Of a DNA stretch of 64,000 nt, positions 1 through 64,000 are shown one piece after another. The stretch covers positions 496,001-560,000 of the forward strand of contig AP017991.1 of the NCBI GenBank assembly GCA_003609755.1, in the 5' to 3' direction. Each line of letters opens with the position of its first letter. Position 1 is the first letter of the stretch. Source of the stretch: Planktothrix agardhii NIES-204. GTDB lineage: Bacteria; Cyanobacteriota; Cyanobacteriia; Cyanobacteriales; Microcoleaceae. The translations under genes and the position numbers were made by a program. Under the pieces are notes generated by a model. That model ran no database searches. It was given only the letters and a program-made list of their open reading frames with translations, and was not told the DNA's origin.

Positions 1-626
1 GCCGTTTCTTCGGTGTCTACCTGAGAATATAACTTCAGTTGCAGATCTAAAAAGGTTTTCAGACGCCGATCACCGTCTAAATTATACAACCGTAGGGCAT
101 CAGCCACCGTCATCAGGGTAAAAGGCAGAGTAATCAAGGTATCAGGGCGAACCGCTTGGAGCAATTGCCACAGATCCCATAAATTCCCAGGAGGGAGCAC
201 GGGATCACGGGATTGAAACCGCCAACTAGCATGAAATAGGGTAGTCATTAACTGCCAAAAGGGTTCACTCCCGGGAAATTGTCGCTGTCTTTCCTGTTGC
301 CATTTTTGGGGATCTCGCCACACCTGAATCGGTTCAGTTTCTTCGGGTAAAAAAACGGCACAAGCGGGATCACAGGGAGTCGCGGCGGGTAATTCAATTC
401 CTAACTCCTTGAAAATACGGTGATGAATCCCACCCGGTTCGAGTCCGGCTACCTGAGTCGCTCCGACATCAAAGGTAAACCCCCGACGTTGAAAGGTAGA
501 AGCACACCCTCCTGGGACAATTCCTTGGTCGAAGATTAAAACCGAATATCCTCGATGGGCCAACAATGCCCCGGCGGTTAATCCCCCAATTCCAGCCCCA
601 ATCACGATCACTCGTTCTGTGTTCAC
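1..626 (-). CDS. crtD: C-3',4' desaturase CrtD, 5' part only
   Basis: The N-terminal 208 residues of a FAD-dependent carotenoid desaturase; the gene runs off the left edge. Residues 6-31 form a Rossmann FAD fold with VIGAGIGGLTAG, followed by PGGCASTF and FDVGATQVAGLEPGGIHH, the pattern of cyanobacterial CrtD. CrtD introduces the 3',4' double bond when the end group of myxol glycosides is made, at the membrane. An in-frame TAG lies 15 bases upstream, so the GTG at 626 is the only plausible start. About 500 residues are usual for the family. It points the same way as bgtA downstream of the intergenic gap, but nothing links the two functionally. Confidence 0.85.
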   Translation of the reverse strand, partial: MNTERVIVIGAGIGGLTAGALLAHRGYSVLIFDQGIVPGGCASTFQRRGFTFDVGATQVAGLEPGGIHHRIFKELGIELPAATPCDPACAVFLPEETEPIQVWRDPQKWQQERQRQFPGSEPFWQLMTTLFHASWRFQSRDPVLPPGNLWDLWQLLQAVRPDTLITLPFTLMTVADALRLYNLDGDRRLKTFLDLQLKLYSQVDTEET

Positions 627-664
627 CTTAGTAGATCCCTAGTTACTTAATATATTTTAATACA

Positions 665-1444
665 TTAAAGAATTTGAGACAGAAACTTTTGAGTTCGTTC
701 TTCTTGAGGATTGGTAAAAAATTCTTCTGGGGTTCCTTCTTCGACTAAGATTCCATCGGCCATTAACACAATTCTATCGGCGACTTCTCGCGCAAATCCG
801 ACTTCATGGGTAACACAAACCATCGTCATTCCCGACTCGGCTAAAGTTCGCATCACGTCTAAAACTTCGCGTACCATTTCCGGGTCTAAAGCAGAAGTAG
901 GTTCATCAAATAACATAATTTTAGGCTGCATTGCTAAGGCTCTAGCAATCGCAACTCGTTGTTGTTGGCCGCCAGATAATTGACCCGGATATTTTTTTGC
1001 CTGTTCTAAAATTCCCACCCTTTCTAATAATTGTAAAGCTACTTCTTCGGCTTTTGCCTTCGGCCAACGTCTGACCCAAATCGGAGCTAAAGTGACATTT
1101 TGTAAAATACTTAAATGAGGAAATAAATTAAACTGTTGAAACACCATTCCCACTTCTTTGCGAATTTCTTCAATATTTTTTAAATCATGGGATAAATTAA
1201 TTCCATCTATGACAATACTTCCCTGTTGAAATTCTTCTAAAGCATTAAATGTGCGAATAAAAGTCGATTTTCCCGAACCAGACGGCCCCATAATCACCAC
1301 AACTTCTCCCCGTCCCACCGAAAGGCTAACCCCTCTAAGGGCGTGGAAATTATTGCCATACCATTTATGCACATCGGTAGCAATAATAGCAGTATCTTCT
1401 GTAAGTGATGCAATTGGGTTGGTATTAGGCTGTATTTGTGTCAT
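665..1444 (-). CDS. bgtA: Polar amino-acid ABC transporter ATPase, BgtA-like
   Basis: A 259-residue ATPase of the GlnQ/HisP/BgtA type that powers amino-acid uptake from the cytoplasmic face of the membrane. Walker A is GPSGSGKST (about 53-61), the signature is [12 protein letters not shown], Walker B is [13 protein letters not shown], and the switch histidine is in [10 protein letters not shown]. In Anabaena bgtA follows natF-natG-natH and is shared by two amino-acid systems (established knowledge). Here the likely permease partner natH lies 5.7 kb away on the same strand, separated by an opposite-strand sensory cassette. The binding protein and second permease are not in the window. The substrate cannot be read from the ATPase alone. 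Confidence 0.88.
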
Positions 1445-1663
1445 GGCTTTAAATTGGGGTTAGTATTCAGCAGTAGATTCATTGTTCTATAGATTATTAT
1501 ATGGTGTTGATCCCTAGACACAATTCGGATAGTTTTTCGCTTAACTACACCTTCAATCAGCAAGGACGGGGTTATCTCCCCCCTCAGCAGGTATCCGAAT
1601 TCCTTGTGATCTAATTTTCAAAGTTATAATCAAAAATATGTTAAGTGCTTGAGGGAACCACAA

Positions 1664-2746
1664 TTGAATCAGCCTTCTATTTTAGTGGTCGATGATCAAC
1701 CTCGTAATTTTGATGTCCTGGAATCACTGTTAAGCAGTCAGAATTATGAGTTACACTATGCTTCTAGTGGACAAGAAGCCCTCGAATCCCTAGAACTCAT
1801 CCCACTGGATCTAATTTTATTAGATGTGATGATGCCAGAAATGGACGGGATTGAGGTTTGCTCTCGGATTAAAGCCAATCCCCAATGGCAATCAATTCCG
1901 ATTATTATGGTGACAGCATTAACGGAGAAAGAAGACCTGGCTCTATGTTTAAGTGCCGGTGCTGATGATTTTTTGAGCAAACCCGTTAATGGTCTGGAAC
2001 TTCGCGCTAGAGTTCATTCGATGCTACGGATTAAGCAACAATACGACAATCTACAAACCCTACTGAAATTGCGAGAAGATCTGGTCAAGATGTTAGTTCA
2101 TGATCTTAGAAATCCCCTAGCTGGGATCTTGTTAGGGTTGGAGATGTTGACCTATCCCAAGCTATCACCAGAGGCAAAACAAGAGAAAATAGTTAAAATA
2201 AAATTATCAGGGCAAAAGTTATCAGGCTTAATTGATGATTTATTGCTGATGGCGAGGATAGAATCGGGTAAAATTGCTCTCAATCTCAGCCCAGTTGATC
2301 TAGGAAATATGCTACGGAAATTGGTTAAAGATTTTGAATTTAACGCCTCTCAGAAAAAGATTGAAATCATCACCCAAATTCCTGATTTTGATGGCACGAT
2401 TAAGATAGATCAAGCGATGTTTCAGCGAGTTTTAGATAATTTACTCTCTAATTCTATTAAGTTCTCTCCCCAAGAAAGTCAGATTATCGTCATTGCTGAA
2501 CATCTCCCCGAAGGAGGGACAAAAATTAAAATTGCTGATTATGGGCAAGGCGTACCCGATAATTTAAAACAATGTATTTTCGAGAAATATGAAATTGGGA
2601 CTCTGATGCAAGGTGTCTCTCAAATCGGATTGGGATTAGCTTTTTGTAAAATGATTGTCGAAGCTCATAGTGGCACAATTATCGTTGAAAATAATCAACC
2701 TCAAGGGGCAATTTTTGAAATTACCTTGCCCAATAATATTACCTAA
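1664..2746 (+). CDS. Response-regulator/histidine-kinase fusion (REC-HisKA-HATPase)
   Basis: A soluble two-component protein. It has an N-terminal receiver domain (ILVVDDQ, phospho-acceptor Asp54 in LLDVMMPEMDG, Lys in SKPVNG) and a HisKA domain with His146 in VHDLRNP. The HATPase_c domain carries N box DNLLSNSIKFSP, G1 DYGQGVP and G2 GLGLAF. The open frame extends to a TTG at 1649, but the TTG at 1664 has GAGGGA (1651-1656) at good spacing and gives the family start LNQPSILVVDD, so 1664 is preferred (360 aa). No ATG is available. It opens a tight four-gene run (gaps of about 5-21 bases) with a CBS protein, a solute-binding lipoprotein and a hybrid kinase, suggesting one signalling pathway. 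There is no DNA-binding output domain. Confidence 0.85.
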   Translation: MNQPSILVVDDQPRNFDVLESLLSSQNYELHYASSGQEALESLELIPLDLILLDVMMPEMDGIEVCSRIKANPQWQSIPIIMVTALTEKEDLALCLSAGADDFLSKPVNGLELRARVHSMLRIKQQYDNLQTLLKLREDLVKMLVHDLRNPLAGILLGLEMLTYPKLSPEAKQEKIVKIKLSGQKLSGLIDDLLLMARIESGKIALNLSPVDLGNMLRKLVKDFEFNASQKKIEIITQIPDFDGTIKIDQAMFQRVLDNLLSNSIKFSPQESQIIVIAEHLPEGGTKIKIADYGQGVPDNLKQCIFEKYEIGTLMQGVSQIGLGLAFCKMIVEAHSGTIIVENNQPQGAIFEITLPNNIT

Positions 2747-2767
2747 CTAACTAACCTGATTCAGATC

Positions 2768-3220
2768 ATGTTGACATCGTTGACATCATTGACATCGGCA
2801 AGTGCTATCACCCAAACGGAACCAACATCTGCCATCGTGGGTAATCCCCTGATTGTTGCACCGGATACGGCCGTTAGGGATGCGATCTCGCAAATGAGTG
2901 GACTGCATACAGTTTGTTCGATGTCCACCATCGGCAATAACCGGCCAGAGGAATTACACCTTGAAGCTCGGTCAAGTTGTGTCCTAATTGCTGAGAATCA
3001 GAAATTATTAGGCATTCTCACCGAGAGAGATGTGGTACGCCTGAGTACCGAGAAACGCTCCTTAGAGAGTCTGATCGTCCGGGAGGTCATGGCCCATCCA
3101 GTTGTCACCCTCTATGAGTCGGCTTTTACGGATTTGTTTTTTGCAATTAACCTGCTCAAACAGCACCGGATTCGCCATTTACCCATTCTCAACGACCAAG
3201 ATCAAATAGTTAAATATTAG
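2768..3220 (+). CDS. CBS-domain protein, shortened at the C-terminus
   Basis: A 150-residue protein with one whole CBS motif (SSCVLIAENQKLLGILTERDVV) and most of a second (VTLYESAFTDLFFAINLL, RIRHLPIL). It ends at DQIVKY, exactly where the 609-aa kinase at 61178-63007 continues GQLVGVITPERIRQ. The final strand and helix of the second CBS are therefore missing. CBS pairs usually bind adenosine nucleotides and regulate attached domains; here none is attached. Residues 2-10 are LTS three times, encoded by three tandem 9-base TTGACATCR units just after the start ATG. It sits 21 bases after the REC-kinase and 17 before the lipoprotein gene. It may be a remnant of a longer CBS-kinase or a working small sensor subunit. 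Confidence 0.7.
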   Translation: MLTSLTSLTSASAITQTEPTSAIVGNPLIVAPDTAVRDAISQMSGLHTVCSMSTIGNNRPEELHLEARSSCVLIAENQKLLGILTERDVVRLSTEKRSLESLIVREVMAHPVVTLYESAFTDLFFAINLLKQHRIRHLPILNDQDQIVKY

Positions 3221-3237
3221 CCCAGCAGAAAAACTAA

Positions 3238-4245
3238 ATGAAAAGAGCAACAAAGCCACAATGGCGAAAATATCTAAAATACTTAATCTTCAGTTTCATG
3301 ACCGGAATTTTAGCGATCGCCCTGGTCAATTGTACCCCTCAATCCTCCAGTCCATTACGGATTGGGATGAATCTCTGGCCCGGATATGAAACCTTATATT
3401 TAGCTGAGGATCTCGGTTATTATGACAACCAGCCGATCAAATTGGTAGATTATCCTTCAGGAACAGAAGAAGTTAGAGCCTATCGCAATAATGAAATTGA
3501 AGGGGCGGGATTATCAATTGATCAAGCCTTATCTATCGCCGCCACCCAAGAAAATCTTAGAATTATTGCAATTATGGATGTTTCCCGGGGTGCAGATGTA
3601 ATTTTAGGACAACCCGAGATTACTAATATTAAAGCCTTAAAAGGAAAGCGAGTCGGACTAGAACCAACTGCTTTGGGATCTTTTTTTATAGATCGGGCAC
3701 TAGAAAAAAATGGGATGTCTGTTAAAGATATTGAGATTGTTTCTGTAGAGCCATTAGAACATGAAAAAGCGTATAAACAGAGAAAAATAGATGCAGTTGT
3801 TACCTTTGGGCCTCCCGTGGCTAAAATATTAGAAGCCGGGGCTAAAGTATTGTTTGATAGTAGTCAGATTCCGGGAGAAATTGTAGATGTTTTGGTTGTG
3901 AGTACCGACGCGATCGCTAATTCTCCTGAAAGCATTCAATCATTAGTTAATGGCCGATTTCGAGCCTTAAAATATTTAGAAGAAAACCCTCAAGAAGCAG
4001 CAACTCGCATCGCCAAACGAACACAAGTAACACCAGACACAATTTTGAATTCCTTTAAAGGTATAGATCAACTCAACTTAGAAGAAAATCAAAAATTATT
4101 CAATCAAAATAATCCCTCCTTTGTCCAGGGGAGCAAAAAACTGATCAACATTATGCGAGAAAAAAAATTATTACCCAAAGATATTGATATAAATACAATC
4201 CTAGATGATCAGTTTATTAAGAACGCTAACTTATCAACTCCCTAA
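3238..4245 (+). CDS. Solute-binding lipoprotein of the SsuA/NMT1 type, orphan
   Basis: A 335-residue periplasmic binding protein. A basic N-terminus and hydrophobic stretch (about 15-31) end in a lipobox-like ALVNC, so lipid anchoring at about Cys32 is likely. The body begins LRIGMNLWPGYETLYLAEDLGYY and carries YPSGTEEVRAYRNNEIEGAGL, GKRVGLEPTALGSFF and DAVVTFGPPVAKIL, typical of the nitrate/sulfonate/taurine/thiamine-precursor binding fold. No permease or ATPase of that class is adjacent. Instead it is 5 bases upstream of a membrane hybrid kinase with a periplasmic domain. Inference: it presents a ligand to the kinase rather than to a transporter. The ligand is unknown. Confidence 0.8.
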   Translation: MKRATKPQWRKYLKYLIFSFMTGILAIALVNCTPQSSSPLRIGMNLWPGYETLYLAEDLGYYDNQPIKLVDYPSGTEEVRAYRNNEIEGAGLSIDQALSIAATQENLRIIAIMDVSRGADVILGQPEITNIKALKGKRVGLEPTALGSFFIDRALEKNGMSVKDIEIVSVEPLEHEKAYKQRKIDAVVTFGPPVAKILEAGAKVLFDSSQIPGEIVDVLVVSTDAIANSPESIQSLVNGRFRALKYLEENPQEAATRIAKRTQVTPDTILNSFKGIDQLNLEENQKLFNQNNPSFVQGSKKLINIMREKKLLPKDIDINTILDDQFIKNANLSTP

Positions 4246-4250
4246 AATTT

Positions 4251-6812
4251 ATGCCCCAACGTTTTCCCCTACCGATAAGATTTTCAATTCCTATCATTTT
4301 AATTACTTGTGGTGGTTTTTTCGGGCTGATATCGTTTCGTCAAGAAATTATTGAAACCTCCCATACGCAAACAACAAATGCTAAAAATTATCTGAAAATT
4401 TATGCTGGACAAACAGCCAGAATATTAGATTATATGGAGCGTAAAAATAGTATAGAGGGTGGCAATATTGACGATATAGAAACTATAATTATTAGTCAAA
4501 TTGGCAGTGATCCGAATCTCTCTTTAGTGGTAAAAATAGATGATCAAAATATCATTCGTTTGTCAAGTAATTATGAACTTAAAGGAACTTCTATCACTCA
4601 AACAATAAATTATGATTATCGGTCTCATTTCGCCTCTGTAAAAGAAAAAATGGCAGGAAAGATCCTAATTTCTCAAGATCAAAAAAAGCTGATTGCAATT
4701 TATCCCTTAGTTTTACATATTTTACCTAATGAAATTAAACCTTCTCGGGTGGGCATTCTCTTGCTTGAATATGATCTAACCAGTGTTCAAAAAGAATCTT
4801 TTAACGCAGCTTTAAGGCGGTCACTAATTTTTAATGGCGTGTTAACAATATTCTGTCTGGGTTTATGGTTTTTCTTCTATTTGACTTTCACAAAACGAGT
4901 TTATCGGTTAGTTTCTGCTAGTAATAGTTTAGCCGAAGGCAAGTTAGATATCAGAACTAAATTAACAGGTTCAGATGAACTAATGCAAGTCTCTGTTGCC
5001 TTTGATCGGATGGCAGTTAAAATTCAAGAAAATGCTAATGCCTTACAATATCAAGCAGAAAGAGAAGGATTACTCAGGGAAATTACCCAACGAGTTCGTC
5101 AATCTTTAGACTTAGAAACTATTTTTAATACGGCGACAGAGGAGACTCGTAAATTTCTTGACGTGGATCGGGTTTGTATTTTTAAATTCGATCCTGAATC
5201 TGACGATAATCAGGGGGAATTTGTGTCTGAATCTGTGAAAACAGGAGTTAATTCAATTCTAAATATTAAAATCGAAGAAAATTGTTTAAAAGAACAAGAT
5301 AAATTTCCCGATCCCCAGAATCAAATTCTAATTGATGATATTTATCAAGTCAAAAAAAGTGACTGTTATTCTCGTTTTTTAGAACAATTTAAAATTCAAG
5401 CTAATTTGTTAATTCCCTTAGTTATTAATGGAAAATTCTGGGGTTTATTTTGCATTCATCAATGTTATGAACCTCGAAAATGGCAAGAATTAGAAATTGA
5501 TTATGTCCAACAAATTGCCAATCAATTATCGATCGCAATTCAACAAACAGATCTGTTTAAGCAGATTAATAAAGAATTAACAGAAAAACAGAAAGCCGAA
5601 GCAAAATTAACCGAAAGTAACCAACAATTGGAAATATCTAATCAACAACTTGCCCAAGCAACTCGTCTCAAAAATGAGTTTCTTGCTAATATGAGCCATG
5701 AATTGCGTACTCCCCTAAATGCTATTTTAGGGATGTCCGAAGCTCTCCAAGAGGAAATATTTGGCGGAATCAACGATAAACAACAACAAGCAATAGAAAC
5801 TATTGCCACCAGTGGCACTCATTTACTATCATTAATTAATGATATCCTCGATATCGCTAAAATTGAATCAGGAAAATTTGAAATAGAATGCGCTCCTACA
5901 TCCATTCAGCATTTATGCGAATCAAGTTTGCTTTTTATCAAACAGCAATCTCTACAAAAAAGGATTACAATTCAGACGAAAATTCCCCCAAAGCTACCAG
6001 AAATTATCGTAGATGAACGGCGCCTCCGACAAGTTTTAATTAATCTACTCGATAATGCTATTAAATTCACCCCCGCCGGGGGAAAAATCACATTTGATGT
6101 TACTATTGAAAATTCCTCATCTATAGGCTTTGCCGTCACCGATACGGGTATTGGTATTACTCCTGAAAATCTCGCTAAACTGTTTCAACCCTTTATCCAA
6201 ATTGATAGTGCTTTAAATCGTCAATATGCGGGGACAGGTTTAGGACTTACCCTGGTTAAACGAATTGTGGAAATGCACGGTGGGGAGGTAAAAGTTGAGA
6301 GTACAATTGATCTCGGTAGTTGTTTTGCCTTCCGTCTCCCTTGTCAAGATTTACTATTAAAATCTCCTCAATCTCCTAGTGAAAATGGGTTAAATTTAGA
6401 TCCAAGTTCTACAAATCAAGCATTACAAGAACTGTCGGTAATTCTATTAGCAGAAGATCATGAAGCTAATATTATTACTATCTCTCGTTATCTGAAGGCA
6501 AAAGGATACCAAATCATCTTAGCGGGAAATGGTCAAGAGGCAATTGATCAGGCAAAATTACACGATCCAGATTTAATTTTAATGGATATTCAGATGCCTG
6601 TTATGGATGGTTTAGAAGCAATTCAACGGATTCGTGAGGATAGCGATCGCAAACTAGCTAATATACCTATTATTGCCCTCACAGCCCTAGCAATGACTAG
6701 CGATAAACAAAAATGCTTAGAAGCAGGTGCAAATGACTATTTGACTAAACCTGTTAAACTCAGTCAACTCACAAGTACAATTCAACAAATATTAGCCCAA
6801 GGGAAAAACTAA
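4251..6812 (+). CDS. Membrane hybrid histidine kinase (HAMP-GAF-HisKA-HATPase-REC)
   Basis: An 853-residue sensor kinase. Membrane segments at about 10-28 and 190-212 enclose a periplasmic domain of about 160 residues. A HAMP linker (SLAEGKLDIRTKLTGSDEL), a GAF domain (about 275-430) and a coiled coil follow. The HisKA has His483 in MSHELRTPLNAIL; the HATPase has N box NLLDNAIKFTP, G1 DTGIGI and G2 GTGLGLTLVKR. The C-terminal receiver has Asp779 in LMDIQMPVMDG. All catalytic residues are present. It is last in the plus-strand cassette and immediately follows the lipoprotein gene, which suggests that the lipoprotein feeds its periplasmic domain. The final phosphate acceptor is not obvious from the window. 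Confidence 0.88.
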   Translation: MPQRFPLPIRFSIPIILITCGGFFGLISFRQEIIETSHTQTTNAKNYLKIYAGQTARILDYMERKNSIEGGNIDDIETIIISQIGSDPNLSLVVKIDDQNIIRLSSNYELKGTSITQTINYDYRSHFASVKEKMAGKILISQDQKKLIAIYPLVLHILPNEIKPSRVGILLLEYDLTSVQKESFNAALRRSLIFNGVLTIFCLGLWFFFYLTFTKRVYRLVSASNSLAEGKLDIRTKLTGSDELMQVSVAFDRMAVKIQENANALQYQAEREGLLREITQRVRQSLDLETIFNTATEETRKFLDVDRVCIFKFDPESDDNQGEFVSESVKTGVNSILNIKIEENCLKEQDKFPDPQNQILIDDIYQVKKSDCYSRFLEQFKIQANLLIPLVINGKFWGLFCIHQCYEPRKWQELEIDYVQQIANQLSIAIQQTDLFKQINKELTEKQKAEAKLTESNQQLEISNQQLAQATRLKNEFLANMSHELRTPLNAILGMSEALQEEIFGGINDKQQQAIETIATSGTHLLSLINDILDIAKIESGKFEIECAPTSIQHLCESSLLFIKQQSLQKRITIQTKIPPKLPEIIVDERRLRQVLINLLDNAIKFTPAGGKITFDVTIENSSSIGFAVTDTGIGITPENLAKLFQPFIQIDSALNRQYAGTGLGLTLVKRIVEMHGGEVKVESTIDLGSCFAFRLPCQDLLLKSPQSPSENGLNLDPSSTNQALQELSVILLAEDHEANIITISRYLKAKGYQIILAGNGQEAIDQAKLHDPDLILMDIQMPVMDGLEAIQRIREDSDRKLANIPIIALTALAMTSDKQKCLEAGANDYLTKPVKLSQLTSTIQQILAQGKN

Positions 6813-6846
6813 TCAATGTGTTATAGCAGGGAACACCGGAACATTC

Positions 6847-6880
6847 CCCCCAAACCCCCCGTGCACGGGGGGTTTGGGGG
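6847..6880. repeat. Perfect 34-bp C/G palindrome
   Basis: The arms read CCCCCAAACCCCCCGTG and its exact complement, centred on GTGCAC. It can fold as a very stable hairpin between two convergent genes and could stop transcription from either side, although it has no U-run. The core CCCCCCGTRCAYGGGG recurs at 58437-58451 and, in frame, inside the LOV-GGDEF-EAL gene near 39873. It is therefore a mobile repeat family and not a local accident. Confidence 0.8.
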
Positions 6881-6885
6881 AGGAG

Positions 6886-6929
6886 GGAACAGGGTAGAAG
6901 ATGTGTAATTAATTCTGTTTAGGTACTTA
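6886..6929 (+). repeat. Dispersed 44-base repeat, copy 1
   Basis: Begins GGAACAGGGTAGA and ends TTTAGGTACTTA. It matches 42429-42472 with three differences in 44 positions, in the same orientation. Both copies sit in intergenic DNA. Confidence 0.75.
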
Positions 6930-7086
6930 TCTGTTTACCTCGTTAAGAAATATTACGAATTGGGGATAGAAAGAAGTGATTAGCCACCCGAACAAGTATT
7001 TGTAGGAAACATTCAGGGATGGAATATTAGTTACATTAAATCCGTGAGGATTTTTGCTACTTGGCGGACTTTGTTTGTATAGATGC

Positions 7087-7141
7087 GAATTCTATTCGCC
7101 CAAAACTATTCTATTCTATTCGCTATTATATTCGCTATTCA
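7087..7141. repeat. Short degenerate tandem repeat with TATTCGC units
   Basis: The motif TTCTATTCGC or CTATTATATTCGC recurs three to four times in about 55 bases just before the 3' end of natH. It looks like slippage-generated sequence; no function is evident. Confidence 0.5.
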
Positions 7142-7162
7142 CCCCAAACAAAAAGGGTTTAT

Positions 7163-8380
7163 TTATTTATGCTCCGTATTCAATTGTTGTTCTAATTTTT
7201 GACTAGCTATCGACATCCCATAACAAAATACCCAGTACAAAATCCCAACGAAAATATAAACCTCTAAATGTCGTCCTAAAAACTTAGGGTTGGCTAAAAT
7301 AGAGCGACTTATTCCTAATAATTCCATTAATCCCACAATTGACAGTAAAGTTGTATCTTGAAATAGGCTAATAAACTGACCTACAATTGAAGGAATTGCC
7401 ACTTTTAAGGCTTGGGGTAAAACAATTAAACTCACCGTTAAAGGTGTATTTAATCCCAATGCTTTAGCGGCTTCGGTTTGACCTCTGGGAATACCTTGTA
7501 AACCCCCTCGGATGTTCTCCGCTAAATAGGCTGAACTAAACATAGTTAATCCAATAATAGCGCGTAAAATGCGATCGGGTCGCGCTCCTTCAGGAAGGAA
7601 TAAAGGCAGTAAAATTTGACCCATAAATAGAATAGTAATTAAGGGTAATCCTCGAATTACTTCAATATAAACCGTTGATAAAATTCTGATTATGGGTAAA
7701 TTGCTTTGTCGCCCTAATGCTAATAATATTCCAATGGGAAAACATAATAAAATACTAATAATTGACATCAATAATGTCAACATTAGTCCCCCCCATAGGT
7801 TAGTTTCAACTACTTTTAATCCCAGTCCACCGCCAATAAACCAAACACAAATTAATAGTAATAAAAACCAAGAAAAAGGCAACCACTTTCCCAGTTTTGG
7901 TTGAGTATTTCCAATGGTTTTACCCCCCCAAGCACCCGCTACCAATAATAATATCATCACAATTAATAGCAGACGAAAAACTATTGGAGTGGGAGTAATA
8001 ACCGCTAAAATTCCGATTAAACTAATCCCAATTAAGATATTTTTACTAAATAAAATTCTGGTATTTCTAGCTAAAAATCCCCAGGTTATCCCAGAAAAAA
8101 TCGCAATCATTCCCAGCATAACCCACAATCGCCAATATTGATCAACGGGAAAACGCCCCACAAAAAATAGGGGGAAGTTAGCAGGAATTACAGCCCATTT
8201 AGCAGTAGTAAAAGCCCAAGATATAAACCCCGTTAGCATTGACAATAACAGGGAACTAATTCCAATCGTAATTAGGGTATTATACCAAGTATTAAATAAG
8301 TTTTTTTGTAACCATTCCTTTGCGCTTAAAGCAATGGTTTCAGGCGGTTGATGGCTGGGCGGGGATTGTACAGAAGTCAT
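7163..8380 (-). CDS. natH: Amino-acid ABC transporter permease, NatH/AapM-like
   Basis: A 405-residue inner-membrane permease of the HisM/AapM/BztC type with about eight hydrophobic segments. The C-terminal half carries the transport-domain signature: EVIRGLPLITILF, then ENIRGGLQGIPRGQTEAAKALGLN (the EAA loop that docks on the ATPase) and LFQDTTLLSIVGLMELL. In Anabaena NatH works with NatF, NatG and the ATPase BgtA for acidic and neutral polar amino acids (established knowledge). Here only natH and, 5.7 kb downstream on the same strand, bgtA are seen; natG and natF are absent from the window. The start ATG at 8380 is preceded by a long inverted repeat (8411-8446). The gene symbol is by resemblance. 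Confidence 0.8.
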   Translation of the reverse strand: MTSVQSPPSHQPPETIALSAKEWLQKNLFNTWYNTLITIGISSLLLSMLTGFISWAFTTAKWAVIPANFPLFFVGRFPVDQYWRLWVMLGMIAIFSGITWGFLARNTRILFSKNILIGISLIGILAVITPTPIVFRLLLIVMILLLVAGAWGGKTIGNTQPKLGKWLPFSWFLLLLICVWFIGGGLGLKVVETNLWGGLMLTLLMSIISILLCFPIGILLALGRQSNLPIIRILSTVYIEVIRGLPLITILFMGQILLPLFLPEGARPDRILRAIIGLTMFSSAYLAENIRGGLQGIPRGQTEAAKALGLNTPLTVSLIVLPQALKVAIPSIVGQFISLFQDTTLLSIVGLMELLGISRSILANPKFLGRHLEVYIFVGILYWVFCYGMSIASQKLEQQLNTEHK

Positions 8381-8410
8381 TGTCTATTAGATCTTGTATT
8401 TTGGGTTTTT

Positions 8411-8446
8411 ATTATAGCGGTATAGGGGAAAATATACCACTATAAT
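8411..8446 (-). promoter_or_regulatory. 14-bp-arm hairpin upstream of natH
   Basis: Two 14-base arms surround an 8-base loop. On the plus strand one pair is C-A. On the minus strand, the direction of rlmN and natH transcription, the same pair becomes U-G, so the RNA helix is unbroken. It lies 31 bases before the natH start and 21 after the rlmN stop. No U-run follows, so a leader structure or processing site is as likely as a terminator. It is not an NtcA box: the GTA-TAC spacing is 12, not 8. Confidence 0.6.
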
Positions 8447-8466
8447 CAAAATATACTCTTGAAAAT

Positions 8467-9501
8467 CTAAGCCTGAGAAGCGCGTAATTGTCCACAAGCT
8501 GCATCCGCTTCTAACCCCCTGGAATATCTCACACTCACGGCAATTTTACGCTCTTTTAAGATATCCATAAACTCATTAATTCCTTGGGTATTTGGTCGTT
8601 TATAATCGACTTCTTGAATCGGGTTATAGGGAATCAAATTAACATGACTTTGAAATCCTCTTAACTGACTGGCTAATTCTATGGCGTGTTCGGGTAAATC
8701 ATTTAATCCCGCTAAAAGGATATATTCAAAACTAATTCTTCTTCCAGTTAATTTAACATAATCTCGACATTCTGCAAATAATTGGGATAGGGGATAAGCC
8801 TTGGCGCTGGGAATTAATTCTTCTCTAATATTTTGATAGGAAGCGTGTAAACTCACGGCTAAAGTTACTTGCAAATCATATTCTGCAAATTCGCGAATTT
8901 TTCCTCGTAAACCAACCGTAGAAACAGTGATCATTCGTTGTCCAATTCCCACATCTTGATTCAAGGATTTAATCGCAGCAATCACGTTTTCTGTGTTTAA
9001 TAAAGGTTCTCCCATTCCCATAAACACAATATTACTAACTCGTCGTTGGAAATCCTCTTGGACTGTTAACACTTGATCAATGATTTCATGGGGTTCTAAA
9101 TTGCGAGTAAAGCCGCCTTTTCCCGTCGCACAAAAATCACACCCCATCGGACAACCCACCTGGGAAGAAACACAAACCGTTAAGCGTTTTTCGCTAGGGA
9201 TTCCCACCGCTTCAATAATTTGACCATCGGCTAATTTTAATAAATATTTAATGGTTTTATCAGGAGCGATCGCTTGATAATGAATAGTGGAGCGACCAAT
9301 ATTAACATCCCCAACTGTCTCCCGCCATTGTTTAGAAAATACCGTAATTTCCCCTATGGATTTCGCGCCTTTATGATAAATCCAATCATATAATTGTTTT
9401 CCTCGATAAGCAGGTTGTCCCTGCTGTTTTACCCAGTCGGTGAGTTGTTCTAAAGATAAACCGAGTAGGGGAGTTGATGTCGAGTTTGCAGTAGTAATCA
9501 T
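8467..9501 (-). CDS. rlmN: Dual-specificity 23S rRNA/tRNA adenine C2-methyltransferase RlmN
   Basis: A 344-residue radical-SAM enzyme that methylates C2 of A2503 in 23S rRNA and A37 in some tRNAs. The radical-SAM cluster motif is [19 protein letters not shown] (CxxxCxxC), followed by [13 protein letters not shown] and STVGL. The methyl-carrying cysteine near the C-terminus is in the segment [11 protein letters not shown]. Length and motif order are normal, so the gene looks complete. It is expressed away from the Uma2 gene and toward natH, separated from the latter by the hairpin at 8411-8446. Confidence 0.95.
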
Positions 9502-9554
9502 AACAGTTAATAATAACCAGTATAGGAAAATTAGACAGAAATATATATCAGATA

Positions 9555-10157
9555 TTATATCTGATCCTGTAATATTTGTTCGGCTGTTAGTTCCAGATTA
9601 GGAAAAGTTTTTGATTGAATTTGATCACCTCCAGTAAACTCCAAGCTATCATACCATCCATCAACTAATGTCAGAATTGTGACTTGATTTTCCAAAGGAT
9701 CAACTATCCAATATTCAGAAATTTCCAAAACACTATATTCCGCTTTTTTGGCGCGGTAATCCGTTCGTTTAGTAGACTCACTCACCACTTCAACAATTAA
9801 TAAAGGTACGGGTTGATTCATTGTAATCACCGCTTCTTTATTTTGTAATTCTCGCCATTGTTCTAGTGGTAAAATCACAACATCAGGAATTCTAACTGTA
9901 TCCCATCTTCCCCCACGGGGAGATTGAATACCCAGAACACTCTGAATAGCAGTCCAATTTGAACCCATACGCTCGATTTCTGCATCAAAAGTGCGCTCTA
10001 AAAATTTGATAATTGCACCGTGTTTTCCTGTTCCTAAACTCATATTAATTAGTTCTCCGTTAACCAGTTCATAGCCGGTATCTGTACCATCGTTGTAATT
10101 GAGATATTCAGCTAGGTTTAGGGGTTTTGTTGTTAATTCAGACTTTACAGTTACCAT
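9555..10157 (-). CDS. Uma2-family (DUF820) putative nuclease
   Basis: A 200-residue member of the large cyanobacterial Uma2 family, which has a PD-(D/E)XK fold and unknown biological role. Visible landmarks are [48 protein letters not shown] and [20 protein letters not shown] and K residues are in the expected order, so it may be an active nuclease. It is divergent from the 1044-aa gene with only about 50 bases between starts, so a shared control region is possible. Two more Uma2 genes and a Uma2 fragment occur in the window. Confidence 0.85.
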
Positions 10158-10207
10158 AAAAGATTGTAGTATGGATATGACTCATACAATTATGACATAT
10201 TTTGACA

Positions 10208-13200
10208 ATGACTGATCAACATATTCTGCAAGAAACCTTCGATTCCCTTCCCAAATTAGATTATATTCCCTTATTGGATACTATTCTAAAAGAACTTAAA
10301 ACAACAACTACCCCTATTTTTCAACTTTCTCCCGATCAAAATCGTCTCCTAATTCGTGCTTATGATTTCGCCTATAAAATAGCAACTGAAAATAAAACCC
10401 TCAATCCCTTAACCCAAACCACTGGAATTCGCGCCGCCACCGTTAATTTTGAAGATACTGCTAAATTCTGTGATAAAATTAGACAAATTCAACAGTTATT
10501 AAAAGAAAAATTAAATCTAGCTTGTCAACCCGAATCTCCTGAAAATATCCTAGTTAAGATTTGTAGCGATTTGGGAGAATTTAATCAGGAAAAAGATTCC
10601 CTTCCCTTCAACTATGATTTTAGCAAACAACCCCCATTTACCTCCAAACGCCTAACCCTTGAAAATAGTTTTACCCCCAATCGTAGCAGTGGAAGTCATG
10701 CAAATATTAAAGCACATCATTTTAATATTAGATTTACAGGATTAGCAGATTTTCAAGACAATTTATGCGCATATATTCGACATCATATTAATACTATTAC
10801 CGATGAAAATTCATCAGAAAGACAGGATCTCAATGGGTTATTTAATGAACTATCAGATCGACCCGACTCTAGTTTAAATAACCTCAGAAGCATTATCGAT
10901 CAAGAGGCGTTACCTCGTCTTTTACGCGATCTTAAAATCGACTATTTAGAGTATCTCAAAAAAGGATGGAAAAAAACTCATTCTAATGCAAATTCTCCTG
11001 ACTTAACGCTGTTACAAACCTTAATTAATCGCTTTAAAATAGTGATTGAATATGTCAATGATACCAATTTAGATAACGCCCATTATGACATTACTTATTT
11101 AGGAGAAACCGTTAACCTCAGAACCGTATTTTCTCAATCCGATGCGTTTGATAGTTTACCCATTATTCCTGATTATCAAGGAGTAATTGGGGAAAGTTAT
11201 AACCGCAATAGTAATAATTTCAAAGAATTTAATTTAGGAATCCGTTTAAAGTTGAATGGTTCCGTTAGTGCTTATAATGAAAAATCTTCCTTAGATTATC
11301 ATATCGCAGAAATCGACCCTACCAGTCCCCGACATCGAGAATATTTACAAAATTCTAACAAAGCAAAAAGTTTTAAAACTAGAGTTTTAAAAAACGTTTG
11401 TTTGTATTATCTGATTTTTGCGATTGATGAAACAGGAAACACACCCGACGAAGAATATAACCCTATTGTTCAATTTGAACAGGAAGTTTTAAGAGTTTTT
11501 CAGTCCAATCAAACCAACCCAGAAGCAATTACTCAACTTTTATCAACCATCAAAAATAAAATTGCTGATTCTGCTTGGGAAGTCAATCGCAAAGTCAATC
11601 GTTTAAAATCATTTTTGCAAGATTTTTTAATCCAAAAAACAGTTTTAAATTATGAACAGAAAACAGTTAAATTGCGTTTACACAAGGATATTCTTTACCA
11701 AAAACCGATTGATATTATTAATAGTCAAAACTTTTTTAAAATCAACCTAGATGATGATGATACCAGTCGTTCACGCTCATCAGCAAGAGAAGCATTAGCT
11801 TATTTAAAAGTCGGAGAAAATCAACTAAGTCAAGACTCTTTAGCATCTTTAGAAGTAACTTTTACCTTTGATGATGTTCGTTATTTTACCGTGGAGGAAG
11901 AACAGAAATTTGCTCTCAGGTATAATATTGATGGGATTAAAGCACTACCTGTGGTGTTTTATCCCATCAAAAACTTAAATGATGAAGAAATAAAAAAAAC
12001 AGGTAAAAAAATCAAAGCTCATCCTCTATATGAGAAGCATTTTAAAGAGAAAAAACTAATAGCAATTTATTATAATATTACCAAGCTGAGAACAACTATA
12101 TTTAAAGATAATCAATCTCCTGAAGCAAGAATTTATCGCCAAGTCTTTAGTTTATTAACCTATTTGTGTATTAGCGTTTGTCAAAATCCCCTCAAAGACC
12201 AAAATTTGTTTATTCCTATCTTACGATTTCATGTACAAAGTACCATTGATGATAGCGAAGATGAGAAATATTTAAGGACTTTAACTCGATCTTTAGCACA
12301 TATTTTAAGACGAGATTGTTTAGCAAATGATCAGGGATTAAATACTAAGAATAGGGAGGATAAAGGTTTTAACTATCGAGTTAGAAATGCTTTATCTTCC
12401 CTCTATTCCCTGCTTCCCAAACGGTTTAAATTTAATAGTGATTTTAAACCACAATTAGATAAATTAGCAATTGTTGTTGTTTCCAGTTGGGTGAGTGATG
12501 CGGTTTGGAATGAACCGGATAAAAACCAACGGATTTCTAATATTTACGGTGAGATTGTTTTAATTGAAAGAGATCCCGATAAATCCGATATCATTCAAAT
12601 CAATAACTTTAAAACCTTTTCTAGTAACGAAAAACATGAACAATTGTATCAACAACCAACCATAATTCGAGATGAAATCACTAAATTATATGAAGAAAAA
12701 GGATATCGACACTTTTTATATGTTGCGAAAGCACCATACAGTAGACGTTTAGGATTAATTCGCTCAGAATCTGACCCAGATTCCCTATTTTTTATGTCGG
12801 AAACGGTGATTAAATACCTCAAAGATGGAAAACCAGATCTCAAACTGTATCCGATTTTTATGGATACCTATCCTGCTTTGAATTTAAAAACTAAAAATCA
12901 AGAATCTTTCTATATTCCCGATGTAGAAGAATTGAAAAAACTCTCTAATGATCCCAGTCAAAGGACTAAAGTATTTTTAAATTTGTTCACTGGAGTTACA
13001 GTTGATCAAAACCGAACCTTTTTTAATAGTGTAGTTTGCTATAGCACCCTGTTAAATATGTATGATGATGAACATACAAGAGATGTGATTTCAGGATTAT
13101 TAGATGATTCTTCTCCTCTCCAAAAAACGATTTTAAACTATATTCTCTTGTTTCATTTTTCCCGTTATGAAAAAAGCTATAATAAAAATACTAATATCGT

Positions 13201-13342
13201 CTTAAAGTTAAATCCTTATAGTAAACTCATCGGAGATCAAGGATTAGGAACACTTTCAAACTTTACTTACTCCCCCAAAAATATTAATTTTAATACTTTA
13301 GCATTTTTAACCGTTGTTAGAAGTGCGATCTATGATTCATAA
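10208..13342 (+). CDS. Large protein of unknown function, first gene of candidate defence operon
   Basis: I do not recognise this 1044-residue protein. The frame is open from a TTG at 10202, but the ATG at 10208 is a better start. It has no signal peptide or clear membrane segment and is rich in charged and Asn/Lys residues. The only patterned part is about 750-905. There a strand AIVVVSSWVSD is followed by a strand GEIVLIERD, a helix ending EEKGYRHFLYVAKAP, and FLNLFTGVTVDQNRTFFN. That strand-helix order loosely recalls RNase H/PIWI folds, but no catalytic DEDD set is visible, so this is speculation. The helicase-like gene starts 25 bases downstream and must be its partner. Confidence 0.75.
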   Translation: MTDQHILQETFDSLPKLDYIPLLDTILKELKTTTTPIFQLSPDQNRLLIRAYDFAYKIATENKTLNPLTQTTGIRAATVNFEDTAKFCDKIRQIQQLLKEKLNLACQPESPENILVKICSDLGEFNQEKDSLPFNYDFSKQPPFTSKRLTLENSFTPNRSSGSHANIKAHHFNIRFTGLADFQDNLCAYIRHHINTITDENSSERQDLNGLFNELSDRPDSSLNNLRSIIDQEALPRLLRDLKIDYLEYLKKGWKKTHSNANSPDLTLLQTLINRFKIVIEYVNDTNLDNAHYDITYLGETVNLRTVFSQSDAFDSLPIIPDYQGVIGESYNRNSNNFKEFNLGIRLKLNGSVSAYNEKSSLDYHIAEIDPTSPRHREYLQNSNKAKSFKTRVLKNVCLYYLIFAIDETGNTPDEEYNPIVQFEQEVLRVFQSNQTNPEAITQLLSTIKNKIADSAWEVNRKVNRLKSFLQDFLIQKTVLNYEQKTVKLRLHKDILYQKPIDIINSQNFFKINLDDDDTSRSRSSAREALAYLKVGENQLSQDSLASLEVTFTFDDVRYFTVEEEQKFALRYNIDGIKALPVVFYPIKNLNDEEIKKTGKKIKAHPLYEKHFKEKKLIAIYYNITKLRTTIFKDNQSPEARIYRQVFSLLTYLCISVCQNPLKDQNLFIPILRFHVQSTIDDSEDEKYLRTLTRSLAHILRRDCLANDQGLNTKNREDKGFNYRVRNALSSLYSLLPKRFKFNSDFKPQLDKLAIVVVSSWVSDAVWNEPDKNQRISNIYGEIVLIERDPDKSDIIQINNFKTFSSNEKHEQLYQQPTIIRDEITKLYEEKGYRHFLYVAKAPYSRRLGLIRSESDPDSLFFMSETVIKYLKDGKPDLKLYPIFMDTYPALNLKTKNQESFYIPDVEELKKLSNDPSQRTKVFLNLFTGVTVDQNRTFFNSVVCYSTLLNMYDDEHTRDVISGLLDDSSPLQKTILNYILLFHFSRYEKSYNKNTNIVLKLNPYSKLIGDQGLGTLSNFTYSPKNINFNTLAFLTVVRSAIYDS

Positions 13343-13367
13343 ACTATTAATAATTGAGGAATAATCA

Positions 13368-16300
13368 ATGAAATCTTCATTGGGAATACAATTAGGTCGA
13401 GTTTTTGAAATTGGGTTTAATTTAGGAATTTTAACCTATTTTAAACAAAGACAATTTAAACAATCCTATCAGGATATTTATGTAACTCCCCTAAGTCAGA
13501 TTTATCTCTATAAAATTAGTGAAAAATTAGCGAATGAAAATCATTATTTTGATGGGTCAGATCGCAAAACGATTTTGAATTGGGTGAAGTTATTTTTGCA
13601 AAAAGGTTGGACTTCTGGGGTGACTTTTATTCGAGAATATAGGGAAGCAACGGCATGGAAATATGATCGAGAAATTGAGATTGTCTATTTTCAATGCGAT
13701 TTTTATAATGATAACTGTTTTAATCTGATCGAAAAAACTGAAAGCGACGCTTATCGAGAGGTTTTAGAAACTCAAGGGTTTAATAATGTTGATATTATTC
13801 ACTATAAACGCACAGGAGAGTTTTTAAGAGCAGATACGTTATTATTGACTCGCTATCGTGATCAATATCGAATTTTAGTGGTAGATTTATCAACTTTTAC
13901 TACTTCTGCGATCTATGCGATTCAGGATATTAAAAATATTGATACTCTGAAAAATTTATTAAAAAAAGAGTTGAATTATATTCGCTCAAAATCTCAATTT
14001 TGTGGGTTAGAAATCGATCTGGGAGAGAAAAATAACTATCAGGTTTTTTCTCAAAAGTTATACCAATATTTTTCTGCTTTTTCGACCAAAGATAAAGAAG
14101 GGGTAAAAGTTATTCAATCTTGTAGTTATGCTTGGAGTTTTTATGATTTTTTGTTACAAAGTCGCCATTTAAAATCCAGTGATATCGTAAAATTTAACTG
14201 TTTTGGATATAGCGATCGCCTGATTAATGGAATTTCTCTGAATTTAGAATCATCATTAAAGATTTTAAAAACTTGTTATGATATCTACCGGGGTAAAGTA
14301 GAAGTCAATATTAAAGAAAACCGCGAAAAGGTTTTGAATGTGATCAAAAGTAATGGGTCAAAAAGTTTTAAAAATTCTGGTGATTTTGTTAGAAAAATTA
14401 TTGAATCACAACCTAATCAAATTACCTCTATTGCTCATCAAGAAGTCTTAAAAGTTGGGGAATCAGACTTTTTTAATACTGCTGATAATATTCCTGAAAC
14501 CTTACAGCGATCGCTTAATTTAACCCAACCAAACTTATCTCTAAGAGATGCTCATGCTGAGTTAATTCAGCGATCGCTCTCCGACCCCAAAATCCCCTAT
14601 TTATTCCTAACTGGAAACCCAGGAATTGGTAAAACCACAGCTATTGCTAACTATATTTTACACCATTTAGAAGTAGGAACACTCTTATTTTATGTCAGTC
14701 CTCGGATTCAAGTCAATCGGGATATTATCGAAAAATTTTGCGATCCTGTTACCCATCAATTAAAAGATCACATTATTTGTTTAAATACCAATGCGATGAT
14801 TTTAAATGATCAAAAAGGCGGTTGTGCGGTTGAATCTTATTATAATCTATTTTCCGAAGATGTACAAATCGGAAAAGTTAAGTTTTTAAATGCTAGTTTA
14901 GAGCGAGATTATCAGTATAAATCCTCTCAACGATTTGGGCGAAATTCTGAAGAAATTTTAGAAGTAAAACCGCAAAATCAAGCGGGAGTTTTAGCGAGTT
15001 TATCGGAAGCAATTCATACTTGTTTTATTCATCCCGATCAATTTCCTAATAATATTATTGCGACCGCATCAATTCAAGCGTTAAAAGAAACAAGATCAGG
15101 AAATACCTTAAAACATTTAAAACGAATTTTTAGCAGTGTTTATAATTCTTCTACCCGTCGTGTCATTCCTGAAAAAGTTAAACTGCTATCGCAACGGTTG
15201 AAGAATATTTTTATTATGATTGATGAAATTACCGGATCATCAGAAGGGGTTGCTTTTTTACATGGAATTAAGATTTTTATCGAAGAATATGACTTATTAA
15301 ATCCTGATTATGGGTTTAATATTAAAGTGATTACTGCGGATGCTTCTTTAACCTTAAAAGATGTGGTTGAAAGTCATTTATCCGATCAAAACGTCCAAGC
15401 AGATAAAATTTTTGTTCGACAGGTTTCCTCAACCCAGCAACAGTGTTTATGGGTGGATCAGTTTAAATTTTTAAATCAATACCCAGCAACTTTAATTAAT
15501 GCAAATTCCTATCCCGCTTCTCAATTAACAATAGATTATCAAGTCTTGATTCACTCAGTCAATGACCAAGAAAATAACGAAGATAATTCAACCTTAATTA
15601 ATCAAATGATCGATATCATTAAAAGCGATATTTTGCAACGGTTAAATCAAAATCAAGGTCAAATTATTGTTTATATTCAAAATAAGGATAAACTCAAAAA
15701 ACTGATTGATCTAATTGCGAAGCAACTCCCTAAGTTTGAGGTAAAAGAAGATTATTTAGAAATTCATGCGAGTCTTTCTGAGTATGAAATCACCAATATT
15801 CAAAAATATAAGGATAGCGTTAATGTCATTTTTATGACTGCTTCCGCATCTCGCGGTTTATCCTTCCCAAATACCAGGTATATTTTAGTAGAAATTCCAG
15901 GGTTTCAAATCGAACAAAATTTAATGGAAATTATTCAAGTTATCTATAGAGGTCGCGGGGGAAGTTTAGATCAAGGGGAAAAATTTATTAAGTTTTATCT
16001 ATCGGATAAAGCAATCTATTTTACCCCTAAAGTTGATCAAGATAATCACCCTTTATCTCCAGCACAATCTCAGGAATTAGCCAAAATTTCTTTACAAGAA
16101 TCCTGTTTAAGTGCGTTGAATATTCTGATTATTTTAAAAGCATCAATTATGACTCGAATTGTAGGATCGGGTCAAATTGGATTTCAAAGTTATGTGATGA
16201 TTCCAATTGGGGGAAAGTCAATTAAACAAGGAGGAGATAGTTTTTTAGGGTCAATGGTAACTCTATATCAGGAAGTCCAAAAAGAGTCTAAAAAGCGTCG

Positions 16301-17039
16301 TCAAGATCAACGCTTAAAGGAGATTTCCCAACGGTTATTAAATTTATTGTCCGCTCAAAAAATAGAAATTTATCGTCCTCCTGTCACCTCTAAAAATCAA
16401 CAAGAAGTATCTTATTTATCTTTGGGATGGGAAATTTTATCTAAATTGGAAAAAAGTTTAGATCAATTTTTGGATCTTCCCCCATTAGAAAAAACCTATG
16501 TGCGAGGAAGTTTATTGATTATTCCGTTATCGGAAAAAACGGTTAGGGAAATTAATTATATTGATTTATCTCGGATTTTTGCTTTAGAAAATAGCGATTT
16601 TCTTCAACAACTCTGGGGTTTGGCAAAGGAAAATTACCCCAAACAAATTAAGACACTGGTTGCTTCTGCTTTGGAATTAGTCTACAGTTTAGGGGAGGTT
16701 AAAGAGCGATCACAACAAGTAATACAAACTTCTAAAAGTTGCGATCGCTATTATGCTTTTCCCATTCAAACTTTTTTAACTTTTCCCGAATTAGAGGAAT
16801 ATTTTTTAAGTAATTTGCAGTTACCTCCATCCTTTCAGGATATTTTAAGACGCTTAGTTTATGCTCTCGCTTCTGCGGATAATATTCTACCTGCTGATGG
16901 GAATTATAAAAATCTTCCCTATGTGGTTTTTAATACTAACTCGATGGATAAACTTGGTAAAAATTTGTTTAATGAAAATCAACTTTTTCACTCTAAGGAA
17001 ATGAATATTTTAAACTTAATTTTGTCTCAAAGTGATTGA
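13368..17039 (+). CDS. SF2 helicase-like protein with possible nuclease-like N-terminus
   Basis: A 1223-residue protein. Helicase motifs in order: Walker A GNPGIGKTT (416-424), Ia-like LFYVSPRIQVN (440-450), Walker B IFIMIDEITG (Asp619, Glu620), motif III-like ITADASL (655-661), motif IV-like GQIIVYIQN (764-772), motif V TASASRGLSFP (824-834) and motif VI-like QVIYRGRG (857-864). This is the two-RecA-lobe pattern of SF2 translocases. Residues 150-176 (EFLRADTLLL, then ILVVDLST) resemble the D...(D/E)xK hairpin of PD-(D/E)XK nucleases, but Ser replaces Lys, so it may be inactive or a false match. The 360 C-terminal residues are unassigned. It lies 25 bases after the 1044-aa gene, likely co-transcribed and acting with it on nucleic acid. 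Confidence 0.8.
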   Translation: MKSSLGIQLGRVFEIGFNLGILTYFKQRQFKQSYQDIYVTPLSQIYLYKISEKLANENHYFDGSDRKTILNWVKLFLQKGWTSGVTFIREYREATAWKYDREIEIVYFQCDFYNDNCFNLIEKTESDAYREVLETQGFNNVDIIHYKRTGEFLRADTLLLTRYRDQYRILVVDLSTFTTSAIYAIQDIKNIDTLKNLLKKELNYIRSKSQFCGLEIDLGEKNNYQVFSQKLYQYFSAFSTKDKEGVKVIQSCSYAWSFYDFLLQSRHLKSSDIVKFNCFGYSDRLINGISLNLESSLKILKTCYDIYRGKVEVNIKENREKVLNVIKSNGSKSFKNSGDFVRKIIESQPNQITSIAHQEVLKVGESDFFNTADNIPETLQRSLNLTQPNLSLRDAHAELIQRSLSDPKIPYLFLTGNPGIGKTTAIANYILHHLEVGTLLFYVSPRIQVNRDIIEKFCDPVTHQLKDHIICLNTNAMILNDQKGGCAVESYYNLFSEDVQIGKVKFLNASLERDYQYKSSQRFGRNSEEILEVKPQNQAGVLASLSEAIHTCFIHPDQFPNNIIATASIQALKETRSGNTLKHLKRIFSSVYNSSTRRVIPEKVKLLSQRLKNIFIMIDEITGSSEGVAFLHGIKIFIEEYDLLNPDYGFNIKVITADASLTLKDVVESHLSDQNVQADKIFVRQVSSTQQQCLWVDQFKFLNQYPATLINANSYPASQLTIDYQVLIHSVNDQENNEDNSTLINQMIDIIKSDILQRLNQNQGQIIVYIQNKDKLKKLIDLIAKQLPKFEVKEDYLEIHASLSEYEITNIQKYKDSVNVIFMTASASRGLSFPNTRYILVEIPGFQIEQNLMEIIQVIYRGRGGSLDQGEKFIKFYLSDKAIYFTPKVDQDNHPLSPAQSQELAKISLQESCLSALNILIILKASIMTRIVGSGQIGFQSYVMIPIGGKSIKQGGDSFLGSMVTLYQEVQKESKKRRQDQRLKEISQRLLNLLSAQKIEIYRPPVTSKNQQEVSYLSLGWEILSKLEKSLDQFLDLPPLEKTYVRGSLLIIPLSEKTVREINYIDLSRIFALENSDFLQQLWGLAKENYPKQIKTLVASALELVYSLGEVKERSQQVIQTSKSCDRYYAFPIQTFLTFPELEEYFLSNLQLPPSFQDILRRLVYALASADNILPADGNYKNLPYVVFNTNSMDKLGKNLFNENQLFHSKEMNILNLILSQSD

Positions 17040-17064
17040 CAATCCCAAAGACTTATGATATAAT
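17036..17064 (+). promoter_or_regulatory. Perfect-consensus sigma-70 promoter for the ATPase gene
   Basis: TTGACA (17036-17041), 17 bases, TATAAT (17059-17064). The -35 box overlaps the TGA stop of the helicase-like gene. Expected transcription start is about 17071, giving a leader of about 75 bases before the ATG at 17146, which has a GGAAG ribosome site. Confidence 0.8.
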
Positions 17065-17145
17065 GATTGAAGACTTGACTTTCTCTAAAAAATGGTAAAA
17101 ATCAATTTTTCACAAACCTTTTAAATCCGAAATAGGAAGATAACC

Positions 17146-18327
17146 ATGATTCAAGAGATTACCATTAAAAACTTTAAATCCATTGATCAATTGAAACTTA
17201 AACTGGGAAGGGTAACGGTTTTGATTGGTGAAAATGGTTGTGGAAAAACGAATATTTTGGAAGCGATCGCGTTAAGTTCAGCCGCAGCTAGTGATAAACT
17301 CGATCATGAGTTTTTAGCATCCAGAGGAATTAGAATAACGGAACCTCAATTCATGCGATCCGCTTTTAATTCTGATGATCTTAACCAAGATTCTGATGAT
17401 CTTAACCAAGAAATTGAAACATCTTTCCAGTTTAAAAATGATAAGATTATTACCTATAATTTACAACATGATGGTAAACCCTACTCTGGTTGGGTTAGTA
17501 AGATTTCGGGAATTTCAGAGGAAATCTCTGAAATCAAGATATATGATACGTTATTTTATCGAGGTTTTGAAAACCAGGGTATTTTTTCAGGTCTATCAGA
17601 AGCAGATCATGTTCAACAAACCATAAAACGGCATATTATGGAAAATTCTGATAATTTAACTTTAAAAAAATTTTTGATTTTTTCTCCAGAGAACTCAAGT
17701 TTACGAATTTTTAAAGAAGAAGGTCAAATTCAACCTTTGGGAATTCATGGAGAAGGATTATTTAAACTATTAACGGTTTTAAATGCAGAAAAAAATCAAG
17801 AAAAAATTCAAGAGATAAAAGAAAAAATGCAGCTTATAGATTGGTTTAAAGATTTCAGTATTCCTGATGAATTCTCTCTGAATCAAAAAACCCTTAAAAT
17901 TGCTGATCGATACCTTATTTCACGAAAACAAAAATACTTTGATCAAAATAGTTCTAATGAAGGATTTTTATTTTTACTATTCTATTTTTGTCTGTTTATT
18001 AGTGATAATACCCCTAAATTTTTTGCGGTAGATAATATTGATGTTTCCCTAAACCCCAGATTGGGACGTAGATTAGTTCAAGAATTAGTACAGTTAGCAC
18101 AAAAATATGATCGACAGGTTATTTTTACCACTCATAATCCTGGTATTTTAGATGGATTAGATTTGGAGGATGATCAACAAAGACTTTTTGTAATTTACCG
18201 TAATCAATTAGGTTATACTAAAGCAAGAAGGATTTTACCTCCAAAACCTCTGGAGGGACAGGAACCTGTGAGATTATCAGAAGCATTTTTACGCGGTTAT
18301 ATTGGGGGACTACCTAAAAATTTTTAG
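17146..18327 (+). CDS. RecF/ABC-type AAA ATPase of candidate defence operon
   Basis: A 393-residue ATPase. Walker A is GENGCGKTN (28-36) after the RecF-like start IKNFKSIDQLKLKLG. The signature-like SSNEGFLFLLF is at 269-279, Walker B FFAVDNID at 292-299 and the switch His in TTHNPGILDGL (328-338). Asn297 stands where many relatives have the catalytic Glu, though DNID occurs in some AAA_21-type proteins. The middle region (40-260) is short compared with SMC proteins and has no obvious coiled coil. A 21-base tandem duplication (17370-17411) gives two copies of SDDLNQ. It has its own strong promoter inside the end of the helicase-like gene. Proteins of this kind are often the sensor or effector ATPase in anti-phage systems; that role is inference. 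Confidence 0.82.
   Translation: MIQEITIKNFKSIDQLKLKLGRVTVLIGENGCGKTNILEAIALSSAAASDKLDHEFLASRGIRITEPQFMRSAFNSDDLNQDSDDLNQEIETSFQFKNDKIITYNLQHDGKPYSGWVSKISGISEEISEIKIYDTLFYRGFENQGIFSGLSEADHVQQTIKRHIMENSDNLTLKKFLIFSPENSSLRIFKEEGQIQPLGIHGEGLFKLLTVLNAEKNQEKIQEIKEKMQLIDWFKDFSIPDEFSLNQKTLKIADRYLISRKQKYFDQNSSNEGFLFLLFYFCLFISDNTPKFFAVDNIDVSLNPRLGRRLVQELVQLAQKYDRQVIFTTHNPGILDGLDLEDDQQRLFVIYRNQLGYTKARRILPPKPLEGQEPVRLSEAFLRGYIGGLPKNF
17370..17411 (+). repeat. 21-bp exact tandem duplication inside the ATPase gene
   Basis: Unit TTCTGATGATCTTAACCAAG plus A occurs twice back to back with no difference. The frame is kept, duplicating seven residues in a poorly conserved part of the protein. This suggests recent slippage. 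Confidence 0.85.
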
Positions 18328-18371
18328 TTATGACTACTTTTACTTTTGGATTAATTACTGAAGGACTCCAA

Positions 18372-18767
18372 CTAAGTTTGGGGCTTATTCTTATTAACTA
18401 AAAACTCGCGTAACCGAATTAAATTGAGAGTTTGACCTAAATTCAAAGGTAATATAGAAATCCCTTCTAAACGAGATTGTATCCAACCTTCTCCCCAATA
18501 CCACTCATGAAATCCATCAATTCCCTGACTTAATAATAGTCTTAAACAATTAGGTTGGCTGACATCAACATAATGTTGAATTGTCACCGGGCCAAGGGAA
18601 GTGGTAAAGGTTAATCCTGGTTGGAATTGTTCAGGAAGTCCGGGGTTAAACTGTTGGGGCCATAACCATTTTTGCAACTGACTCGGACGTAATAAACTAT
18701 CTCGAATATCAGCTTCTTTGGCGTTGACTTCAATACGGAGGCTACTGTGTTGAAACGTACCAAGCAT
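18372..18767 (-). CDS. SRPBCC/START-like conserved cyanobacterial protein
   Basis: A 131-residue cytoplasmic protein. The pattern LRPSQLQKWLWPQQF near the N-terminus, LTFTTSLGPVTIQHYVDVSQPNCLRLLL in the middle and a C-terminal helix NLIRLREFLVNK fit the helix-grip (SRPBCC, polyketide cyclase/START-like) fold that binds hydrophobic ligands. The assignment is by fold impression; no catalytic residues are known. It is convergent with the ATPase gene (44 bases between stops), so it is probably not part of that operon. Upstream lies the toxin-antitoxin pair on the same strand. Confidence 0.6.
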   Translation of the reverse strand: MLGTFQHSSLRIEVNAKEADIRDSLLRPSQLQKWLWPQQFNPGLPEQFQPGLTFTTSLGPVTIQHYVDVSQPNCLRLLLSQGIDGFHEWYWGEGWIQSRLEGISILPLNLGQTLNLIRLREFLVNKNKPQT

Positions 18768-18846
18768 AATAATTTTACTTTAATAACGGTATGTTTTTTT
18801 ATTGTAACATTTTTTATAAAAAATCTAGGGAATTAGATCAAAAATT

Positions 18847-19104
18847 TTAGTTCCTATACACTTCCCGTCTATGACCTACTTCAACAATTAGAACAATGAG
18901 AAGGTCATCTTCAATTTGATAAATGATTCTATAATCGCCTACTCGTAAACGTAACAATCCTTTTCTCCCTTGTAAGGCTTTTATCCCAAAAGGTCTAGGA
19001 TTAATTGATAAAGCGTCAATTTTGGGTTGAAGCTGTTCTTGAACAAGTTGAGGCAAAGCCTTGAATTGACGCTGGGCTTTTTTAGAAAACTGTATTCTGT
19101 ACAT
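18847..19104 (-). CDS. RelE/ParE-family toxin
   Basis: An 85-residue protein beginning MYRIQFSKKAQRQFKALP, with NPRPFGIKALQGRKGLLRLRVGDYRIIYQI and a C-terminal VGHRREVYR. This is the classic RelE/ParE fold, with the basic and aromatic residues that cut mRNA on the ribosome in RelE relatives. The ATG at 19104 gives the usual N-terminus; a GTG at 19110 would add MS and directly abut the antitoxin stop. The gene is downstream of its antitoxin and very likely translated from the same mRNA. Whether it is a RelE-like RNase or ParE-like gyrase poison cannot be told. Confidence 0.85.
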   Translation of the reverse strand: MYRIQFSKKAQRQFKALPQLVQEQLQPKIDALSINPRPFGIKALQGRKGLLRLRVGDYRIIYQIEDDLLIVLIVEVGHRREVYRN

Positions 19105-19110
19105 CGACAC

Positions 19111-19377
19111 TTAATCCAGTCCGGCTTTAATATCTTCCCAAGAAACGGTTCCTTCTGTTTCTGCTGATAATAGTCCCTCTAATCCATCAATTGTATCTAA
19201 CAAGTCTTCCAATTTTTCCACTTCAATCACAATCAATTGCTGGGAACTAATTTTTTCTAAAAGTTCAGGAACAGAAACTTCTAAACTTTCTGCAACAGAA
19301 TGAACTCCTAACCAAACTTCATCATTGAGAATTAACGGATCACAACTGGGAAAGGAATTACTAATTTTTTGACTCAT
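19111..19377 (-). CDS. Antitoxin partner of the RelE-type toxin
   Basis: An 88-residue acidic protein directly upstream of the toxin with no gap. The middle (VAESLEVSVPELLEKI) looks like a short helix-turn-helix or ribbon-like segment. The acidic C-terminus (LEDLLDTIDGLEGLLSAE, then WEDIKAGLD) is the type of tail that wraps a RelE toxin. I cannot match it to Phd, RelB or ParD with confidence; the call rests on position, size and composition. Such antitoxins usually repress their own promoter, which would lie just above 19377. Confidence 0.65.
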   Translation of the reverse strand: MSQKISNSFPSCDPLILNDEVWLGVHSVAESLEVSVPELLEKISSQQLIVIEVEKLEDLLDTIDGLEGLLSAETEGTVSWEDIKAGLD

Positions 19378-19552
19378 AATAATTTGGGTCTAAATTATCT
19401 GTAATTATAGATTTAACGGTTTTGCTGGTCACAACTGACGCAATTATTATCATTTATTATATCAAATCAAAATCAATTTTGACTGACCCCTAACACCTGA
19501 TCCCAGAAAAAATTAAAATGGGAGCAGGTACAAATTGTTAAAAACTGTAAAC

Positions 19553-20485
19553 ATGGCAGATCAACTAATTCGGGCAACGGCGGCAGAGGGCGGAATTCGG
19601 GCTGTAGGAGTGATTACCACCCGTTTGACGGAAGAAGCCAGACAACGACACAAACTGTCCTATGTGGCAACCGCAGCCCTAGGACGCACCATGGCCGCCG
19701 GGTTGCTCTTAGCATCGAGTATGAAGCGGGCCACATCCAGAGTCAATATCCGCATCAAGGGCGATGGGCCATTGGATGGGGTCTTGGTGGATGCGGGGTT
19801 AAATGGGACTGTCCGGGGCTATGTGGGCAACCCCGATGTGGAATTACCCCCCAATTCCCAGGGCAAATTAGATGTAGGTGGGGCTGTGGGCCAGAATGGT
19901 TATGTGCGAGTGGTGCGAGATGTTGGTTATGGCTATCCCTATACCAGCACAGTTGAATTAGTTTCTGGTGAAATTGGTGATGATATTACCAACTATTTAG
20001 CTAATTCTGAACAGACACCTTCGGCTTTAATCTTAGGGGTATTTGTTGATAAACAAGGAGTGCAAGCGGCGGGGGGTTTATTATTACAAGTATTACCAAA
20101 AGCCGCAACGGATGAAGAATTAATTACTAAATTAGAATCCCGGGTTGCTAGTTTATCTGGGTTTACTCCTTTATTGAGAGCGCATAAAACCCTACCGGAT
20201 ATTTTGCAAGAATTATTAGGAGATATAGGATTAGTAATTTTACCCGAATCTCAATTAGTTCGCTTTGATTGTAGTTGTTCTTTTGAACGGGTATTAGGGG
20301 CTTTAAAAATGTTCGGGACGGAAGAACTTCAAGATATGATTGAAAAAGATAACGGTGCGGAAGCAAAATGTGAATTTTGCGGAGAAATGTATCAGGCTAA
20401 TTCCGATCATCTCCACCAACTGATTGAAGATTTACGCATAAAACCAGAACCGGAAGAAGTGCGGAAAAATTCGATTTTATTTTAA
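19553..20485 (+). CDS. hslO: Redox-regulated chaperone Hsp33
   Basis: A 310-residue cytoplasmic holdase that is switched on by oxidation. The N-terminal domain starts ADQLIRATAAEGGIRAVGV, the standard cyanobacterial beginning, so the ATG at 19553 is chosen over the TTG at 19535. The C-terminal zinc/redox switch is complete: FDCSCSFERV (CxC) and AKCEFCGEMY (CxxC). On oxidation these four cysteines release zinc, form disulfides and expose the client-binding surface. It ends 70 bases before the convergent GNAT gene, with a palindrome between. Confidence 0.95.
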   Translation: MADQLIRATAAEGGIRAVGVITTRLTEEARQRHKLSYVATAALGRTMAAGLLLASSMKRATSRVNIRIKGDGPLDGVLVDAGLNGTVRGYVGNPDVELPPNSQGKLDVGGAVGQNGYVRVVRDVGYGYPYTSTVELVSGEIGDDITNYLANSEQTPSALILGVFVDKQGVQAAGGLLLQVLPKAATDEELITKLESRVASLSGFTPLLRAHKTLPDILQELLGDIGLVILPESQLVRFDCSCSFERVLGALKMFGTEELQDMIEKDNGAEAKCEFCGEMYQANSDHLHQLIEDLRIKPEPEEVRKNSILF

Positions 20486-20508
20486 AAATGTTTCCTACAC
20501 ATTCTCCG

Positions 20509-20536
20509 GTAGAGACGTTGCATGGAACGTCTCTAC
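20509..20536. repeat. GTAGAGACG-type inverted repeat, copy 1
   Basis: A 28-base near-palindrome, GTAGAGACGTT, GCATGG, AACGTCTCTAC, lying between convergent hslO and the GNAT gene, where it could serve as a two-way terminator. A perfect copy is at 25001-25030 and a decayed one at 31765-31792. Confidence 0.75.
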
Positions 20537-20555
20537 TACTTATTTTATAGCTGAT

Positions 20556-21539
20556 TTAAGCCGTGGCTTGTTGGGGGAAAAGTTGGCTGAGATTTTGACG
20601 GGATAATGGTTTAACCCAGGATAACCAATTGGCTACGGGTTGAAAACCAACGGATTCATAGAGTTTAGTTGCTCCGGTCAAACTATCGGCATCTACGCTC
20701 AGTTTTGCGGTAGTTGCTCCGGCTTTTTGGAGTTGGGATAAACCGGAAAAAAGCATAGCTTTTCCTAGGCCTAATTTCCGAAATCCTCGTCGGGTTCCTA
20801 ACCATTCGATCCAACCGATTTGATCAGAATTTAACTGACATTTACAGAAGGCTGCAAAGTTGCCATTGGGGGCAATGGTAACTAAATCTAATTCCGGTTG
20901 ATAGTTGGGTTGATTGTGCCAATATTGGGCTTGTTCCAGGGTTAATTCATGATGATCCCAATGGTCAATAAAGGACTCATTAAATAAATCTACCCAAGCC
21001 GAAATATCTTGTTTTCCTTGAATATGAGATAACCTAAAATCCGAAGGAAGTTGGGGAATAGATAAGGGAGATTCTAAGGATTTCGCCATGGTAATAAACT
21101 GACGATCAACTTTAAATCCTTGTTTTTTCAGGAGTTGATTTTGTTGGCTTTGATTTTCTAAAGTATAGGTTCGTAGTTGTACCATTTGTTGTTTTTGTTG
21201 TCCGATTTCTCGCAGGCGAGTTTCACACCAGCGCAACATTTCTTTTCCTAAATTGCTAGATCGGATACTCGGATGAATATATAGACCAAAATATCCATCA
21301 ATTACCAGTTTAGAGGCTAGGGGTTCAATGCCAATTAACCCTAAAAGTTGATCCTCTGTGTCTGTCCACAGACGGATATCTTGTTGGGGATTAACATTAG
21401 GAGAAGATAGACCTAATTTTAAGTCGGCTAAACTTTCATCTTCGCTAAGATGATCAACGGTTTGACAGGCTTTAAATAAATTAGCGATCGCCGACCAATC
21501 TTTTTGACCTTCGTAGGATTTAATCATTAAGGTATTCAT
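20556..21539 (-). CDS. Double GNAT-domain acetyltransferase
   Basis: A 327-residue protein with two GNAT folds. The first (about 1-155) includes GYFGLYIHPSIRSSNLGKEMLRWCETRL. The second (about 165-320) includes WIEWLGTRRGFRKLGLGKAML, the acetyl-CoA pyrophosphate loop, and SVDADSLTGATKLYESVGFQPV. The open frame continues upstream to 21647, but the ATG at 21539 starts the normal strand MIKSYEGQKDW. The earlier residues are Lys/Ser-rich and unlike a GNAT. The substrate is unknown; amino groups of antibiotics, peptides or metabolites are typical. It stands alone on the minus strand above a long noncoding stretch. Confidence 0.82.
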   Translation of the reverse strand: MNTLMIKSYEGQKDWSAIANLFKACQTVDHLSEDESLADLKLGLSSPNVNPQQDIRLWTDTEDQLLGLIGIEPLASKLVIDGYFGLYIHPSIRSSNLGKEMLRWCETRLREIGQQKQQMVQLRTYTLENQSQQNQLLKKQGFKVDRQFITMAKSLESPLSIPQLPSDFRLSHIQGKQDISAWVDLFNESFIDHWDHHELTLEQAQYWHNQPNYQPELDLVTIAPNGNFAAFCKCQLNSDQIGWIEWLGTRRGFRKLGLGKAMLFSGLSQLQKAGATTAKLSVDADSLTGATKLYESVGFQPVANWLSWVKPLSRQNLSQLFPQQATA

Positions 21540-22163
21540 AATCAACTGTTCCGAATATTCGGAGGATTTTGACTTAATCTTGAACTGAAAAATTTGTAGC
21601 AAAAACTTGAGGTTGTTGTAGGAATACAACCTTTGATTCTTTTCCATTAATATTAATAACGGAAAGTTTTAAACTAAACCTAAGTGTCGCTGGAAACATC
21701 TCAATATTGAGGTTTACCGACTTCAATTGATATAGTTCTAGGGTTAAAAATTAATTCTGATGATAAAACTCTGCCCTGTGTCGGTAACACAGTAATAGTC
21801 AGGTTTTATCGAGTTAGACACTCATAAAAATGGGTTAATAAATTAATTAAATTTTGTTCTCTTAATCAACTTTATATACAGGTTAAATGGGTGTTGCCAG
21901 TTCGACCACTGGCCCTTGGAAAGTCACCAAACCCGATACAAAAGTCGCGATAATTACACTAAAAAGGTATCGTCTCGCTAGGTAAAGAAGAATTTCACCC
22001 CCAATGAGGTTTGATTTTTGCTCCCCTCTCAGACCCGACAAAGACAGGCTGGATGATTCCATTTGAGAGCGAGAGACTGAGTACAGGTATTTGTATCTCA
22101 ATCATAGCTTATTACCCCAATCGGTTGTCAAGGTTTCTCAGGTTAAACTTTGGTTATGCTTTT
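21540..22163. other. Noncoding stretch with structured segments
   Basis: No gene is firmly supported. It contains a two-stem structure at 21762-21810 and a small hairpin GCCAGT/ACTGGC near 21897. A minus-strand 72-codon frame (21883-22101) ends in a hydrophobic stretch but has no recognisable family and no good ribosome site, so it is not called. Confidence 0.5.
21762..21810. other. Candidate structured RNA or operator element
   Basis: The outer arms GATAAAAC (21762-21769) and GTTTTATC (21803-21810) are exact complements. Inside them CTGTGT (21776-21781) and ACACAG (21787-21792) form a second perfect stem with a five-base loop. It sits about 220 bases upstream of the chosen GNAT start. Function unknown. 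Confidence 0.45.
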
Positions 22164-22206
22164 GTAGTGAGGTGTTTACGCCTCAAAGCCCTTCAGGGCT
22201 TACTAC
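22164..22206. repeat. REP-like cloverleaf repeat supplying a protein C-terminus
   Basis: Outer arms GTAGT/ACTAC enclose two hairpins: GAGG..CCTC, and AAGCCC with loop TTCA and GGGCTT. Its right half lies inside the minus-strand esterase gene and encodes that protein's last residues NVVSPEGL and stop. Confidence 0.75.
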
Positions 22207-23310
22207 GTTGGGATTAATTCTTAATGCGATAATCTGGGTGGTTTGTAAACTCATAAAGTTATTATCACTAATTAGAATTAGCGATCGCCCACCTTCGGGT
22301 AAGGGAGAACCCCAAGTTAATCCTTCAATATTATCGATCAAAATATTTAAACTGTTTAAATTGAGTAATAACGTTTTTTCTACGGGTAAAATTTCTGAAT
22401 TTGCTAGTTTTATACTCTCCAATTCTTGAATATTATCGGCTTTTTCTAAATTAACTAAAAATAATTTAATTGTATATCCTAAACCCAAGGAAAAAGACCG
22501 TTCTAAACTAATTAAATGCTCCTGATCAATTGCCAATAAATCAACTAAACCCTGTCTATCATACTGTTCTGCAATAAAAGAAGAATTAGCCAAGGGATCG
22601 GTAAAATATAAAAACTCTCGATCAGGTTGATTGGTTTGTAGATTATATCGCAAAATTCGACTAGGAGTTCCCCGATCTAAATTCGCTATTTCTCCATCCT
22701 GAATTAAGGCATTTTCACTAGCTGTAAACAAATAGTTTTTATCGGGCGTTATGGTTAAACTTTCTAAGGATAAATTAGAACGAACCCCTTGATTTTTACT
22801 CCAATTTTTATCTCTAAATTTCTCAGGAATAGGTAAAGAACGTAATAGTTTACCCTGCAAAGAAAACTCCTTAATAAAATCTAGAATATTCCCATAAAAA
22901 TTCCCTTCCGAAGCAATAAAGACACTATTTCTAGAAAAAGCAATTCCTTCAGGATCAAGACTATCTTTAGTAAAGGTTTCTCCGGTTTCTGTTAATAACT
23001 GAGTCACACCAATTACACTTACCCCTGTTTCTGGGAGGGAACCGGAACTTAAATCAATATTCAGGGTGTAAAATCGAGCTTTATTTTTATTGCTGGAGTC
23101 ATCGGATATGGCGTAGTAAACCTGTTGTTCAGGGTTATAGGTAATTCCTGATAAACCGCCGACTTCTGTATTATTATAGAGTAATCCTGTGGGTAAATTA
23201 GCTTGTCCCATAAAGTCAATAATCGTTGAAATTGCCACACTAGAAGTGCTGAAGATAAAAAATAAAGTCAAGATTAAAATTACCTCAAAAATTGATAAAA
23301 AAATTCGCAT
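22183..23310 (-). CDS. Exported esterase-like protein of the phytase-like family
   Basis: A 375-residue protein with an N-terminal signal or anchor segment (LSIFEVILILTLFFIFSTSS). It then has GLSGITYNPEQQVYYAISDDS, DPEGIAFSRNSVFIASEGN, SLESLTITPDKNYLFTASENAL and IDNIEGLTWGSPLPEGG. These repeated blade motifs identify the phytase-like beta-propeller family (esterase-like activity of phytase). It probably acts in the periplasm or outside the cell on phosphate esters or similar substrates. The last eight residues are encoded by a REP-like repeat, so the natural C-terminus has been replaced or extended. It is single-gene on this strand; no phosphate-regulation box was identified. Confidence 0.8.
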   Translation of the reverse strand: MRIFLSIFEVILILTLFFIFSTSSVAISTIIDFMGQANLPTGLLYNNTEVGGLSGITYNPEQQVYYAISDDSSNKNKARFYTLNIDLSSGSLPETGVSVIGVTQLLTETGETFTKDSLDPEGIAFSRNSVFIASEGNFYGNILDFIKEFSLQGKLLRSLPIPEKFRDKNWSKNQGVRSNLSLESLTITPDKNYLFTASENALIQDGEIANLDRGTPSRILRYNLQTNQPDREFLYFTDPLANSSFIAEQYDRQGLVDLLAIDQEHLISLERSFSLGLGYTIKLFLVNLEKADNIQELESIKLANSEILPVEKTLLLNLNSLNILIDNIEGLTWGSPLPEGGRSLILISDNNFMSLQTTQIIALRINPNVVSPEGL

Positions 23311-23391
23311 TTAATTGACCTATACTTTAATTTTTGCGAGATAATCTAAGGGTTATACAATCAATATCTAAACCAAACTAAAAAACTAAAT

Positions 23392-24939
23392 CTAATCATT
23401 AAGAAATTCCGTTAACCATTCTTTAATATGAAATGTAGCCCGACAGTCATCCTCATTATATTTAACAATGGCATCTAATAAACTGCGATCGCCTGTTTTT
23501 AACCATTGTTCGTACCAACAAACAGATTGAGCACCATTAGCTGTCGGATCACGCCATTCAAACCCCAGCCATTTCGCCACGGGTTTCAGGGCATAACTTT
23601 CCACCGGAAGGGTGACAGTTTCTATCATTTTAGCATGAAGATCAATAAATCGGTTTAATACAGGTTTCCACAAATAATCAGGGGTATGATAGACCATAGC
23701 TAATCTTTTAATGGTCTTAGGTTCATAGTCACAAAAATGAAAAATAGGGGCGATAGGATACATCCAAACCAATTCTAAAAACTGTTTCCAAATTAATTCT
23801 TCTTGGGTCTGATTTTCTGCTAAAAATGGATAAAATTTTTGTTGATTTGAACGGTGATCGATGACCAACATTCCATGAAGATAATCCAAGTTTAATTCTG
23901 GTTGGGCTTCAATATCAAAATAAATTTCAACGGGAAATTTTTTTAATTTATTTTGATAATTGTCTTGAAAAATTTTAATCCATTCGCTAGAATTAAAATG
24001 TTCTTCAAAACTGATAAATTCTTCCCAACGTTTAATGGCTTTATTATCTGAATTTGACTCAGCTTGCTTAATAATTTGTAAGGCAATTCCTTCAGCAAAT
24101 TCGGGATAAACTTCTAATTGTTCTGGGGTGGCTTTAGCTAAGGTTTGAACAGTGGTTAAATTAATTTCTTGTAACCGCAAATAACGAGTTGGAGTCACCC
24201 CTGGAATTAAAGAAATATGATTTTGCGATCGCGCCACATCCAAACAATAACTATGCCATTGACATAAATTACATTTTTGTCTAGCAATAAAAACCTCCGG
24301 TTCTTGACGAGATAAAACCATGTTTAAATAATTATTTAAAACATCGTGCATTTTCGGAAGACGTTGTTCTAAATCAACTGAATAAGGCGCTTTACCGCGT
24401 AAAATCAACCAACTTGTTTCCGGCTGTATTCCTTGAATATCTGCTAATAAATAAGCATGAAACGCAGAAATAATTTGATAATCAAGTTTAGGACGTTTTC
24501 CTAATTTAATATCCTGAGAAACATAAACCCAATCACCAAATTTAGAAAATCCAGGTTGTTTCACTAATAATTCAGGACTACTAAGTAATTTAATTTCAAT
24601 TATTTGATTAGATTCTGATAAATTATCCCTATTCCCTAAAATTTCAGATTGATTAATTACCTCTATTTTTAACAAAATCCCTTGATAAATTCGCTCAACT
24701 CCTTGCTGCATTAACTCTATGGTTTGTTTCGCGCCTAAGTCCCAATTTCCAAAAAAATAACTCAGTTTAGAATAGGGATATTGAGATAAAATATATTTCT
24801 GATAAGCCGAACTATCGCGGATCAATTTCAGTAAAAAATCACTGGGAGGATCTTGTTGAGAAATATCGCCATAACGGTCTAAAAATGCCCGCCTCTGACA
24901 GCGTTGATAAAGTAACAGTTGTTTATCGGTGATTAACAT
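23392..24939 (-). CDS. TM0106-type RecB-like nuclease with RNase H-like domain
   Basis: A 515-residue nuclease-like protein. The N-terminal half is Cas4/RecB-like: an early Cys in LYQRCQRRAFLDRYGD pairs with CNLCQWHSYC (near 235) to give the four cysteines expected for an iron-sulfur cluster. Between them are ELLVKQPGFSKFGDWVYVSQDIKLGKRPKL (positions as catalytic D and xK). A helix-hairpin-like segment follows. The C-terminal half has DEDD-exonuclease-like residues: VEIYFDIEAQPE, FHFCDYEPK and YNEDDCRATFHI. This matches the TM0106 family (RecB-like plus YprB-type RNase H fold). The biological role is not known; DNA repair or defence are guesses. Confidence 0.82.
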   Translation of the reverse strand: MLITDKQLLLYQRCQRRAFLDRYGDISQQDPPSDFLLKLIRDSSAYQKYILSQYPYSKLSYFFGNWDLGAKQTIELMQQGVERIYQGILLKIEVINQSEILGNRDNLSESNQIIEIKLLSSPELLVKQPGFSKFGDWVYVSQDIKLGKRPKLDYQIISAFHAYLLADIQGIQPETSWLILRGKAPYSVDLEQRLPKMHDVLNNYLNMVLSRQEPEVFIARQKCNLCQWHSYCLDVARSQNHISLIPGVTPTRYLRLQEINLTTVQTLAKATPEQLEVYPEFAEGIALQIIKQAESNSDNKAIKRWEEFISFEEHFNSSEWIKIFQDNYQNKLKKFPVEIYFDIEAQPELNLDYLHGMLVIDHRSNQQKFYPFLAENQTQEELIWKQFLELVWMYPIAPIFHFCDYEPKTIKRLAMVYHTPDYLWKPVLNRFIDLHAKMIETVTLPVESYALKPVAKWLGFEWRDPTANGAQSVCWYEQWLKTGDRSLLDAIVKYNEDDCRATFHIKEWLTEFLND

Positions 24940-25000
24940 GATTATTTAGTGTCAATGATTAATTGTACATCAGATATCCTATTCAGATTAAACTAATTAG

Positions 25001-25030
25001 AGTAGAGACGTTCCATGGAACGTCTCTACT
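25001..25030. repeat. GTAGAGACG-type inverted repeat, perfect copy
   Basis: A 30-base perfect palindrome with arms AGTAGAGACGTTCCA, centred on CCATGG. It lies between divergent genes, 29 bases before the lyase start, so here it cannot be a terminator for both sides and could lie within the 5' leader. Confidence 0.8.
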
Positions 25031-25058
25031 TAACGAAAAATAACTAACCTTCAATATT

Positions 25059-26234
25059 ATGACAATTTCTTCCCTAAAAACCCATCGCCAACAGTTTCCC
25101 GCCTTAACCAATAAAGCCTATTTTAATTATGGCGGACAAGGGCCATTAGCACAAATATCCATGGATGCTATTTTTGAAGGGTATAAATATATGCAATCCC
25201 ATGGCCCTTTTTCGGGGAAAGTCAACCAATGGCAAAACCAAGAAACCCAATTAACTCGTCATTTACTGGCTACGGAATTAGGAATCTTACCGGAAACCCT
25301 CACCTTCACCGAAAATGTTACTGTAGGCTGTAATATTGCCCTCTGGGGAATTGATTGGCAACCCGGGGATCATCTGTTAATTTCCGATTGTGAACACCCA
25401 GGAATTTTAGCAATTATTCAAGAAATTCAACGTCGTTTTTATCTGGAAGTTTCATTTTTTCCCTTAAGAGAAACCTTAAACCAAAACGATCCCGTAGGGA
25501 TGATTTCTGAATATTTAAAACCCCATACTCGTCTATTAGTGATTAGTCATATTTTATGGAATACGGGTCAAGTATTGCCCTTGACAGAAATTGTTAATCT
25601 TTGCCACAATAATTATAACACAAAAGTATTAGTAGATGCGGCTCAATCCGTAGGAGTTTTACCCATCAACTTAACAGAAACCGGGGTTGATTTTTATGCC
25701 TTTACGGGTCATAAATGGTTTTGTGGGCCAGATGGCTTAGGGGGGTTATATGTTAGTACCCAATCTCGATCAGAATTATCCCCAACCTTTATTGGATGGC
25801 GCAGTATTATCGGTGATGAACAGGGAAAACCTATCTCTTGGACACCGGATGGAAAACGCTATGAAGTGGCAACTTCCGCCTATCCATTATATGCGGCTTT
25901 ACGCCATGCGATCGCTCTCCATCATCAATGGGGAACGGCAACGGAACGTTATCAACAAATTTGTCAAAATAGTCAATATTTATGGCAAAAATTAGCAGAA
26001 ATTCCTCAAATTCAATGTTTAAAAACTTCTCCCCCAGAAGCGGGTTTAGTTTCCTTTCAACTCACTAATGGCAAATCCCATAAATCCTTAGTCAATACTT
26101 TAGAAAATCAAGGCATTTTCCTGAGAACTCTCCTCGATCCTAATTGCGTTAGAGCTTGTGTTCATTACTTTACCCTCTCCTCAGAAATTGATCAACTTAT
26201 AGACGCCATTAACCAGTTTATTGCTGTTTCTTAA
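25059..26234 (+). CDS. L-cysteine/cystine C-S lyase (C-DES-like), class V aminotransferase fold
   Basis: A 391-residue PLP enzyme. The start FPALTNKAYFNYGGQGPLA closely recalls Synechocystis C-DES, which splits cystine to a persulfide, pyruvate and ammonia and can deliver sulfur for iron-sulfur clusters (established knowledge). LVDAAQSVGVLPIN holds the PLP-binding Asp, and FTGHKWFCGPDGLGGLYV holds the Schiff-base Lys. It lacks the conserved active-site Cys loop that typifies SufS/IscS desulfurases, which fits a lyase. No neighbouring gene is linked to sulfur metabolism. Confidence 0.82.
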   Translation: MTISSLKTHRQQFPALTNKAYFNYGGQGPLAQISMDAIFEGYKYMQSHGPFSGKVNQWQNQETQLTRHLLATELGILPETLTFTENVTVGCNIALWGIDWQPGDHLLISDCEHPGILAIIQEIQRRFYLEVSFFPLRETLNQNDPVGMISEYLKPHTRLLVISHILWNTGQVLPLTEIVNLCHNNYNTKVLVDAAQSVGVLPINLTETGVDFYAFTGHKWFCGPDGLGGLYVSTQSRSELSPTFIGWRSIIGDEQGKPISWTPDGKRYEVATSAYPLYAALRHAIALHHQWGTATERYQQICQNSQYLWQKLAEIPQIQCLKTSPPEAGLVSFQLTNGKSHKSLVNTLENQGIFLRTLLDPNCVRACVHYFTLSSEIDQLIDAINQFIAVS

Positions 26235-26371
26235 ACCTCCAGGGTGCGTCACTATCAAAGAAACAACGATGATAGCTCATCCAAACTGGACACAACACCC
26301 GCAGAAGAACTCCAGAGGTTCCCGAATTGTGCAATAATGATCCCGCAGTCTCCCAACCCAACGTGCGTCCA

Positions 26372-27406
26372 ATGGCCGACATTCCCCAAATCCCCGATGA
26401 ACTGATCCAGGTTTTAGCAGAATTTCAGGATCTGCATTTTGAACTCCCTGATCCAGAAGCGGAAATTCCTGAATTAGATTTTGAACAGCAAATTGATGTC
26501 GCTTGGAAAGTTTGCGATCGCTTCGACTTGCAAACAGAAATCTGGCGCGGCAGAATATTAAGAGTTGTCCGAGATCGAGAAAAAAAAGGCGGCGAAGGAC
26601 GGGGTACAGGCTTTTTAAATTGGTTAAAAGAACGGGAAATTAGCAAAAGTCAAGCCTATGCTTTAATTGAATTAGCTAATAGTGCTGATGCCTTATTACT
26701 TCAAGGTCATCTTAACCCCGATGCAATTAATAATTTTAGTAAAAGGGCGTTTATAGAAACGGCAAAAGCACCCGCAGAAGTGCAACAAATGGTTAGTGAT
26801 GCGGCTTGTAATGGCGATCGCATTACTCGCCGTGAAGTCCGACAACTGAATGATGAATGGACGGCGATGAGTTCCGATTTAATTCCTGATAGCATTCGAG
26901 AAAAAGCCACGGAGGGGGCAATGCCGCCTCGCTATTTGGCGCCATTAGTTCGAGAAATGGAAAAATTACCCGAAGCACATATTACGGAATTAAAACGGGA
27001 AATGATCGAAAATCCCGATGTTGATACGATTAAACAGTTAACATCGGAAGCCAAAAATTTATCTAAATATTTGGATGCGGCGGGTCAAGTTCAAGCCTTA
27101 AATCAGTCTTCTGTAGATATGGAAATGGCGCTAGAAGAAGCGTTGCGGGTGGGATGTTTAAATACGGCTTCTGATTTAGTTAAACAAGCTACTGTCCTCG
27201 AACAAACTATGGTTAAACTGTATAGCAGTTGGAAACGAGTTGGCAGTTTAGCCGACCGTTTATATGTGGATACGGGGGCAAGTACCCCCCATTTGCGATC
27301 GCTTTTAGGCTGTTTAGAACAGTTAGCAGGTCAAATTATTGAAGTGCAATTAGGCGATGGTAGCGAGGGCAGAATTCGCTTACAAATTCTCTCCGATAAT
27401 GAATGA
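26372..27406 (+). CDS. Conserved cyanobacterial protein with helical DNA-binding-like segment
   Basis: A 344-residue protein that I do not recognise beyond its cyanobacterial look. An acidic start (IPQIPDELIQVLAEF, ELPDPEAEIPELDF) is followed by GFLNWLKEREISKSQAYALIELANSAD, which resembles a helix-turn-helix. NFSKRAFIETAKAPAEVQQMV and DRITRREVRQLNDEW recall ParB-like or plasmid-replication accessory proteins. The C-terminal 120 residues look like long helices. The longest frame uses a TTG at 26327, but the ATG at 26372 gives MADIPQIP and is preferred. The protein is cytoplasmic with no transmembrane segment. Function cannot be given; a DNA-associated role is inference. Confidence 0.65.
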   Translation: MADIPQIPDELIQVLAEFQDLHFELPDPEAEIPELDFEQQIDVAWKVCDRFDLQTEIWRGRILRVVRDREKKGGEGRGTGFLNWLKEREISKSQAYALIELANSADALLLQGHLNPDAINNFSKRAFIETAKAPAEVQQMVSDAACNGDRITRREVRQLNDEWTAMSSDLIPDSIREKATEGAMPPRYLAPLVREMEKLPEAHITELKREMIENPDVDTIKQLTSEAKNLSKYLDAAGQVQALNQSSVDMEMALEEALRVGCLNTASDLVKQATVLEQTMVKLYSSWKRVGSLADRLYVDTGASTPHLRSLLGCLEQLAGQIIEVQLGDGSEGRIRLQILSDNE

Positions 27407-27749
27407 TTAAAAGCGTAGGGGTGGTTTCCACAACGATTGATAATATCTACAGACAATCTTTCTAAACCCGCCCTACCCCAAAATTAATCTTAAATTAATC
27501 CCGAATTCTGGAATGGGTTCGGGGCTGGTTTTGGGAGATTGTTTGTGGGGATTAAAGGTTAACTCGAACCCGCCCCTACGGGGTCATGAGTTAAGATTAA
27601 AAACAGGTAAAAATATTAATAATAGGTTAAATTTTGAATTTCGCTTCAAATTCCAAATTATGGAATAAAATAGAACCGAATGCTTTCAGGGTTAAAAGGC
27701 ATCCTTTATCCTATAAGTTAAATTTTGATGAATTACCATTAATATTATT
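27407..27749. other. Intergenic region with GTAGGGGYGGGTTT repeats
   Basis: No gene is supported. GTAGGGGTGGTTT near 27415 and its near-complement AAACCCGCCCTACCCC near 27465 can pair, and a third copy (AACCCGCCCCTACGGGG) lies near 27570. The motif resembles a widespread cyanobacterial intergenic repeat. The last 150 bases are AT-rich and precede the histidine kinase. Confidence 0.55.
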
Positions 27750-29189
27750 ATGGTCAATATCTACGATACGGAAATGCAGTTTTCACTCCTTCCTTTCTCG
27801 TCAATTAATGACTTAAACTTAGAGTCAACTCTCAAGAATTTATCTTTATATGATGTTCAGGTTGATGTCAACCAACCTGGAATTATTGTGACTCGAAAGT
27901 TAGAAGAAAATCCCCTAATTCCAGGTGTAATATTAACTCAAGATGGTCAGTTTAGTGGGATGATTTCTCGACGGAGATTTTTAGAACATTTAAGTCGTCC
28001 CTATGGACGAGAATTATTTCTACAACGTTCTATTCGCTCATTACAACGGTTTGCTAAAATAGAATTATTGGTTTTATCTGGAGATACTTTAATTGTAGAA
28101 GCAGCCCATCAAGTTGTCAAGCGATCGCCTGAATTGTTATATGAACCAATTATAGTTCAGTTAACAGAAAATTATCATCAACTGCTGGATATTCAACAGT
28201 TATTAGTTGCTCAATCCCATATTCATCAATTAGCAACTGAATTATTACGTCAACAAGCTCAATCCGAATTAATTCAAACTGAAAAATTAGCCAGTTTAGG
28301 AAAAATGGTCGCTGGAGTTGCCCATGAAATCCGAAATCCTGTTAGTTGTATTGTAGGAAATTCTAGTTGTCTATTAAATTATTATCAAGATTTAATGAAG
28401 TTAATTCAAACCTATGAAGAAAATATAGAAAAACCTTGTACTGCGATTGATGATGTTAAAGCAGAAATTGATTTTGAATTTTTGCAACCAGACTTAGGAG
28501 AAGCAATTAAAAGTATTTTAGTTAGTTCAGAACGTCTGGGTCAACTGGTTAATAGTTTGCATAGTTTTTCTCATATCGATGGGAACCAACGGCGAGAAAT
28601 TAATATCCATGATTGTCTGGATGGGACGTTATTAATTTTAAAAAATCGTCTGAAACAGAAAATAGAAGTAGTTAAAAACTATGGTGATATTCCTTTAATC
28701 AAGTGTTATTCGGGTCAACTCAGTCAAGTATTTATGAACCTAATTTCTAATGCCATTGATGCCTTAGAAGAAAGGGAAGAAACCGATCAACAATCCCCCA
28801 AAATCGAGATTAATACCAGGGTTAAAACCCTATCTGAAGATCAAATATATCCGGCTCAATTAGCCCAACTTTCTCAGGTAAATCGCTTATTATATTGTTT
28901 ACCAACTTACAAAGAATCCCGATCTTTAATTGACCAAAATATTCTTGATATTGATGTTAACTCAGAATGGCTATCCATTTGTATTCGAGATAATGGAATG
29001 GGCATTCCCCAAGAAATTCAATCTCGAATTTTTGATACTTTTTTTACCACTAAACCCGCCGGAAAAGGCACCGGATTAGGATTAGCTATTAGTTACCAAA
29101 TTATTAGCGAAAAACATGGGGGTCAACTGAACTTTATTTCTGATTTAGGGGTGGGGACGGAATTTGAGATTTTATTACCGATTATTTAA
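27750..29189 (+). CDS. Soluble sensor histidine kinase with CBS-like N-terminus
   Basis: A 479-residue kinase without membrane segments. The N-terminal 130 residues (GVILTQDGQFSGMISRRRFLEHLSRPYG, then DTLIVEAAHQVVKRSPELLYEPIIV) look like a degenerate CBS-type sensor. The phospho-acceptor is about His192 in GVAHEIRNPVSCI. The ATPase domain has N box MNLISNAIDALEE, G1 IRDNGMGIP and G2 GKGTGLGLAISYQII; about 60 extra residues sit between the N and G1 boxes. All catalytic residues are present. Its 3' end overlaps the convergent PHP gene by four bases. No response regulator is adjacent. A second start ATG at 27774 is possible. Confidence 0.82.
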   Translation: MVNIYDTEMQFSLLPFSSINDLNLESTLKNLSLYDVQVDVNQPGIIVTRKLEENPLIPGVILTQDGQFSGMISRRRFLEHLSRPYGRELFLQRSIRSLQRFAKIELLVLSGDTLIVEAAHQVVKRSPELLYEPIIVQLTENYHQLLDIQQLLVAQSHIHQLATELLRQQAQSELIQTEKLASLGKMVAGVAHEIRNPVSCIVGNSSCLLNYYQDLMKLIQTYEENIEKPCTAIDDVKAEIDFEFLQPDLGEAIKSILVSSERLGQLVNSLHSFSHIDGNQRREINIHDCLDGTLLILKNRLKQKIEVVKNYGDIPLIKCYSGQLSQVFMNLISNAIDALEEREETDQQSPKIEINTRVKTLSEDQIYPAQLAQLSQVNRLLYCLPTYKESRSLIDQNILDIDVNSEWLSICIRDNGMGIPQEIQSRIFDTFFTTKPAGKGTGLGLAISYQIISEKHGGQLNFISDLGVGTEFEILLPII

Positions 29190-29983
29190 AAACTGATAAC
29201 TGATTGTTTCATGGTTTCTAATAAACTCAGAGGTAAATTAAACTGATTGATTTCTCCTATGCCATGATAATCACTCCCTCCAGTTTTTAATAGACCATGT
29301 TCATCACAAAGTTTTTCTAACCGTTGAATTTGTGATAAACTATGATGGGGATGATAAACTTCTAACCCCATTAATCCAGCTTCTAATAATTCTTGAAAAA
29401 CCGTTTCAATCTTTCCCCCTTGATATAAATAAGGATGAGCCCAAACGGGAATTGCACCACAGGATTTTAATAATTTAATCCCATCAATACTAGAGAATTT
29501 GTCATACTGAACAAATGCGGGTTTATGTTCTCCTAACCAGCGATCAAAAGCTTCTTTAGTAGACTTAACATAACCCGCTTTAAACATCGCCATGGCAATA
29601 TGAGGACGTGCCACAGCCATTCCTTCCCCCATGGGTTCTAACTCAATTGGATAACCAAGTTCAGCCAGTTTTGCTATGATTTCATTGGCTCTATTTTTGC
29701 GTCCATTTAAACGTTCTTTAAGAGGATTTTCTAATTTATCTCTATCAGGATAAAACCCTAAAATATGTAATGATCTTTCGTTATGAACCGTTGATAATTC
29801 CACACCTGGGACAATTTCTATATCATAGAATTGCGCCGCCTGAAATGCTTCTTCCCAACCGGATAAAGTATCATGATCTGTAATTGCTAATGCCTTAACT
29901 CCAGCCTCGGCGGCGGCTTTGACCAGTTCCGTTGGAGTCAGTTGACCATCAGAGTAAGTGGTATGACAGTGCAGTTCTAACAT
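29186..29983 (-). CDS. PHP-domain phosphoesterase (RNase AM/YciV-like)
   Basis: A 265-residue metal-dependent phosphatase. The metal ligands are visible as ELHCHTTYSDG (HxH), AITDHDTLSG, PGVELSTVHN, PVWAHPYLYQGG and TGGSDYHG (DxH). Relatives of this length, such as E. coli YciV/RNase AM, remove nucleotides from 5' ends of RNA and hydrolyse 3',5'-nucleoside bisphosphates. It is cytoplasmic. It overlaps the histidine kinase at its 3' end by four bases on the opposite strand. Upstream begins a decayed region without functional genes up to petM. Confidence 0.85.
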   Translation of the reverse strand: MLELHCHTTYSDGQLTPTELVKAAAEAGVKALAITDHDTLSGWEEAFQAAQFYDIEIVPGVELSTVHNERSLHILGFYPDRDKLENPLKERLNGRKNRANEIIAKLAELGYPIELEPMGEGMAVARPHIAMAMFKAGYVKSTKEAFDRWLGEHKPAFVQYDKFSSIDGIKLLKSCGAIPVWAHPYLYQGGKIETVFQELLEAGLMGLEVYHPHHSLSQIQRLEKLCDEHGLLKTGGSDYHGIGEINQFNLPLSLLETMKQSVISF

Positions 29984-29998
29984 GGGTTAATAAAATCT

Positions 29999-30150
29999 TC
30001 AGGGGACTGTTTTCTTAGAGTATACTCTGATGAATCCTGCCGTTTCTGTTAATAAATCAAATCCAGCAGCATTGGGTAAAATACTGCATAAAGTTGCTAA
30101 ATGTCCCCCAGATGAACCGCCAATAACTACAATTTTATTTAGATCAATAA
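29999..30150 (-). pseudogene. Remnant of an alpha/beta-hydrolase gene
   Basis: A minus-strand frame of about 50 codons reads IVVIGGSSGGHLATLCSILP and continues GFDLLTETAGFIRVYSKK before a stop at 29999-30001. GGSSGGH is the nucleophile elbow (GxSxGG) of alpha/beta-hydrolase esterases. Nothing homologous in length precedes or follows: the frame breaks just above the elbow and lacks the rest of the enzyme. There is no start codon at the break. It is a deletion remnant lying between the PHP gene and petM. Confidence 0.65.
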
Positions 30151-30265
30151 GAAACGTCCGAGGTCAGCAAAATTGGACATAAATTTAGTTAGGCTTTGAA
30201 GCCGTGATCAGGGGACAACAATCCGATACAATAAACCTTAACTATCATAAATGGAGTTGTAATAC

Positions 30266-30355
30266 ATGACTGGCGAAATTTTCTCAACCGCGTTCCTGTG
30301 CTTCTCTCTGATTCTTTTGGGTTTGGGGGGTGGCTTTCTGTTACTGAAAATCTAA
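30266..30355 (+). CDS. petM: Cytochrome b6f subunit PetM, C-terminus cut by a nonsense codon
   Basis: A 29-residue single-span membrane protein starting [11 protein letters not shown], with a hydrophobic stretch ending GGGFLLLKI. This matches PetM (subunit VII), a thylakoid peptide of the cytochrome b6f complex, which in Nostoc starts MSGELLNAALL and ends LLLKIQGAEE. Here the codons after KI are TAA GGC GGG GAA TAG. A CAA-to-TAA change would turn an ancestral QGGE tail into a stop, and the old stop TAG is still in place. GGAG at 30253-30256 is a good ribosome site nine bases before the ATG. The membrane span is whole, so the protein may still work. Confidence 0.8.
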
Positions 30356-30418
30356 GGCGGGGAATAGGGAGAACTGGAGGCAGGAGCAGGGGTGCAGGGA
30401 TCAAACTTTTATGTTCCT
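30356..30418. other. Low-complexity G/A-rich spacer after petM
   Basis: G/A-rich sequence (GGGAGAACTGGAGGCAGG) directly after petM. No terminator hairpin was recognised. Confidence 0.4.
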
Positions 30419-30785
30419 TTATTTTTCTTGGTCTTTGGCTTGTACGTTTGTTTCCTCTGTTTCCTCTGAATCTGCAACAGTTAACAGTCTAACTGGAATA
30501 GTGAGCATTGTTCGGTGGGTGGCAAATATATTGATAAAACCCCCCACCCAATCAATAACCTCGCATACTTCAGCAATTATCGCCTTTACTGCGTCTAAAT
30601 CTTCTGCCTGAGACGCATGATAGTGCGCTCTGATTAGTGGTTTAATATCCTCAATATTTTGCCATTCAGATTTAGGTTTGAGCGGAATATTAATATAATA
30701 ACTATAGGCTTTTTGATCCGAGATTGCGCCTTACCATGTCAATGATTTTTAGCCCTTCTTCAGACGCCCTGAGTAAACCCGCCAT
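30419..30785 (-). pseudogene. Frameshifted gene remnant
   Basis: Two minus-strand frames form a broken gene. The upstream piece starts at ATG 30785 and reads MAGLLRASEEGLKIIDMVRR, then stops after 27 residues at TAG. The second frame then runs for about 100 codons: QKAYSYYINIPLKPKSEW, ending VADSEETEETNVQAKDQEK and a stop at 30419-30421, without its own start. The first piece resembles the N-termini of large cyanobacterial signalling or effector proteins that begin GL-A-S-EGL-KI. The second piece is not recognised. A single-base shift near 30705 could join them, so it may be one decayed gene or parts of two. Confidence 0.5.
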
Positions 30786-30804
30786 TACGCAACCTCTTAC
30801 TCAT

Positions 30805-31470
30805 TCAATTTGCTGTTGGAATTTGACTTTTCACCCACTTACGAAATAAGCCAATCCAAGCATTTTCCCTAGTCGTTTTCTTGAGCTCCAAAAAGTGCAT
30901 AATGTCACTTTTAGAAAGAAAGGGAAAAGTAGGAGAGTTATCGGTTTCTCGGTAGGATTCTCCTTCTAATTGATAGAATGTTATATTTTTTCCATCATAC
31001 CGCCAAACTTCCGGTACAAGAAACGCTCTATAAAGTTCTAATTGATTAATAGAGCTACTGGTAATATCAATTTCAATAATTAAATCCGGTGGTGGGTCTT
31101 GTTGCAGGTCAATTTGCTCTTTATCCCAGACTAAAGATTCATTTTGAATGTAGTAACATTGATCGGGTTCAAAACCTCTGTTTAAATCTTGACGTTGGCA
31201 AGTTCTCGAACCCAAACTCCTGACTTCAATATTTAATTCTTCAGTCAGAGTTTCTACCAAACGGCCTAATAGTTTTTTGTTACCTTCGTGGGGATCTAAA
31301 GGTGTCATAATTTCTAGTAAACCTTGGTCATAAATCAAGCGAATCCCCTGCTGTTGCGCTAAATCTTGTAACAGCAATTGATAGGTTTGCCAACTAATAT
31401 TTTTCAAAAGAACATGATCCGCAAGGGGACTTTGTTTCTCTTGGGGTGGCTGAATCAGGGTGGCTGTCAT
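30805..31470 (-). CDS. Uma2-family putative nuclease (second copy)
   Basis: A 221-residue Uma2/DUF820 protein. Landmarks are GIRLIYDQGLLEIMTPLDPHE, RGFEPDQCYYI, PPPDLIIEIDITSSSINQLELYRAF and VPEVWRYDGKNITFYQL. The E-x-D pair and preceding acidic residues correspond to the PD-(D/E)XK core, although the usual Lys is not evident after IEID. The sequence is clearly different from the other two Uma2 genes of the window, so these are old paralogs. It is alone on its strand, with decayed DNA downstream and a repeat-rich gap upstream. Function is unknown. Confidence 0.82.
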   Translation of the reverse strand: MTATLIQPPQEKQSPLADHVLLKNISWQTYQLLLQDLAQQQGIRLIYDQGLLEIMTPLDPHEGNKKLLGRLVETLTEELNIEVRSLGSRTCQRQDLNRGFEPDQCYYIQNESLVWDKEQIDLQQDPPPDLIIEIDITSSSINQLELYRAFLVPEVWRYDGKNITFYQLEGESYRETDNSPTFPFLSKSDIMHFLELKKTTRENAWIGLFRKWVKSQIPTAN

Positions 31471-31788
31471 CTTGGATACCTGCCCGATAATGTGCGATCG
31501 CCCTTGATCATATCATGCTTTGGTGTCAAAAATGAACCAAATGATCTAAATGAGCCAAATGAGCCTTTTATATTGAGCCAAATGGTGAGCCATTGAGCCG
31601 ATACAGTGTGAGGAGTTTGAATTATGGTTAATGTGAATTTCAATATATGGGGTAAGGATAGAATACTACGCTCCAACGCCGGAATCCTTGCTTGGGTTCG
31701 TGACAGAGCTACGCTACGCATAGAAAATTGCGTAAGTCCTGAATCAATTCAAAACTGATAACTGCTAGAGACGCGCCATGGCAGGTTT
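31471..31788. other. Intergenic region with a 9-mer tandem array
   Basis: No gene is supported. It contains four consecutive 9-base units of the type AAATGAGCC (31530-31565), followed by further TGAGCC copies to about 31598, and a decayed GTAGAGACG-type inverted repeat (31765-31792). Confidence 0.55.
31530..31565 (+). repeat. Tandem 9-mer array (AAATGANCC)
   Basis: Units AAATGAACC, AAATGATCT, AAATGAGCC, AAATGAGCC. More degenerate GAGCC copies follow. This is typical slippage-type intergenic sequence with no visible function. Confidence 0.7.
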
Positions 31789-31792
31789 CTAC
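31765..31792. repeat. GTAGAGACG-type inverted repeat, decayed copy
   Basis: CTAGAGACGCGCCATGGC then AGGTTTCTAC: the same arms and CCATGG centre as at 20509 and 25001, with several substitutions in the right arm. It overlaps the 3' end of the YqgF-like gene. Confidence 0.55.
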
Positions 31793-32217
31793 TGATGACT
31801 GATGAGTGATGACTGATTCAAATATCGTTCAATTAACACGATCGCCACAATATCATCAATCGGACGAGGTGGGGTTCGCATTCCTTTGGGAATTAAACAA
31901 GTTAAACCTTTAGGGGGATAAATTTGCCAATAGCGATCGCGCGCTTCTAAGGTAGAATATCGTTCATTCACTTGAATAATAGAAAGGGATTCTGGCAAAA
32001 TTTCAGTTAGTTTTTGTTTCCACATTTTTGAAGTTGTTTGATCTCCCATTACCACCGTTTCAATAGTAAATTGTTGACACAAAGATTCAATAATTTTAGG
32101 AACATCCGGCGATAAAATCACCTCATGATAATATAACTGGGAACCGTCACCCATCACCGCAATTCCACATTTTTCTCGACCAGGATCAAACCCTAAAATC
32201 ATTTTATTTTTTATCAT
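31789..32217 (-). CDS. YqgF/RuvX-like RNase H-fold protein
   Basis: A 142-residue protein with the YqgF fold. ILGFDPGREKCGIAV carries the first Asp, IIQVNERYSTLEARDRYW carries Glu, and RPIDDIVAIVLIERYL carries the last Asp pair. Classical RuvX/YqgF trims pre-16S rRNA or acts as a Holliday-junction-type nuclease; this divergent cyanobacterial paralog has no assigned role. It follows the DUF3084 gene: the ATG at 32217 overlaps that gene's end, while the ATG at 32202 begins MILGFDPG one base after the stop. Either is possible, and translational coupling is likely. Confidence 0.78.
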   Translation of the reverse strand: MIKNKMILGFDPGREKCGIAVMGDGSQLYYHEVILSPDVPKIIESLCQQFTIETVVMGDQTTSKMWKQKLTEILPESLSIIQVNERYSTLEARDRYWQIYPPKGLTCLIPKGMRTPPRPIDDIVAIVLIERYLNQSSLISHQ

Positions 32218-33829
32218 CGTATTGAGTATAATTAGATTGAGAATCTGGATATCCTATATTATTCTGTCTCTGGGTGGATGGATTTTCTAATGGATTAGAA
32301 TTATTAGGCTGTTCCTGTTGTCGTCGGGTACTAAAGATCACTTTTCCATTGCGAAGCGCCAATAAATCCAGTCGCAATGGCCCAATAGTATAGGCATCTT
32401 CAGCAGCAATGGCTTGAATTTCCAAGGGTTGATTATGTTCTTGAACTTGTTGGAAAAAACGAATTAATGTATCCATTCTATCATTCCCAATTTGGACTGT
32501 TCCACCCACAACTCCAACAAAACGCGCCCGAAAACTGGACGCATCTAAAAGTTGTTGCATTTGCTTTCTCAATTGATCATCAGATAAAATAGAAGGATTT
32601 AATGTTGTTCCTGCAATAATTTCCCCTGTTCTAAATAATAATCGATTCGGTTCAGCTTTAGTAAAAACCGATACTTTTGTTTCCCCAACTAAATAATTAG
32701 CCGCCGAAATCACTTGTACCACATAATCTCGACCATCATCAATTTGATTAATTAAATCTTCAACCTCTACTTTTGTAATTTGAATTACTTGAACTTGACC
32801 CGCTTTTATATTGCCCAATTGTATAGACTCAACGGCATAATTATTCGCTTCTTTTAAAAGGGTATTAACCGCCTGAATTGCAGTTTTTGGATCACTAATT
32901 CTGACTAAACTACTAGATAGAACCTGTCCTCGTTCTAAAACAACACTTCCTTCTCGTAATAATTGAAAATCCCGTCCAATCAGTTCAACCTGTTGACTTA
33001 AAACTTGTTTTTGCTGTTCTAATTTTTTCTGTTCTGTTTCCAATTCTTCCAACCGAGATTCCCGTTTAGCAATAATTTGATCCTGTTCTTTGATCTGTTG
33101 CTCCTGTTGTTCAAGTTCTTGATCCTGCTGTTTCATTTCTTGATCTCGTTTGCCAATTTCCTGATCCCGTTTCACAATTTCCCGATCGCGATTTTGAATT
33201 TGAGCTTTGACCTGTTCTTGTTGCTGAATCAAATTTTGACGTTCAGTTCTGAGTTTTTGAATTTCTAATTGTAAACTTTTTTTTTGTTTAAATACCTCTT
33301 GAAGTCGATTTTCTCTATTTTTAAGTTCGGCTTCCGTTGCTTTTCTTTCTATTTGAATATCTTGTAGTTGTTTCCGAAGATCTCCTAATTGATTCTGAGT
33401 TTTTTCTAATTCTTCTGCTGTTTTAACGGCTTGAGATTGAGCCGTTTGTAGGGATTGATTAATCATATTTAACTGTGCCATAGCGGTGTTAATTTCCGTT
33501 TTAGCTCTGGTTAAATCCTTTTCGACTCGCCTTTTTTCATCTTCTGCTCTCGTTAAATCCTTCCGAGCATCATTCAATCTACTTTGAATTTGATCAATTT
33601 GAAACACACCCCGACGTAGGGGTTTACTTGAAGCAAATAAAATCCCCAAGGTCAATGCCGAAAGCACACTGCCAGTTAAAATAGTCACAACCATAGCAGT
33701 GTTGCGGGGGCGAAGATTAAACAAACTCAGCCTGGCTTTTCCAACTTTAGTTCCCAGGCGATCGCTAACCGTCGCAATCACGCCACCCAAAACTAAGATG
33801 GATATAACCAGGATAATTCCTGCGGTCAT
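32204..33829 (-). CDS. DUF3084 protein: two membrane helices plus coiled coil
   Basis: A 541-residue protein conserved in cyanobacteria. Two N-terminal membrane segments (about 4-24 and 45-67) are separated by a short loop with RLGTKVGKARLSLFNLRPRNTA. A long coiled coil (about 75-285) follows, rich in Gln/Glu/Lys, with repeats such as REIVKRDQEIGKRDQEMKQ. The C-terminal domain (about 290-500) includes REGSVVLERGQVLSSSLVRI and ends in a polar tail. The family is named DUF3084 and its function is not known; the layout suggests a membrane-anchored scaffold. It is first in a two-gene unit with the YqgF-like gene. Confidence 0.85.
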   Translation of the reverse strand: MTAGIILVISILVLGGVIATVSDRLGTKVGKARLSLFNLRPRNTAMVVTILTGSVLSALTLGILFASSKPLRRGVFQIDQIQSRLNDARKDLTRAEDEKRRVEKDLTRAKTEINTAMAQLNMINQSLQTAQSQAVKTAEELEKTQNQLGDLRKQLQDIQIERKATEAELKNRENRLQEVFKQKKSLQLEIQKLRTERQNLIQQQEQVKAQIQNRDREIVKRDQEIGKRDQEMKQQDQELEQQEQQIKEQDQIIAKRESRLEELETEQKKLEQQKQVLSQQVELIGRDFQLLREGSVVLERGQVLSSSLVRISDPKTAIQAVNTLLKEANNYAVESIQLGNIKAGQVQVIQITKVEVEDLINQIDDGRDYVVQVISAANYLVGETKVSVFTKAEPNRLLFRTGEIIAGTTLNPSILSDDQLRKQMQQLLDASSFRARFVGVVGGTVQIGNDRMDTLIRFFQQVQEHNQPLEIQAIAAEDAYTIGPLRLDLLALRNGKVIFSTRRQQEQPNNSNPLENPSTQRQNNIGYPDSQSNYTQYDDKK

Positions 33830-33992
33830 AAAGTAAGAAAAATCTGGGAGAGTGGAAACTCAGGACTTAAAAACCTGAGAATCTAAAAATTTAATAATCT
33901 AGTTAATGCAGTTTGCCCAATTTTCTCTAATTATATCTAATAGCAAGTTTCCTAGATCTTTTCTAGGTTAATCTAGGAAACCTAACCGTAGA

Positions 33993-34658
33993 TTAAGTAA
34001 ATTGTTGACCTAGGGTAACGGGATTATGGACTGTGATCTTTTTCTTATAAATTGAGATCATGTTTTTTTGTCGTAAATCTCCTAATAAACGGGTAACGGT
34101 AACTCGCGTGGAACCAATCGCTTCTGCGATCGCCTGATGGGAAAGTTTCAAATCAATCCGAATTCCGTCTCTACCCGGTACGCCAAAATCTCGACAAAGA
34201 ATCAGGAGAAAACTAACTAATCTCGATCCCATATCTCGGTGAGCTAAGGTTTCAATCATCATCTCTGTTTGTAAAATCCGAGACGATAATCCGCGCAACA
34301 TCACCATCGGCAGTTCGGGATCGCTTTTCAGGGCTTTCTCCACCTGTTCAATCGGAACTGAGAGTAATTCTACAGAGGTAAAGGCAACGGCATGATAAAA
34401 CCGATCTGACCGATGACCTGTAATTAACGATAAAACACCAAATACACTATTTTCTCGAAGTAAAGCGACGGTAATTTCTTCTCCAGCTTCATAGACTCTG
34501 GACAATTTCACCGCCCCTTTGATCAGAACATAGACGCGCTCCGCCGGATCGCCGGGAAAGAAGATCGTCTTACTCCGTTCAAAGCTTTCCACGACAGGAG
34601 GGAACGCCCCTCCGCCGATACTGCGGAACACTTCTGCTAACGGTCTATCATACGTCAC
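33993..34658 (-). CDS. ntcA: Global nitrogen regulator NtcA
   Basis: A 221-residue CRP-family transcription factor that controls nitrogen assimilation in cyanobacteria in response to 2-oxoglutarate. The effector domain contains [35 protein letters not shown]. The C-terminal helix-turn-helix is [25 protein letters not shown], essentially invariant in NtcA. Length and sequence are standard. A perfect GTA-N8-TAC box stands 42 bases upstream of the start, in keeping with the known self-regulation of ntcA. The nat/bgt transport genes in the window are of a type often under NtcA control, but no NtcA box was found near them. Confidence 0.97.
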
Positions 34659-34699
34659 AACCCGATCCCTTGCACTAATAATGCTCTAATATATCTTCC

Positions 34700-34713
34700 G
34701 TATTTCAGTTTAC
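34700..34713 (-). promoter_or_regulatory. NtcA-binding site GTA-N8-TAC
   Basis: A perfect consensus box in the ntcA-fabI divergent region. Toward ntcA a CATTAT lies 16 bases on, a weak -10. Toward fabI a TTTAAT (34735-34740) lies 21 bases on, closer to class II spacing. The box is symmetric, so it could serve either gene or both. Confidence 0.7.
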
Positions 34714-34836
34714 GCTAATTGCATCATTTATCTGTTTAATCGACGGATGATTGTCTGATCAATGTTTTATCCCCGGTAGAAATCGGCAAATCCATGGCTT
34801 TGATTAGGATACCAATTACTTATAGAATAATCTATT

Positions 34837-35613
34837 ATGCTGAATTTGAACGGAAAAAACGCACTTGTTACCGGCATTGCCAATAATCGCTCCATTGCGT
34901 GGGGCATTGCCCAACAGCTTCACCAAGCTGGAGCTAATCTTGGAATCACCTACCTTCCTGATGAGAAAGGTCGTTTTGAAAAAAAGGTGCAAGAATTGGT
35001 TGAACCCCTTAACCCTACTTTATTTCTGCCCTGTGATGTCCAGAATGATACTCAAATCGAGGAGTTATTTACGGCCATCCGTGACCAATGGGGACGAATT
35101 GATATTCTGATCCATTGTCTGGCCTTCGCGGGAAAGGAGGAACTGTCTGGGGACTTTAGCAATGTATCCAGGGCTGGATTTACTCGCGCCCTAGATATTA
35201 GTGCCTATTCTCTAGTCCAACTGAGTGCGGCTGCTAAACCTTTAATGACCCAAGGGGGTAGCATTATCACCCTAACCTATCTAGGTGGGGTGCGGGTGAT
35301 TCCTAATTACAATGTCATGGGAATTGCTAAAGCAGCCTTGGAAATGAATGTTCGTTACCTGGCGGCGGAATTGGGGCCATTGGGAGTTCGGGTGAATGGC
35401 ATTTCGGCTGGCCCGATTCGGACTTTGGCATCTTCGGCCGTGGGTGGGATTTTAGACATGATTCATCACGTCGAAGAAATCGCCCCCCTAAAACGGACGG
35501 TGACTCAAACGGAAGTCGGTAATGCAGCGGCTTTCCTGAGTAGCGATTTATCCAGCGGCATTACAGGCCAAATTCTGTATGTCGATTCGGGTTATTGCAT
35601 CATGGGAATGTAA
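34837..35613 (+). CDS. fabI: Enoyl-ACP reductase (NADH) FabI
   Basis: A 258-residue short-chain dehydrogenase of the FabI type, which reduces the enoyl-ACP double bond in each round of fatty-acid synthesis. Residues 8-21 (ALVTGIANNRSIAWG) form the NADH-binding loop typical of FabI. ILIHCLAFAGKEEL and TLTYLGGVRVIPNYNVMGIAKAAL contain the catalytic Tyr-x6-Lys pair (Y...MGIAK). ISAGPIRTLASSAVGG and SGITGQILYVDSGY complete the family picture. It is divergent from ntcA with an NtcA box between them. A heptad repeat array follows. Confidence 0.95.
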   Translation: MLNLNGKNALVTGIANNRSIAWGIAQQLHQAGANLGITYLPDEKGRFEKKVQELVEPLNPTLFLPCDVQNDTQIEELFTAIRDQWGRIDILIHCLAFAGKEELSGDFSNVSRAGFTRALDISAYSLVQLSAAAKPLMTQGGSIITLTYLGGVRVIPNYNVMGIAKAALEMNVRYLAAELGPLGVRVNGISAGPIRTLASSAVGGILDMIHHVEEIAPLKRTVTQTEVGNAAAFLSSDLSSGITGQILYVDSGYCIMGM

Positions 35614-35621
35614 TTAATCAG

Positions 35622-35857
35622 TCATCAGTTAACAGTTAACAGTTATCAGTTTAAGAGTTGTCAGTTTAAGAGTTAATCAACTGTTAGCTTGTTAACTAAT
35701 AACTAATAACTAATAACTGATGACTGTTGAATGACAACTGTTAACTAAAAACTGTTAACTGATAACTGATAATTGTTAACTAAAAACTGTTAACTATTAA
35801 CTGTTAACTATTAACTGAAAACTATTAACTGATAACTGATAACTGATGACTGATGAC
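35622..35857 (+). repeat. Heptad tandem repeat array (STRR-type) running into hisB
   Basis: About 235 bases of degenerate 7-base units such as AACTGAT, AACTGTT and AACTAAT. This is the short tandemly repeated sequence type known from filamentous cyanobacteria. It begins just after fabI and its last units (TGATGACTGATGACTGAT) include the ATG at 35853 at which hisB could start. Confidence 0.85.
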
Positions 35858-36461
35858 TGATTTAAATATGCTTCCTAGAATTGCAACAGTACACCGAAAA
35901 ACGGGGGAAACGGAGGTTAATGTAACTGTTAATTTAGATGGAACAGGAATCTGTAAGGTTTCTACAGGAGTTCCATTTTTAGATCATATGTTGCATCAAA
36001 TTTCGTCCCATGGCTTAATTGATTTAGAAATTCAGGCCACCGGAGATATTGAAATTGATGATCACCATACCAATGAAGATGTGGGAATTACTCTGGGTTT
36101 GGCTTTAGCTAAAGCATTAGGCGATCGCAAAGGAATTGTCCGGTTTGGTCATTTTATTGCCCCTTTAGATGAAGCCTTAGTCCAAGTGGCCTTAGATTTT
36201 TCCGGTCGTCCTCACCTGACTTATGGTTTAGAAATTCCGACCCAACGAGTGGGAACCTATGATACTCAATTAGTGCGAGAATTTTTTGTAGCTATTGTTA
36301 ATAATAGTCAACTAACATTGCATTTACGTCAGTTAGATGGAATCAATTCCCATCATATTATTGAAGCCGGGTTTAAAGCTTTTGCTAGAGCCCTAAGAAT
36401 GGCAGTTGAAATTGATTCCCGTCGGGCAAATACTATCCCCAGTTCCAAAGGAGTTTTGTAA
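35853..36461 (+). CDS. hisB: Imidazoleglycerol-phosphate dehydratase
   Basis: A 202-residue enzyme of histidine synthesis that converts imidazoleglycerol phosphate to imidazoleacetol phosphate. The manganese-binding His motifs are clear: [56 protein letters not shown]. The enzyme looks complete. The ATG at 35853 lies inside the heptad repeat array; a second ATG at 35868 gives [14 protein letters not shown], a more usual beginning. No clear ribosome site precedes either. The gene stands alone; other his genes are not in the window. Confidence 0.93.
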
Positions 36462-36491
36462 TTTTTTGTCATAAATAAAGTAACAGCCTCG

Positions 36492-36537
36492 TTGTTGCGC
36501 TTTAGCGCATCTACCCAGAGTGATCTCAGCGCAACAA
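36492..36537. terminator. Inverted repeat between convergent hisB and glutaredoxin-like gene
   Basis: TTGTTGCGCT (36492-36501) and AGCGCAACAA (36528-36537) are exact complements with a 26-base loop. Its place between two converging genes suggests a two-way transcription stop. It may also be part of the transposon-end-like sequence that follows. Confidence 0.45.
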
Positions 36538-36570
36538 TGAACTTTTTTACAAAGCCAGGGTGGGAGCGTG

Positions 36571-36600
36571 AAAGCCCACTGGCTTCAGCCGTGGGATGAA
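36571..36600 (+). mobile_element. IS200/IS605-type end hairpin, solo remnant
   Basis: GAAAGCCCACTGGCTTCAGC followed by CGTGGGATGAA folds as CCCAC-T-GGCT-TC-AGCC-GTGGG (36575-36595). This GAAAGCCCAC hairpin resembles the conserved right end, and guide-RNA scaffold, downstream of tnpB genes in cyanobacterial IS200/IS605 elements. No tnpA or tnpB is present here, so it would be a remnant. The assignment is from memory of the motif. Confidence 0.4.
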
Positions 36601-36602
36601 AC

Positions 36603-36872
36603 CTACAAATACTTCTGTAACAGTTGTTCCAACTGTATAACCGACATTCGAGGTGCAGGACGGGGGATGGGTTGGTTTGGTTCGCCGGATTTAAACAGAA
36701 CAGGAATAGAATATTGATAGGCTTCAAACCAATCTTCCCGGGTAGTAATGTCTCGAATTTCTAATTGAAATTTTCCTAATGTTTGGGATGATGCTTGAAT
36801 TTTCTCCAATTTTTCTTGCAGTCCTTCGCATAAATGACAGCCCGGTTTACTGTATAAAATCAGTGTGATCAT
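36603..36872 (-). CDS. Glutaredoxin-like thioredoxin-fold protein
   Basis: An 89-residue protein starting ILYSKPGCHLCEGLQEKLEKI, with the redox motif CHLC, then QLEIRDITTREDWFEAYQYSIPVLFKSG with the cis-Pro (SIPVL). This is the small glutaredoxin-like (DUF836) family found widely in cyanobacteria, presumed to reduce disulfides in the cytoplasm. Its ATG overlaps the stop of the LOV-GGDEF-EAL gene (ATGA, 36869-36872), so it is translated by coupling to that gene. A role in redox control of the light/c-di-GMP protein is possible, but conserved neighbourhood would be needed to claim it. Confidence 0.8.
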   Translation of the reverse strand: MITLILYSKPGCHLCEGLQEKLEKIQASSQTLGKFQLEIRDITTREDWFEAYQYSIPVLFKSGEPNQPIPRPAPRMSVIQLEQLLQKYL

Positions 36873-39800
36873 GAGATTTCTTTAGCCTCCGATAGTAATA
36901 GTTTGGTTGCTTGTTCAGCTTCTAGGGGTTTAGCGAATAAATAACCCTGTCCGAATGGACAACCCAACTCCTGTAAAATTCTCCTTTGTTCACGGGTTTC
37001 TATCCCTTCAGCCACAACATCTAAATCTAAATTTTGCGCTAAAGAAATAATAGCTTTGACAATTTGTAAAGGCTGGCTTTTTTTTCCTTGAAAGACACTA
37101 CTTTTCTGATCTAAAGGGCTAATAAATGAACGATCAATTTTTAAACTATTTAAGGGGAATTGATGTAAATAACTCAAAGATGAATACCCCGTGCCAAAAT
37201 CATCAATTGATAGATGAATTTTCCTAGATTTGATTTGAGCTAGAATCATAAACGAAGTGGATAAATTTTCCATAATCACACTTTCAGTAATTTCTAGTTT
37301 TAAATCACTAGGATTACAACCTGTCTCAGATAAGATTTGATCAATTTGTTCTAAGAGATTAACTTGACAAAGCTGTTTACTTGAGAGATTCACACTCATT
37401 GTCAAGGGATAAATATCACAATGAGACCGTTGTTTTCCAGGATAAATGTCTTCTGTAGAGGCAGTTTGAATAGAACTAAATTTTTGGGTTAATTGTTGTT
37501 TCCAAACTTGCAATTGCTGACAGGCTTCTCGTAAAACCCAAGCCCCTAGGGGAATAATTAATCCGGTTTCTTCAGCAACAGGAATAAACTCTACAGGTGA
37601 TACTAACCCCCGGGTGGGATGGAACCAACGGACTAGAGCTTCAAAGCCAGTAATTCTACCACTGAATAAAGAAACAATTGGTTGATAATAGACTTTAAAA
37701 CCCTTAATATTTGTGGGTTGATCACCGGAGCTTTCTAATAAGTATTCTGTAGTTTTTAAGGCCGTTGAATCATGACTTTCAAGGAGATTTGATAACTCTG
37801 ATTTTTGTGGTTTGTCAATTATCATGCGTCCATAAATAGCTTGCCGTAAATCCGTTTCTAGCTGCAATATAGACAGGGTTTGACTATGTATACTTAAATC
37901 AAAAACTTCATATCGAGCTTTGCCTTTTGCCTTAGCCCGATACATCGCAATATCAGCATCTCGTAAAAAATCATCCGGGTTATTATACAATAAACACTGA
38001 TGGATTTGACTATTATTTTCCGATGGTAGATAATGACCTCGACTGGGAACAATTCCAATACTAACGGTCGTAAAAATTTCATGTCCTTGGATATAAAAAG
38101 GTTGGGTTAATTCATAGTGAATTTTCTCCGCCATACTGGTTGCATCGCTGATTTTTTGAACCCGATTAATCAAGATTGTAAATTCATCTCCACCTAAACG
38201 GGCAACGGTATCTAAGGCACTGACACAATTTAAAAGACGATGGGAAATTTCAATTAACAGTTGATCTCCCATGAGATGTCCTAAACTATCATTAACCACT
38301 TTAAATCGATCTAGGTCTAAAAATAAAATAGCAAACTGATAATTGGGTTCTTGTTTTGATCGTTTTAATGCTTGAGCCAAACGTTCATTGAAAAAGCTCC
38401 GATTCGGTAATTGGGTCAGGGCATCATGTAAGGCTTCATACATGAGTTGGGCTTCAAATTGTTTGCGTTCGGTAATATCTCGAATAATAATTTGAATCGC
38501 AGATTGACCTTGATAGGTAGCTGGAATTCCCACAATTTCTACATCAATTACTTCTCCATTTAACCGAGTTAATTTTTGTTCTATTAACGACCGAGTTTCC
38601 TCTTCATTGTTATGATCTTGAAGTGGATTATTAATGGAATTAAAATGATCAGGAGGAAGAAAATCAAAGATAGAGCGGCCAATCAAATCTTGAGGGCGAT
38701 TTGCTCCTAATAATTTGGCTCCAGCCATATTAATATAAATTAATTGTTCTCCATTATGAATTGCAATAGTTTCAGGAGATAATTCAACTAAACGGCGATA
38801 GCGTTCTTCACTTTCTCGCAGAGCTAATTCGGCTTTTAGTCGTTGTTTTTCTGTTTGATTAGCAGCAATAAATCTACCAATACTTTGAGCCATTAACTCT
38901 AAAATTTCCAGTTCATAGGATTTGTAATCTGCGGTTTTAACCTCTAAAGAAGCAAAAGCTAAGGTTCCATAAATTTCACCATTTACCAAAATCGGAGTTC
39001 CTAAACAGGTTTGTAGATGAAACCTTTGATAGCATTGGAGTTGATTGAATTGGGGATTTTGCCCGATTTGGGTATGAACTTGAGTCATCTGGGTCTGAAT
39101 GACTTGACAACAGTAGCTTTCTTCAAAAGGCAATGTCATGCCGGGTTGAATTAAATCTAAATCCGAATGAACGGTATCAATAATAATATGATTGTTTTCT
39201 AGTCTGCTGATGAAACCAATTGATAATTGAAAAATTTCACATCCAACTTCGAGATAATCTCGAAATAGTTCATCTAAGTTTTGATGATTATAGGTTGTAA
39301 TCCGATGCAAATGTTTGAGATTAGAACTAAACTGAGCTAAGGCTTGGGATTTTAAAACTAAGGCTTGTTCCGATTGTTTGCGTTTAGTTATATCTGCTTG
39401 AATCCCAATAAAATGAGTTAAATATCCTTTAGGACTATAGACCGGAGCAATGGAAAGTTCATTCCAAAAAAACGCACCATCTTTACGATAATTCTGGAGT
39501 TCGACATGACATTCTTTTCCTTCTGCAATAGCATGACGAAGTTCATTAACGGCCGCATCTTGGGAATTATTCCCTTGTAAAAATCGACAATTTTTTCCTA
39601 AAATATCTTCCCTGCTATATCCCGTAATTCGTTCAAACCCATTATTCACAAAAATAATCGGATTATCCGGTTGGGTGGCATCGGTAATCACAATCCCATT
39701 ACTACTACTATTAATAGCTCGTTCCATCAATTGTAAACGTCCTTGGGCGCGATGACTTTCAATCGCTGCCCCTAAGACATTCGCGATCGCTTCTAAAAAA

Positions 39801-40831
39801 TGTGCATCTTCTGGGGTAAATTGACGATGGCGAGTGCTATGAACACTTAAAACCCCCCACCCCCCCTGCCCCCCGTACATGGGGGGTGGGATGGGTGGAG
39901 AATCTACCTGGGTTTTGCTCAAGCCCGAATCCTGTCCCCAACGGGCAATAACCATACTCATACCACTAATCACCCGATGATTATGTAGCAGGGGAGTTCC
40001 AGAAAATCGAGTTTCCACCCGTAAATCATCTACCACAATGGTTTCATTCTTGAGTAAGGTATACCCGGCCTGGGAGTTAATATGGGCACTTACCCGAGCA
40101 TTGCCGACCAGTCCCTTTTGCCAACCGACCCCCGCCCTCAACCAAAAAGCATGACCTCCGGGCATCAGTTCCAAAAGTTTACAGTATTCTACATCCAGGG
40201 TTTTTGCTACAACACAGACCGCTTCATCTATTAAAGCTGATAGGTCAGAATGAATTAGAGCCTGTTGACCGAGGTAAGCAACCATGGCTTGCTGACTAAT
40301 CTTAGACTGCAAGGTGGCTAAAAGCGGGTCTAACCGGGCCAAGCTGGGAAATTCTTCTGTTGGTAAGGGTTGAGTAGGTGGATTGGGAAGGAGTTCGGAG
40401 TAGGTGGACAGGATTAACTTTTCCCCATTTACTGTTAGCAAACGCATGGATACTAATGTCCACCAGAGCGTTCCATCTAACCGTTTTACTTGTAGAGGTT
40501 GTTGTATGGAATTCTGTTCTTGCAATTTCTCCAGCAGAATTTCTCTATCCGTGGAATCAGCAAAGATATCAGATTCAGCAAAGTCCGACATTTCCGAGGG
40601 AGGCAATCCAAAGGTATTTTGGAAGCGAGAATTACAATAAAAAACCCGACCATCACCCCTATGACTGACAATCAAGGCAACTTGCAGTAGGTCTGCAATC
40701 ATCTGAATCAGTATGGGGCTATCTAGTAATCCAACTTCTTGATTCCCATCTATGTCCCATTCCTGATCAATGGATGCAATAGGATAAAGTTGGTCTTGAT
40801 CTGCCTGTGTCCCGTGTTTGTTGAGCATCAA
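36869..40831 (-). CDS. LOV-domain blue-light sensor with GGDEF and EAL domains
   Basis: A 1320-residue cytoplasmic signalling protein. Order: PAS-like (about 40-145), GAF (190-360), LOV (370-485), GAF (505-660), PAS (675-800), GGDEF (805-975), EAL (1045-1310). The LOV domain has GKNCRFLQG with the flavin-adduct Cys415, NNGFERITGY, NYRKDGAFFWNEL and the late Gln in FIGIQADIT, so it should bind FMN and respond to blue light. The cyclase motif is intact (LGGDEF, 879-884), as are the phosphodiesterase motifs EAL (1064-1066), DDFGTGYSSL and EGIET. It could both make and degrade c-di-GMP. Residues about 310-325 (DSPPIPPPMYGGQGG) are encoded by an inserted palindromic repeat in the first GAF domain. 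Confidence 0.93.
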   Translation of the reverse strand: MMLNKHGTQADQDQLYPIASIDQEWDIDGNQEVGLLDSPILIQMIADLLQVALIVSHRGDGRVFYCNSRFQNTFGLPPSEMSDFAESDIFADSTDREILLEKLQEQNSIQQPLQVKRLDGTLWWTLVSMRLLTVNGEKLILSTYSELLPNPPTQPLPTEEFPSLARLDPLLATLQSKISQQAMVAYLGQQALIHSDLSALIDEAVCVVAKTLDVEYCKLLELMPGGHAFWLRAGVGWQKGLVGNARVSAHINSQAGYTLLKNETIVVDDLRVETRFSGTPLLHNHRVISGMSMVIARWGQDSGLSKTQVDSPPIPPPMYGGQGGWGVLSVHSTRHRQFTPEDAHFLEAIANVLGAAIESHRAQGRLQLMERAINSSSNGIVITDATQPDNPIIFVNNGFERITGYSREDILGKNCRFLQGNNSQDAAVNELRHAIAEGKECHVELQNYRKDGAFFWNELSIAPVYSPKGYLTHFIGIQADITKRKQSEQALVLKSQALAQFSSNLKHLHRITTYNHQNLDELFRDYLEVGCEIFQLSIGFISRLENNHIIIDTVHSDLDLIQPGMTLPFEESYCCQVIQTQMTQVHTQIGQNPQFNQLQCYQRFHLQTCLGTPILVNGEIYGTLAFASLEVKTADYKSYELEILELMAQSIGRFIAANQTEKQRLKAELALRESEERYRRLVELSPETIAIHNGEQLIYINMAGAKLLGANRPQDLIGRSIFDFLPPDHFNSINNPLQDHNNEEETRSLIEQKLTRLNGEVIDVEIVGIPATYQGQSAIQIIIRDITERKQFEAQLMYEALHDALTQLPNRSFFNERLAQALKRSKQEPNYQFAILFLDLDRFKVVNDSLGHLMGDQLLIEISHRLLNCVSALDTVARLGGDEFTILINRVQKISDATSMAEKIHYELTQPFYIQGHEIFTTVSIGIVPSRGHYLPSENNSQIHQCLLYNNPDDFLRDADIAMYRAKAKGKARYEVFDLSIHSQTLSILQLETDLRQAIYGRMIIDKPQKSELSNLLESHDSTALKTTEYLLESSGDQPTNIKGFKVYYQPIVSLFSGRITGFEALVRWFHPTRGLVSPVEFIPVAEETGLIIPLGAWVLREACQQLQVWKQQLTQKFSSIQTASTEDIYPGKQRSHCDIYPLTMSVNLSSKQLCQVNLLEQIDQILSETGCNPSDLKLEITESVIMENLSTSFMILAQIKSRKIHLSIDDFGTGYSSLSYLHQFPLNSLKIDRSFISPLDQKSSVFQGKKSQPLQIVKAIISLAQNLDLDVVAEGIETREQRRILQELGCPFGQGYLFAKPLEAEQATKLLLSEAKEIS
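39852..39899. repeat. C/G palindromic repeat inserted in frame in the LOV gene
   Basis: On the plus strand CCCACCCCCC pairs with GGGGGGTGGG across a loop holding CCCCCCGTACAT. The core CCCCCCGTRCAYGGGG is shared with 6855-6870 and 58437-58451. On the coding strand it reads PPIPPPMYGGQGG without breaking the frame. Confidence 0.75.
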
Positions 40832-41075
40832 CTAGGTTCTGTGCATTATCTATCCGATCACTCGTAGTTATCGTACTTTTTGCAGAGTGTTTGACACACC
40901 AAGAGTTTTCTGTTTGTCCCTCCCTATACATTTTACAATCATCACCCTCAAATTTTGACATTTTTTAATAAAAATTAAAAAAAGGTTAATAAACCCCCTA
41001 CAGAGATTTTCGATGGATGTCAGTTTAGGAAAAAAATTGATGTTATAGGGAATATCCTCAAGACATTGAATTATA

Positions 41076-41200
41076 TATAGCAATCTTAAATGATTTGTGA
41101 TAGAAATATATAACCTCACCCTAGCCCTCCCCTTAGTAATGGGAGGGTTGGGAGGGGTAAATATAGATGGAAATATTACAACTGATTTAGGATGGCTATA
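41076..41200. mobile_element. MITE-like element with terminal inverted repeats
   Basis: The left end TATAGCAATCTTAAATGATT and the right end, read in reverse complement as TATAGCCATCCTAAATCAGT, match with few differences over about 28 bases. In the centre CCCTAGCCCTCCCC and GGGAGGGTTGGGAGGGG can pair. The element is about 125 bp, has no coding capacity and ends 38 bases before the cobK promoter. This is the build of a miniature inverted-repeat element. Confidence 0.6.
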
Positions 41201-41237
41201 CTAAGTTTAACTATGTAAAAATATTCTTGATTATAAC

Positions 41238-41267
41238 TTGACAAATTGCCTCTGATAATGATATAAT
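41238..41267 (+). promoter_or_regulatory. Perfect-consensus sigma-70 promoter for cobK
   Basis: TTGACA (41238-41243), 18 bases, TATAAT (41262-41267). It predicts an RNA start near 41274 and an 80-base AU-rich leader. That leader shows no cobalamin box, unlike the cobG leader. Confidence 0.75.
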
Positions 41268-41353
41268 GGATAGGATATTATTTGTTATTACAATAAAACT
41301 ACATTAATAATACAATTAATAATTACTGATTAAATCTGTTTTGGCAATTTTCG

Positions 41354-42106
41354 ATGAATCATAAAAAAAGAGTCTTGATTTTGGGAGGAACCACCGAAGC
41401 GGTAGCAATAGCAACTCAAATTAATCAAATTTCTGGTGTGGAGGCGATCGCTTCTTTAGCTGGTCGAACCCAACAACCCGTGACTCAAACTAACCCGGTT
41501 TCTTTTCGGATCGGAGGGTTTGGGGGAGTGGCTGGATTAGCAGATTATCTAAGCCAAGAACACATTGATCTGTTAATTGATGCTACCCATCCCTTTGCCG
41601 CTCAAATTTCCTTTAATGCTGCTCAAGCCGCCTCTAAATCTGGTATCCCCCGATTAATGCTAATTCGTCCCCCTTGGAAACCAGTATTAGGAGATGATTG
41701 GATTGAGGTAAACACAAATCAAGCTGCCGCCAAGACTTTACCCGGGTTAGCTGAACGCATATTTCTTACTATTGGTCGGCAAGAACTTCCCACCTATTCC
41801 TATGTAAAAAATATCTGGTTTTTGATGCGAATGATTGACCCTCCTGAACCGAATTTACCCATCCCCCCCGGACAGTTAATTTTGCAACGGGGGCCCTTTT
41901 CTTTGGAGTCGGAGCGATCGCTTTTACAAGAACATAAAATTGGGGCAATTGTTAGTAAAAATAGCGGGGGTGATGCCACATATCCCAAAATTATTGCCGC
42001 CCGGGAGTTAGGAATTACGGTAGTAATGGTGCAACGTCCCCCGGTTCCTGAAGGAGAGATCGTTACGGATTTAGAAAGTGTGATCTCCTGGGTAAAAAAC
42101 CAATAA
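41354..42106 (+). CDS. cobK: Precorrin-6A/cobalt-precorrin-6A reductase
   Basis: A 250-residue NADPH-dependent enzyme that reduces the C18-C19 bond of precorrin-6A in corrin-ring synthesis. It begins RVLILGGTTEAVAIATQI with the nucleotide-binding GGT-E. It continues with FRIGGFGGVAGLADYL, IDATHPFAAQISFNA (family signature DATHPFA), RIFLTIGRQEL and IGAIVSKNSGGDATYPKI. All CobK/CbiJ landmarks are present. It has its own strong promoter and is separated by about 400 bases from cobL, which runs toward it. A truncated gene on the other strand starts in that gap. Confidence 0.93.
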   Translation: MNHKKRVLILGGTTEAVAIATQINQISGVEAIASLAGRTQQPVTQTNPVSFRIGGFGGVAGLADYLSQEHIDLLIDATHPFAAQISFNAAQAASKSGIPRLMLIRPPWKPVLGDDWIEVNTNQAAAKTLPGLAERIFLTIGRQELPTYSYVKNIWFLMRMIDPPEPNLPIPPGQLILQRGPFSLESERSLLQEHKIGAIVSKNSGGDATYPKIIAARELGITVVMVQRPPVPEGEIVTDLESVISWVKNQ

Positions 42107-42411
42107 TCAGACTCAATGAAATTATCATTTACAAGATTAATCAATTCTTTGTTTTCCAATTGCTGCAAAAGTTTTTTGACAGTATCTATTTCTGCATCTA
42201 TATTAACTTGTAACTTAGAAGTTAAAACTTGATCTCCTTGCTGGAAAATCCAAGATGTTGCCCTTGTACAAAATTGCCAACTTCCTTTGCGTAAATGTTT
42301 CAATTTAGGGTGATTATAGGCAGACATTTCACCAAAATCTAGCCGCAATTCATCCCCATAACTAAATGTAACCTGATGACAAGTTTCTCCAATAATGGGT
42401 TTAGTAATCAC
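42107..42411 (-). pseudogene. Truncated gene abutting the 3' end of cobK
   Basis: From a GTG at 42411 a minus-strand frame encodes about 100 protein-like residues: ITKPIIGETCHQVTFSYGDE, LRLDFGEMSAYNHPKLKHLR, then FCTRATSWIFQQGD. Beyond 42107 the same frame continues for another 100 codons, but only as antisense of cobK (Ser/Gly/Cys-rich and unlike a protein). The gene has thus lost its natural 3' end. I do not recognise the family, though it reads like a conserved cyanobacterial protein. A dispersed 44-base repeat sits immediately upstream. Confidence 0.5.
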
Positions 42412-42428
42412 TGAAATAAAGGGAACAA

Positions 42429-42472
42429 GGAACAGGGTAGAGGATTTGTAATTAATTTTGTTTAGGTACTTA
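42429..42472 (+). repeat. Dispersed 44-base repeat, copy 2
   Basis: Same orientation as the copy at 6886-6929 and 41 of 44 bases identical. It lies in the gap between cobK and cobL and just upstream of the truncated minus-strand gene. Confidence 0.75.
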
Positions 42473-42531
42473 CAATTTAAGATAATTATAACATTTTCTT
42501 CAGTTAATTAAAAGAACAAACCAAAAAGATG

Positions 42532-43761
42532 TTAATAAGGTTTTAAAACAACCCATTGAGTTACGGGAGCCATGGCTTTCCAGCCTAAAAATTTGCCTAC
42601 AGGTTCAGCCCTTTGAATCCCGATGCGGATCAGTTCTCCCCCTAATTGACTATACCACTGAAACATCATTAATTCGCTTTCTACGGTGACAGCATTAGCA
42701 ACCAAACGACCGCCCGATGGTAATGCTTGCCAACAGGTTTCTAAAAGTTCGGGGACTGTGATTCCGCCCCCAATAAAAATAGCATTGGGTTGGGGTAAAT
42801 CTTGGAGGGCAATCGGCGCTTTTCCCTCCACAATTTTGAGGTTAGGAGTTCCCAAAGCCGTTGCATTATCAGCAATATATTGTAATCGGCTGGGGTGCTG
42901 TTCGATCGCAATACTCTGGCAACGGCGATCGCTCCGCATCCACTCAATCCCAATGGAGCCGCAACCCGCCCCCACATCCCATAGCAGTTGTCCGGGTAGG
43001 GGAGCTAGGGCCGCCAGGGTAATCGCTCGCACCTCCCTTTTAGTTAATTGTCCGTCATGGCGATAGGCGAGATCGGGCAGTCCGGGGAGGCGTGGGGGAA
43101 AACAGAGGGTTGGGGAGGAAATACAGGTAATGGCGATCGCATTCAAATCCGCGATATCCGTGGCATTCCAACCGCAGGCAGTCCCCTCAATTCGGCGTTC
43201 TCTGGTTCCCCCTAGATGTTCTAATACCACCATCTGACTCTCCCCAAAACCCTGTTTGGTTAGCAGTTGGGCGACAATTGCGGGGGTTTTTCGATCAGCA
43301 CTGAGCACTAACAGTTTAGCTCTCTGATAAAGTACCGCATTTAACAAAGCTGGCGGGCGACCACATAAACTTAATGTTTCTACCTCCGTGAGCGACCAAC
43401 CCAAACGACTACAGGCGAGGCTAAAGGTAGACGGAGAGGGAATAATTATTATTTCGTTGATCGGAATCTGACGAGTCAGGGTAACACCAATGCCATAACA
43501 CATCGGATCACCACTGGCTAAAACACAGACAGCTTGACCGCGACGGCGAATAATCTCATTAACTGAATCTTCAATTGGAGAATGCCAAAAGAGTTTTTCT
43601 CGCTTATCTTCTGCGGGTAGCATGGCTAAATGACGTTCACCCCCAACAATTACAGAGGCAAGGGAGAGGAGACTCCGCCCTACGGAGGTTAAGTCCTCTA
43701 GTCCATTGTCCCCAATTCCCACAATTGATAGCCATGGATACTGCTGATTCTGATCGCTCAT
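42532..43761 (-). CDS. cobL: Precorrin-6B C5,15-methyltransferase (decarboxylating), CbiE-CbiT fusion
   Basis: A 409-residue two-domain enzyme. The N-terminal CbiE domain (about 1-210) has WLSIVGIGDNGLEDLT, VIVGGERHLAML, VLASGDPMCYGIG and IIIPSPSTFSLACSRLGWS. The C-terminal CbiT domain (about 225-405) has LTKREVRAITLAALAPLPGQ, LLWDVGAGCGSIGIEWMRS and IFIGGGITVPELLETC. It adds methyl groups at C5 and C15 and removes the acetate carboxyl at C12. The longest frame begins at 43782, but MSDQNQQYPW from the ATG at 43761 is the sensible start. It is divergent from the riboswitch-controlled cobG unit. Confidence 0.93.
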   Translation of the reverse strand: MSDQNQQYPWLSIVGIGDNGLEDLTSVGRSLLSLASVIVGGERHLAMLPAEDKREKLFWHSPIEDSVNEIIRRRGQAVCVLASGDPMCYGIGVTLTRQIPINEIIIIPSPSTFSLACSRLGWSLTEVETLSLCGRPPALLNAVLYQRAKLLVLSADRKTPAIVAQLLTKQGFGESQMVVLEHLGGTRERRIEGTACGWNATDIADLNAIAITCISSPTLCFPPRLPGLPDLAYRHDGQLTKREVRAITLAALAPLPGQLLWDVGAGCGSIGIEWMRSDRRCQSIAIEQHPSRLQYIADNATALGTPNLKIVEGKAPIALQDLPQPNAIFIGGGITVPELLETCWQALPSGGRLVANAVTVESELMMFQWYSQLGGELIRIGIQRAEPVGKFLGWKAMAPVTQWVVLKPY

Positions 43762-43799
43762 AATTAAAAAAATCATTGTCAACTATAGTCTATGGTATA

Positions 43800-43940
43800 A
43801 TTTCCTAGCTTGTTGTTGGGAAAGTCCGGTGGGATTCCGTTACTGTGCCGCAACTGTAATCAAGGAAAAAATAATTGGATTTTACCTATTCAGCTTTTCT
43901 CTTGCGAGTCAGAATGCCAATTTCAAGCGGTTCAAGATTG
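43800..43940 (+). ncRNA. Cobalamin (adenosylcobalamin) riboswitch
   Basis: GGGAA, then CCGGTG, then TGCCGCAACTGTAATCAAGG, and further on TTGCGAGTCAGAATGCC: these are the conserved blocks of the B12 riboswitch in the right order (the PCGCAACTGTAA core, and GCGAGTCAG closing the receptor). It lies in the 5' leader of the cobG gene about 65 bases before the start, on the plus strand. Bound cobalamin would turn the downstream cob genes off. No clear intrinsic terminator hairpin was seen after it, so control may be on translation. Confidence 0.92.
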
Positions 43941-44005
43941 GATAGAAATACGGTTTTAAACTAATAGTAAAAAAACCCTTGTTTCTAACTAATTCTCTGC
44001 GTCGC

Positions 44006-45454
44006 ATGGAGAAAAAAATAATTGTGAATTGGTTAGTTAAAGCAAATGTTTGTCCGGGGTTATTTTATGGGACTCCCGCCCAAGATGGGTTTTTAATTCG
44101 CATCCGCACCCCTGGGGGATGGCTGAATAGTAAACAGGGAAAATTGATCGCCGAATTACTTAAAGCATGGGGAAGTGAAGCCCTGCAAGTCACAAATCGA
44201 GGGAATTTGCAAATTCGGGGGGTACAAAATCCCCCCAGTTTGGAAGTTTTGCAGACCTTACAAAATTTAGGGTTAGCTGCATTTGATCCTCGAATAGATC
44301 ATCTGCGGAATATTATGGCTAGTCCCACTGCCGGAATTGATCCTCAAGAATTAATTGATACTCGTCCATTGGTTCAAAAATTAGATTATTTTATTCAAAA
44401 TCATCCCTCAATTATTGAACTTAGTCCTAAATTTAGTATTGGCATTGATGGCGGGGGGAAAGTGGGAATTGGAACTCGCTCACCGATAGTTTGGGAACAC
44501 CGTTATAATGAAATTCAACTCTTAGCAATTACTATTGATGATCATATCAATTCAACCTCCGATCTTTACTTCCAGTTAGCCCTCGGCGGTGATAAAAATT
44601 TATATCATACTTCGATATTAATTAGGCTAGAAAACTGTTTATCTGTGGTGGCTGCGCTGGTTAAAGTTTATATTGATTATGTTCAACAAAATCCATTACA
44701 AACGGGCAAAAAGCCCCGGATGAAACACTTACTGAAAGATTGGGGTGTAGAAAATTATCTCGAAGCAGTTAAGGCTGAGTTAGAGTATCCTTTAAATCTA
44801 ATTTTTGATCCAGAAAAGACGGTTTTAAAAACTGTAAATCCCTTACCATCCCAACCCTATGCCCATTTAGGCATTCATCCCCAAAGACAAGCCAAATTAT
44901 CCTATTTGGGTTTATCCTTGAAATTGGGAAAATTGAGTGCTGATCAACTCTTGGAATTAGTAGAAATATCGGAAACTTTTGGGAGTGGTCAATTACGCTT
45001 AACTCCTTGGCAGACTATTTTAATTCCCGATATTCCCAATCAAAAAATACCGGAATTATTACCCAAACTAGCCCCATTTGGATTATCGAATTCCTTAGTC
45101 GATGCGGGAATTGTTGCCTGTGCGGGCAAACCTGGGTGTGCGGCAGCTGCAACTGAAACTCAAATCCATGCTTTAATATTAGCAGATGATCTCAAGGAAC
45201 AGTTAACGCTGAATTCCCCAGTTAATATTCATTTGACCGGTTGTGATAAATTATGCGCCCAACCGAGTCCGGCAGAAATTACACTTTTAGGAACAATAAT
45301 TGAACAAAATGGCAAAAAAGTTGAGGGTTATCAAGTTTATATTGGCAAGGGTCAAGACTCGTTAAACCATAAAGTTTGTGAGGGAAAACTGGTTGATATT
45401 CTTCCATTAATTAAAAAAGTTTGTGTTGATCTCAATAAAACTAAACCAGAATAA
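44006..45454 (+). CDS. cobG: Precorrin-3B synthase CobG-type, sulfite-reductase-like
   Basis: A 482-residue enzyme of the nitrite/sulfite reductase half-domain family: GFLIRIRTPGGWLNSKQ, VTNRGNLQIRGVQ, ASPTAGIDPQEL and SPKFSIGIDGGGKVGIG. Cysteines for the [4Fe-4S]-siroheme-type centre are in CAGKPGCAAAATETQ and TGCDKLCAQPSPAEI. CobG forms the gamma-lactone of precorrin-3B with oxygen in the aerobic B12 route (established knowledge). The ATG at 44006 (MEKKIIVNWLVKANVCPG) is preferred to a TTG at 43979. It is first in the riboswitch-controlled run. Some cyanobacterial proteins annotated this way may have another role. Confidence 0.82.
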   Translation: MEKKIIVNWLVKANVCPGLFYGTPAQDGFLIRIRTPGGWLNSKQGKLIAELLKAWGSEALQVTNRGNLQIRGVQNPPSLEVLQTLQNLGLAAFDPRIDHLRNIMASPTAGIDPQELIDTRPLVQKLDYFIQNHPSIIELSPKFSIGIDGGGKVGIGTRSPIVWEHRYNEIQLLAITIDDHINSTSDLYFQLALGGDKNLYHTSILIRLENCLSVVAALVKVYIDYVQQNPLQTGKKPRMKHLLKDWGVENYLEAVKAELEYPLNLIFDPEKTVLKTVNPLPSQPYAHLGIHPQRQAKLSYLGLSLKLGKLSADQLLELVEISETFGSGQLRLTPWQTILIPDIPNQKIPELLPKLAPFGLSNSLVDAGIVACAGKPGCAAAATETQIHALILADDLKEQLTLNSPVNIHLTGCDKLCAQPSPAEITLLGTIIEQNGKKVEGYQVYIGKGQDSLNHKVCEGKLVDILPLIKKVCVDLNKTKPE

Positions 45455-45478
45455 TTTTTTAAATATCAAACAATTAAT

Positions 45479-46108
45479 ATGCTGGACTATTTGCGAAATG
45501 GTGATGATATTTATAGAAAATCCTTTGCGATGATTCGCGCCGAAACCCCCTTAGAAAATCTATCGGAGGATTTAGCTTATGTAGCAGTGCGTTTAATTCA
45601 TTCCTGTGGAATGACCGATATTGTTCAGGATTTAGAAGCCTCATCCAATGCGGTAAAAATCGGACGGGATGCCCTTACAAAAGGTGCTAAAATTCTTTGT
45701 GATTCTCAGATGGTTGCTAATGGGATTACCCGCAAGAGATTACCTCAAAATAATCAGATTATTTGCACCCTGAATCACCCAGAAGTTCCTGAAATAGCCC
45801 GTCAAATTAATAATACCAGATCAGCCGCGGCTTTGGAATTATGGCGACCGGATTTAGCCGGGGCTGTAATTGCCATTGGCAATGCTCCCACCGCCCTATT
45901 TCGCTTACTAGAATTACTGGATTTGGGAATAACAAAACCCGCCCTAATTTTAGGTTTTCCCGTGGGGTTTGTGGGGGCAGAAGAATCAAAAGCCGAATTA
46001 GCAGCCCATAGTCGCGGTGTTCCCTTTATCACCCTACACGGACGGCGGGGGGGAAGTGCGATCGCAGCAGCAGCAGTCAACGCCTTAGCAAAGGAAAACG
46101 AATTATGA
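45479..46108 (+). CDS. cobH: Precorrin-8X methylmutase
   Basis: A 209-residue enzyme that moves the C11 methyl to C12 to form hydrogenobyrinic (or cobyrinic) acid. Landmarks are IYRKSFAMIRAE, VRLIHSCGMTDIV with the active-site His, AKILCDSQMVANGI, and the C-terminal AIGNAPTALFRLLEL and PALILGFPVGFVGAEESK. The motifs are complete. It lies 24 bases after cobG and overlaps cobI by four bases (ATGA), so it is part of one transcript. Confidence 0.94.
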   Translation: MLDYLRNGDDIYRKSFAMIRAETPLENLSEDLAYVAVRLIHSCGMTDIVQDLEASSNAVKIGRDALTKGAKILCDSQMVANGITRKRLPQNNQIICTLNHPEVPEIARQINNTRSAAALELWRPDLAGAVIAIGNAPTALFRLLELLDLGITKPALILGFPVGFVGAEESKAELAAHSRGVPFITLHGRRGGSAIAAAAVNALAKENEL

Positions 46109-46809
46109 GCCCATTAGGACGACTTTATGGATTGGGTATTGGCCCCGGAGATCCCGAATTACTCACCCTCAAGGCCCACCGGATACTAACCACTGTCCCG
46201 GTAATTGCCTATCCGACCTTAGAAAATGGCAAGGTTTTGGCCAGGGCGATCGTGGCCGATTTTATTCGCCCCGATCAGATTGAGATTCCCATGCCCCTGC
46301 CCTTCAGTGTGGAGCGCAGTTCCCAACCCTATTATGATATCGCGGCCGAAAAGATTTCCGAACAGTTGAGCTTGGGGCGAGATGTGGCGGTGCTCTGTGT
46401 GGGCGATCCGATGCTGTATGGCAGTTTTATGTATATCTTGAATCGCCTAGCTGGGCGGTTTGCGATTGAAGTTGTCCCCGGAATTTCTTCGGTGATGGCC
46501 AGCGCAGCTATGTTGGGCGTGCCGATCACCTATCGAAATGATGTTTTTAGTATTATGCCTGGGACATTGGAAGCGGAAATATTGCGCGATCGCCTTTCCC
46601 AAGTTGATGCCGCGGCTATTATTAAATTAGGCCGACATTTTGCCAAAGTTCGGGATATTTTGGCGGAATTAGGGTTATTAAATCGCGCCCTTTATATCGA
46701 AAGAGCGACTTTGCCGAATCAGAAAATTATTCCGATTACTGAAGTTGATCCTGAAACTGTCACCTATTGGTCATTAATTTTAGTTCCGAGTATCACCCAA
46801 CCCCAATGA
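46105..46809 (+). CDS. cobI: Precorrin-2 C20-methyltransferase
   Basis: A 234-residue SAM-dependent tetrapyrrole methylase. LYGLGIGPGDPELLTLKA is the N-terminal family motif, VAVLCVGDPMLYGSFMYI is the GDP loop, and IEVVPGISSVMASAAMLGVPI marks the substrate-side loop. It methylates C20 of precorrin-2, the first committed step toward B12 away from siroheme. Its start overlaps the cobH stop and its stop overlaps the chosen cobJ start, each by four bases. Confidence 0.94.
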   Translation: MSPLGRLYGLGIGPGDPELLTLKAHRILTTVPVIAYPTLENGKVLARAIVADFIRPDQIEIPMPLPFSVERSSQPYYDIAAEKISEQLSLGRDVAVLCVGDPMLYGSFMYILNRLAGRFAIEVVPGISSVMASAAMLGVPITYRNDVFSIMPGTLEAEILRDRLSQVDAAAIIKLGRHFAKVRDILAELGLLNRALYIERATLPNQKIIPITEVDPETVTYWSLILVPSITQPQ

Positions 46810-48281
46810 AACCACCCGCTATTATTATTCTAACAGAAACCAGTATAAAAGTTGCTCGGAAAATTCAAGAGGGCATCGGTTCAGGGATGATTTATGGTTT
46901 AATTAATCGTACCCAATCGGCGGATTTTACCTATACTAATTTTGGTGAAACGGTACGACAATTCTACCAAACCGGAACACCGATAATTGGAGTTTGTGCG
47001 GCGGGAATATTGATTCGGACAATTGCTCCTTTATTAATTAATAAAAATACCGAACCTCCGGTATTAGCGATCGCGGAAGATGGTAGTGCTGTAGTCCCTT
47101 TATTGGGCGGTTTACAAGGTGTTAATGATTTAGCTCGTCAAATTGCGATCGCGCTGCAAATTTCCCCGGGAATTACCACCAGTGGCGAGATTAGGTTTAA
47201 AACCACATTATTATCTCCCCCGGCGGGTTATCAATTAGTTAATCCCGATGATGCTAAAACTTTTATTTCCGATTTGTTAGCGGGAGAAACAGTAAAATTA
47301 ATCGGTAAAGCCGACTGGTTAGAAAATAGTCAGTTACCCTTTTCAGCCGAGGGAAAACTAACTATTGAGATTCGAGATCATAATAATTTAGAATTAGTAA
47401 AACCGAGTTTGAATTGTTTGGTTTATCTCTTAGATCAGGGCAACTCAACGGAGGAGAAAAAGGATTTCTACCAAACTACCATAGGGGAAGAAAGCCCGAT
47501 TTCCCAGCTAGAAACCGGGCTAAATCCTGGCAAGTTAGCGATTGTGGGAACGGGGCCGGGTGCAGCCCGTTGGATGTCTCCAGAAGTGCGAGAGGTGCTG
47601 GAAACCGCAACGGATTGGGTGGGTTATAAAACCTATTTAGATTTAGTAGAATCCCTACGGAAACCGGAAATTATTCGCCATGAATCGGATAATCGGGTGG
47701 AATTAGATCGGGCGGAAATAGCTTTAGATTTAGCCTCCGGTGGTGCGTCGGTGGTGTTAGTTTCTTCCGGTGATCCGGGGATTTATGCTATGGCATCGGC
47801 GGTGTTTGAGGTATTAGAAAAAAAGGCAAAACCGGAATGGGAAAACCTAGATATTCAGGTATGTCCTGGGATTTCAGCTATGCAAGCGGCGGCCGCCAGT
47901 GTGGGAGCCCCGTTAGGCCATGATTTTTGTGCGATTTCCTTATCTGATATTCTCAAATCTTGGGAAACAATTGCTGGGCGAATTGAGTTGGCGGCAAAAG
48001 CGGATTTAGCGATCGCATTTTATAACCCAGTTTCTAAGGATCGGACTTGGCAACTTTCCCAGGCTAAAGAGATTTTATTAAAGTGGCGATCGCCCCAAAC
48101 TCCTATTATTTTAGCCCATAATTTAGGACGAAAAGGGCAGACCGTAACGATCAAATTCCTAGCAGAATTAACCGTTGAAGATGCCGATATGCGAACGGTA
48201 ATTTTAATCGGATCGAGTAAAACTCGAATTATTCAGCAAGGAGATAAAAAACAATGGGTTTATACCCCGCGTCACTATTAG
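46806..48281 (+). CDS. cobJ: CbiG N-domain fused to precorrin-3B C17-methyltransferase
   Basis: A 491-residue fusion. Residues about 1-225 are CbiG-like: AIIILTETSIKVARKI, GVCAAGILIRTIAPLL, VLAIAEDGSAVVPLLGGLQGVNDLA and ISPGITTSGEIRFKT. Residues about 245-490 are CobJ: LAIVGTGPGAARWMSPEV, VVLVSSGDPGIYAMASAVFE, VCPGISAMQAAAASVGAPLG and AFYNPVSKDRTWQL. CobJ methylates C17 with ring contraction. CbiG opens the lactone in the cobalt-early (anaerobic) route, so finding it beside CobG is notable. The ATG at 46806 overlaps the cobI stop; the longer frame from 46767 is antibiotic to that coupling and not chosen. Confidence 0.9.
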   Translation: MKPPAIIILTETSIKVARKIQEGIGSGMIYGLINRTQSADFTYTNFGETVRQFYQTGTPIIGVCAAGILIRTIAPLLINKNTEPPVLAIAEDGSAVVPLLGGLQGVNDLARQIAIALQISPGITTSGEIRFKTTLLSPPAGYQLVNPDDAKTFISDLLAGETVKLIGKADWLENSQLPFSAEGKLTIEIRDHNNLELVKPSLNCLVYLLDQGNSTEEKKDFYQTTIGEESPISQLETGLNPGKLAIVGTGPGAARWMSPEVREVLETATDWVGYKTYLDLVESLRKPEIIRHESDNRVELDRAEIALDLASGGASVVLVSSGDPGIYAMASAVFEVLEKKAKPEWENLDIQVCPGISAMQAAAASVGAPLGHDFCAISLSDILKSWETIAGRIELAAKADLAIAFYNPVSKDRTWQLSQAKEILLKWRSPQTPIILAHNLGRKGQTVTIKFLAELTVEDADMRTVILIGSSKTRIIQQGDKKQWVYTPRHY

Positions 48282-48364
48282 AAAATAGGTTTTTTAATCT
48301 GGTTCAAGGATAAACTTATTTTTTCGAGAAAACCTTATCGCTATTCTGAGGAAATAAAGAATAT

Positions 48365-48976
48365 TTAAACCTCTCCGGTTTTTCCTAAATATTGAGTTAA
48401 ATAGGGAGAAAAGACTTCATAAATTAGGGTTAAGGGTTTGCCATGATGCCAGAATAAATAATGACGTCCCCAAAACGGCCCCGATTCTCCAAAGGCTAAT
48501 TCTAAGGCTTTGCTATCCCCATAATAAATTCCTTGCACATCTCGATACAGTTCCGTTCGCAACCTTGCCAAACTTGCCCAAATAGGTAAAGACCGATTTT
48601 GTAAATATTCATCAACATGACTGGCTTCCCACCAGGATGTCGCGTAGGCTAACCGTTGTCCTGATGCGGTTCTTAACCAGACTTGACGGCGGACACGGGG
48701 GCCAGGAACGGCTAAAATCTGTTCTGGGGCGTTATCCGTACTCAGACCAATGGCTGACATATCAATCACATCGACCTCTGTGGGTTCCCCAGTTAATAAT
48801 TGTAGATGTCGAGTTGGAGAACCATCCCCTAGCATTAAAATTTGCCAGGGGGGAGACAGTTGACTATGGGGTAGTCCTTGTTTCACAATGGCTTCATCCC
48901 CCTGCCACTGACACCTAAGACGATGCCAAGCAGTTGGTTGAGTAACGGGTTCGAGTTTTCTAATACTGGCAGTCAA
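48365..48976 (-). CDS. Chorismate-pyruvate lyase-like protein
   Basis: A 203-residue enzyme of the cyanobacterial chorismate lyase family, which removes pyruvate from chorismate to give 4-hydroxybenzoate, the ring precursor of plastoquinone (established for Synechocystis). Visible are LSPPWQILMLGDGSPTRHLQ, VDVIDMSAIGLSTD, RRQVWLRTASGQRLAYATSWW and, near the end, FGESGPFWGRHYLFWHHGKP with a conserved Glu and His. It stands alone and is divergent from rnhA. Confidence 0.85.
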   Translation of the reverse strand: MTASIRKLEPVTQPTAWHRLRCQWQGDEAIVKQGLPHSQLSPPWQILMLGDGSPTRHLQLLTGEPTEVDVIDMSAIGLSTDNAPEQILAVPGPRVRRQVWLRTASGQRLAYATSWWEASHVDEYLQNRSLPIWASLARLRTELYRDVQGIYYGDSKALELAFGESGPFWGRHYLFWHHGKPLTLIYEVFSPYLTQYLGKTGEV

Positions 48977-49054
48977 GGGTATGCAACAAAACTTAACGTC
49001 ATTTGTCTATGATAGCGCAACGGGTGTCAGGTATCAGGTTTTGAGTATGGGATT

Positions 49055-49537
49055 ATGAACGACAATTTAAAAAAAGTTACAATTTATACCGATGGAGCTT
49101 GTAGTGGGAATCCAGGGCCAGGAGGATATGGCGTGGTGTTGATGTTTGGCCCTCACCGCAAGGAATTATCAGGGGGATATCAACTTACTACTAATAATCG
49201 CATGGAATTAATCGCGGCAATTATAGGATTAGAAGCCTTAAAGTTTCCTTGTGCTGTTAATTTATATACGGATTCTCGTTATTTAGTTGATGCCATGAAT
49301 AAAGGATGGGCGAAGAAATGGCAGAAAAATAATTGGCAACGTAGTCAAAAAGAATCGGCTAAAAATCCTGATTTGTGGGAAAGATTACTCACTATATCCG
49401 AACAACATCAAGTTCAATTTCTTTGGGTTAAAGGTCATTCGGGAGATGAAGAAAATGAATGTTGCGATCGCTTGGCTGTCAAGGCTTCACATCAACCGGA
49501 TTTACTCCCAGATTTGGGTTATTCCCAAGAGAATTAA
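49055..49537 (+). CDS. rnhA: Ribonuclease HI
   Basis: A 160-residue RNase HI that cuts the RNA strand of RNA-DNA hybrids. The four catalytic acidic residues are present: [15 protein letters not shown] (Asp), [10 protein letters not shown] (Glu), [12 protein letters not shown] (Asp) and [18 protein letters not shown] (Asp after the flexible His loop). Length is normal. The type 2 enzyme rnhB is 5.6 kb downstream, so both RNases H of the cell are in this window. Confidence 0.95.
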
Positions 49538-49630
49538 TTTCGTTAATTTAGATTGAATTAGATCGGGATAGGATGACATTATATCCAGATTTGATATAAT
49601 AATATTTGTCAGTCCTGCAAAGGCGAATCA

Positions 49631-50179
49631 ATGAATATGGCGATCGCAACTTTAACCGAAACTGAAACCTTTTCCCTAGAAGATTTTATGGCGAATCCCC
49701 CCGATCATCAAGAGTGGGTGGATGGACAATTGGTGGAGAAAACCGGAATGACGATTAAACATAGTCGGATGCAATGTCGGTTAGGTCGTTACTGGGGTAA
49801 TTATGCAATTGAATCAGGACAAGGGGGAGATGCTTACACGGAACTTCCCTGTAGCACCTTAAAACAAGGGCGACGTCCTGATGTTTCCTATCTCACACCA
49901 GAATTACTGACAGAATTTGGCGAGTTTCCCACATTACCCCAAAGTCCTCCACTTCTAGCTGAAATTGCTTCTCCGAGTGATGCGGCGGAGGATTTATTTG
50001 CTAAAGCTAGTGAATATTTAGAGTCCGGTTGTCGGGAAGTGTGGTTGGTTTTTCCTGAGAATCATCGCATTTTAATTATTACTGAAAATCAAACCTTGGC
50101 GTTTAAAGCTGGTGATATTATTAATACACAAATTGTTTTATTAGGATTTAGGATTGCTATTGATGAATTATTTGGTTAG
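49631..50179 (+). CDS. Uma2-family putative nuclease (third copy)
   Basis: A 182-residue Uma2/DUF820 protein. Landmarks: SLEDFMANPPDHQEWVDGQL, VEKTGMTIKHSRMQ, RRPDVSYLTPELL, PPLLAEIASPSDAAEDLFAKASEYLESG and CREVWLVFPENHRILI. The acidic core and Lys (AEIASPSD, then FAKA) match the active PD-(D/E)XK pattern. Codons 7-45 lie in a 113-base segment that is repeated exactly 624 bases downstream. Confidence 0.85.
   Translation: MNMAIATLTETETFSLEDFMANPPDHQEWVDGQLVEKTGMTIKHSRMQCRLGRYWGNYAIESGQGGDAYTELPCSTLKQGRRPDVSYLTPELLTEFGEFPTLPQSPPLLAEIASPSDAAEDLFAKASEYLESGCREVWLVFPENHRILIITENQTLAFKAGDIINTQIVLLGFRIAIDELFG
49651..49763 (+). repeat. 113-bp direct repeat, parent copy inside Uma2
   Basis: Identical at every base to 50275-50387, from TTTAACCGAAACTGAAACC to ACGATTAAACATA. 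The match ends abruptly at both sides. Confidence 0.9.
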
Positions 50180-50274
50180 TTGAGCTATAATGTTTCTTGT
50201 CCACAAACTTAAGGTTCGTTTATTACTAGCCTCCTCCAGAAAGGGATTACATTACCAGAGGAATACAGTACAGT

Positions 50275-50387
50275 TTTAACCGAAACTGAAACCTTTTCCC
50301 TAGAAGATTTTATGGCGAATCCCCCCGATCATCAAGAGTGGGTGGATGGACAATTGGTGGAGAAAACCGGAATGACGATTAAACATA
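50275..50387 (+). pseudogene. Uma2 gene fragment (exact 113-bp copy)
   Basis: It repeats codons for LTETETFSLEDFMANPPDHQ and onward to TGMTIKH of the upstream Uma2 gene, then leaves the homology and stops after IVLQK. There is no start codon of its own and the rest of the gene is missing. The perfect identity means a very recent copying event or active conversion. Confidence 0.85.
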
Positions 50388-50430
50388 TTGTTTTACAAAA
50401 ATAGAAATAACTCTGCCAAAATCCAGCCTA

Positions 50431-50467
50431 AAAATAAAGGGTACAGTTTATCTGCGCCCTTTATTTT
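50431..50467. terminator. Two-way hairpin terminator
   Basis: AAAATAAAGGG (50431-50441) and CCCTTTATTTT (50457-50467) are exact 11-base complements with a 15-base loop. A/T-rich outer arms provide a U-run in either direction. It sits between the plus-strand Uma2 fragment and the minus-strand small protein gene. Confidence 0.75.
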
Positions 50468-50488
50468 AGTGATTCTATATTCAGACTA

Positions 50489-50722
50489 TTATCCGGCTTT
50501 TTTGTCAATTCCCAAATGTTGTTTGCTCTCTCGAAGTTTTTCCCACAAGGTTTCGATTTGTACATAAGATTCTTCTGGTGAAAGTTTTCCCCCGGTTTGC
50601 AAGCCAACAATAAAGTCTACCTTTTGAGCAAATTCCTGCAAATTAGCATTAAACAGGATATTCTCAGGTTTGCCATTGCCCCGATAACGAGAGCCAGAAT
50701 AAAAGGAACTTAGGTTGGTCAT
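50489..50722 (-). CDS. Small conserved cyanobacterial protein (DUF7219-like)
   Basis: A 77-residue protein, MTNLSSFYSGSRYRGNGKPE then NLQEFAQKVDFIVGLQTGGKLSPEESY and EKLRESKQ. It is soluble and mostly helical. I recognise it as a small family found across cyanobacteria, which I believe is listed as DUF7219; no function is known. The ATG at 50722 is chosen because the 17 residues upstream (to 50773) are not family-like. It is downstream of the ArsR-type gene on the same strand with a 160-base gap, so co-transcription is uncertain. Confidence 0.7.
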   Translation of the reverse strand: MTNLSSFYSGSRYRGNGKPENILFNANLQEFAQKVDFIVGLQTGGKLSPEESYVQIETLWEKLRESKQHLGIDKKAG

Positions 50723-50884
50723 CAGTTTCAGACTCCAATTTACATGATTGTTTATTTTTACATAGAATGCCAAATTCTGAATCGGCTAATAAAGTATATC
50801 TTGATACTTTAATTATAGCCCGATCAATTCCATCTAGTATTTGTTAAAAAGAATACAATTCTATTAACAAGTATACAACCTCTC

Positions 50885-51229
50885 TTAATCACAATCCTGA
50901 TGAGAGGTTAAAATGGGACTCGAATGGTGATAGTTGGCTAAATAGGCTTCCAGAACTCCAAACTGGCTGAGGTTTAGACGATAGTAAATCCAACGTCCCT
51001 CTTGCCGACTTTCCAATAATCCGGCTTCCTTCAAAATTTTTAAGTGAAAAGATAGCTTAGACTGATTGACGGCTAACTGTTGGCAAAGTTCACAAACACA
51101 TAACTCTTTTTCTCTTAACAGATTGATGACCTGCAAACGCAGGGGATCAGATAGGGCATGAAACCCAGCCAGAAAGGTTTTGACGGCAGTAACCGCAGAA
51201 ATCTCTATTACATCGTTTGCCACCATCAA
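50885..51229 (-). CDS. arsR: ArsR/SmtB-family transcription repressor
   Basis: A 114-residue winged-helix repressor. LSDPLRLQVINLLREKELCVCELCQQL contains CVC, the arsenite/antimonite-type metal site, with a further Cys three residues on. The recognition helix is QSKLSFHLKILKEAGLLESR, followed by EGRWIYYRLN (the wing). Metal or metalloid binding would release DNA. There are no arsenic-resistance genes nearby; upstream on the same strand is a chelatase subunit gene, with 137 bases between. It may regulate genes elsewhere or itself. The symbol arsR is by family, not proven target. Confidence 0.82.
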   Translation of the reverse strand: MMVANDVIEISAVTAVKTFLAGFHALSDPLRLQVINLLREKELCVCELCQQLAVNQSKLSFHLKILKEAGLLESRQEGRWIYYRLNLSQFGVLEAYLANYHHSSPILTSHQDCD

Positions 51230-51366
51230 AGCTCTCCTAAATCGAGGTTAATAGATCTAGCTTATCATTTTATTTTTGTAATCTGTAAAGGGCAAACCAA
51301 AATTTATTTTATTTAAAAAAACAAAGTAAACACAAAGGTACTAAGACACTAAGAAAGGAATAAAGA

Positions 51367-54300
51367 TTAAAGTGTTACTCCTTCTAAGTCTGCTTCGGTT
51401 AACTCATACAAAGATTTTAATTTCTCTAAAGTTTCAGTATCGGTTTGCCAAAATCCCCGACCATTGGCTTCTAACATTCGACCGACAATATTGCGAAAGG
51501 CTTCCGGGTTGGCTTGTCTTAATTGGGTTGCCATTTTTTCATCTAAAGCATAGGTTTTAGATGCTTGATCATAAACCCAATTTTCTTGGAAATTTGTTGT
51601 TCCTCCCCAACCTATTAATGCTGTCATTCGTTGAGAAATTTCATAGGCCCCACCACTTCCTTGATTCACCATTGCTGCTGCCCATTTTGGGTTTAATAAT
51701 TTAGTCCGATATTCAATTCTTAATAGGTCTTCTAACTGTCGGGGAGTGGTATCTTTAGAAAAACTTTCGATAAAACTGGCTTTCACTTTTTGACCTTTTT
51801 GTTTTTCTGCCGCCCGTTTTAATCCGCCCGTATTGGCATAATATTCTTGAATATCGGTTAATCCATATTCTACGGAATCAATTTCTTGAACAATATTATC
51901 CATTGTTTTTAACAATTGTGTCATTACTTCCGGTCTAGCTTTTCCTTGATCTTTGCGTCCATAACTAAATACATTTCTTCCTTTCCAAGTGTCTGCTAAT
52001 TCTTCTCCTGATTCCCAATTACCATCCACAATTTGATCATTAACTAATGATCCAAAATCCCCCGATGGGTTGGAAAATAAACGGGCGGATGGGTTTTCTA
52101 CTCCTTGCGATCGCAACTTCAAAGCGTGTTTTCTAATAAAGTTTTTATCCTCGGATTCTTCCGCATCAGCCGCCCGCACAAATAAATCATCCAATAATTC
52201 GATAATATTAGCAAAACTATCTCTAAAAATTCCTGATAAATTCGCTAATATATCAATTCGAGGATGTCCGACCTGTTCTAAAGGTTGTAATTCATAACGC
52301 ACAATTCGCCCGGTTCCTTCTTTAATTGGTTCGGCTCCCACTAATTCTAAGATAATTCCTAACGACTCCCCGCGAGTTTTAATTGCATCTAAACCCCATA
52401 ACATTACCGCAACGGTTTCAGGATAATTTCCGGTTTCTGCTAACTGTTGATTAATGATTTTTTGAGCAATTTCTTTTCCTCTCAAATAGGCCGCCGCCGA
52501 GGGCATTCGATAGGGATCTAAGGCATGAATATTGCGTCCGGTGGGCAGAACTCCTGGCCCATCTCTGAGTAAATCCCCGCCCGGTGCTGGGGGGATATAT
52601 TCCCCGTTTAGTCCTTTTAATAAATTGGTTAATTCATCGGATGTTTGTAATAATAAGTCTCGAATTTGAGTCTCGGTTTCCGTGGTTAACTGATTCATTG
52701 ATTCGGTGGAATAAGCATTCAAATAAGTGGTTAATTCTTCTTCGGTTGGATTCTCGCCAAAGGTATGTAATCCCGATGAAAATAAACGCTGTTCTAAGAC
52801 TTGTAAATAATCATAAATTTTGATAAAATAGTTATAGAGAACTTCCACACTAAATAATCGGGCGTTTTCATTTGTAAAAGCAATGCCTAATTTTTTGCCC
52901 TCTTGAAAAGGACAATCTACCTCTAAACCCATATCAACAATTTGCTGACTAATTGATTCTTGAAGGGTAGAATTTTTCTTCGGATCTTCTCGATATTCGG
53001 CAATTAATTCCCGTAGAGATACTAATTTTTTATACAGTCCCGCCCGACCATAAGGAGGTACATTATAGGAAATTAATACCCCATAACCTCGACGTTTTGC
53101 TAACATTGATTCCGATGGGTTATTAGCTGCATAAAGATATAAATTTGGTAAGTTTCCTAATAAAATATCTGACCAAGAATAGCCCGTATTTCCTAATGGT
53201 GATCCGGGCAACCATTCCACCGTGCCGTGCATCCCAAAATGAACAATAGCATCGGCTTGAAATTCCTTTTGTAACCATTGATAAAAAGCCACATATTGAG
53301 GATGGGGGGTTAAATCTCTTTCAAACATTAACCGCATGGGATCACCGGATAAACCTAAAGGCGGTTGCACTCCTACCCAAATATTTCCTAATTGAATTCC
53401 ACCAATATGATAATCCTCTCCAAAGGTTTTAATCCCGGTTTCTGTTAAGGATTTCCATTGTTTTTTAATCCGACTTCTTTGTAAATATCCTAACCATTTC
53501 TCTAATTTATTGACATTAACTTGATTAGAAATAACAGAATTTTCTGCAAAAATAAAGTTCTGTTGAGCTTCTAATTTCTCATCGGCTATTTTAACTTTTT
53601 GAATTAATACCTCCCCCGTTTCAGGTAGCTCTCCAACGGTGTATCCTTGAGCTTTTAAGGCTTGTAAAACCTTTAATAAACTCTGGGGTACATTTAATAA
53701 AGCGGCGGTTCCTGTGGCTCCATATCCGGGGGGAAATCCATATAAAATAATCGCAATTTTTCGCTTTTCTGGCGGTGTTTGTCGCAGTTGAATCCAACTT
53801 TTTACCCTTCCAGTTAAACGTTTGACTCTTTCAGGAATTAAATAGATATCTTCTCCCACTAACCCCCCTAAAGGTACGGTATCAATTGCGCCATCAAGTT
53901 CGGGTAAGGCATATAAAACTACACTTTGTAAACCGCCAATTCCTTGACGAGTCCAGGATAATAAATCTTGAATTAATAAAGGTGCGGCGATAAAATAAGG
54001 AACGTTTTTTACTGTTAAAATTTGTTTAGCAATTTCAACTTGTCTTCCGGCTTCCATTGATCCGGCTGGCCCTCCAACTAAAGGAAACCCAATGGTAGAA
54101 ACAATTGCATCAATGGTTACAGCTTCTTTTGATAAGGATAAGGTTTGAATATTTCCCTGTTCTTGGTTATTTAATTCATCCGTTGTTATGAGCCAATCTC
54201 TAACAGCAACATGACCTTCAACGCCATTAATAAAAATTGGTAATGGAATTAAATTTTCCTCTTGAAAATAGCAAATAAGTTGGGGAATATAAGTTTGTTT

Positions 54301-55038
54301 AGTAATCACGTGCTTACGATAAAGCAATATTCCGACAACGGGATTATTAGTAGTTGTTGGATATTGGGTTTTATACCAATCTAAATAGGCTTGTGGCGAT
54401 TCAAAATAACCGTTATAATCTGGGTGTAATAATCCCATATTTGGGGTTTCTATTGGAGGCGGAATTTCTCCAACGGTTAACCCTAAATAATTACTAGCAA
54501 TTGTCCAGAACATTGCCGATACATTTTCTGTACCTCCTGCATTCCAATACCCATAAATAATTAACCAATTTCGCAGGTCTTGAACTTTTTTAACCGGAAT
54601 AAATTTTAATAATTTCGGGCCTGTTTTGAGAAAACTAATATAACCCGCGAGTTTATCTTCTTCTTTCCCACTGGAAAATTTACTTAAAATAAACTGCACT
54701 GGTTTGGGCATTCCTTTCGGTTTATCCCCAATTTTAAAGCCTCCAATTTGGGTTAAACTCATTAATTCTAAAGCGGATTCAAAAACTAAACGAATGGGAA
54801 TATTTTGTACTCTTTCTCGTAACCATAATACTTGATCATAATCAAATAATAAACTAGCAAAAAATACATCAGCATTTTCTAAGGCGGTGGCGACGGTATC
54901 TGGTTGATTTGAAATAGCGCGATCGCTAAATACACAAATCTCTAATTCTGGACAACGAGCGCTGGCTAACTTTGCTGCTGTACGATATAACTCAGCATTA
55001 AAAGACTCAAACCCAGCAATTAAAACAATTTTTTTCAT
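51367..55038 (-). CDS. ChlH/CobN-family large chelatase subunit
   Basis: A 1223-residue porphyrin- or corrin-binding subunit of a class I metal chelatase. It shares ChlH landmarks: HFGMHGTVEWLPGSPLGNTG, YAANNPSESMLAKRRGYGVL, SYNVPPYGRAGLYKKL and FIRKHALKL. The usual cyanobacterial ChlH is about 1330 residues and begins differently; this shorter paralog (MKKIVLIAGFESFNAEL) is either a second ChlH or the cobaltochelatase CobN. Proximity to a cob cluster (3 kb) favours CobN, while sequence feel favours ChlH. The frame begins at 55068, but the ATG at 55038 fits the first strand. It needs ChlI/ChlD-type AAA partners, which are not in the window. Confidence 0.82.
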   Translation of the reverse strand: MKKIVLIAGFESFNAELYRTAAKLASARCPELEICVFSDRAISNQPDTVATALENADVFFASLLFDYDQVLWLRERVQNIPIRLVFESALELMSLTQIGGFKIGDKPKGMPKPVQFILSKFSSGKEEDKLAGYISFLKTGPKLLKFIPVKKVQDLRNWLIIYGYWNAGGTENVSAMFWTIASNYLGLTVGEIPPPIETPNMGLLHPDYNGYFESPQAYLDWYKTQYPTTTNNPVVGILLYRKHVITKQTYIPQLICYFQEENLIPLPIFINGVEGHVAVRDWLITTDELNNQEQGNIQTLSLSKEAVTIDAIVSTIGFPLVGGPAGSMEAGRQVEIAKQILTVKNVPYFIAAPLLIQDLLSWTRQGIGGLQSVVLYALPELDGAIDTVPLGGLVGEDIYLIPERVKRLTGRVKSWIQLRQTPPEKRKIAIILYGFPPGYGATGTAALLNVPQSLLKVLQALKAQGYTVGELPETGEVLIQKVKIADEKLEAQQNFIFAENSVISNQVNVNKLEKWLGYLQRSRIKKQWKSLTETGIKTFGEDYHIGGIQLGNIWVGVQPPLGLSGDPMRLMFERDLTPHPQYVAFYQWLQKEFQADAIVHFGMHGTVEWLPGSPLGNTGYSWSDILLGNLPNLYLYAANNPSESMLAKRRGYGVLISYNVPPYGRAGLYKKLVSLRELIAEYREDPKKNSTLQESISQQIVDMGLEVDCPFQEGKKLGIAFTNENARLFSVEVLYNYFIKIYDYLQVLEQRLFSSGLHTFGENPTEEELTTYLNAYSTESMNQLTTETETQIRDLLLQTSDELTNLLKGLNGEYIPPAPGGDLLRDGPGVLPTGRNIHALDPYRMPSAAAYLRGKEIAQKIINQQLAETGNYPETVAVMLWGLDAIKTRGESLGIILELVGAEPIKEGTGRIVRYELQPLEQVGHPRIDILANLSGIFRDSFANIIELLDDLFVRAADAEESEDKNFIRKHALKLRSQGVENPSARLFSNPSGDFGSLVNDQIVDGNWESGEELADTWKGRNVFSYGRKDQGKARPEVMTQLLKTMDNIVQEIDSVEYGLTDIQEYYANTGGLKRAAEKQKGQKVKASFIESFSKDTTPRQLEDLLRIEYRTKLLNPKWAAAMVNQGSGGAYEISQRMTALIGWGGTTNFQENWVYDQASKTYALDEKMATQLRQANPEAFRNIVGRMLEANGRGFWQTDTETLEKLKSLYELTEADLEGVTL

Positions 55039-55106
55039 AAACTCTATTTTTAAAATATTGGTTTTCATCTACTATTGATAATTATAGCAATTTTAAATTA
55101 AAATCA

Positions 55107-55712
55107 ATGACAGAATATCAGACTCCAACTTCTATTTTAATTGCGGGAGTGGATGAAGTAGGTCGGGGGGCTTTATTTGGCCCTGTGGTAGCGGCGGCGG
55201 TGATTTTGTCGGAGGATAGTATTGCTCAATTAACCAGCGCTGGAGTGAAAGATAGTAAAAAATTAACTCCAGGGGTTCGTTTTCGGTTAGCCACTGAAAT
55301 TAAAGCGATCGCCATTGATTGTAAAATTGGTTGGGCTTCCGTTAAAGAAATTGATCGCTTGAATATTTTACAAGCCACATTATTAGCGATGAAACGAGCA
55401 ATTATCAGGTTAAATCCTGAACCAGAACTCTGTTTAATTGACGGAAATCAAAAGATTCCAAAACTATTAATTCCGCAACAAACTATTATTAAGGGAGATA
55501 GTACATCTATTGCAATTGCAGCCGCTAGTATTGTCGCAAAAGTTTGGCGAGATGAATTAATCACCCGTTTAGCTAAAAAATATCCTGAATATGATTTAAA
55601 ACAAAACAAAGGTTACGGAACCGCAAAACACCGTCAAGCGATACAAGAGTATGGTATTACTTACCAACATCGTCAATCTTTCAGGTGTTGTCAATTATCC
55701 TTACCTTTATAA
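55107..55712 (+). CDS. rnhB: Ribonuclease HII
   Basis: A 201-residue RNase HII that nicks at ribonucleotides embedded in DNA. IAGVDEVGRGALFGPVVAAAVIL holds the DEGxG-type Asp-Glu and Gly-Arg-Gly; GVKDSKKLTPGVR, PELCLIDGNQKIP, KGDSTSIAIAAASIVAKVWRDEL and NKGYGTAKH complete the family set. It is divergent from the chelatase gene and convergent with the Rpn-type gene, with only two bases between the stops. Confidence 0.95.
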   Translation: MTEYQTPTSILIAGVDEVGRGALFGPVVAAAVILSEDSIAQLTSAGVKDSKKLTPGVRFRLATEIKAIAIDCKIGWASVKEIDRLNILQATLLAMKRAIIRLNPEPELCLIDGNQKIPKLLIPQQTIIKGDSTSIAIAAASIVAKVWRDELITRLAKKYPEYDLKQNKGYGTAKHRQAIQEYGITYQHRQSFRCCQLSLPL

Positions 55713-55714
55713 AA

Positions 55715-56647
55715 TTAGGAACAATTTTCAGCTAACCAATTTAATAAATCTGAATCCATTTCAAAATCTAATAATGCTTCTCCTAGTTCCTCAACTAATT
55801 CAATCGGAAGACTGCGGATTTGCTCTTGAATTTCGGGGTTAATTGTTCCTAAACGACGACTGAGCAAACGCAAAATGAACGTTATTTCTCGTTCAATTCC
55901 TTGTTCAATTCCCTGTTCCATCCAACTTGTAACAATTTCCATAAATCTTTCCTCCTGAATTAGTCCTAAGCGATTTAGTTCTTCGGTAAAAACGACTTCT
56001 TCGCTAGAATTTAAGCGCAAATAGGAGTCAATAAACCCCGAAATTAATTGATTTCTAGCTGGATTTAACCGTAATGTTACTAACAAGCGTAAACACTCCG
56101 CTTTAACTTGGGGTCGATCCTGGGGTTCTATTCTCATTTTAGCCATTAATGCAGCCGCCACCGGATTTTGCTGACGTAAAAAATCCCGCCAGTTTAAACG
56201 ATTTAGTTGGATCGCTGCATAGCTAAATTCTAATACCTTCCGGTCGGGAAATTCAACTTGATAGTTATTGGGTTCCAGACGTTGGGGGGTATCGAAAGAA
56301 AAGAGTGCGATCGGATAAACCGGAAGTGCATATTTTTCATCTAGTCTAGCAAAATAATGGAACATCCGCCGGGCAAAATCCGCTTGAGCGTAGGATTGAG
56401 TTTCGGTATGGATGAGGAAAAAACTTTCCTGTTCTCGAAACCGAACTTTTGCTAATAGATCGACCTCTCGACGATTCCCCGATGTAATATCAATAAATAC
56501 CTCTTGGGGTAAAAAGGTAATAGAGGATTGATCAATATAGGGAATCAGATCGGGAAAAAATAACTCTAAAAATTCCCAAAAAAACGTCGAAATTAACTCT
56601 TTAAATAATCGATCATGTTCAATTACCCGTTCTAAATTTTCAGTCAT
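55715..56647 (-). CDS. Rpn/YhgA-type nuclease with DUF4351 C-terminus
   Basis: A 310-residue protein of the PD-(D/E)XK transposase-like (Rpn) family. The N-terminal half has HDRLFKELISTFFWEFLELFFPDL, then REVDLLAKVRFREQESFFLIHTETQ, the D...ExQ nuclease core. The C-terminal segment REITFILRLLSRRLGTINPE, IRSLPIELVEELGEALLDF and LLNWLAEN is a DUF4351 domain. EQGIEQGIER is a short repeat between them. Rpn proteins promote RecA-independent recombination in E. coli and some act in phage defence; the role here is unknown. It is downstream of the DUF1997 gene by 18 bases, so probably co-transcribed. Confidence 0.85.
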   Translation of the reverse strand: MTENLERVIEHDRLFKELISTFFWEFLELFFPDLIPYIDQSSITFLPQEVFIDITSGNRREVDLLAKVRFREQESFFLIHTETQSYAQADFARRMFHYFARLDEKYALPVYPIALFSFDTPQRLEPNNYQVEFPDRKVLEFSYAAIQLNRLNWRDFLRQQNPVAAALMAKMRIEPQDRPQVKAECLRLLVTLRLNPARNQLISGFIDSYLRLNSSEEVVFTEELNRLGLIQEERFMEIVTSWMEQGIEQGIEREITFILRLLSRRLGTINPEIQEQIRSLPIELVEELGEALLDFEMDSDLLNWLAENCS

Positions 56648-56665
56648 TTTAATCTAATTTAACCC

Positions 56666-57250
56666 CTAACATTCAGCACTGGAAACCTGAATAATAGATG
56701 GCGTTTGTGGAACTAAAACCCCTAATTGTTCCGCAGACCAATGGGCATAATCCGATAATAAATTATGAACTAATCGGTGTCTAACCGTCATTAACACACT
56801 TTTTAATAGTCCGTTTCCGGTTGTTTCTAAAATTGGTTGCGGTGTTAACCATAAGGGCGGGGGAAGTTCGACTTTAACTTTTAAATCAGATTGACCTTTT
56901 AAATAGGTAATTCCTTGCAATTCAACCGGATATAATTTTCCCACTAAATCTAGTGAAAACCGTTGATTAATATATTCAATTCCGCGAATTTCACATCCTA
57001 CGGATTTTAAGTTAAGAGTACCATCGGAATGTATCCATAGTTTCAAGTCTACCGTTGGTTGTAAACTAAACATCATAAACTGCAAAGGACGCATTTTTAA
57101 GCGGTAAATATCCTCTGTTAAGGCATCTAAACGGGTCGGATCAACTATTGCCTTAACCAAACGTTTCGGTTGACGTAGATAATGGTGAATTAAAGTTGGC
57201 TCCGGTACAGCCATTTCAACGGTTTGGGAGGCTTGAAAGTGGGTATACAT
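56666..57250 (-). CDS. DUF1997-family protein
   Basis: A 194-residue soluble protein found in cyanobacteria and plastids (DUF1997). It has IHHYLRQPKRLVKAIVDPTRLDAL, MRPLQFMMFSLQPTVDLKLWIHSDG, LDLVGKLYPVELQG and SVLMTVRHRLVHNLLSDYAHWS. The START/SRPBCC-like alternation of strands ending in a helix suggests ligand or lipid binding. Function is unknown; plant homologs are in plastids. It begins an operon with the Rpn-type gene and is divergent from pheA across a structured leader. Confidence 0.8.
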   Translation of the reverse strand: MYTHFQASQTVEMAVPEPTLIHHYLRQPKRLVKAIVDPTRLDALTEDIYRLKMRPLQFMMFSLQPTVDLKLWIHSDGTLNLKSVGCEIRGIEYINQRFSLDLVGKLYPVELQGITYLKGQSDLKVKVELPPPLWLTPQPILETTGNGLLKSVLMTVRHRLVHNLLSDYAHWSAEQLGVLVPQTPSIIQVSSAEC

Positions 57251-57338
57251 ATAGAAAGTTATAAAAGTCTACTAATTTTGACTTATCTTAATATAATTTA
57301 AGAATTATTCAAACTATTTTCATCAATCAAGAGTCACC

Positions 57339-57388
57339 GATCAAGAATAATGACCTGTACTCCCTGAAAAATAGGGAGTCGCTTGATC
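57339..57388 (+). promoter_or_regulatory. Nested hairpin upstream of pheA
   Basis: The outer arms GATCAAG (57339-57345) and CTTGATC (57382-57388) are exact complements. Inside, ACTCCCT (57359-57365) and AGGGAGT (57373-57379) form a second perfect stem with loop GAAAAAT. It ends 80 bases before the pheA start. It could be a leader RNA structure or an operator; no leader peptide rich in Phe was seen. Confidence 0.45.
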
Positions 57389-57468
57389 ATAAGGGTAACG
57401 TTGATGAGAATAATATAAATAATTGTAACGTCCCTTTCTATCCATTTATTATCTACCGAACTAAAATT

Positions 57469-58311
57469 ATGACTGTTTCTATTGCCCATCTTGGCCCATC
57501 GGGGACTTATGCAGAAGCCGCCGCCTTAGCTTATGCTCAATATCTCACTGGAAAAACCGGGGAAGAAACCATGTTATGCCCCTGTTCAAGTATTAGTCAA
57601 ACTTTATGGACAGTTGCCAAAGGAGATGCAAATATTGGGGTAGTTCCTGTTGAAAATTCCATTGAGGGTAGTGTTACTATGACCCTAGATACATTATGGC
57701 AAATTGGCTGTCTTCAAATTCAACAGGCGTTAATTCTTCCGATTGCCCATGCGTTGATTTCTCAAGCTAAAGATCTTGCTAATATTCAAGTAGTTTATTC
57801 CCATCCTCAAGCCCTAGCTCAGTGTCAAGGATGGTTAGAAAAACATCTTTCTGATGTGCCATTAATTGCCAAAAATTCAACTACAGAAGCCCTACAATAT
57901 GTCAGAGATGAATCCCATGCAGCCGCGATCGCATCTTTAAGAGCAGCAGAACTTTATCAATTACCTGTTCTTGCCCATTCTATTAATGATTATCCCGATA
58001 ATTGTACCAAGTTTTTGGTAGTTAGTTTACAACCTTCAGGATCGGGAAAATATACATCTTTAGGCTTTAGTGTTCCGGCAAATGTTCCGGGTGCATTGGC
58101 AAAACCTTTAGCAATTTTTGCCGATAGGGGGATTAATTTAAGTCGAATTGAATCCCGTCCTAGCAAGCGCTCACTGGGAGATTATCTATTTTTTATGGAT
58201 TTAGAAGCAGATAGTGATCAACCTTCCGTACAATTAGCTCTAGCTGAATTAAAAACCTTTACCGAAACCTTAAAAGTTTTTGGCAGTTACACCCTATTAA
58301 ATCTGGATTAA
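57469..58311 (+). CDS. pheA: Prephenate dehydratase
   Basis: A 280-residue enzyme that turns prephenate into phenylpyruvate for phenylalanine synthesis. The catalytic domain shows IAHLGPSGTYAEAAALAY, VVPVENSIEGSVTMTLDTL, VYSHPQALAQCQGWL, AAIASLRAAELYQLPVL and DYPDNCTKFLVV, with the Thr-Phe pair (TKF) of the active site. A C-terminal ACT domain (about 200-278) includes VPGALAKPLAIFADRGINLSRIESRPSKRSLGDYLFFMDLE, where GALA and ESRP bind phenylalanine for feedback control. There is no fused chorismate mutase. Confidence 0.95.
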   Translation: MTVSIAHLGPSGTYAEAAALAYAQYLTGKTGEETMLCPCSSISQTLWTVAKGDANIGVVPVENSIEGSVTMTLDTLWQIGCLQIQQALILPIAHALISQAKDLANIQVVYSHPQALAQCQGWLEKHLSDVPLIAKNSTTEALQYVRDESHAAAIASLRAAELYQLPVLAHSINDYPDNCTKFLVVSLQPSGSGKYTSLGFSVPANVPGALAKPLAIFADRGINLSRIESRPSKRSLGDYLFFMDLEADSDQPSVQLALAELKTFTETLKVFGSYTLLNLD

Positions 58312-58641
58312 TTTTGATTCGGAAAATTGATCATCTTTTTCTGGTAATTATAGCAACCGCCAAGGCAGTTAGGACACCAGACGGATCTTAGAACCCAGAC
58401 GGTGAAGTATTTCCCCCCAGATCCCTCCCCCTCTAGCCCCCCGTGCACGGGCAGGGCTGTTCCCTGTTCCCCGCTATACAGACTGTACTACTTGATCAGA
58501 AAATATTTCCGATAACACATGAAGATAGGGAGAAAAGACAGCAAAATTTTCAGGTAGTAACCGCTTAACCGAAAATTTAAGCAAACTTTTATAAAGACTT
58601 TCTATACTTTTTTGAAAAATTTTAAATTTATTAAATTTTTG
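58312..58641. other. Intergenic region with palindrome-family core
   Basis: No gene is supported between convergent pheA and the S66 gene. At 58437-58451 lies CCCCCCGTGCACGGG, a half-decayed copy of the palindrome at 6847. It is followed by CTGTTCCCTGTTCCCC, which is the complement of the GGAACAGGG block in the 44-base repeat. The rest is AT-rich. Confidence 0.6.
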
Positions 58642-59652
58642 TTAAATTACAGCATTTTCTAGCATTAAAATTGTTCCTGGTTGCGTATCAATTTTTACTT
58701 CTATTCCTAAAGGAATAGTAAACTGATCTCGAATATGGCCGATCATCGAACCATACCAAGCCGGAATTCTTAACGGTTGAATTAAATCCGTTAATACCTG
58801 GGATAAGGTTAAAGATGGTTCATTTCCCTCGCCTTTAGTGCAGGCGGTACATTGACTAAAAATAAACCCGGAAATTTGATCTAAAATTCCGGCTAATTTC
58901 AAATGGGTTAACATTCGATCAACTCGGTAAATATCCTCGCCAATATCTTCTACAAATAGGATTTTATCCTGCCAATTGGGTAAATATTTAGAACCGACTA
59001 AAGCGGATAAAACCGATAAATTTCCTCCGATTAATCTCCCTTGGGCTTGACCCGGATAAATGGTTTCAACCCTAACACTGGCGGGATTTTGAAAGGTTAC
59101 GGCTTGTCCTTCAAATAGGATTTTTTTCAGCCAACTAACCGAATAGGGATTCCAGAGGGAAGTTCCTAATAATCCATGAAATGTTACTAATCCGGTTTGA
59201 CTATATAATCCTAATAATAAAGCGGTAATATCACTATAACCGAGAAAAATTTTAGGATTTTTGCGAATTAAATCATAATCTAATAAGGGTAAAATTCTAC
59301 TACTTCCCCAACCGCCACCCGTAGCAATAATTCCCTTAATATTAGGGTCAGCAAACATTTGATTAATGTCTGATGCTCGTTGTTGATCAGTTCCGGCTAA
59401 ATAGCCATATTCACTCATGACATGGGGAGCAACTTTAACGGCTAGTTCCTGTTGTCCTAATTGCAGTTGAATCCACTTTAAATGTTCTTTTAAAATCGGG
59501 CTGGCGGGAGTCACTAACCCCACCGTATCTCCTGATTTTAAAGCGTTCGGTTTCAGTAATCTTTGAGAAGATGAAGATTGAGCAAAAACAGGAACCTGAG
59601 TGGCAATTCCTGTTAAGGTTAATCCGGTTAAAAAATTACGACGATTCATCAT
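58642..59652 (-). CDS. LD-carboxypeptidase, S66/MccF-like family, Tat-type signal
   Basis: A 336-residue serine peptidase of family S66. The start MNRRNFLTGLTLTGIATQVPVFA is a twin-arginine-type signal (NRRNFL) with a likely cleavage site after VFA, so it should act outside the cytoplasm. LKSGDTVGLVTPASP, GIIATGGGWGSSRILPLLDYD (nucleophile Ser region), FLGYSDITALLL, LFVEDIGEDIYRVDRML (Glu) and MIGHIRDQFTIPLG (His) match the Ser-Glu-His triad order. Members trim murein tetrapeptides in recycling or detoxify microcin C-type compounds. A heptad repeat array touches the start codon and no ribosome site is visible. Confidence 0.85.
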   Translation of the reverse strand: MMNRRNFLTGLTLTGIATQVPVFAQSSSSQRLLKPNALKSGDTVGLVTPASPILKEHLKWIQLQLGQQELAVKVAPHVMSEYGYLAGTDQQRASDINQMFADPNIKGIIATGGGWGSSRILPLLDYDLIRKNPKIFLGYSDITALLLGLYSQTGLVTFHGLLGTSLWNPYSVSWLKKILFEGQAVTFQNPASVRVETIYPGQAQGRLIGGNLSVLSALVGSKYLPNWQDKILFVEDIGEDIYRVDRMLTHLKLAGILDQISGFIFSQCTACTKGEGNEPSLTLSQVLTDLIQPLRIPAWYGSMIGHIRDQFTIPLGIEVKIDTQPGTILMLENAVI

Positions 59653-59701
59653 CAGTTATCAGTTATCAGTTATTAGTTATTAGTTATTAGTTATTAGTCA
59701 T
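59653..59701 (-). repeat. Heptad tandem array (ATAACTR units) abutting a start codon
   Basis: Seven 7-base units: CAGTTAT three times, TAGTTAT three times, TAGTCAT once. The same heptad family forms the array before hisB. Its right end touches the stop of the ancestral HAD reading frame and its left end touches the S66 start codon. Confidence 0.85.
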
Positions 59702-59735
59702 CTGAATTGAGAATTTGATCAATTAATTCTTCAAC
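59694..59735 (-). pseudogene. Out-of-frame tail of the HAD gene
   Basis: Just beyond the early stop of the HAD gene, the neighbouring frame reads VEELIDQILNSDD and a stop at 59694-59696. This looks like the genuine last residues of the ancestral protein, left behind after an internal deletion and frame change. Confidence 0.5.
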
Positions 59736-60256
59736 CCCGAGGCTTTATTAATCCCTTCGGGTAGGATCATCACGGCTCCTTTATTGGCAATAATTTTAAG
59801 ATTAACTCCTAACTCTTGAATGGTTTTTTGGGTGATTTCCAAATAGGCTTCCCAAGTAGCAATAATTACTCGTCCGACCCCGAAAACTTCTACGGCTTGG
59901 GTTTGAACAATTTGGGAAAATTCCTCTGGAATGCCTTGATTTTGTAATTGTTGTTGTTTTTGGTCAATGCGATCGCGCAAGCAGCTTATAAACGCTTCAG
60001 AAGGGCGCTCCGCTAATATTTTTTCTACCTTTGTAGAAGGTTGATATAATACCGCCCCATTTTCTGCAATCACCCAATCAAACATAAGAATTATGGAAAC
60101 ATGATCAATTAAGTTATCCAATGGTCTTCCAGTAATTAAGATTAACTTTCTCCCCGACTCTCGCCAGAGTTCTAAAGATTTGGAGGTAGACTCCTCGACG
60201 ATTCCATCCGTCGCTAAGGTGCCATCAAAATCCGTTGCTAAAGCTAAATATTTCAT
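59723..60256 (-). CDS. HAD-family hydrolase missing its C-terminal catalytic part
   Basis: A 177-residue protein of the Cof-type HAD family. MKYLALATDFDGTLATDGIV has the nucleophile motif I (DFDGT), KLILITGRPLDNL is motif II (TGR) and FDWVIAENGAVLY is typical of the subfamily. NKGAVMILPEGINKASGL has the motif III Lys. The protein ends right there (KN, stop), whereas the family needs a following GDxxND (motif IV, magnesium binding). It is therefore cut short and probably inactive as a phosphatase. The ATG at 60256 is the family start; the longer frame to 60295 is not used. The old C-terminal tail survives in another frame. Confidence 0.7.
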   Translation of the reverse strand: MKYLALATDFDGTLATDGIVEESTSKSLELWRESGRKLILITGRPLDNLIDHVSIILMFDWVIAENGAVLYQPSTKVEKILAERPSEAFISCLRDRIDQKQQQLQNQGIPEEFSQIVQTQAVEVFGVGRVIIATWEAYLEITQKTIQELGVNLKIIANKGAVMILPEGINKASGLKN

Positions 60257-60370
60257 GGGTTTAAAAAATAAATATGACCTTGTATTCTTCCACAAGGTTT
60301 ATTATAATCTTTAATATAACAGCTAGAAGTATTATTTCTGTTCTCTGTTCCCAGATTTGGATTAAATAAT

Positions 60371-61138
60371 ATGACTCAAAAACAATGGTACGAATCCCTG
60401 TTCGAGAATTACGGACAAAAATATGATTCTGAGAGTTTTACACAAGGGACAATTGGTGAGTGCGATTTCATAGAAAAAGAACTAGAATTTAATAAGTCCT
60501 TAAAAATATTAGATGTGGGCTGTGGTACAGGAAGACATTCAATTGAACTCACAAAGCGGGGATATTCTGTTACTGGAATTGATTTATCCCCATCCCAACT
60601 TCAAAGGGCAAAGGATAAAGCCAAAAGTGAAAATTTGATTATTGATTTTCAGCAGCAGGATGCCAGAAATTTGACATTTAATCATGAATTTGATGTAGCG
60701 ATAATGCTTTGCGAGGGGGGATTTGCCCTCATGGAAACTGATGAAATGAACTTTGAAATCCTGAAAAATGTCACCCGATCGCTGAAGACAAATGCTAAAT
60801 TTATATTCACAACTTTAAATGGATTATTCCCATTATATCACTCGGTTGAGCAATTCTGTGAATCAACAACGGAAACAGGAAATGCCACCTACAAAAGCAA
60901 TAGTTTTGACTTGATGACATTCCGAGATCATAACATAACGGAATTTGAAGATGACCTGGGAAACAAGAAATCTCTTGCCTGTAATGAAAGGTATTATGTG
61001 CCGAGCGAAATTACCTGGTTACTTAAATCTCTGGGTTACAGCAGCATAGATATTTATGGTGCCAAGCTGAGTGCATTTTCCAGAAATGACAAGTTAACAA
61101 CGGTCGATTTTGAGATGCTGGTTATTGGTGAAAAATAA
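60371..61138 (+). CDS. Class I SAM-dependent methyltransferase
   Basis: A 255-residue methyltransferase. Motif I ILDVGCGTGRHSIELTKRGY binds SAM, VTGIDLSPSQLQRAKDKA is motif post-I with the ribose-binding Asp, and IIDFQQQDARNL, FDVAIMLCEGGFALM and FIFTTLNGLF follow. The C-terminal part (SLACNERYYVPSEITWLLKSLGYSSIDIY) is the small-molecule methyltransferase layout. The substrate cannot be inferred. It is a single gene between the damaged HAD gene and the CBS kinase. Confidence 0.82.
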   Translation: MTQKQWYESLFENYGQKYDSESFTQGTIGECDFIEKELEFNKSLKILDVGCGTGRHSIELTKRGYSVTGIDLSPSQLQRAKDKAKSENLIIDFQQQDARNLTFNHEFDVAIMLCEGGFALMETDEMNFEILKNVTRSLKTNAKFIFTTLNGLFPLYHSVEQFCESTTETGNATYKSNSFDLMTFRDHNITEFEDDLGNKKSLACNERYYVPSEITWLLKSLGYSSIDIYGAKLSAFSRNDKLTTVDFEMLVIGEK

Positions 61139-61177
61139 TTTTGTAACTTGTCCCTACCTGCTCAATCACAACTGAAC

Positions 61178-63007
61178 TTAACAGGGAAATTCAATCGTAA
61201 AAGTGGTAAGATTTTGGTTGCTTTCCACTTGAATTGTCCCGTTTAATTGTGCCACTAATTTTTGAACTAAAGCTAATCCTAACCCCGTTCCTCCCTGTTT
61301 CCATGGGTCAGCATTCGGAATCCGATAAAACTTCTCAAAGATTCGGGGAAGTTCTTGTTCTGGAATTTCGGCTGGGTTGCGAATCACAATTTGTAAGGGG
61401 TCAGAAATGGAGGGAGAAGGTAAAGAAATATTCTGTTTCTTTGTTTTACGTTTGTTATTAGTTGTGGGAATTAATTCCAACCAATTAGACAAAGAATGAT
61501 AATGAATTCCTAAGAAAATTTCTCCTCCATTGGGAGTATATTTACAGGCATTATTTAACAATTCTACTACAATTCTTTCTAAACTATTGGAGTTAGTTCT
61601 AATAGATTGTAAATAGGGATAATACTGGACATTTAGCACCTGATTCCGTTCTTGGGTACGAGAATAAAAAGGATTAATAATATTAGGTAGCCATTCCAAT
61701 AAATCTAAACTGTCGATGGTAATAGGTGCGGCAGAAGATTCTAACCGTTGTAAATCTAATAAATCATTAATTAAATTAGTTTCTCGCATACATTCAGATT
61801 CTAATATTTCTAAATATTTTGGACTTCGCTCTGAGTTGGGGGCAATTTTTAACATATAAATCGCCATTTTCATATTTGCTAAAGGAGTACGAAGTTCATG
61901 GGAAACCGTACTCAAAAAATCATCTTTGAGAATATTTAACTGTTGCAGTTCTTCCACCTTAGACGTGCGTTCTTCAACTTGTTTTTCTAGTTCAGCATTC
62001 CGGCTTTTTAACAGTTCTAATTTTTCCGTTTGCAATTGATGAACCGATTGTTGGAGTTGTTTAACCACCCGATACATTTCCGTCGGGTCAAGCATTCTTA
62101 ATAAACTAACCTGTGTAATAATTCCTAATAACTCTCCTTCATCCCCACAAACAATTAGTCGTTGTACCTGTTGTTTTTGCATTTCTTGATGCGCCATCCA
62201 CAGAGAATCATTAATTTTCAAAGAAAAGGATAAATTTCTCATTACCGTGGTTGCATAAGTCGCCGTTAAATCTAATTCCAAAAATTGCGCCTCCACAATA
62301 TCCTGTTCTGTAACTAATCCAATAGGGGTTAATTTTTTCTCAGTTCCGGCTTGAAAAATAACCACATAACTCGCTTGATGGGCGGTCATCATTTGCGCTA
62401 AACTCAATACAGATGTTGTGACTGGAGCCGTAATTACTTGGGTGATCATTTCATCCCCCACCCGGCGTAATCTTAAAATATTAGCGGGTTGTAAAACCTG
62501 ACGAATTCGTTCTGGGGTAATCACTCCCACTAATTGACCTCGAATATCTAAAACGGGTAAATGCGAAATTTGATGTTGTCGAAATAAGGATAAAGCCGTA
62601 AAAATATCTTGATCATCAGATTCTGTTAAACTAACAGAAATTGGAGACATGATTTCAGCGACTCGGACTTTATTAAGATTTTTTTTGATGACAGGATCTA
62701 AAATTTCTGTTGCCATTAACTGAACAATATCTCGTTCCGTGATTATTCCTACAACCGAAGCCATCTGAGGCTGTTCATCGGGAAGTACCGGAGTAATTTC
62801 TTCCGAGTCTTGATTAATAACCAAAACACAGCTTGCCCGAGATTCTTCTATTAAAAAACTACCAGAGTTTAAAAGACAATGATTCTGAGATTGACCCAGT
62901 ATTTTAATCACATCCGCTAAACAGGTTTCTGGTGTTACAATAAATGGATTCCGATCAATGGCTTGTTCTAAAGCAGATGAATAACGCACAGACTGGTAAA
63001 ATTCCAT
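61178..63007 (-). CDS. Sensor histidine kinase with four CBS motifs
   Basis: A 609-residue soluble kinase. Two CBS pairs fill residues about 15-180 (GIITERDIVQL, HQISHLPVLDIRGQLVGVIT) and 185-320 (PIGLVTEQDIVEA, VQRLIVCGDEGELLGIIT). A coiled coil (325-365) leads to HisKA with FLSTVSHELRTPLANM and HATPase with N box ELLNNACKYTP and G2 GGTGLGLALVQKL. The G1 box is unusual: IRNPAEIPEQELPRIF instead of DxGxG. The CBS pairs probably sense adenosine nucleotides (family knowledge). The N-terminal module is the clear paralog of the shortened CBS protein at 2768-3220. Confidence 0.87.
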   Translation of the reverse strand: MEFYQSVRYSSALEQAIDRNPFIVTPETCLADVIKILGQSQNHCLLNSGSFLIEESRASCVLVINQDSEEITPVLPDEQPQMASVVGIITERDIVQLMATEILDPVIKKNLNKVRVAEIMSPISVSLTESDDQDIFTALSLFRQHQISHLPVLDIRGQLVGVITPERIRQVLQPANILRLRRVGDEMITQVITAPVTTSVLSLAQMMTAHQASYVVIFQAGTEKKLTPIGLVTEQDIVEAQFLELDLTATYATTVMRNLSFSLKINDSLWMAHQEMQKQQVQRLIVCGDEGELLGIITQVSLLRMLDPTEMYRVVKQLQQSVHQLQTEKLELLKSRNAELEKQVEERTSKVEELQQLNILKDDFLSTVSHELRTPLANMKMAIYMLKIAPNSERSPKYLEILESECMRETNLINDLLDLQRLESSAAPITIDSLDLLEWLPNIINPFYSRTQERNQVLNVQYYPYLQSIRTNSNSLERIVVELLNNACKYTPNGGEIFLGIHYHSLSNWLELIPTTNNKRKTKKQNISLPSPSISDPLQIVIRNPAEIPEQELPRIFEKFYRIPNADPWKQGGTGLGLALVQKLVAQLNGTIQVESNQNLTTFTIEFPC

Positions 63008-63104
63008 AACAATACTCTAAAAAGGTTCGTAGGAAGATCCAATAAATTTTTAACATTAAAAAATCAGCAAGTCTGTAATTAGTTTAACTTAATTCAACAA
63101 TAGG

Positions 63105-63764
63105 ATGGTTATGATTGTATCTGTTAATGAACGCAATTTTTGGGAAGAACGCTATCAACAGGGAACCACCGCCTGGGACTTAGGAGAACCCGCCCCACCG
63201 TTTATTACGTTTTTGCAATCTTCTGAGGCTCCACCCCCGGGAAAAACGGCGGTTTTAGGCTGTGGAAGGGGTTATGATGCCCTATTATTTGCCAGTTATG
63301 GTTTTGAGGTTATTGGGTTTGATTTTGCGGATTCTGCGATTCAAGACGCATTAGAATATCAACAATTATTAATCAATAAATCGTCAATTTTAAAGGGAGC
63401 AGGAAAATATTTACCCACTTCAGCGCAATTTTTACAACAGGATATTTTTGACTTACCCCAGGAGTTTTTAGGACAGTTTGATTATGTAATTGAACATACT
63501 TGTTTTTGTGCAATTTCCCCAGATCAACGCCCTAATTATGTCAATTTAGTTGAGTCAATTATGAAACCCAATGGGCAATTATTCGGGTTGTTTTTTACCC
63601 ATTCCCGTGCCGGAGGGCCACCTTTTGGGATTACTCCGGCGGAAATTCGACAGTATTTTCAAGGGAAATTTCAGATTCTTTCCCTGCATCCGGTGACTGA
63701 ATCAACCCCCAGCCGTCAAGGAGAAGAACATTGGGGACATTTTATGGCACATCAAAAACTTTAG
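63105..63764 (+). CDS. TPMT-family SAM-dependent methyltransferase
   Basis: A 219-residue methyltransferase of the thiopurine-methyltransferase-like family. NFWEERYQQGTTAWDLGEPAPPF is the family start, TAVLGCGRGYDALLFASYGF is motif I, and EVIGFDFADSAI and FLQQDIFDLPQEFLGQFDYVIEHTCFCAI follow. TPMT relatives in bacteria methylate selenium, tellurium, sulfur or halide ions. The start ATG is 63105 or, two codons on, 63111. It is divergent from the CBS kinase. Confidence 0.82.
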   Translation: MVMIVSVNERNFWEERYQQGTTAWDLGEPAPPFITFLQSSEAPPPGKTAVLGCGRGYDALLFASYGFEVIGFDFADSAIQDALEYQQLLINKSSILKGAGKYLPTSAQFLQQDIFDLPQEFLGQFDYVIEHTCFCAISPDQRPNYVNLVESIMKPNGQLFGLFFTHSRAGGPPFGITPAEIRQYFQGKFQILSLHPVTESTPSRQGEEHWGHFMAHQKL

Positions 63765-63833
63765 CAATTAATTCTGCAAATTTTTTCTAACCTGGCTATA
63801 ATAAGTAAAGATTTAGTTAAACCTGATTTACAA

Positions 63834-64000
63834 ATGAGTCAACCGTTGAATTTAGAAAATATTGCCGATCAGCTAGATAGCAAAAATTTACGAGATCGTC
63901 TATTAGCCTTAGCTTCTTTGCGAAATGTTCCTCCAGAAGATGCTGTTCCTTTAATTAAAAAAGTGCTAGATGATGAAAGTTTACAAGTCCGTTCTATGGC
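63834..64000 (+). CDS. HEAT-repeat protein, 5' part only
   Basis: The first 55 residues, starting MSQPLNLENIADQLDSKNLR, then DRLLALASLRNVPPEDAVPL and IKKVLDDESLQVRSMA. The helix pair with the DDES-QVRSMA ending is a HEAT/PBS-lyase-type repeat. Such proteins are common in cyanobacteria as scaffolds, sometimes with phycobilisomes. The gene runs off the right edge. A TATAAT at 63797-63802 may be its -10 box, but no good -35 was seen. Confidence 0.75.
   Translation, partial: MSQPLNLENIADQLDSKNLRDRLLALASLRNVPPEDAVPLIKKVLDDESLQVRSM

Follow-up and report, generated by a model that had tools for sequence, protein, structure and literature searches.

The DdmDE system of V. cholerae acts on plasmids and consists of an SF2 helicase and a partner that was first considered to lack discernible domains and was later described as a DNA-guided, inactive long pAgo (PMC12409362, PMC12904381). 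In the ApsAB family, which is described as extending into cyanobacteria, the ApsB proteins carry the motif Y[X]3K[X]nQG[X]nK, and changing the lysine of its Y-x3-K part abolished activity (Zongo 2024, PMC11096173). The pPIWI-RE triad is reported to have the gene order REase, DinG and PIWI-RE (Burroughs 2013, PMC3702460).

The window, i.e. the whole stretch of 64,000 nt analysed here (Planktothrix agardhii NIES-204, AP017991.1 of assembly GCA_003609755.1, 496,001-560,000, forward strand), contains two genes, A and B, that resemble these systems in part. As in DdmDE, an SF2 helicase is paired with a partner lacking discernible domains, but DdmD has its helicase at the N-terminus and a PD-(D/E)XK domain at the C-terminus (PMC12409362, PMC12904381). 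The likeness to ApsAB lies in two linked genes, one for an SF2 helicase and one for a protein that has no sequence match but possesses a QG and a later lysine; however, the partner CDS is placed downstream of apsA (PMC11096173), whereas A precedes B in all 42 two-gene loci. ApsA is described as having SAT 291 residues after DELH, a motif VI reading QAVGRVER and a C-terminal D...DxK nuclease (PMC11096173); B has DEIT, ADAS ~40 residues on, QVIYRGRG and a (D/E)xS near the N-terminus. The ApsB motif is shared by A only in part, since Y-x3-K was found at the aligned places in one of 47 proteins, though QG and the later lysine were kept. A search of viral contigs for ApsA relatives with the published motif returned 21 stretches, none of which was ApsA by length and context.

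Likewise, pPIWI-RE loci encode a ~1000-aa protein together with a ~1100-aa SF2 helicase, and both kinds of locus are found in cyanobacteria, where the pPIWI-RE gene sizes and order fitted eight of ten loci inspected (outer genes judged by size and order). Assignment of A-B to this group was rejected, as PF13032 was absent from the window genome and the A members, no REase-size gene lies ahead of A, and hhalign revealed no significant profile similarity to PIWI-RE proteins (A, 0.1%; B, 10.8%). In the literature searched, no paper was found on the A-B pair. The features of the locus are as follows:

9555..10157, minus strand: Uma2-family gene, divergent neighbour (PF05685, E 4.8e-33; PADLOC PDC-S03)
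10208 (ATG)..13342, plus strand: gene A, 1044-aa orphan protein (ORF; alternative TTG start at 10202)
12170..13339, plus strand: residues 655-1044 of A, the best conserved part; candidate MID-PIWI-like region, from motif order only
12332..12337, plus strand: Q709-G710 of A (among the 47 aligned proteins of the family, Q is kept in 46 and G in all)
13368..17039, plus strand: gene B, helicase of the SF2 type, 1223 aa, extended at the N-terminus (ORF, PF00271)
13833..13892, plus strand: D156...D173-x-S175 of B, N-terminal motif AD...(D/E)xS (45/45 B proteins)
14607..14639, plus strand: motif I (Walker A) of B, LTGNPGIGKTT, residues 414-424 (family alignment)
15222..15233, plus strand: motif II (Walker B) of B, DEIT, residues 619-622 (family alignment)
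15936..15959, plus strand: motif VI of B, QVIYRGRG, residues 857-864 (family alignment)
17036..17064, plus strand: site resembling a promoter, between B and C (TTGACA and TATAAT spaced by 17 bases, with TG)
17146..18327, plus strand: gene C, ATPase of 393 aa (AAA/RecF-like; PADLOC PDC-M31A) in a module of its own (ORF and profile matches)
18330..18368, plus strand: what is left of gene D, which accompanies C in relatives; the similarity stops after 12-13 codons (comparison with relatives)
18372..18767, minus strand: 131-aa ORF between C and the toxin, no family matches
18847..19110, minus strand: RelE/ParE toxin (TIGR02385 above cut-off)
19111..19377, minus strand: putative antitoxin, 88 aa, toxin partner (no family match above cut-off)

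The first-pass annotation had described two giant genes separated by 25 bases, an ATPase gene starting 106 bases later, and a Uma2 gene and a RelE-type toxin-antitoxin pair as flanks. The ORF coordinates agree with this layout, and the profile matches with the flanks, except that the 88-aa partner of the toxin lacks a family match. No CRISPR-like arrays or known RNA families were seen.

Genes A and B form one conserved unit

In 42 of 46 loci examined, B lies behind A in the same orientation. Both genes are full length in 38 loci, with a gap of at most 300 bases in 34 of these, and the genes overlap in seven loci. As tens of genomes carry homologues of A and B in this order, the pairing exceeds chance. 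Pairwise identities of A and B were correlated (r=0.97; 406 non-independent pairs from 29 loci), and dN/dS values between the window copy and its relatives were 0.15-0.20 for A and 0.20-0.23 for B. A and B thus represent a single gene unit, conserved in the order A then B, diverging in step and under purifying selection. The earlier proposal that the large protein and the helicase act as one nucleic-acid complex is upheld insofar as the two genes travel together.

Gene B encodes an SF2 helicase, as had been suggested, with Walker A and B motifs, a Helicase_C domain (PF00271, 2.7e-6 in the window copy, above the cut-off) and an arginine-rich motif VI. PF00271 was detected at E 0.1 or better in all 30 B members of set A2; in set A7, all 11 proteins gave it with E values of up to 5 (best 1.5e-7). 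Key residues of motifs I, Ia, II, V and VI are fixed in 36/36 aligned proteins, and a K...K..QxxxY motif is present in 45/45. Against the PDB, the B profile matched other helicases only, and weakly. The N-terminal ~400 aa constitute an uncharacterised part with a fixed acidic motif, AD...(D/E)xS, the order of which is reminiscent of PD-(D/E)XK, with S possibly replacing K.

Pfam and profile scans of the window copy and family members placed B in no recognised nuclease family, an observation that counts against action on invading DNA. A weak DpnII-MboI hint was obtained in two of 30 B members (best E 0.014). A pP_pnuc_1 hint (E 0.1 in one of 11 type II proteins) was treated as noise: it was unseen in ten N-terminal 450-aa segments, taken from one Acinetobacter protein and from the type II proteins other than L073 and L160 (nine of eleven), and is therefore located in L160 or outside the N-terminal 450 aa. 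A search of 292 genomes with PF18165 gave zero matches over the cut-off and six under it.

Searches of Pfam, NCBIfam, PADLOC, PHROGs and PDB with protein A gave nothing that rose above noise, and, in line with the first-pass annotation, neither A nor B matched any named system. The A profiles also gave zero matches to the solved structures in the PDB copy searched with A and B, which presumably included those of DdmDE. The A family represents a group of ~1000-residue, helicase-linked proteins without a match to any model in Pfam, NCBIfam, PADLOC or PHROGs. In the alignment of 47 members, N727 is present in 35, position 694 is K, R or Q in 33, and the median distance between the QG and the C-terminus is 333 aa.

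Gene C and its truncated partner

The assignment of C as a RecF/ABC ATPase was borne out by matches to AAA_21, AAA_15 and SMC_N. PADLOC scans returned PDC-M31A (1.9e-75, residues 1-391) and AriA (3.8e-27). In three relatives (L031, L033 and L035), C is followed by an open ORF, D; the D protein of L031, the only one scanned, matched PDC-M31B (1.5e-13), with DUF4276 under the cut-off. D is truncated to 12-13 codons in the window, and the same break is observed in L034. C thus corresponds to PDC-M31A over its full length, but an intact PDC-M31B partner is missing in the window and in L034. The C-D pair would constitute an ATPase-DUF4276 module that is loosely PARIS-like, a likeness that, among A, B and C, concerns C only; no paper on DUF4276 paired with an ATPase was found in the library searched.

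The site between B and C was the only 12-of-12 site of a promoter scan in which the total number of sites was at chance level. Its hexamers are identical in L031 and L035 and altered by one base in L033 and in L034, and it may represent a promoter of C's own. C probably belongs to a separate ATPase-DUF4276 module whose partner has been lost here, and is probably non-functional in this strain.

Distribution and surroundings

Relatives of A were identified (E 1e-5) in 43 of the 386 genomes sampled across the phylum, or about one in nine. Distant, type II versions of A occur in other cyanobacteria; of the 11 genomes with type II, four carry type I as well. A was additionally found on plasmids of cyanobacteria (six records, each typed as conjugative), while distant relatives are carried by four proteobacterial plasmid records (plasmids of Cupriavidus, Acinetobacter and Acetobacter). 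Several A-B copies are split, truncated or interrupted, and others are deleted. In the congener G157, the ORFs beside rlmN include none for A, B or Uma2, and a 37%-identical A is encoded at another place. The pair thus shows accessory behaviour in its patchy presence, plasmid carriage and broken copies.

The proposal of an accessory island fits the low GC of the locus, as A, B and C have the lowest GC of the 45 ORFs in the window, but less well the many copies elsewhere that adjoin core-looking genes (by eye). Thirteen A-B loci sit downstream of purS-purQ, pheT-like and bcp-like genes lie near five or six others, and several type II neighbours resemble core genes (all names by eye). At the purQ site of 14 further genomes, six carry the same ~425-aa gene behind purQ; as these genomes were picked for lacking type I A, the absence of A there is uninformative. 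Among 107 of the 121 ORFs surrounding plasmid-borne and type II copies, strong PADLOC matches included REase_I, SngC, BrxH and a type IV REase, which favours a role against invaders but comes from ORFs pooled across loci and without a control set. In viral contigs, three queries gave no match and a fourth matched one 117-residue stretch; a single query of phages gave no match. The core-looking surroundings and the virtual absence from the viral and phage queries tried speak against a system directed at invaders.

Possible functions of the A-B pair

The A-B pair probably represents an undescribed two-part accessory system with nucleic acids as its substrate and invading DNA as the likeliest target. 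In such a defence role, A would recognise the target and B would serve as the motor, loaded at A-marked sites and unwinding or translocating DNA, while the N-terminal part of B may be a weak cutting or a degenerate DNA-binding domain. Cleavage would be left to host or neighbouring nucleases, such as the HNH gene directly behind B in one Acinetobacter copy.

The shared purS-purQ site and the core-looking neighbours fit stable inheritance as well as they fit defence and, together with the purifying selection, would suit a chromosomal maintenance pair for repair, replication restart or R-loop removal in some cyanobacterial lineages. This we regard as unlikely, given the 343 genomes without a match, the plasmid copies, the split, truncated or deleted copies, the type II genomes that also carry type I, and the lowest GC in the window. 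The earlier proposal that all three genes make up a single defence system, in which C acts as the sensor or effector, agrees with the adjacency of A, B and C on one strand, with their low GC and with their joint occurrence in Planktothrix-group loci. The neighbourhood comparison kept A and B together and separated C, which was found in six of the 46 loci, all of the Planktothrix-group copy (six of seven, the seventh contig stopping before C), and in none of the 39 others, including L041 of G157 from the window's own genus. Given also the promoter-like site of C, its different rates (dN/dS 0.32-0.64) and its better-fitting partner D, the trio is highly improbable.

A special case of the preferred reading, namely a two-part system acting on invading DNA, is that A is an Argonaute-like protein, strongly diverged and without catalytic activity, with an N-terminal part followed by MID and PIWI at ~655-1044; we hold this to be possible, albeit tentatively. 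The order of features in A is suggestive: a strand (LFIPILRLH), a helix (K/R/Q 694), Q709-G710, N727, K752 and a strand (LAIIVVSS), a register that was first set by eye and is thus open to bias. The distance of the QG from the C-terminus is close to the length of a PIWI domain, and the ApsB-type motif is partly shared (QG in 46/47, K752 in 43/47). An automatic, non-significant alignment of type II A with cyanobacterial pAgos spans a MID-like strand to the first PIWI strand. Against this, the score of 22.4 for type II A with pAgo was reached by 13/300 shuffles and 4/57 decoys, and in hhalign residues 655-1044 (39 sequences) scored 17.0 with pAgo (null 15.8±2.3, 40 shuffles) and 14.4 with PIWI-RE (null 14.9±2.1), whereas the positive control, PIWI-RE versus pAgo, reached 44.0 (null 15.0±2.5). 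With 47 sequences, scores were 13.4 and 19.9 (nulls 15.0±2.4 and 15.1±2.1; maxima 20.8 and 22.1), and type II A scored 18.8 with PIWI-RE (null 15.7±2.0); neither the whole A family nor type II gained significant profile support. Y690 and K694 co-occur at the aligned Y-x3-K places in 1/47 members, any Y-x3-K within 35 residues before the QG in 4/47, and neither PF02171 nor PF13032 matched A-family members. An Argonaute-like A might, with similar reservation, bind a guide and recruit helicase B as in DdmE-DdmD and ApsB-ApsA. A shade more doubtful is the full proposal that A is a new inactive Argonaute-like branch beyond profile reach and A-B a further guide-directed helicase lineage beside DdmDE and ApsAB, clearing plasmids or phages mainly in filamentous cyanobacteria, with deep types I and II. 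If A is Argonaute-like, guide-directed systems would reach past what sequence profiles detect.

If the A-B pair restricts plasmids or phages, it would help to explain gene-transfer barriers in filamentous cyanobacteria, and it is small enough for testing in laboratory strains. A conserved third gene was sought and rejected: no neighbour gene was common to more than three type II loci of cyanobacteria, and candidates for a third gene differ by plasmid: the HNH gene lies behind B in Acinetobacter L099, a DUF4011 gene is present in Acinetobacter L100, and in Acetobacter L101 a 348-aa ORF behind B resembles the C-terminal part of B.

Composition of the locus and conservation of its genes

ORF calling agreed with the positions, spacing and flanks of the three genes (A, B and C) that the first-pass annotation had proposed to form one system:

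9555..10157 (-), divergent Uma2 gene
10208..13342 (+), gene A, encoding a 1044-aa protein
13368..17039 (+), gene B, encoding a 1223-aa SF2 helicase
17146..18327 (+), gene C, encoding a 393-aa ATPase
18330..18368, remnant of gene D, the partner of C in relatives

The genome comprises 5 contigs (5.08 Mb), and the GC contents of A, B and C (0.316-0.321) are the three lowest among the 45 window ORFs of at least 150 aa (median 0.389). The A protein of the window matched nothing above noise in Pfam, PADLOC, NCBIfam and PHROGs, and A had no match in the PDB. Single Pfam scans likewise gave nothing above noise for the members of alignments A1 (34, i.e. 32 of type I, the main family including the window copy, and two of type II, a distant type in other cyanobacteria) and A6 (11, type II). 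The nearest named relatives of the window belong to Planktothrix, with A of P. rubescens PCC7821 being 97% identical, and a Planktothrix host is therefore most probable. B matched Helicase_C above cut-off and AAA/DEAD models more weakly. C was identified as an AAA_21/AAA_15 ATPase (Pfam); in PADLOC it gave a full-length match to PDC-M31A (1.9e-75) and a match to AriA of PARIS (3.8e-27). A perfect 21-base tandem duplication is present inside C (17369-17410).

Relatives of A were found in 43 of 386 genomes of the phylum, including the window's own; among these, G129 carries both types, G093 type II alone and G051 no more than a decayed fragment. Gene order was compared across 46 loci (the window, 40 fetched regions and five loci of named records; G039, G207, G262 and G305 were left out), two of which, L034 and L036, apparently represent the same place in one genome. 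In 42 loci, B came after A on the same strand; the other four were L035, where an in-frame deletion has fused the two genes, L069, where the contig ends, L052, with an A but no B in the vicinity, and L075, which gave no ORF match. Both genes were full length in 38 loci, 34 of which displayed a gap of at most 300 bases (median A-B gap 25; seven overlapping). Across 406 non-independent pairs from 29 loci, the pairwise identities of A correlated with those of B (r = 0.97), and dN/dS values were 0.15-0.20 for A and 0.20-0.23 for B.

The proposed membership of C was not supported, as C was present in six of the 46 loci, all from the Planktothrix group, and missing from all 39 loci outside it, including the same-genus locus L041. 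In L031, L033 and L035, C is immediately followed by a 223-227-aa gene (D), whose L031 product matched PDC-M31B (1.5e-13) and, under cut-off, DUF4276. In the window and L034, D is cut short after 12-13 codons, with the break at an identical position, and the sequence that follows is unrelated. Of the sigma-70-like sites scanned for, the only one matching at 12 of 12 positions, which also has a TG extension, lies in the B-C gap, the overall number of sites being at chance level (38 versus 37.6 expected). L031 and L035 retain both hexamers of this site intact, and L033 and L034 each show a single base change. Values of dN/dS were 0.32-0.64 for C, 0.63-0.92 for D and 0.25-0.76 for Uma2. A-B and C-D are thus two distinct units, and C is an orphan in the window.

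Several copies are broken or rearranged. In a Planktothrix-group genome (L035:9995-13345, also L003), a natural in-frame deletion has fused A residues 1-606 to B residues 716-1223, with ~3.5 kb missing relative to the window and a junction overlap of ~4 bases. A 118-base fragment resembling A (residues 794-832), which takes in the end of D and the sequence beyond it (L031:18749-18866), would be either the remnant of a second copy or a rearrangement. A and B lie 2 kb apart at L043:7695-9685 and 7.5 kb apart at L053:3456-10924, possibly through insertions; one ORF per gap was compared with A and B and exhibited no similarity. At the type II locus L153:9703-10737, an intact B' (A' and B' denoting type II and plasmid copies) is preceded by an A' reduced to its C-terminal 344 residues, which begin near the conserved QG; this A' is either a truncated gene or a minimal form.

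Conserved residues and the nature of the A-B pair

Key residues of helicase motifs I, Ia, II, V and VI of B were fixed in 36 of 36 sequences. Its first ~400 residues carry AD...(D/E)xS and K...K..Q-x3-Y in all 45 sequences, an order that we take to recall RecB-type PD-(D/E)XK nucleases with serine in place of the usual lysine; no database match accompanies this likeness. The best-kept positions of A lie within its last 400 residues (Q709, G710, K752, D764, G832, Y881, Y945, H983, L1001, P1003 and A1032). Within SSRxSD, 39 of 47 sequences have the arginine; at this position (residue 761, 12488-12490) the window copy and all four Planktothrix-group relatives in alignment A5 carry tryptophan.

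The order of these conserved positions resembles that of the MID and PIWI domains of Argonautes, and QG is shared with ApsB, the partner of helicase ApsA in an anti-plasmid pair, where it belongs to a needed motif (PMC11096173). An Argonaute-like A is nevertheless taken to be the less likely reading, because the profile tests and the near absence of one motif half do not carry this resemblance. Profile comparison of the whole family with pAgo and PIWI-RE remained at shuffle level although a control pair was detected, and although type II aligns with pAgo in the expected register, its score of 22.4 was equalled or exceeded in 13 of 300 shuffles and by 4 of 57 decoys. Furthermore, the other half of that ApsB motif, Y-x3-K, whose lysine was shown to be needed (PMC11096173), is kept in only 1 of 47 A-family sequences. 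Since the tests fail to carry the Argonaute likeness, A-B is read as probably a recognition protein plus motor against invading DNA, in which A would perform recognition and B would act as the motor on that DNA.

The features tested give no assignment of A-B to ApsAB or DdmDE, although its mode of working may be similar to theirs. A helicase with a large partner is a known kind of system; the A family is not a known one. PIWI-RE membership was rejected, the A profile scoring at shuffle level. PIWI-RE itself (PF13032; L088-L096) scored above cut-off in 11 of the 386 genomes, and 8 of 10 fetched loci agree in gene sizes and order with the published REase-DinG-PIWI-RE triad.

Distribution and genomic location

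Six cyanobacterial plasmid records, all of conjugative type, encode A, one being only 27% identical. B of the outlier locus L073 retrieved two Acinetobacter plasmid records and those of a Cupriavidus and an Acetobacter plasmid, each with a large A-related ORF before the B relative. In profile comparison with type I A, the C-terminal part gave 97.4% for type II, 96.4% for Acinetobacter and 95.6% for Acetobacter; at full length, Cupriavidus and the outliers reached 97.3-98.2%, Acinetobacter 83.6% and the one Acetobacter protein only 2.5%. Cupriavidus B matched 51 of 377 genomes, 11 of them with type II (44-47% identical to the query); four of these 11 (G129, G199, G127 and G048) also carry type I. 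A' precedes B' in 11 of 12 loci (nine type II loci plus L072, L073 and L098), and G308 encodes a 1063-aa B without an adjoining A. Viral contigs yielded no match to the A alignment, the B alignment or an Acinetobacter B, and one 117-residue stretch with Cupriavidus B; phage records, searched solely with Acinetobacter B, yielded none.

The pair is located 3' of purS-purQ in 13 loci, while another five or six have it in the vicinity of pheT-, YciI- and bcp-like genes (genes named by eye). In 14 genomes picked as lacking type I A, other genes follow purQ, including one of ~425 aa in six. The congener G157 has no A, B or Uma2 beside rlmN and a 37%-identical A elsewhere. The purS-purQ position and the state of G157 thus indicate that the pair undergoes gain and loss, yet can long remain at one place.

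The 107 ORFs taken from around the type II and plasmid copies, pooled over loci and without a control set, included strong matches to defence models (type I REase, SngC, BrxH, type IV REase and HEC-01); several other type II neighbours resemble core genes. On an Acinetobacter plasmid (L099:13008-14021), an HNH endonuclease gene lies directly 3' of A'-B', followed by a WYL-domain gene.
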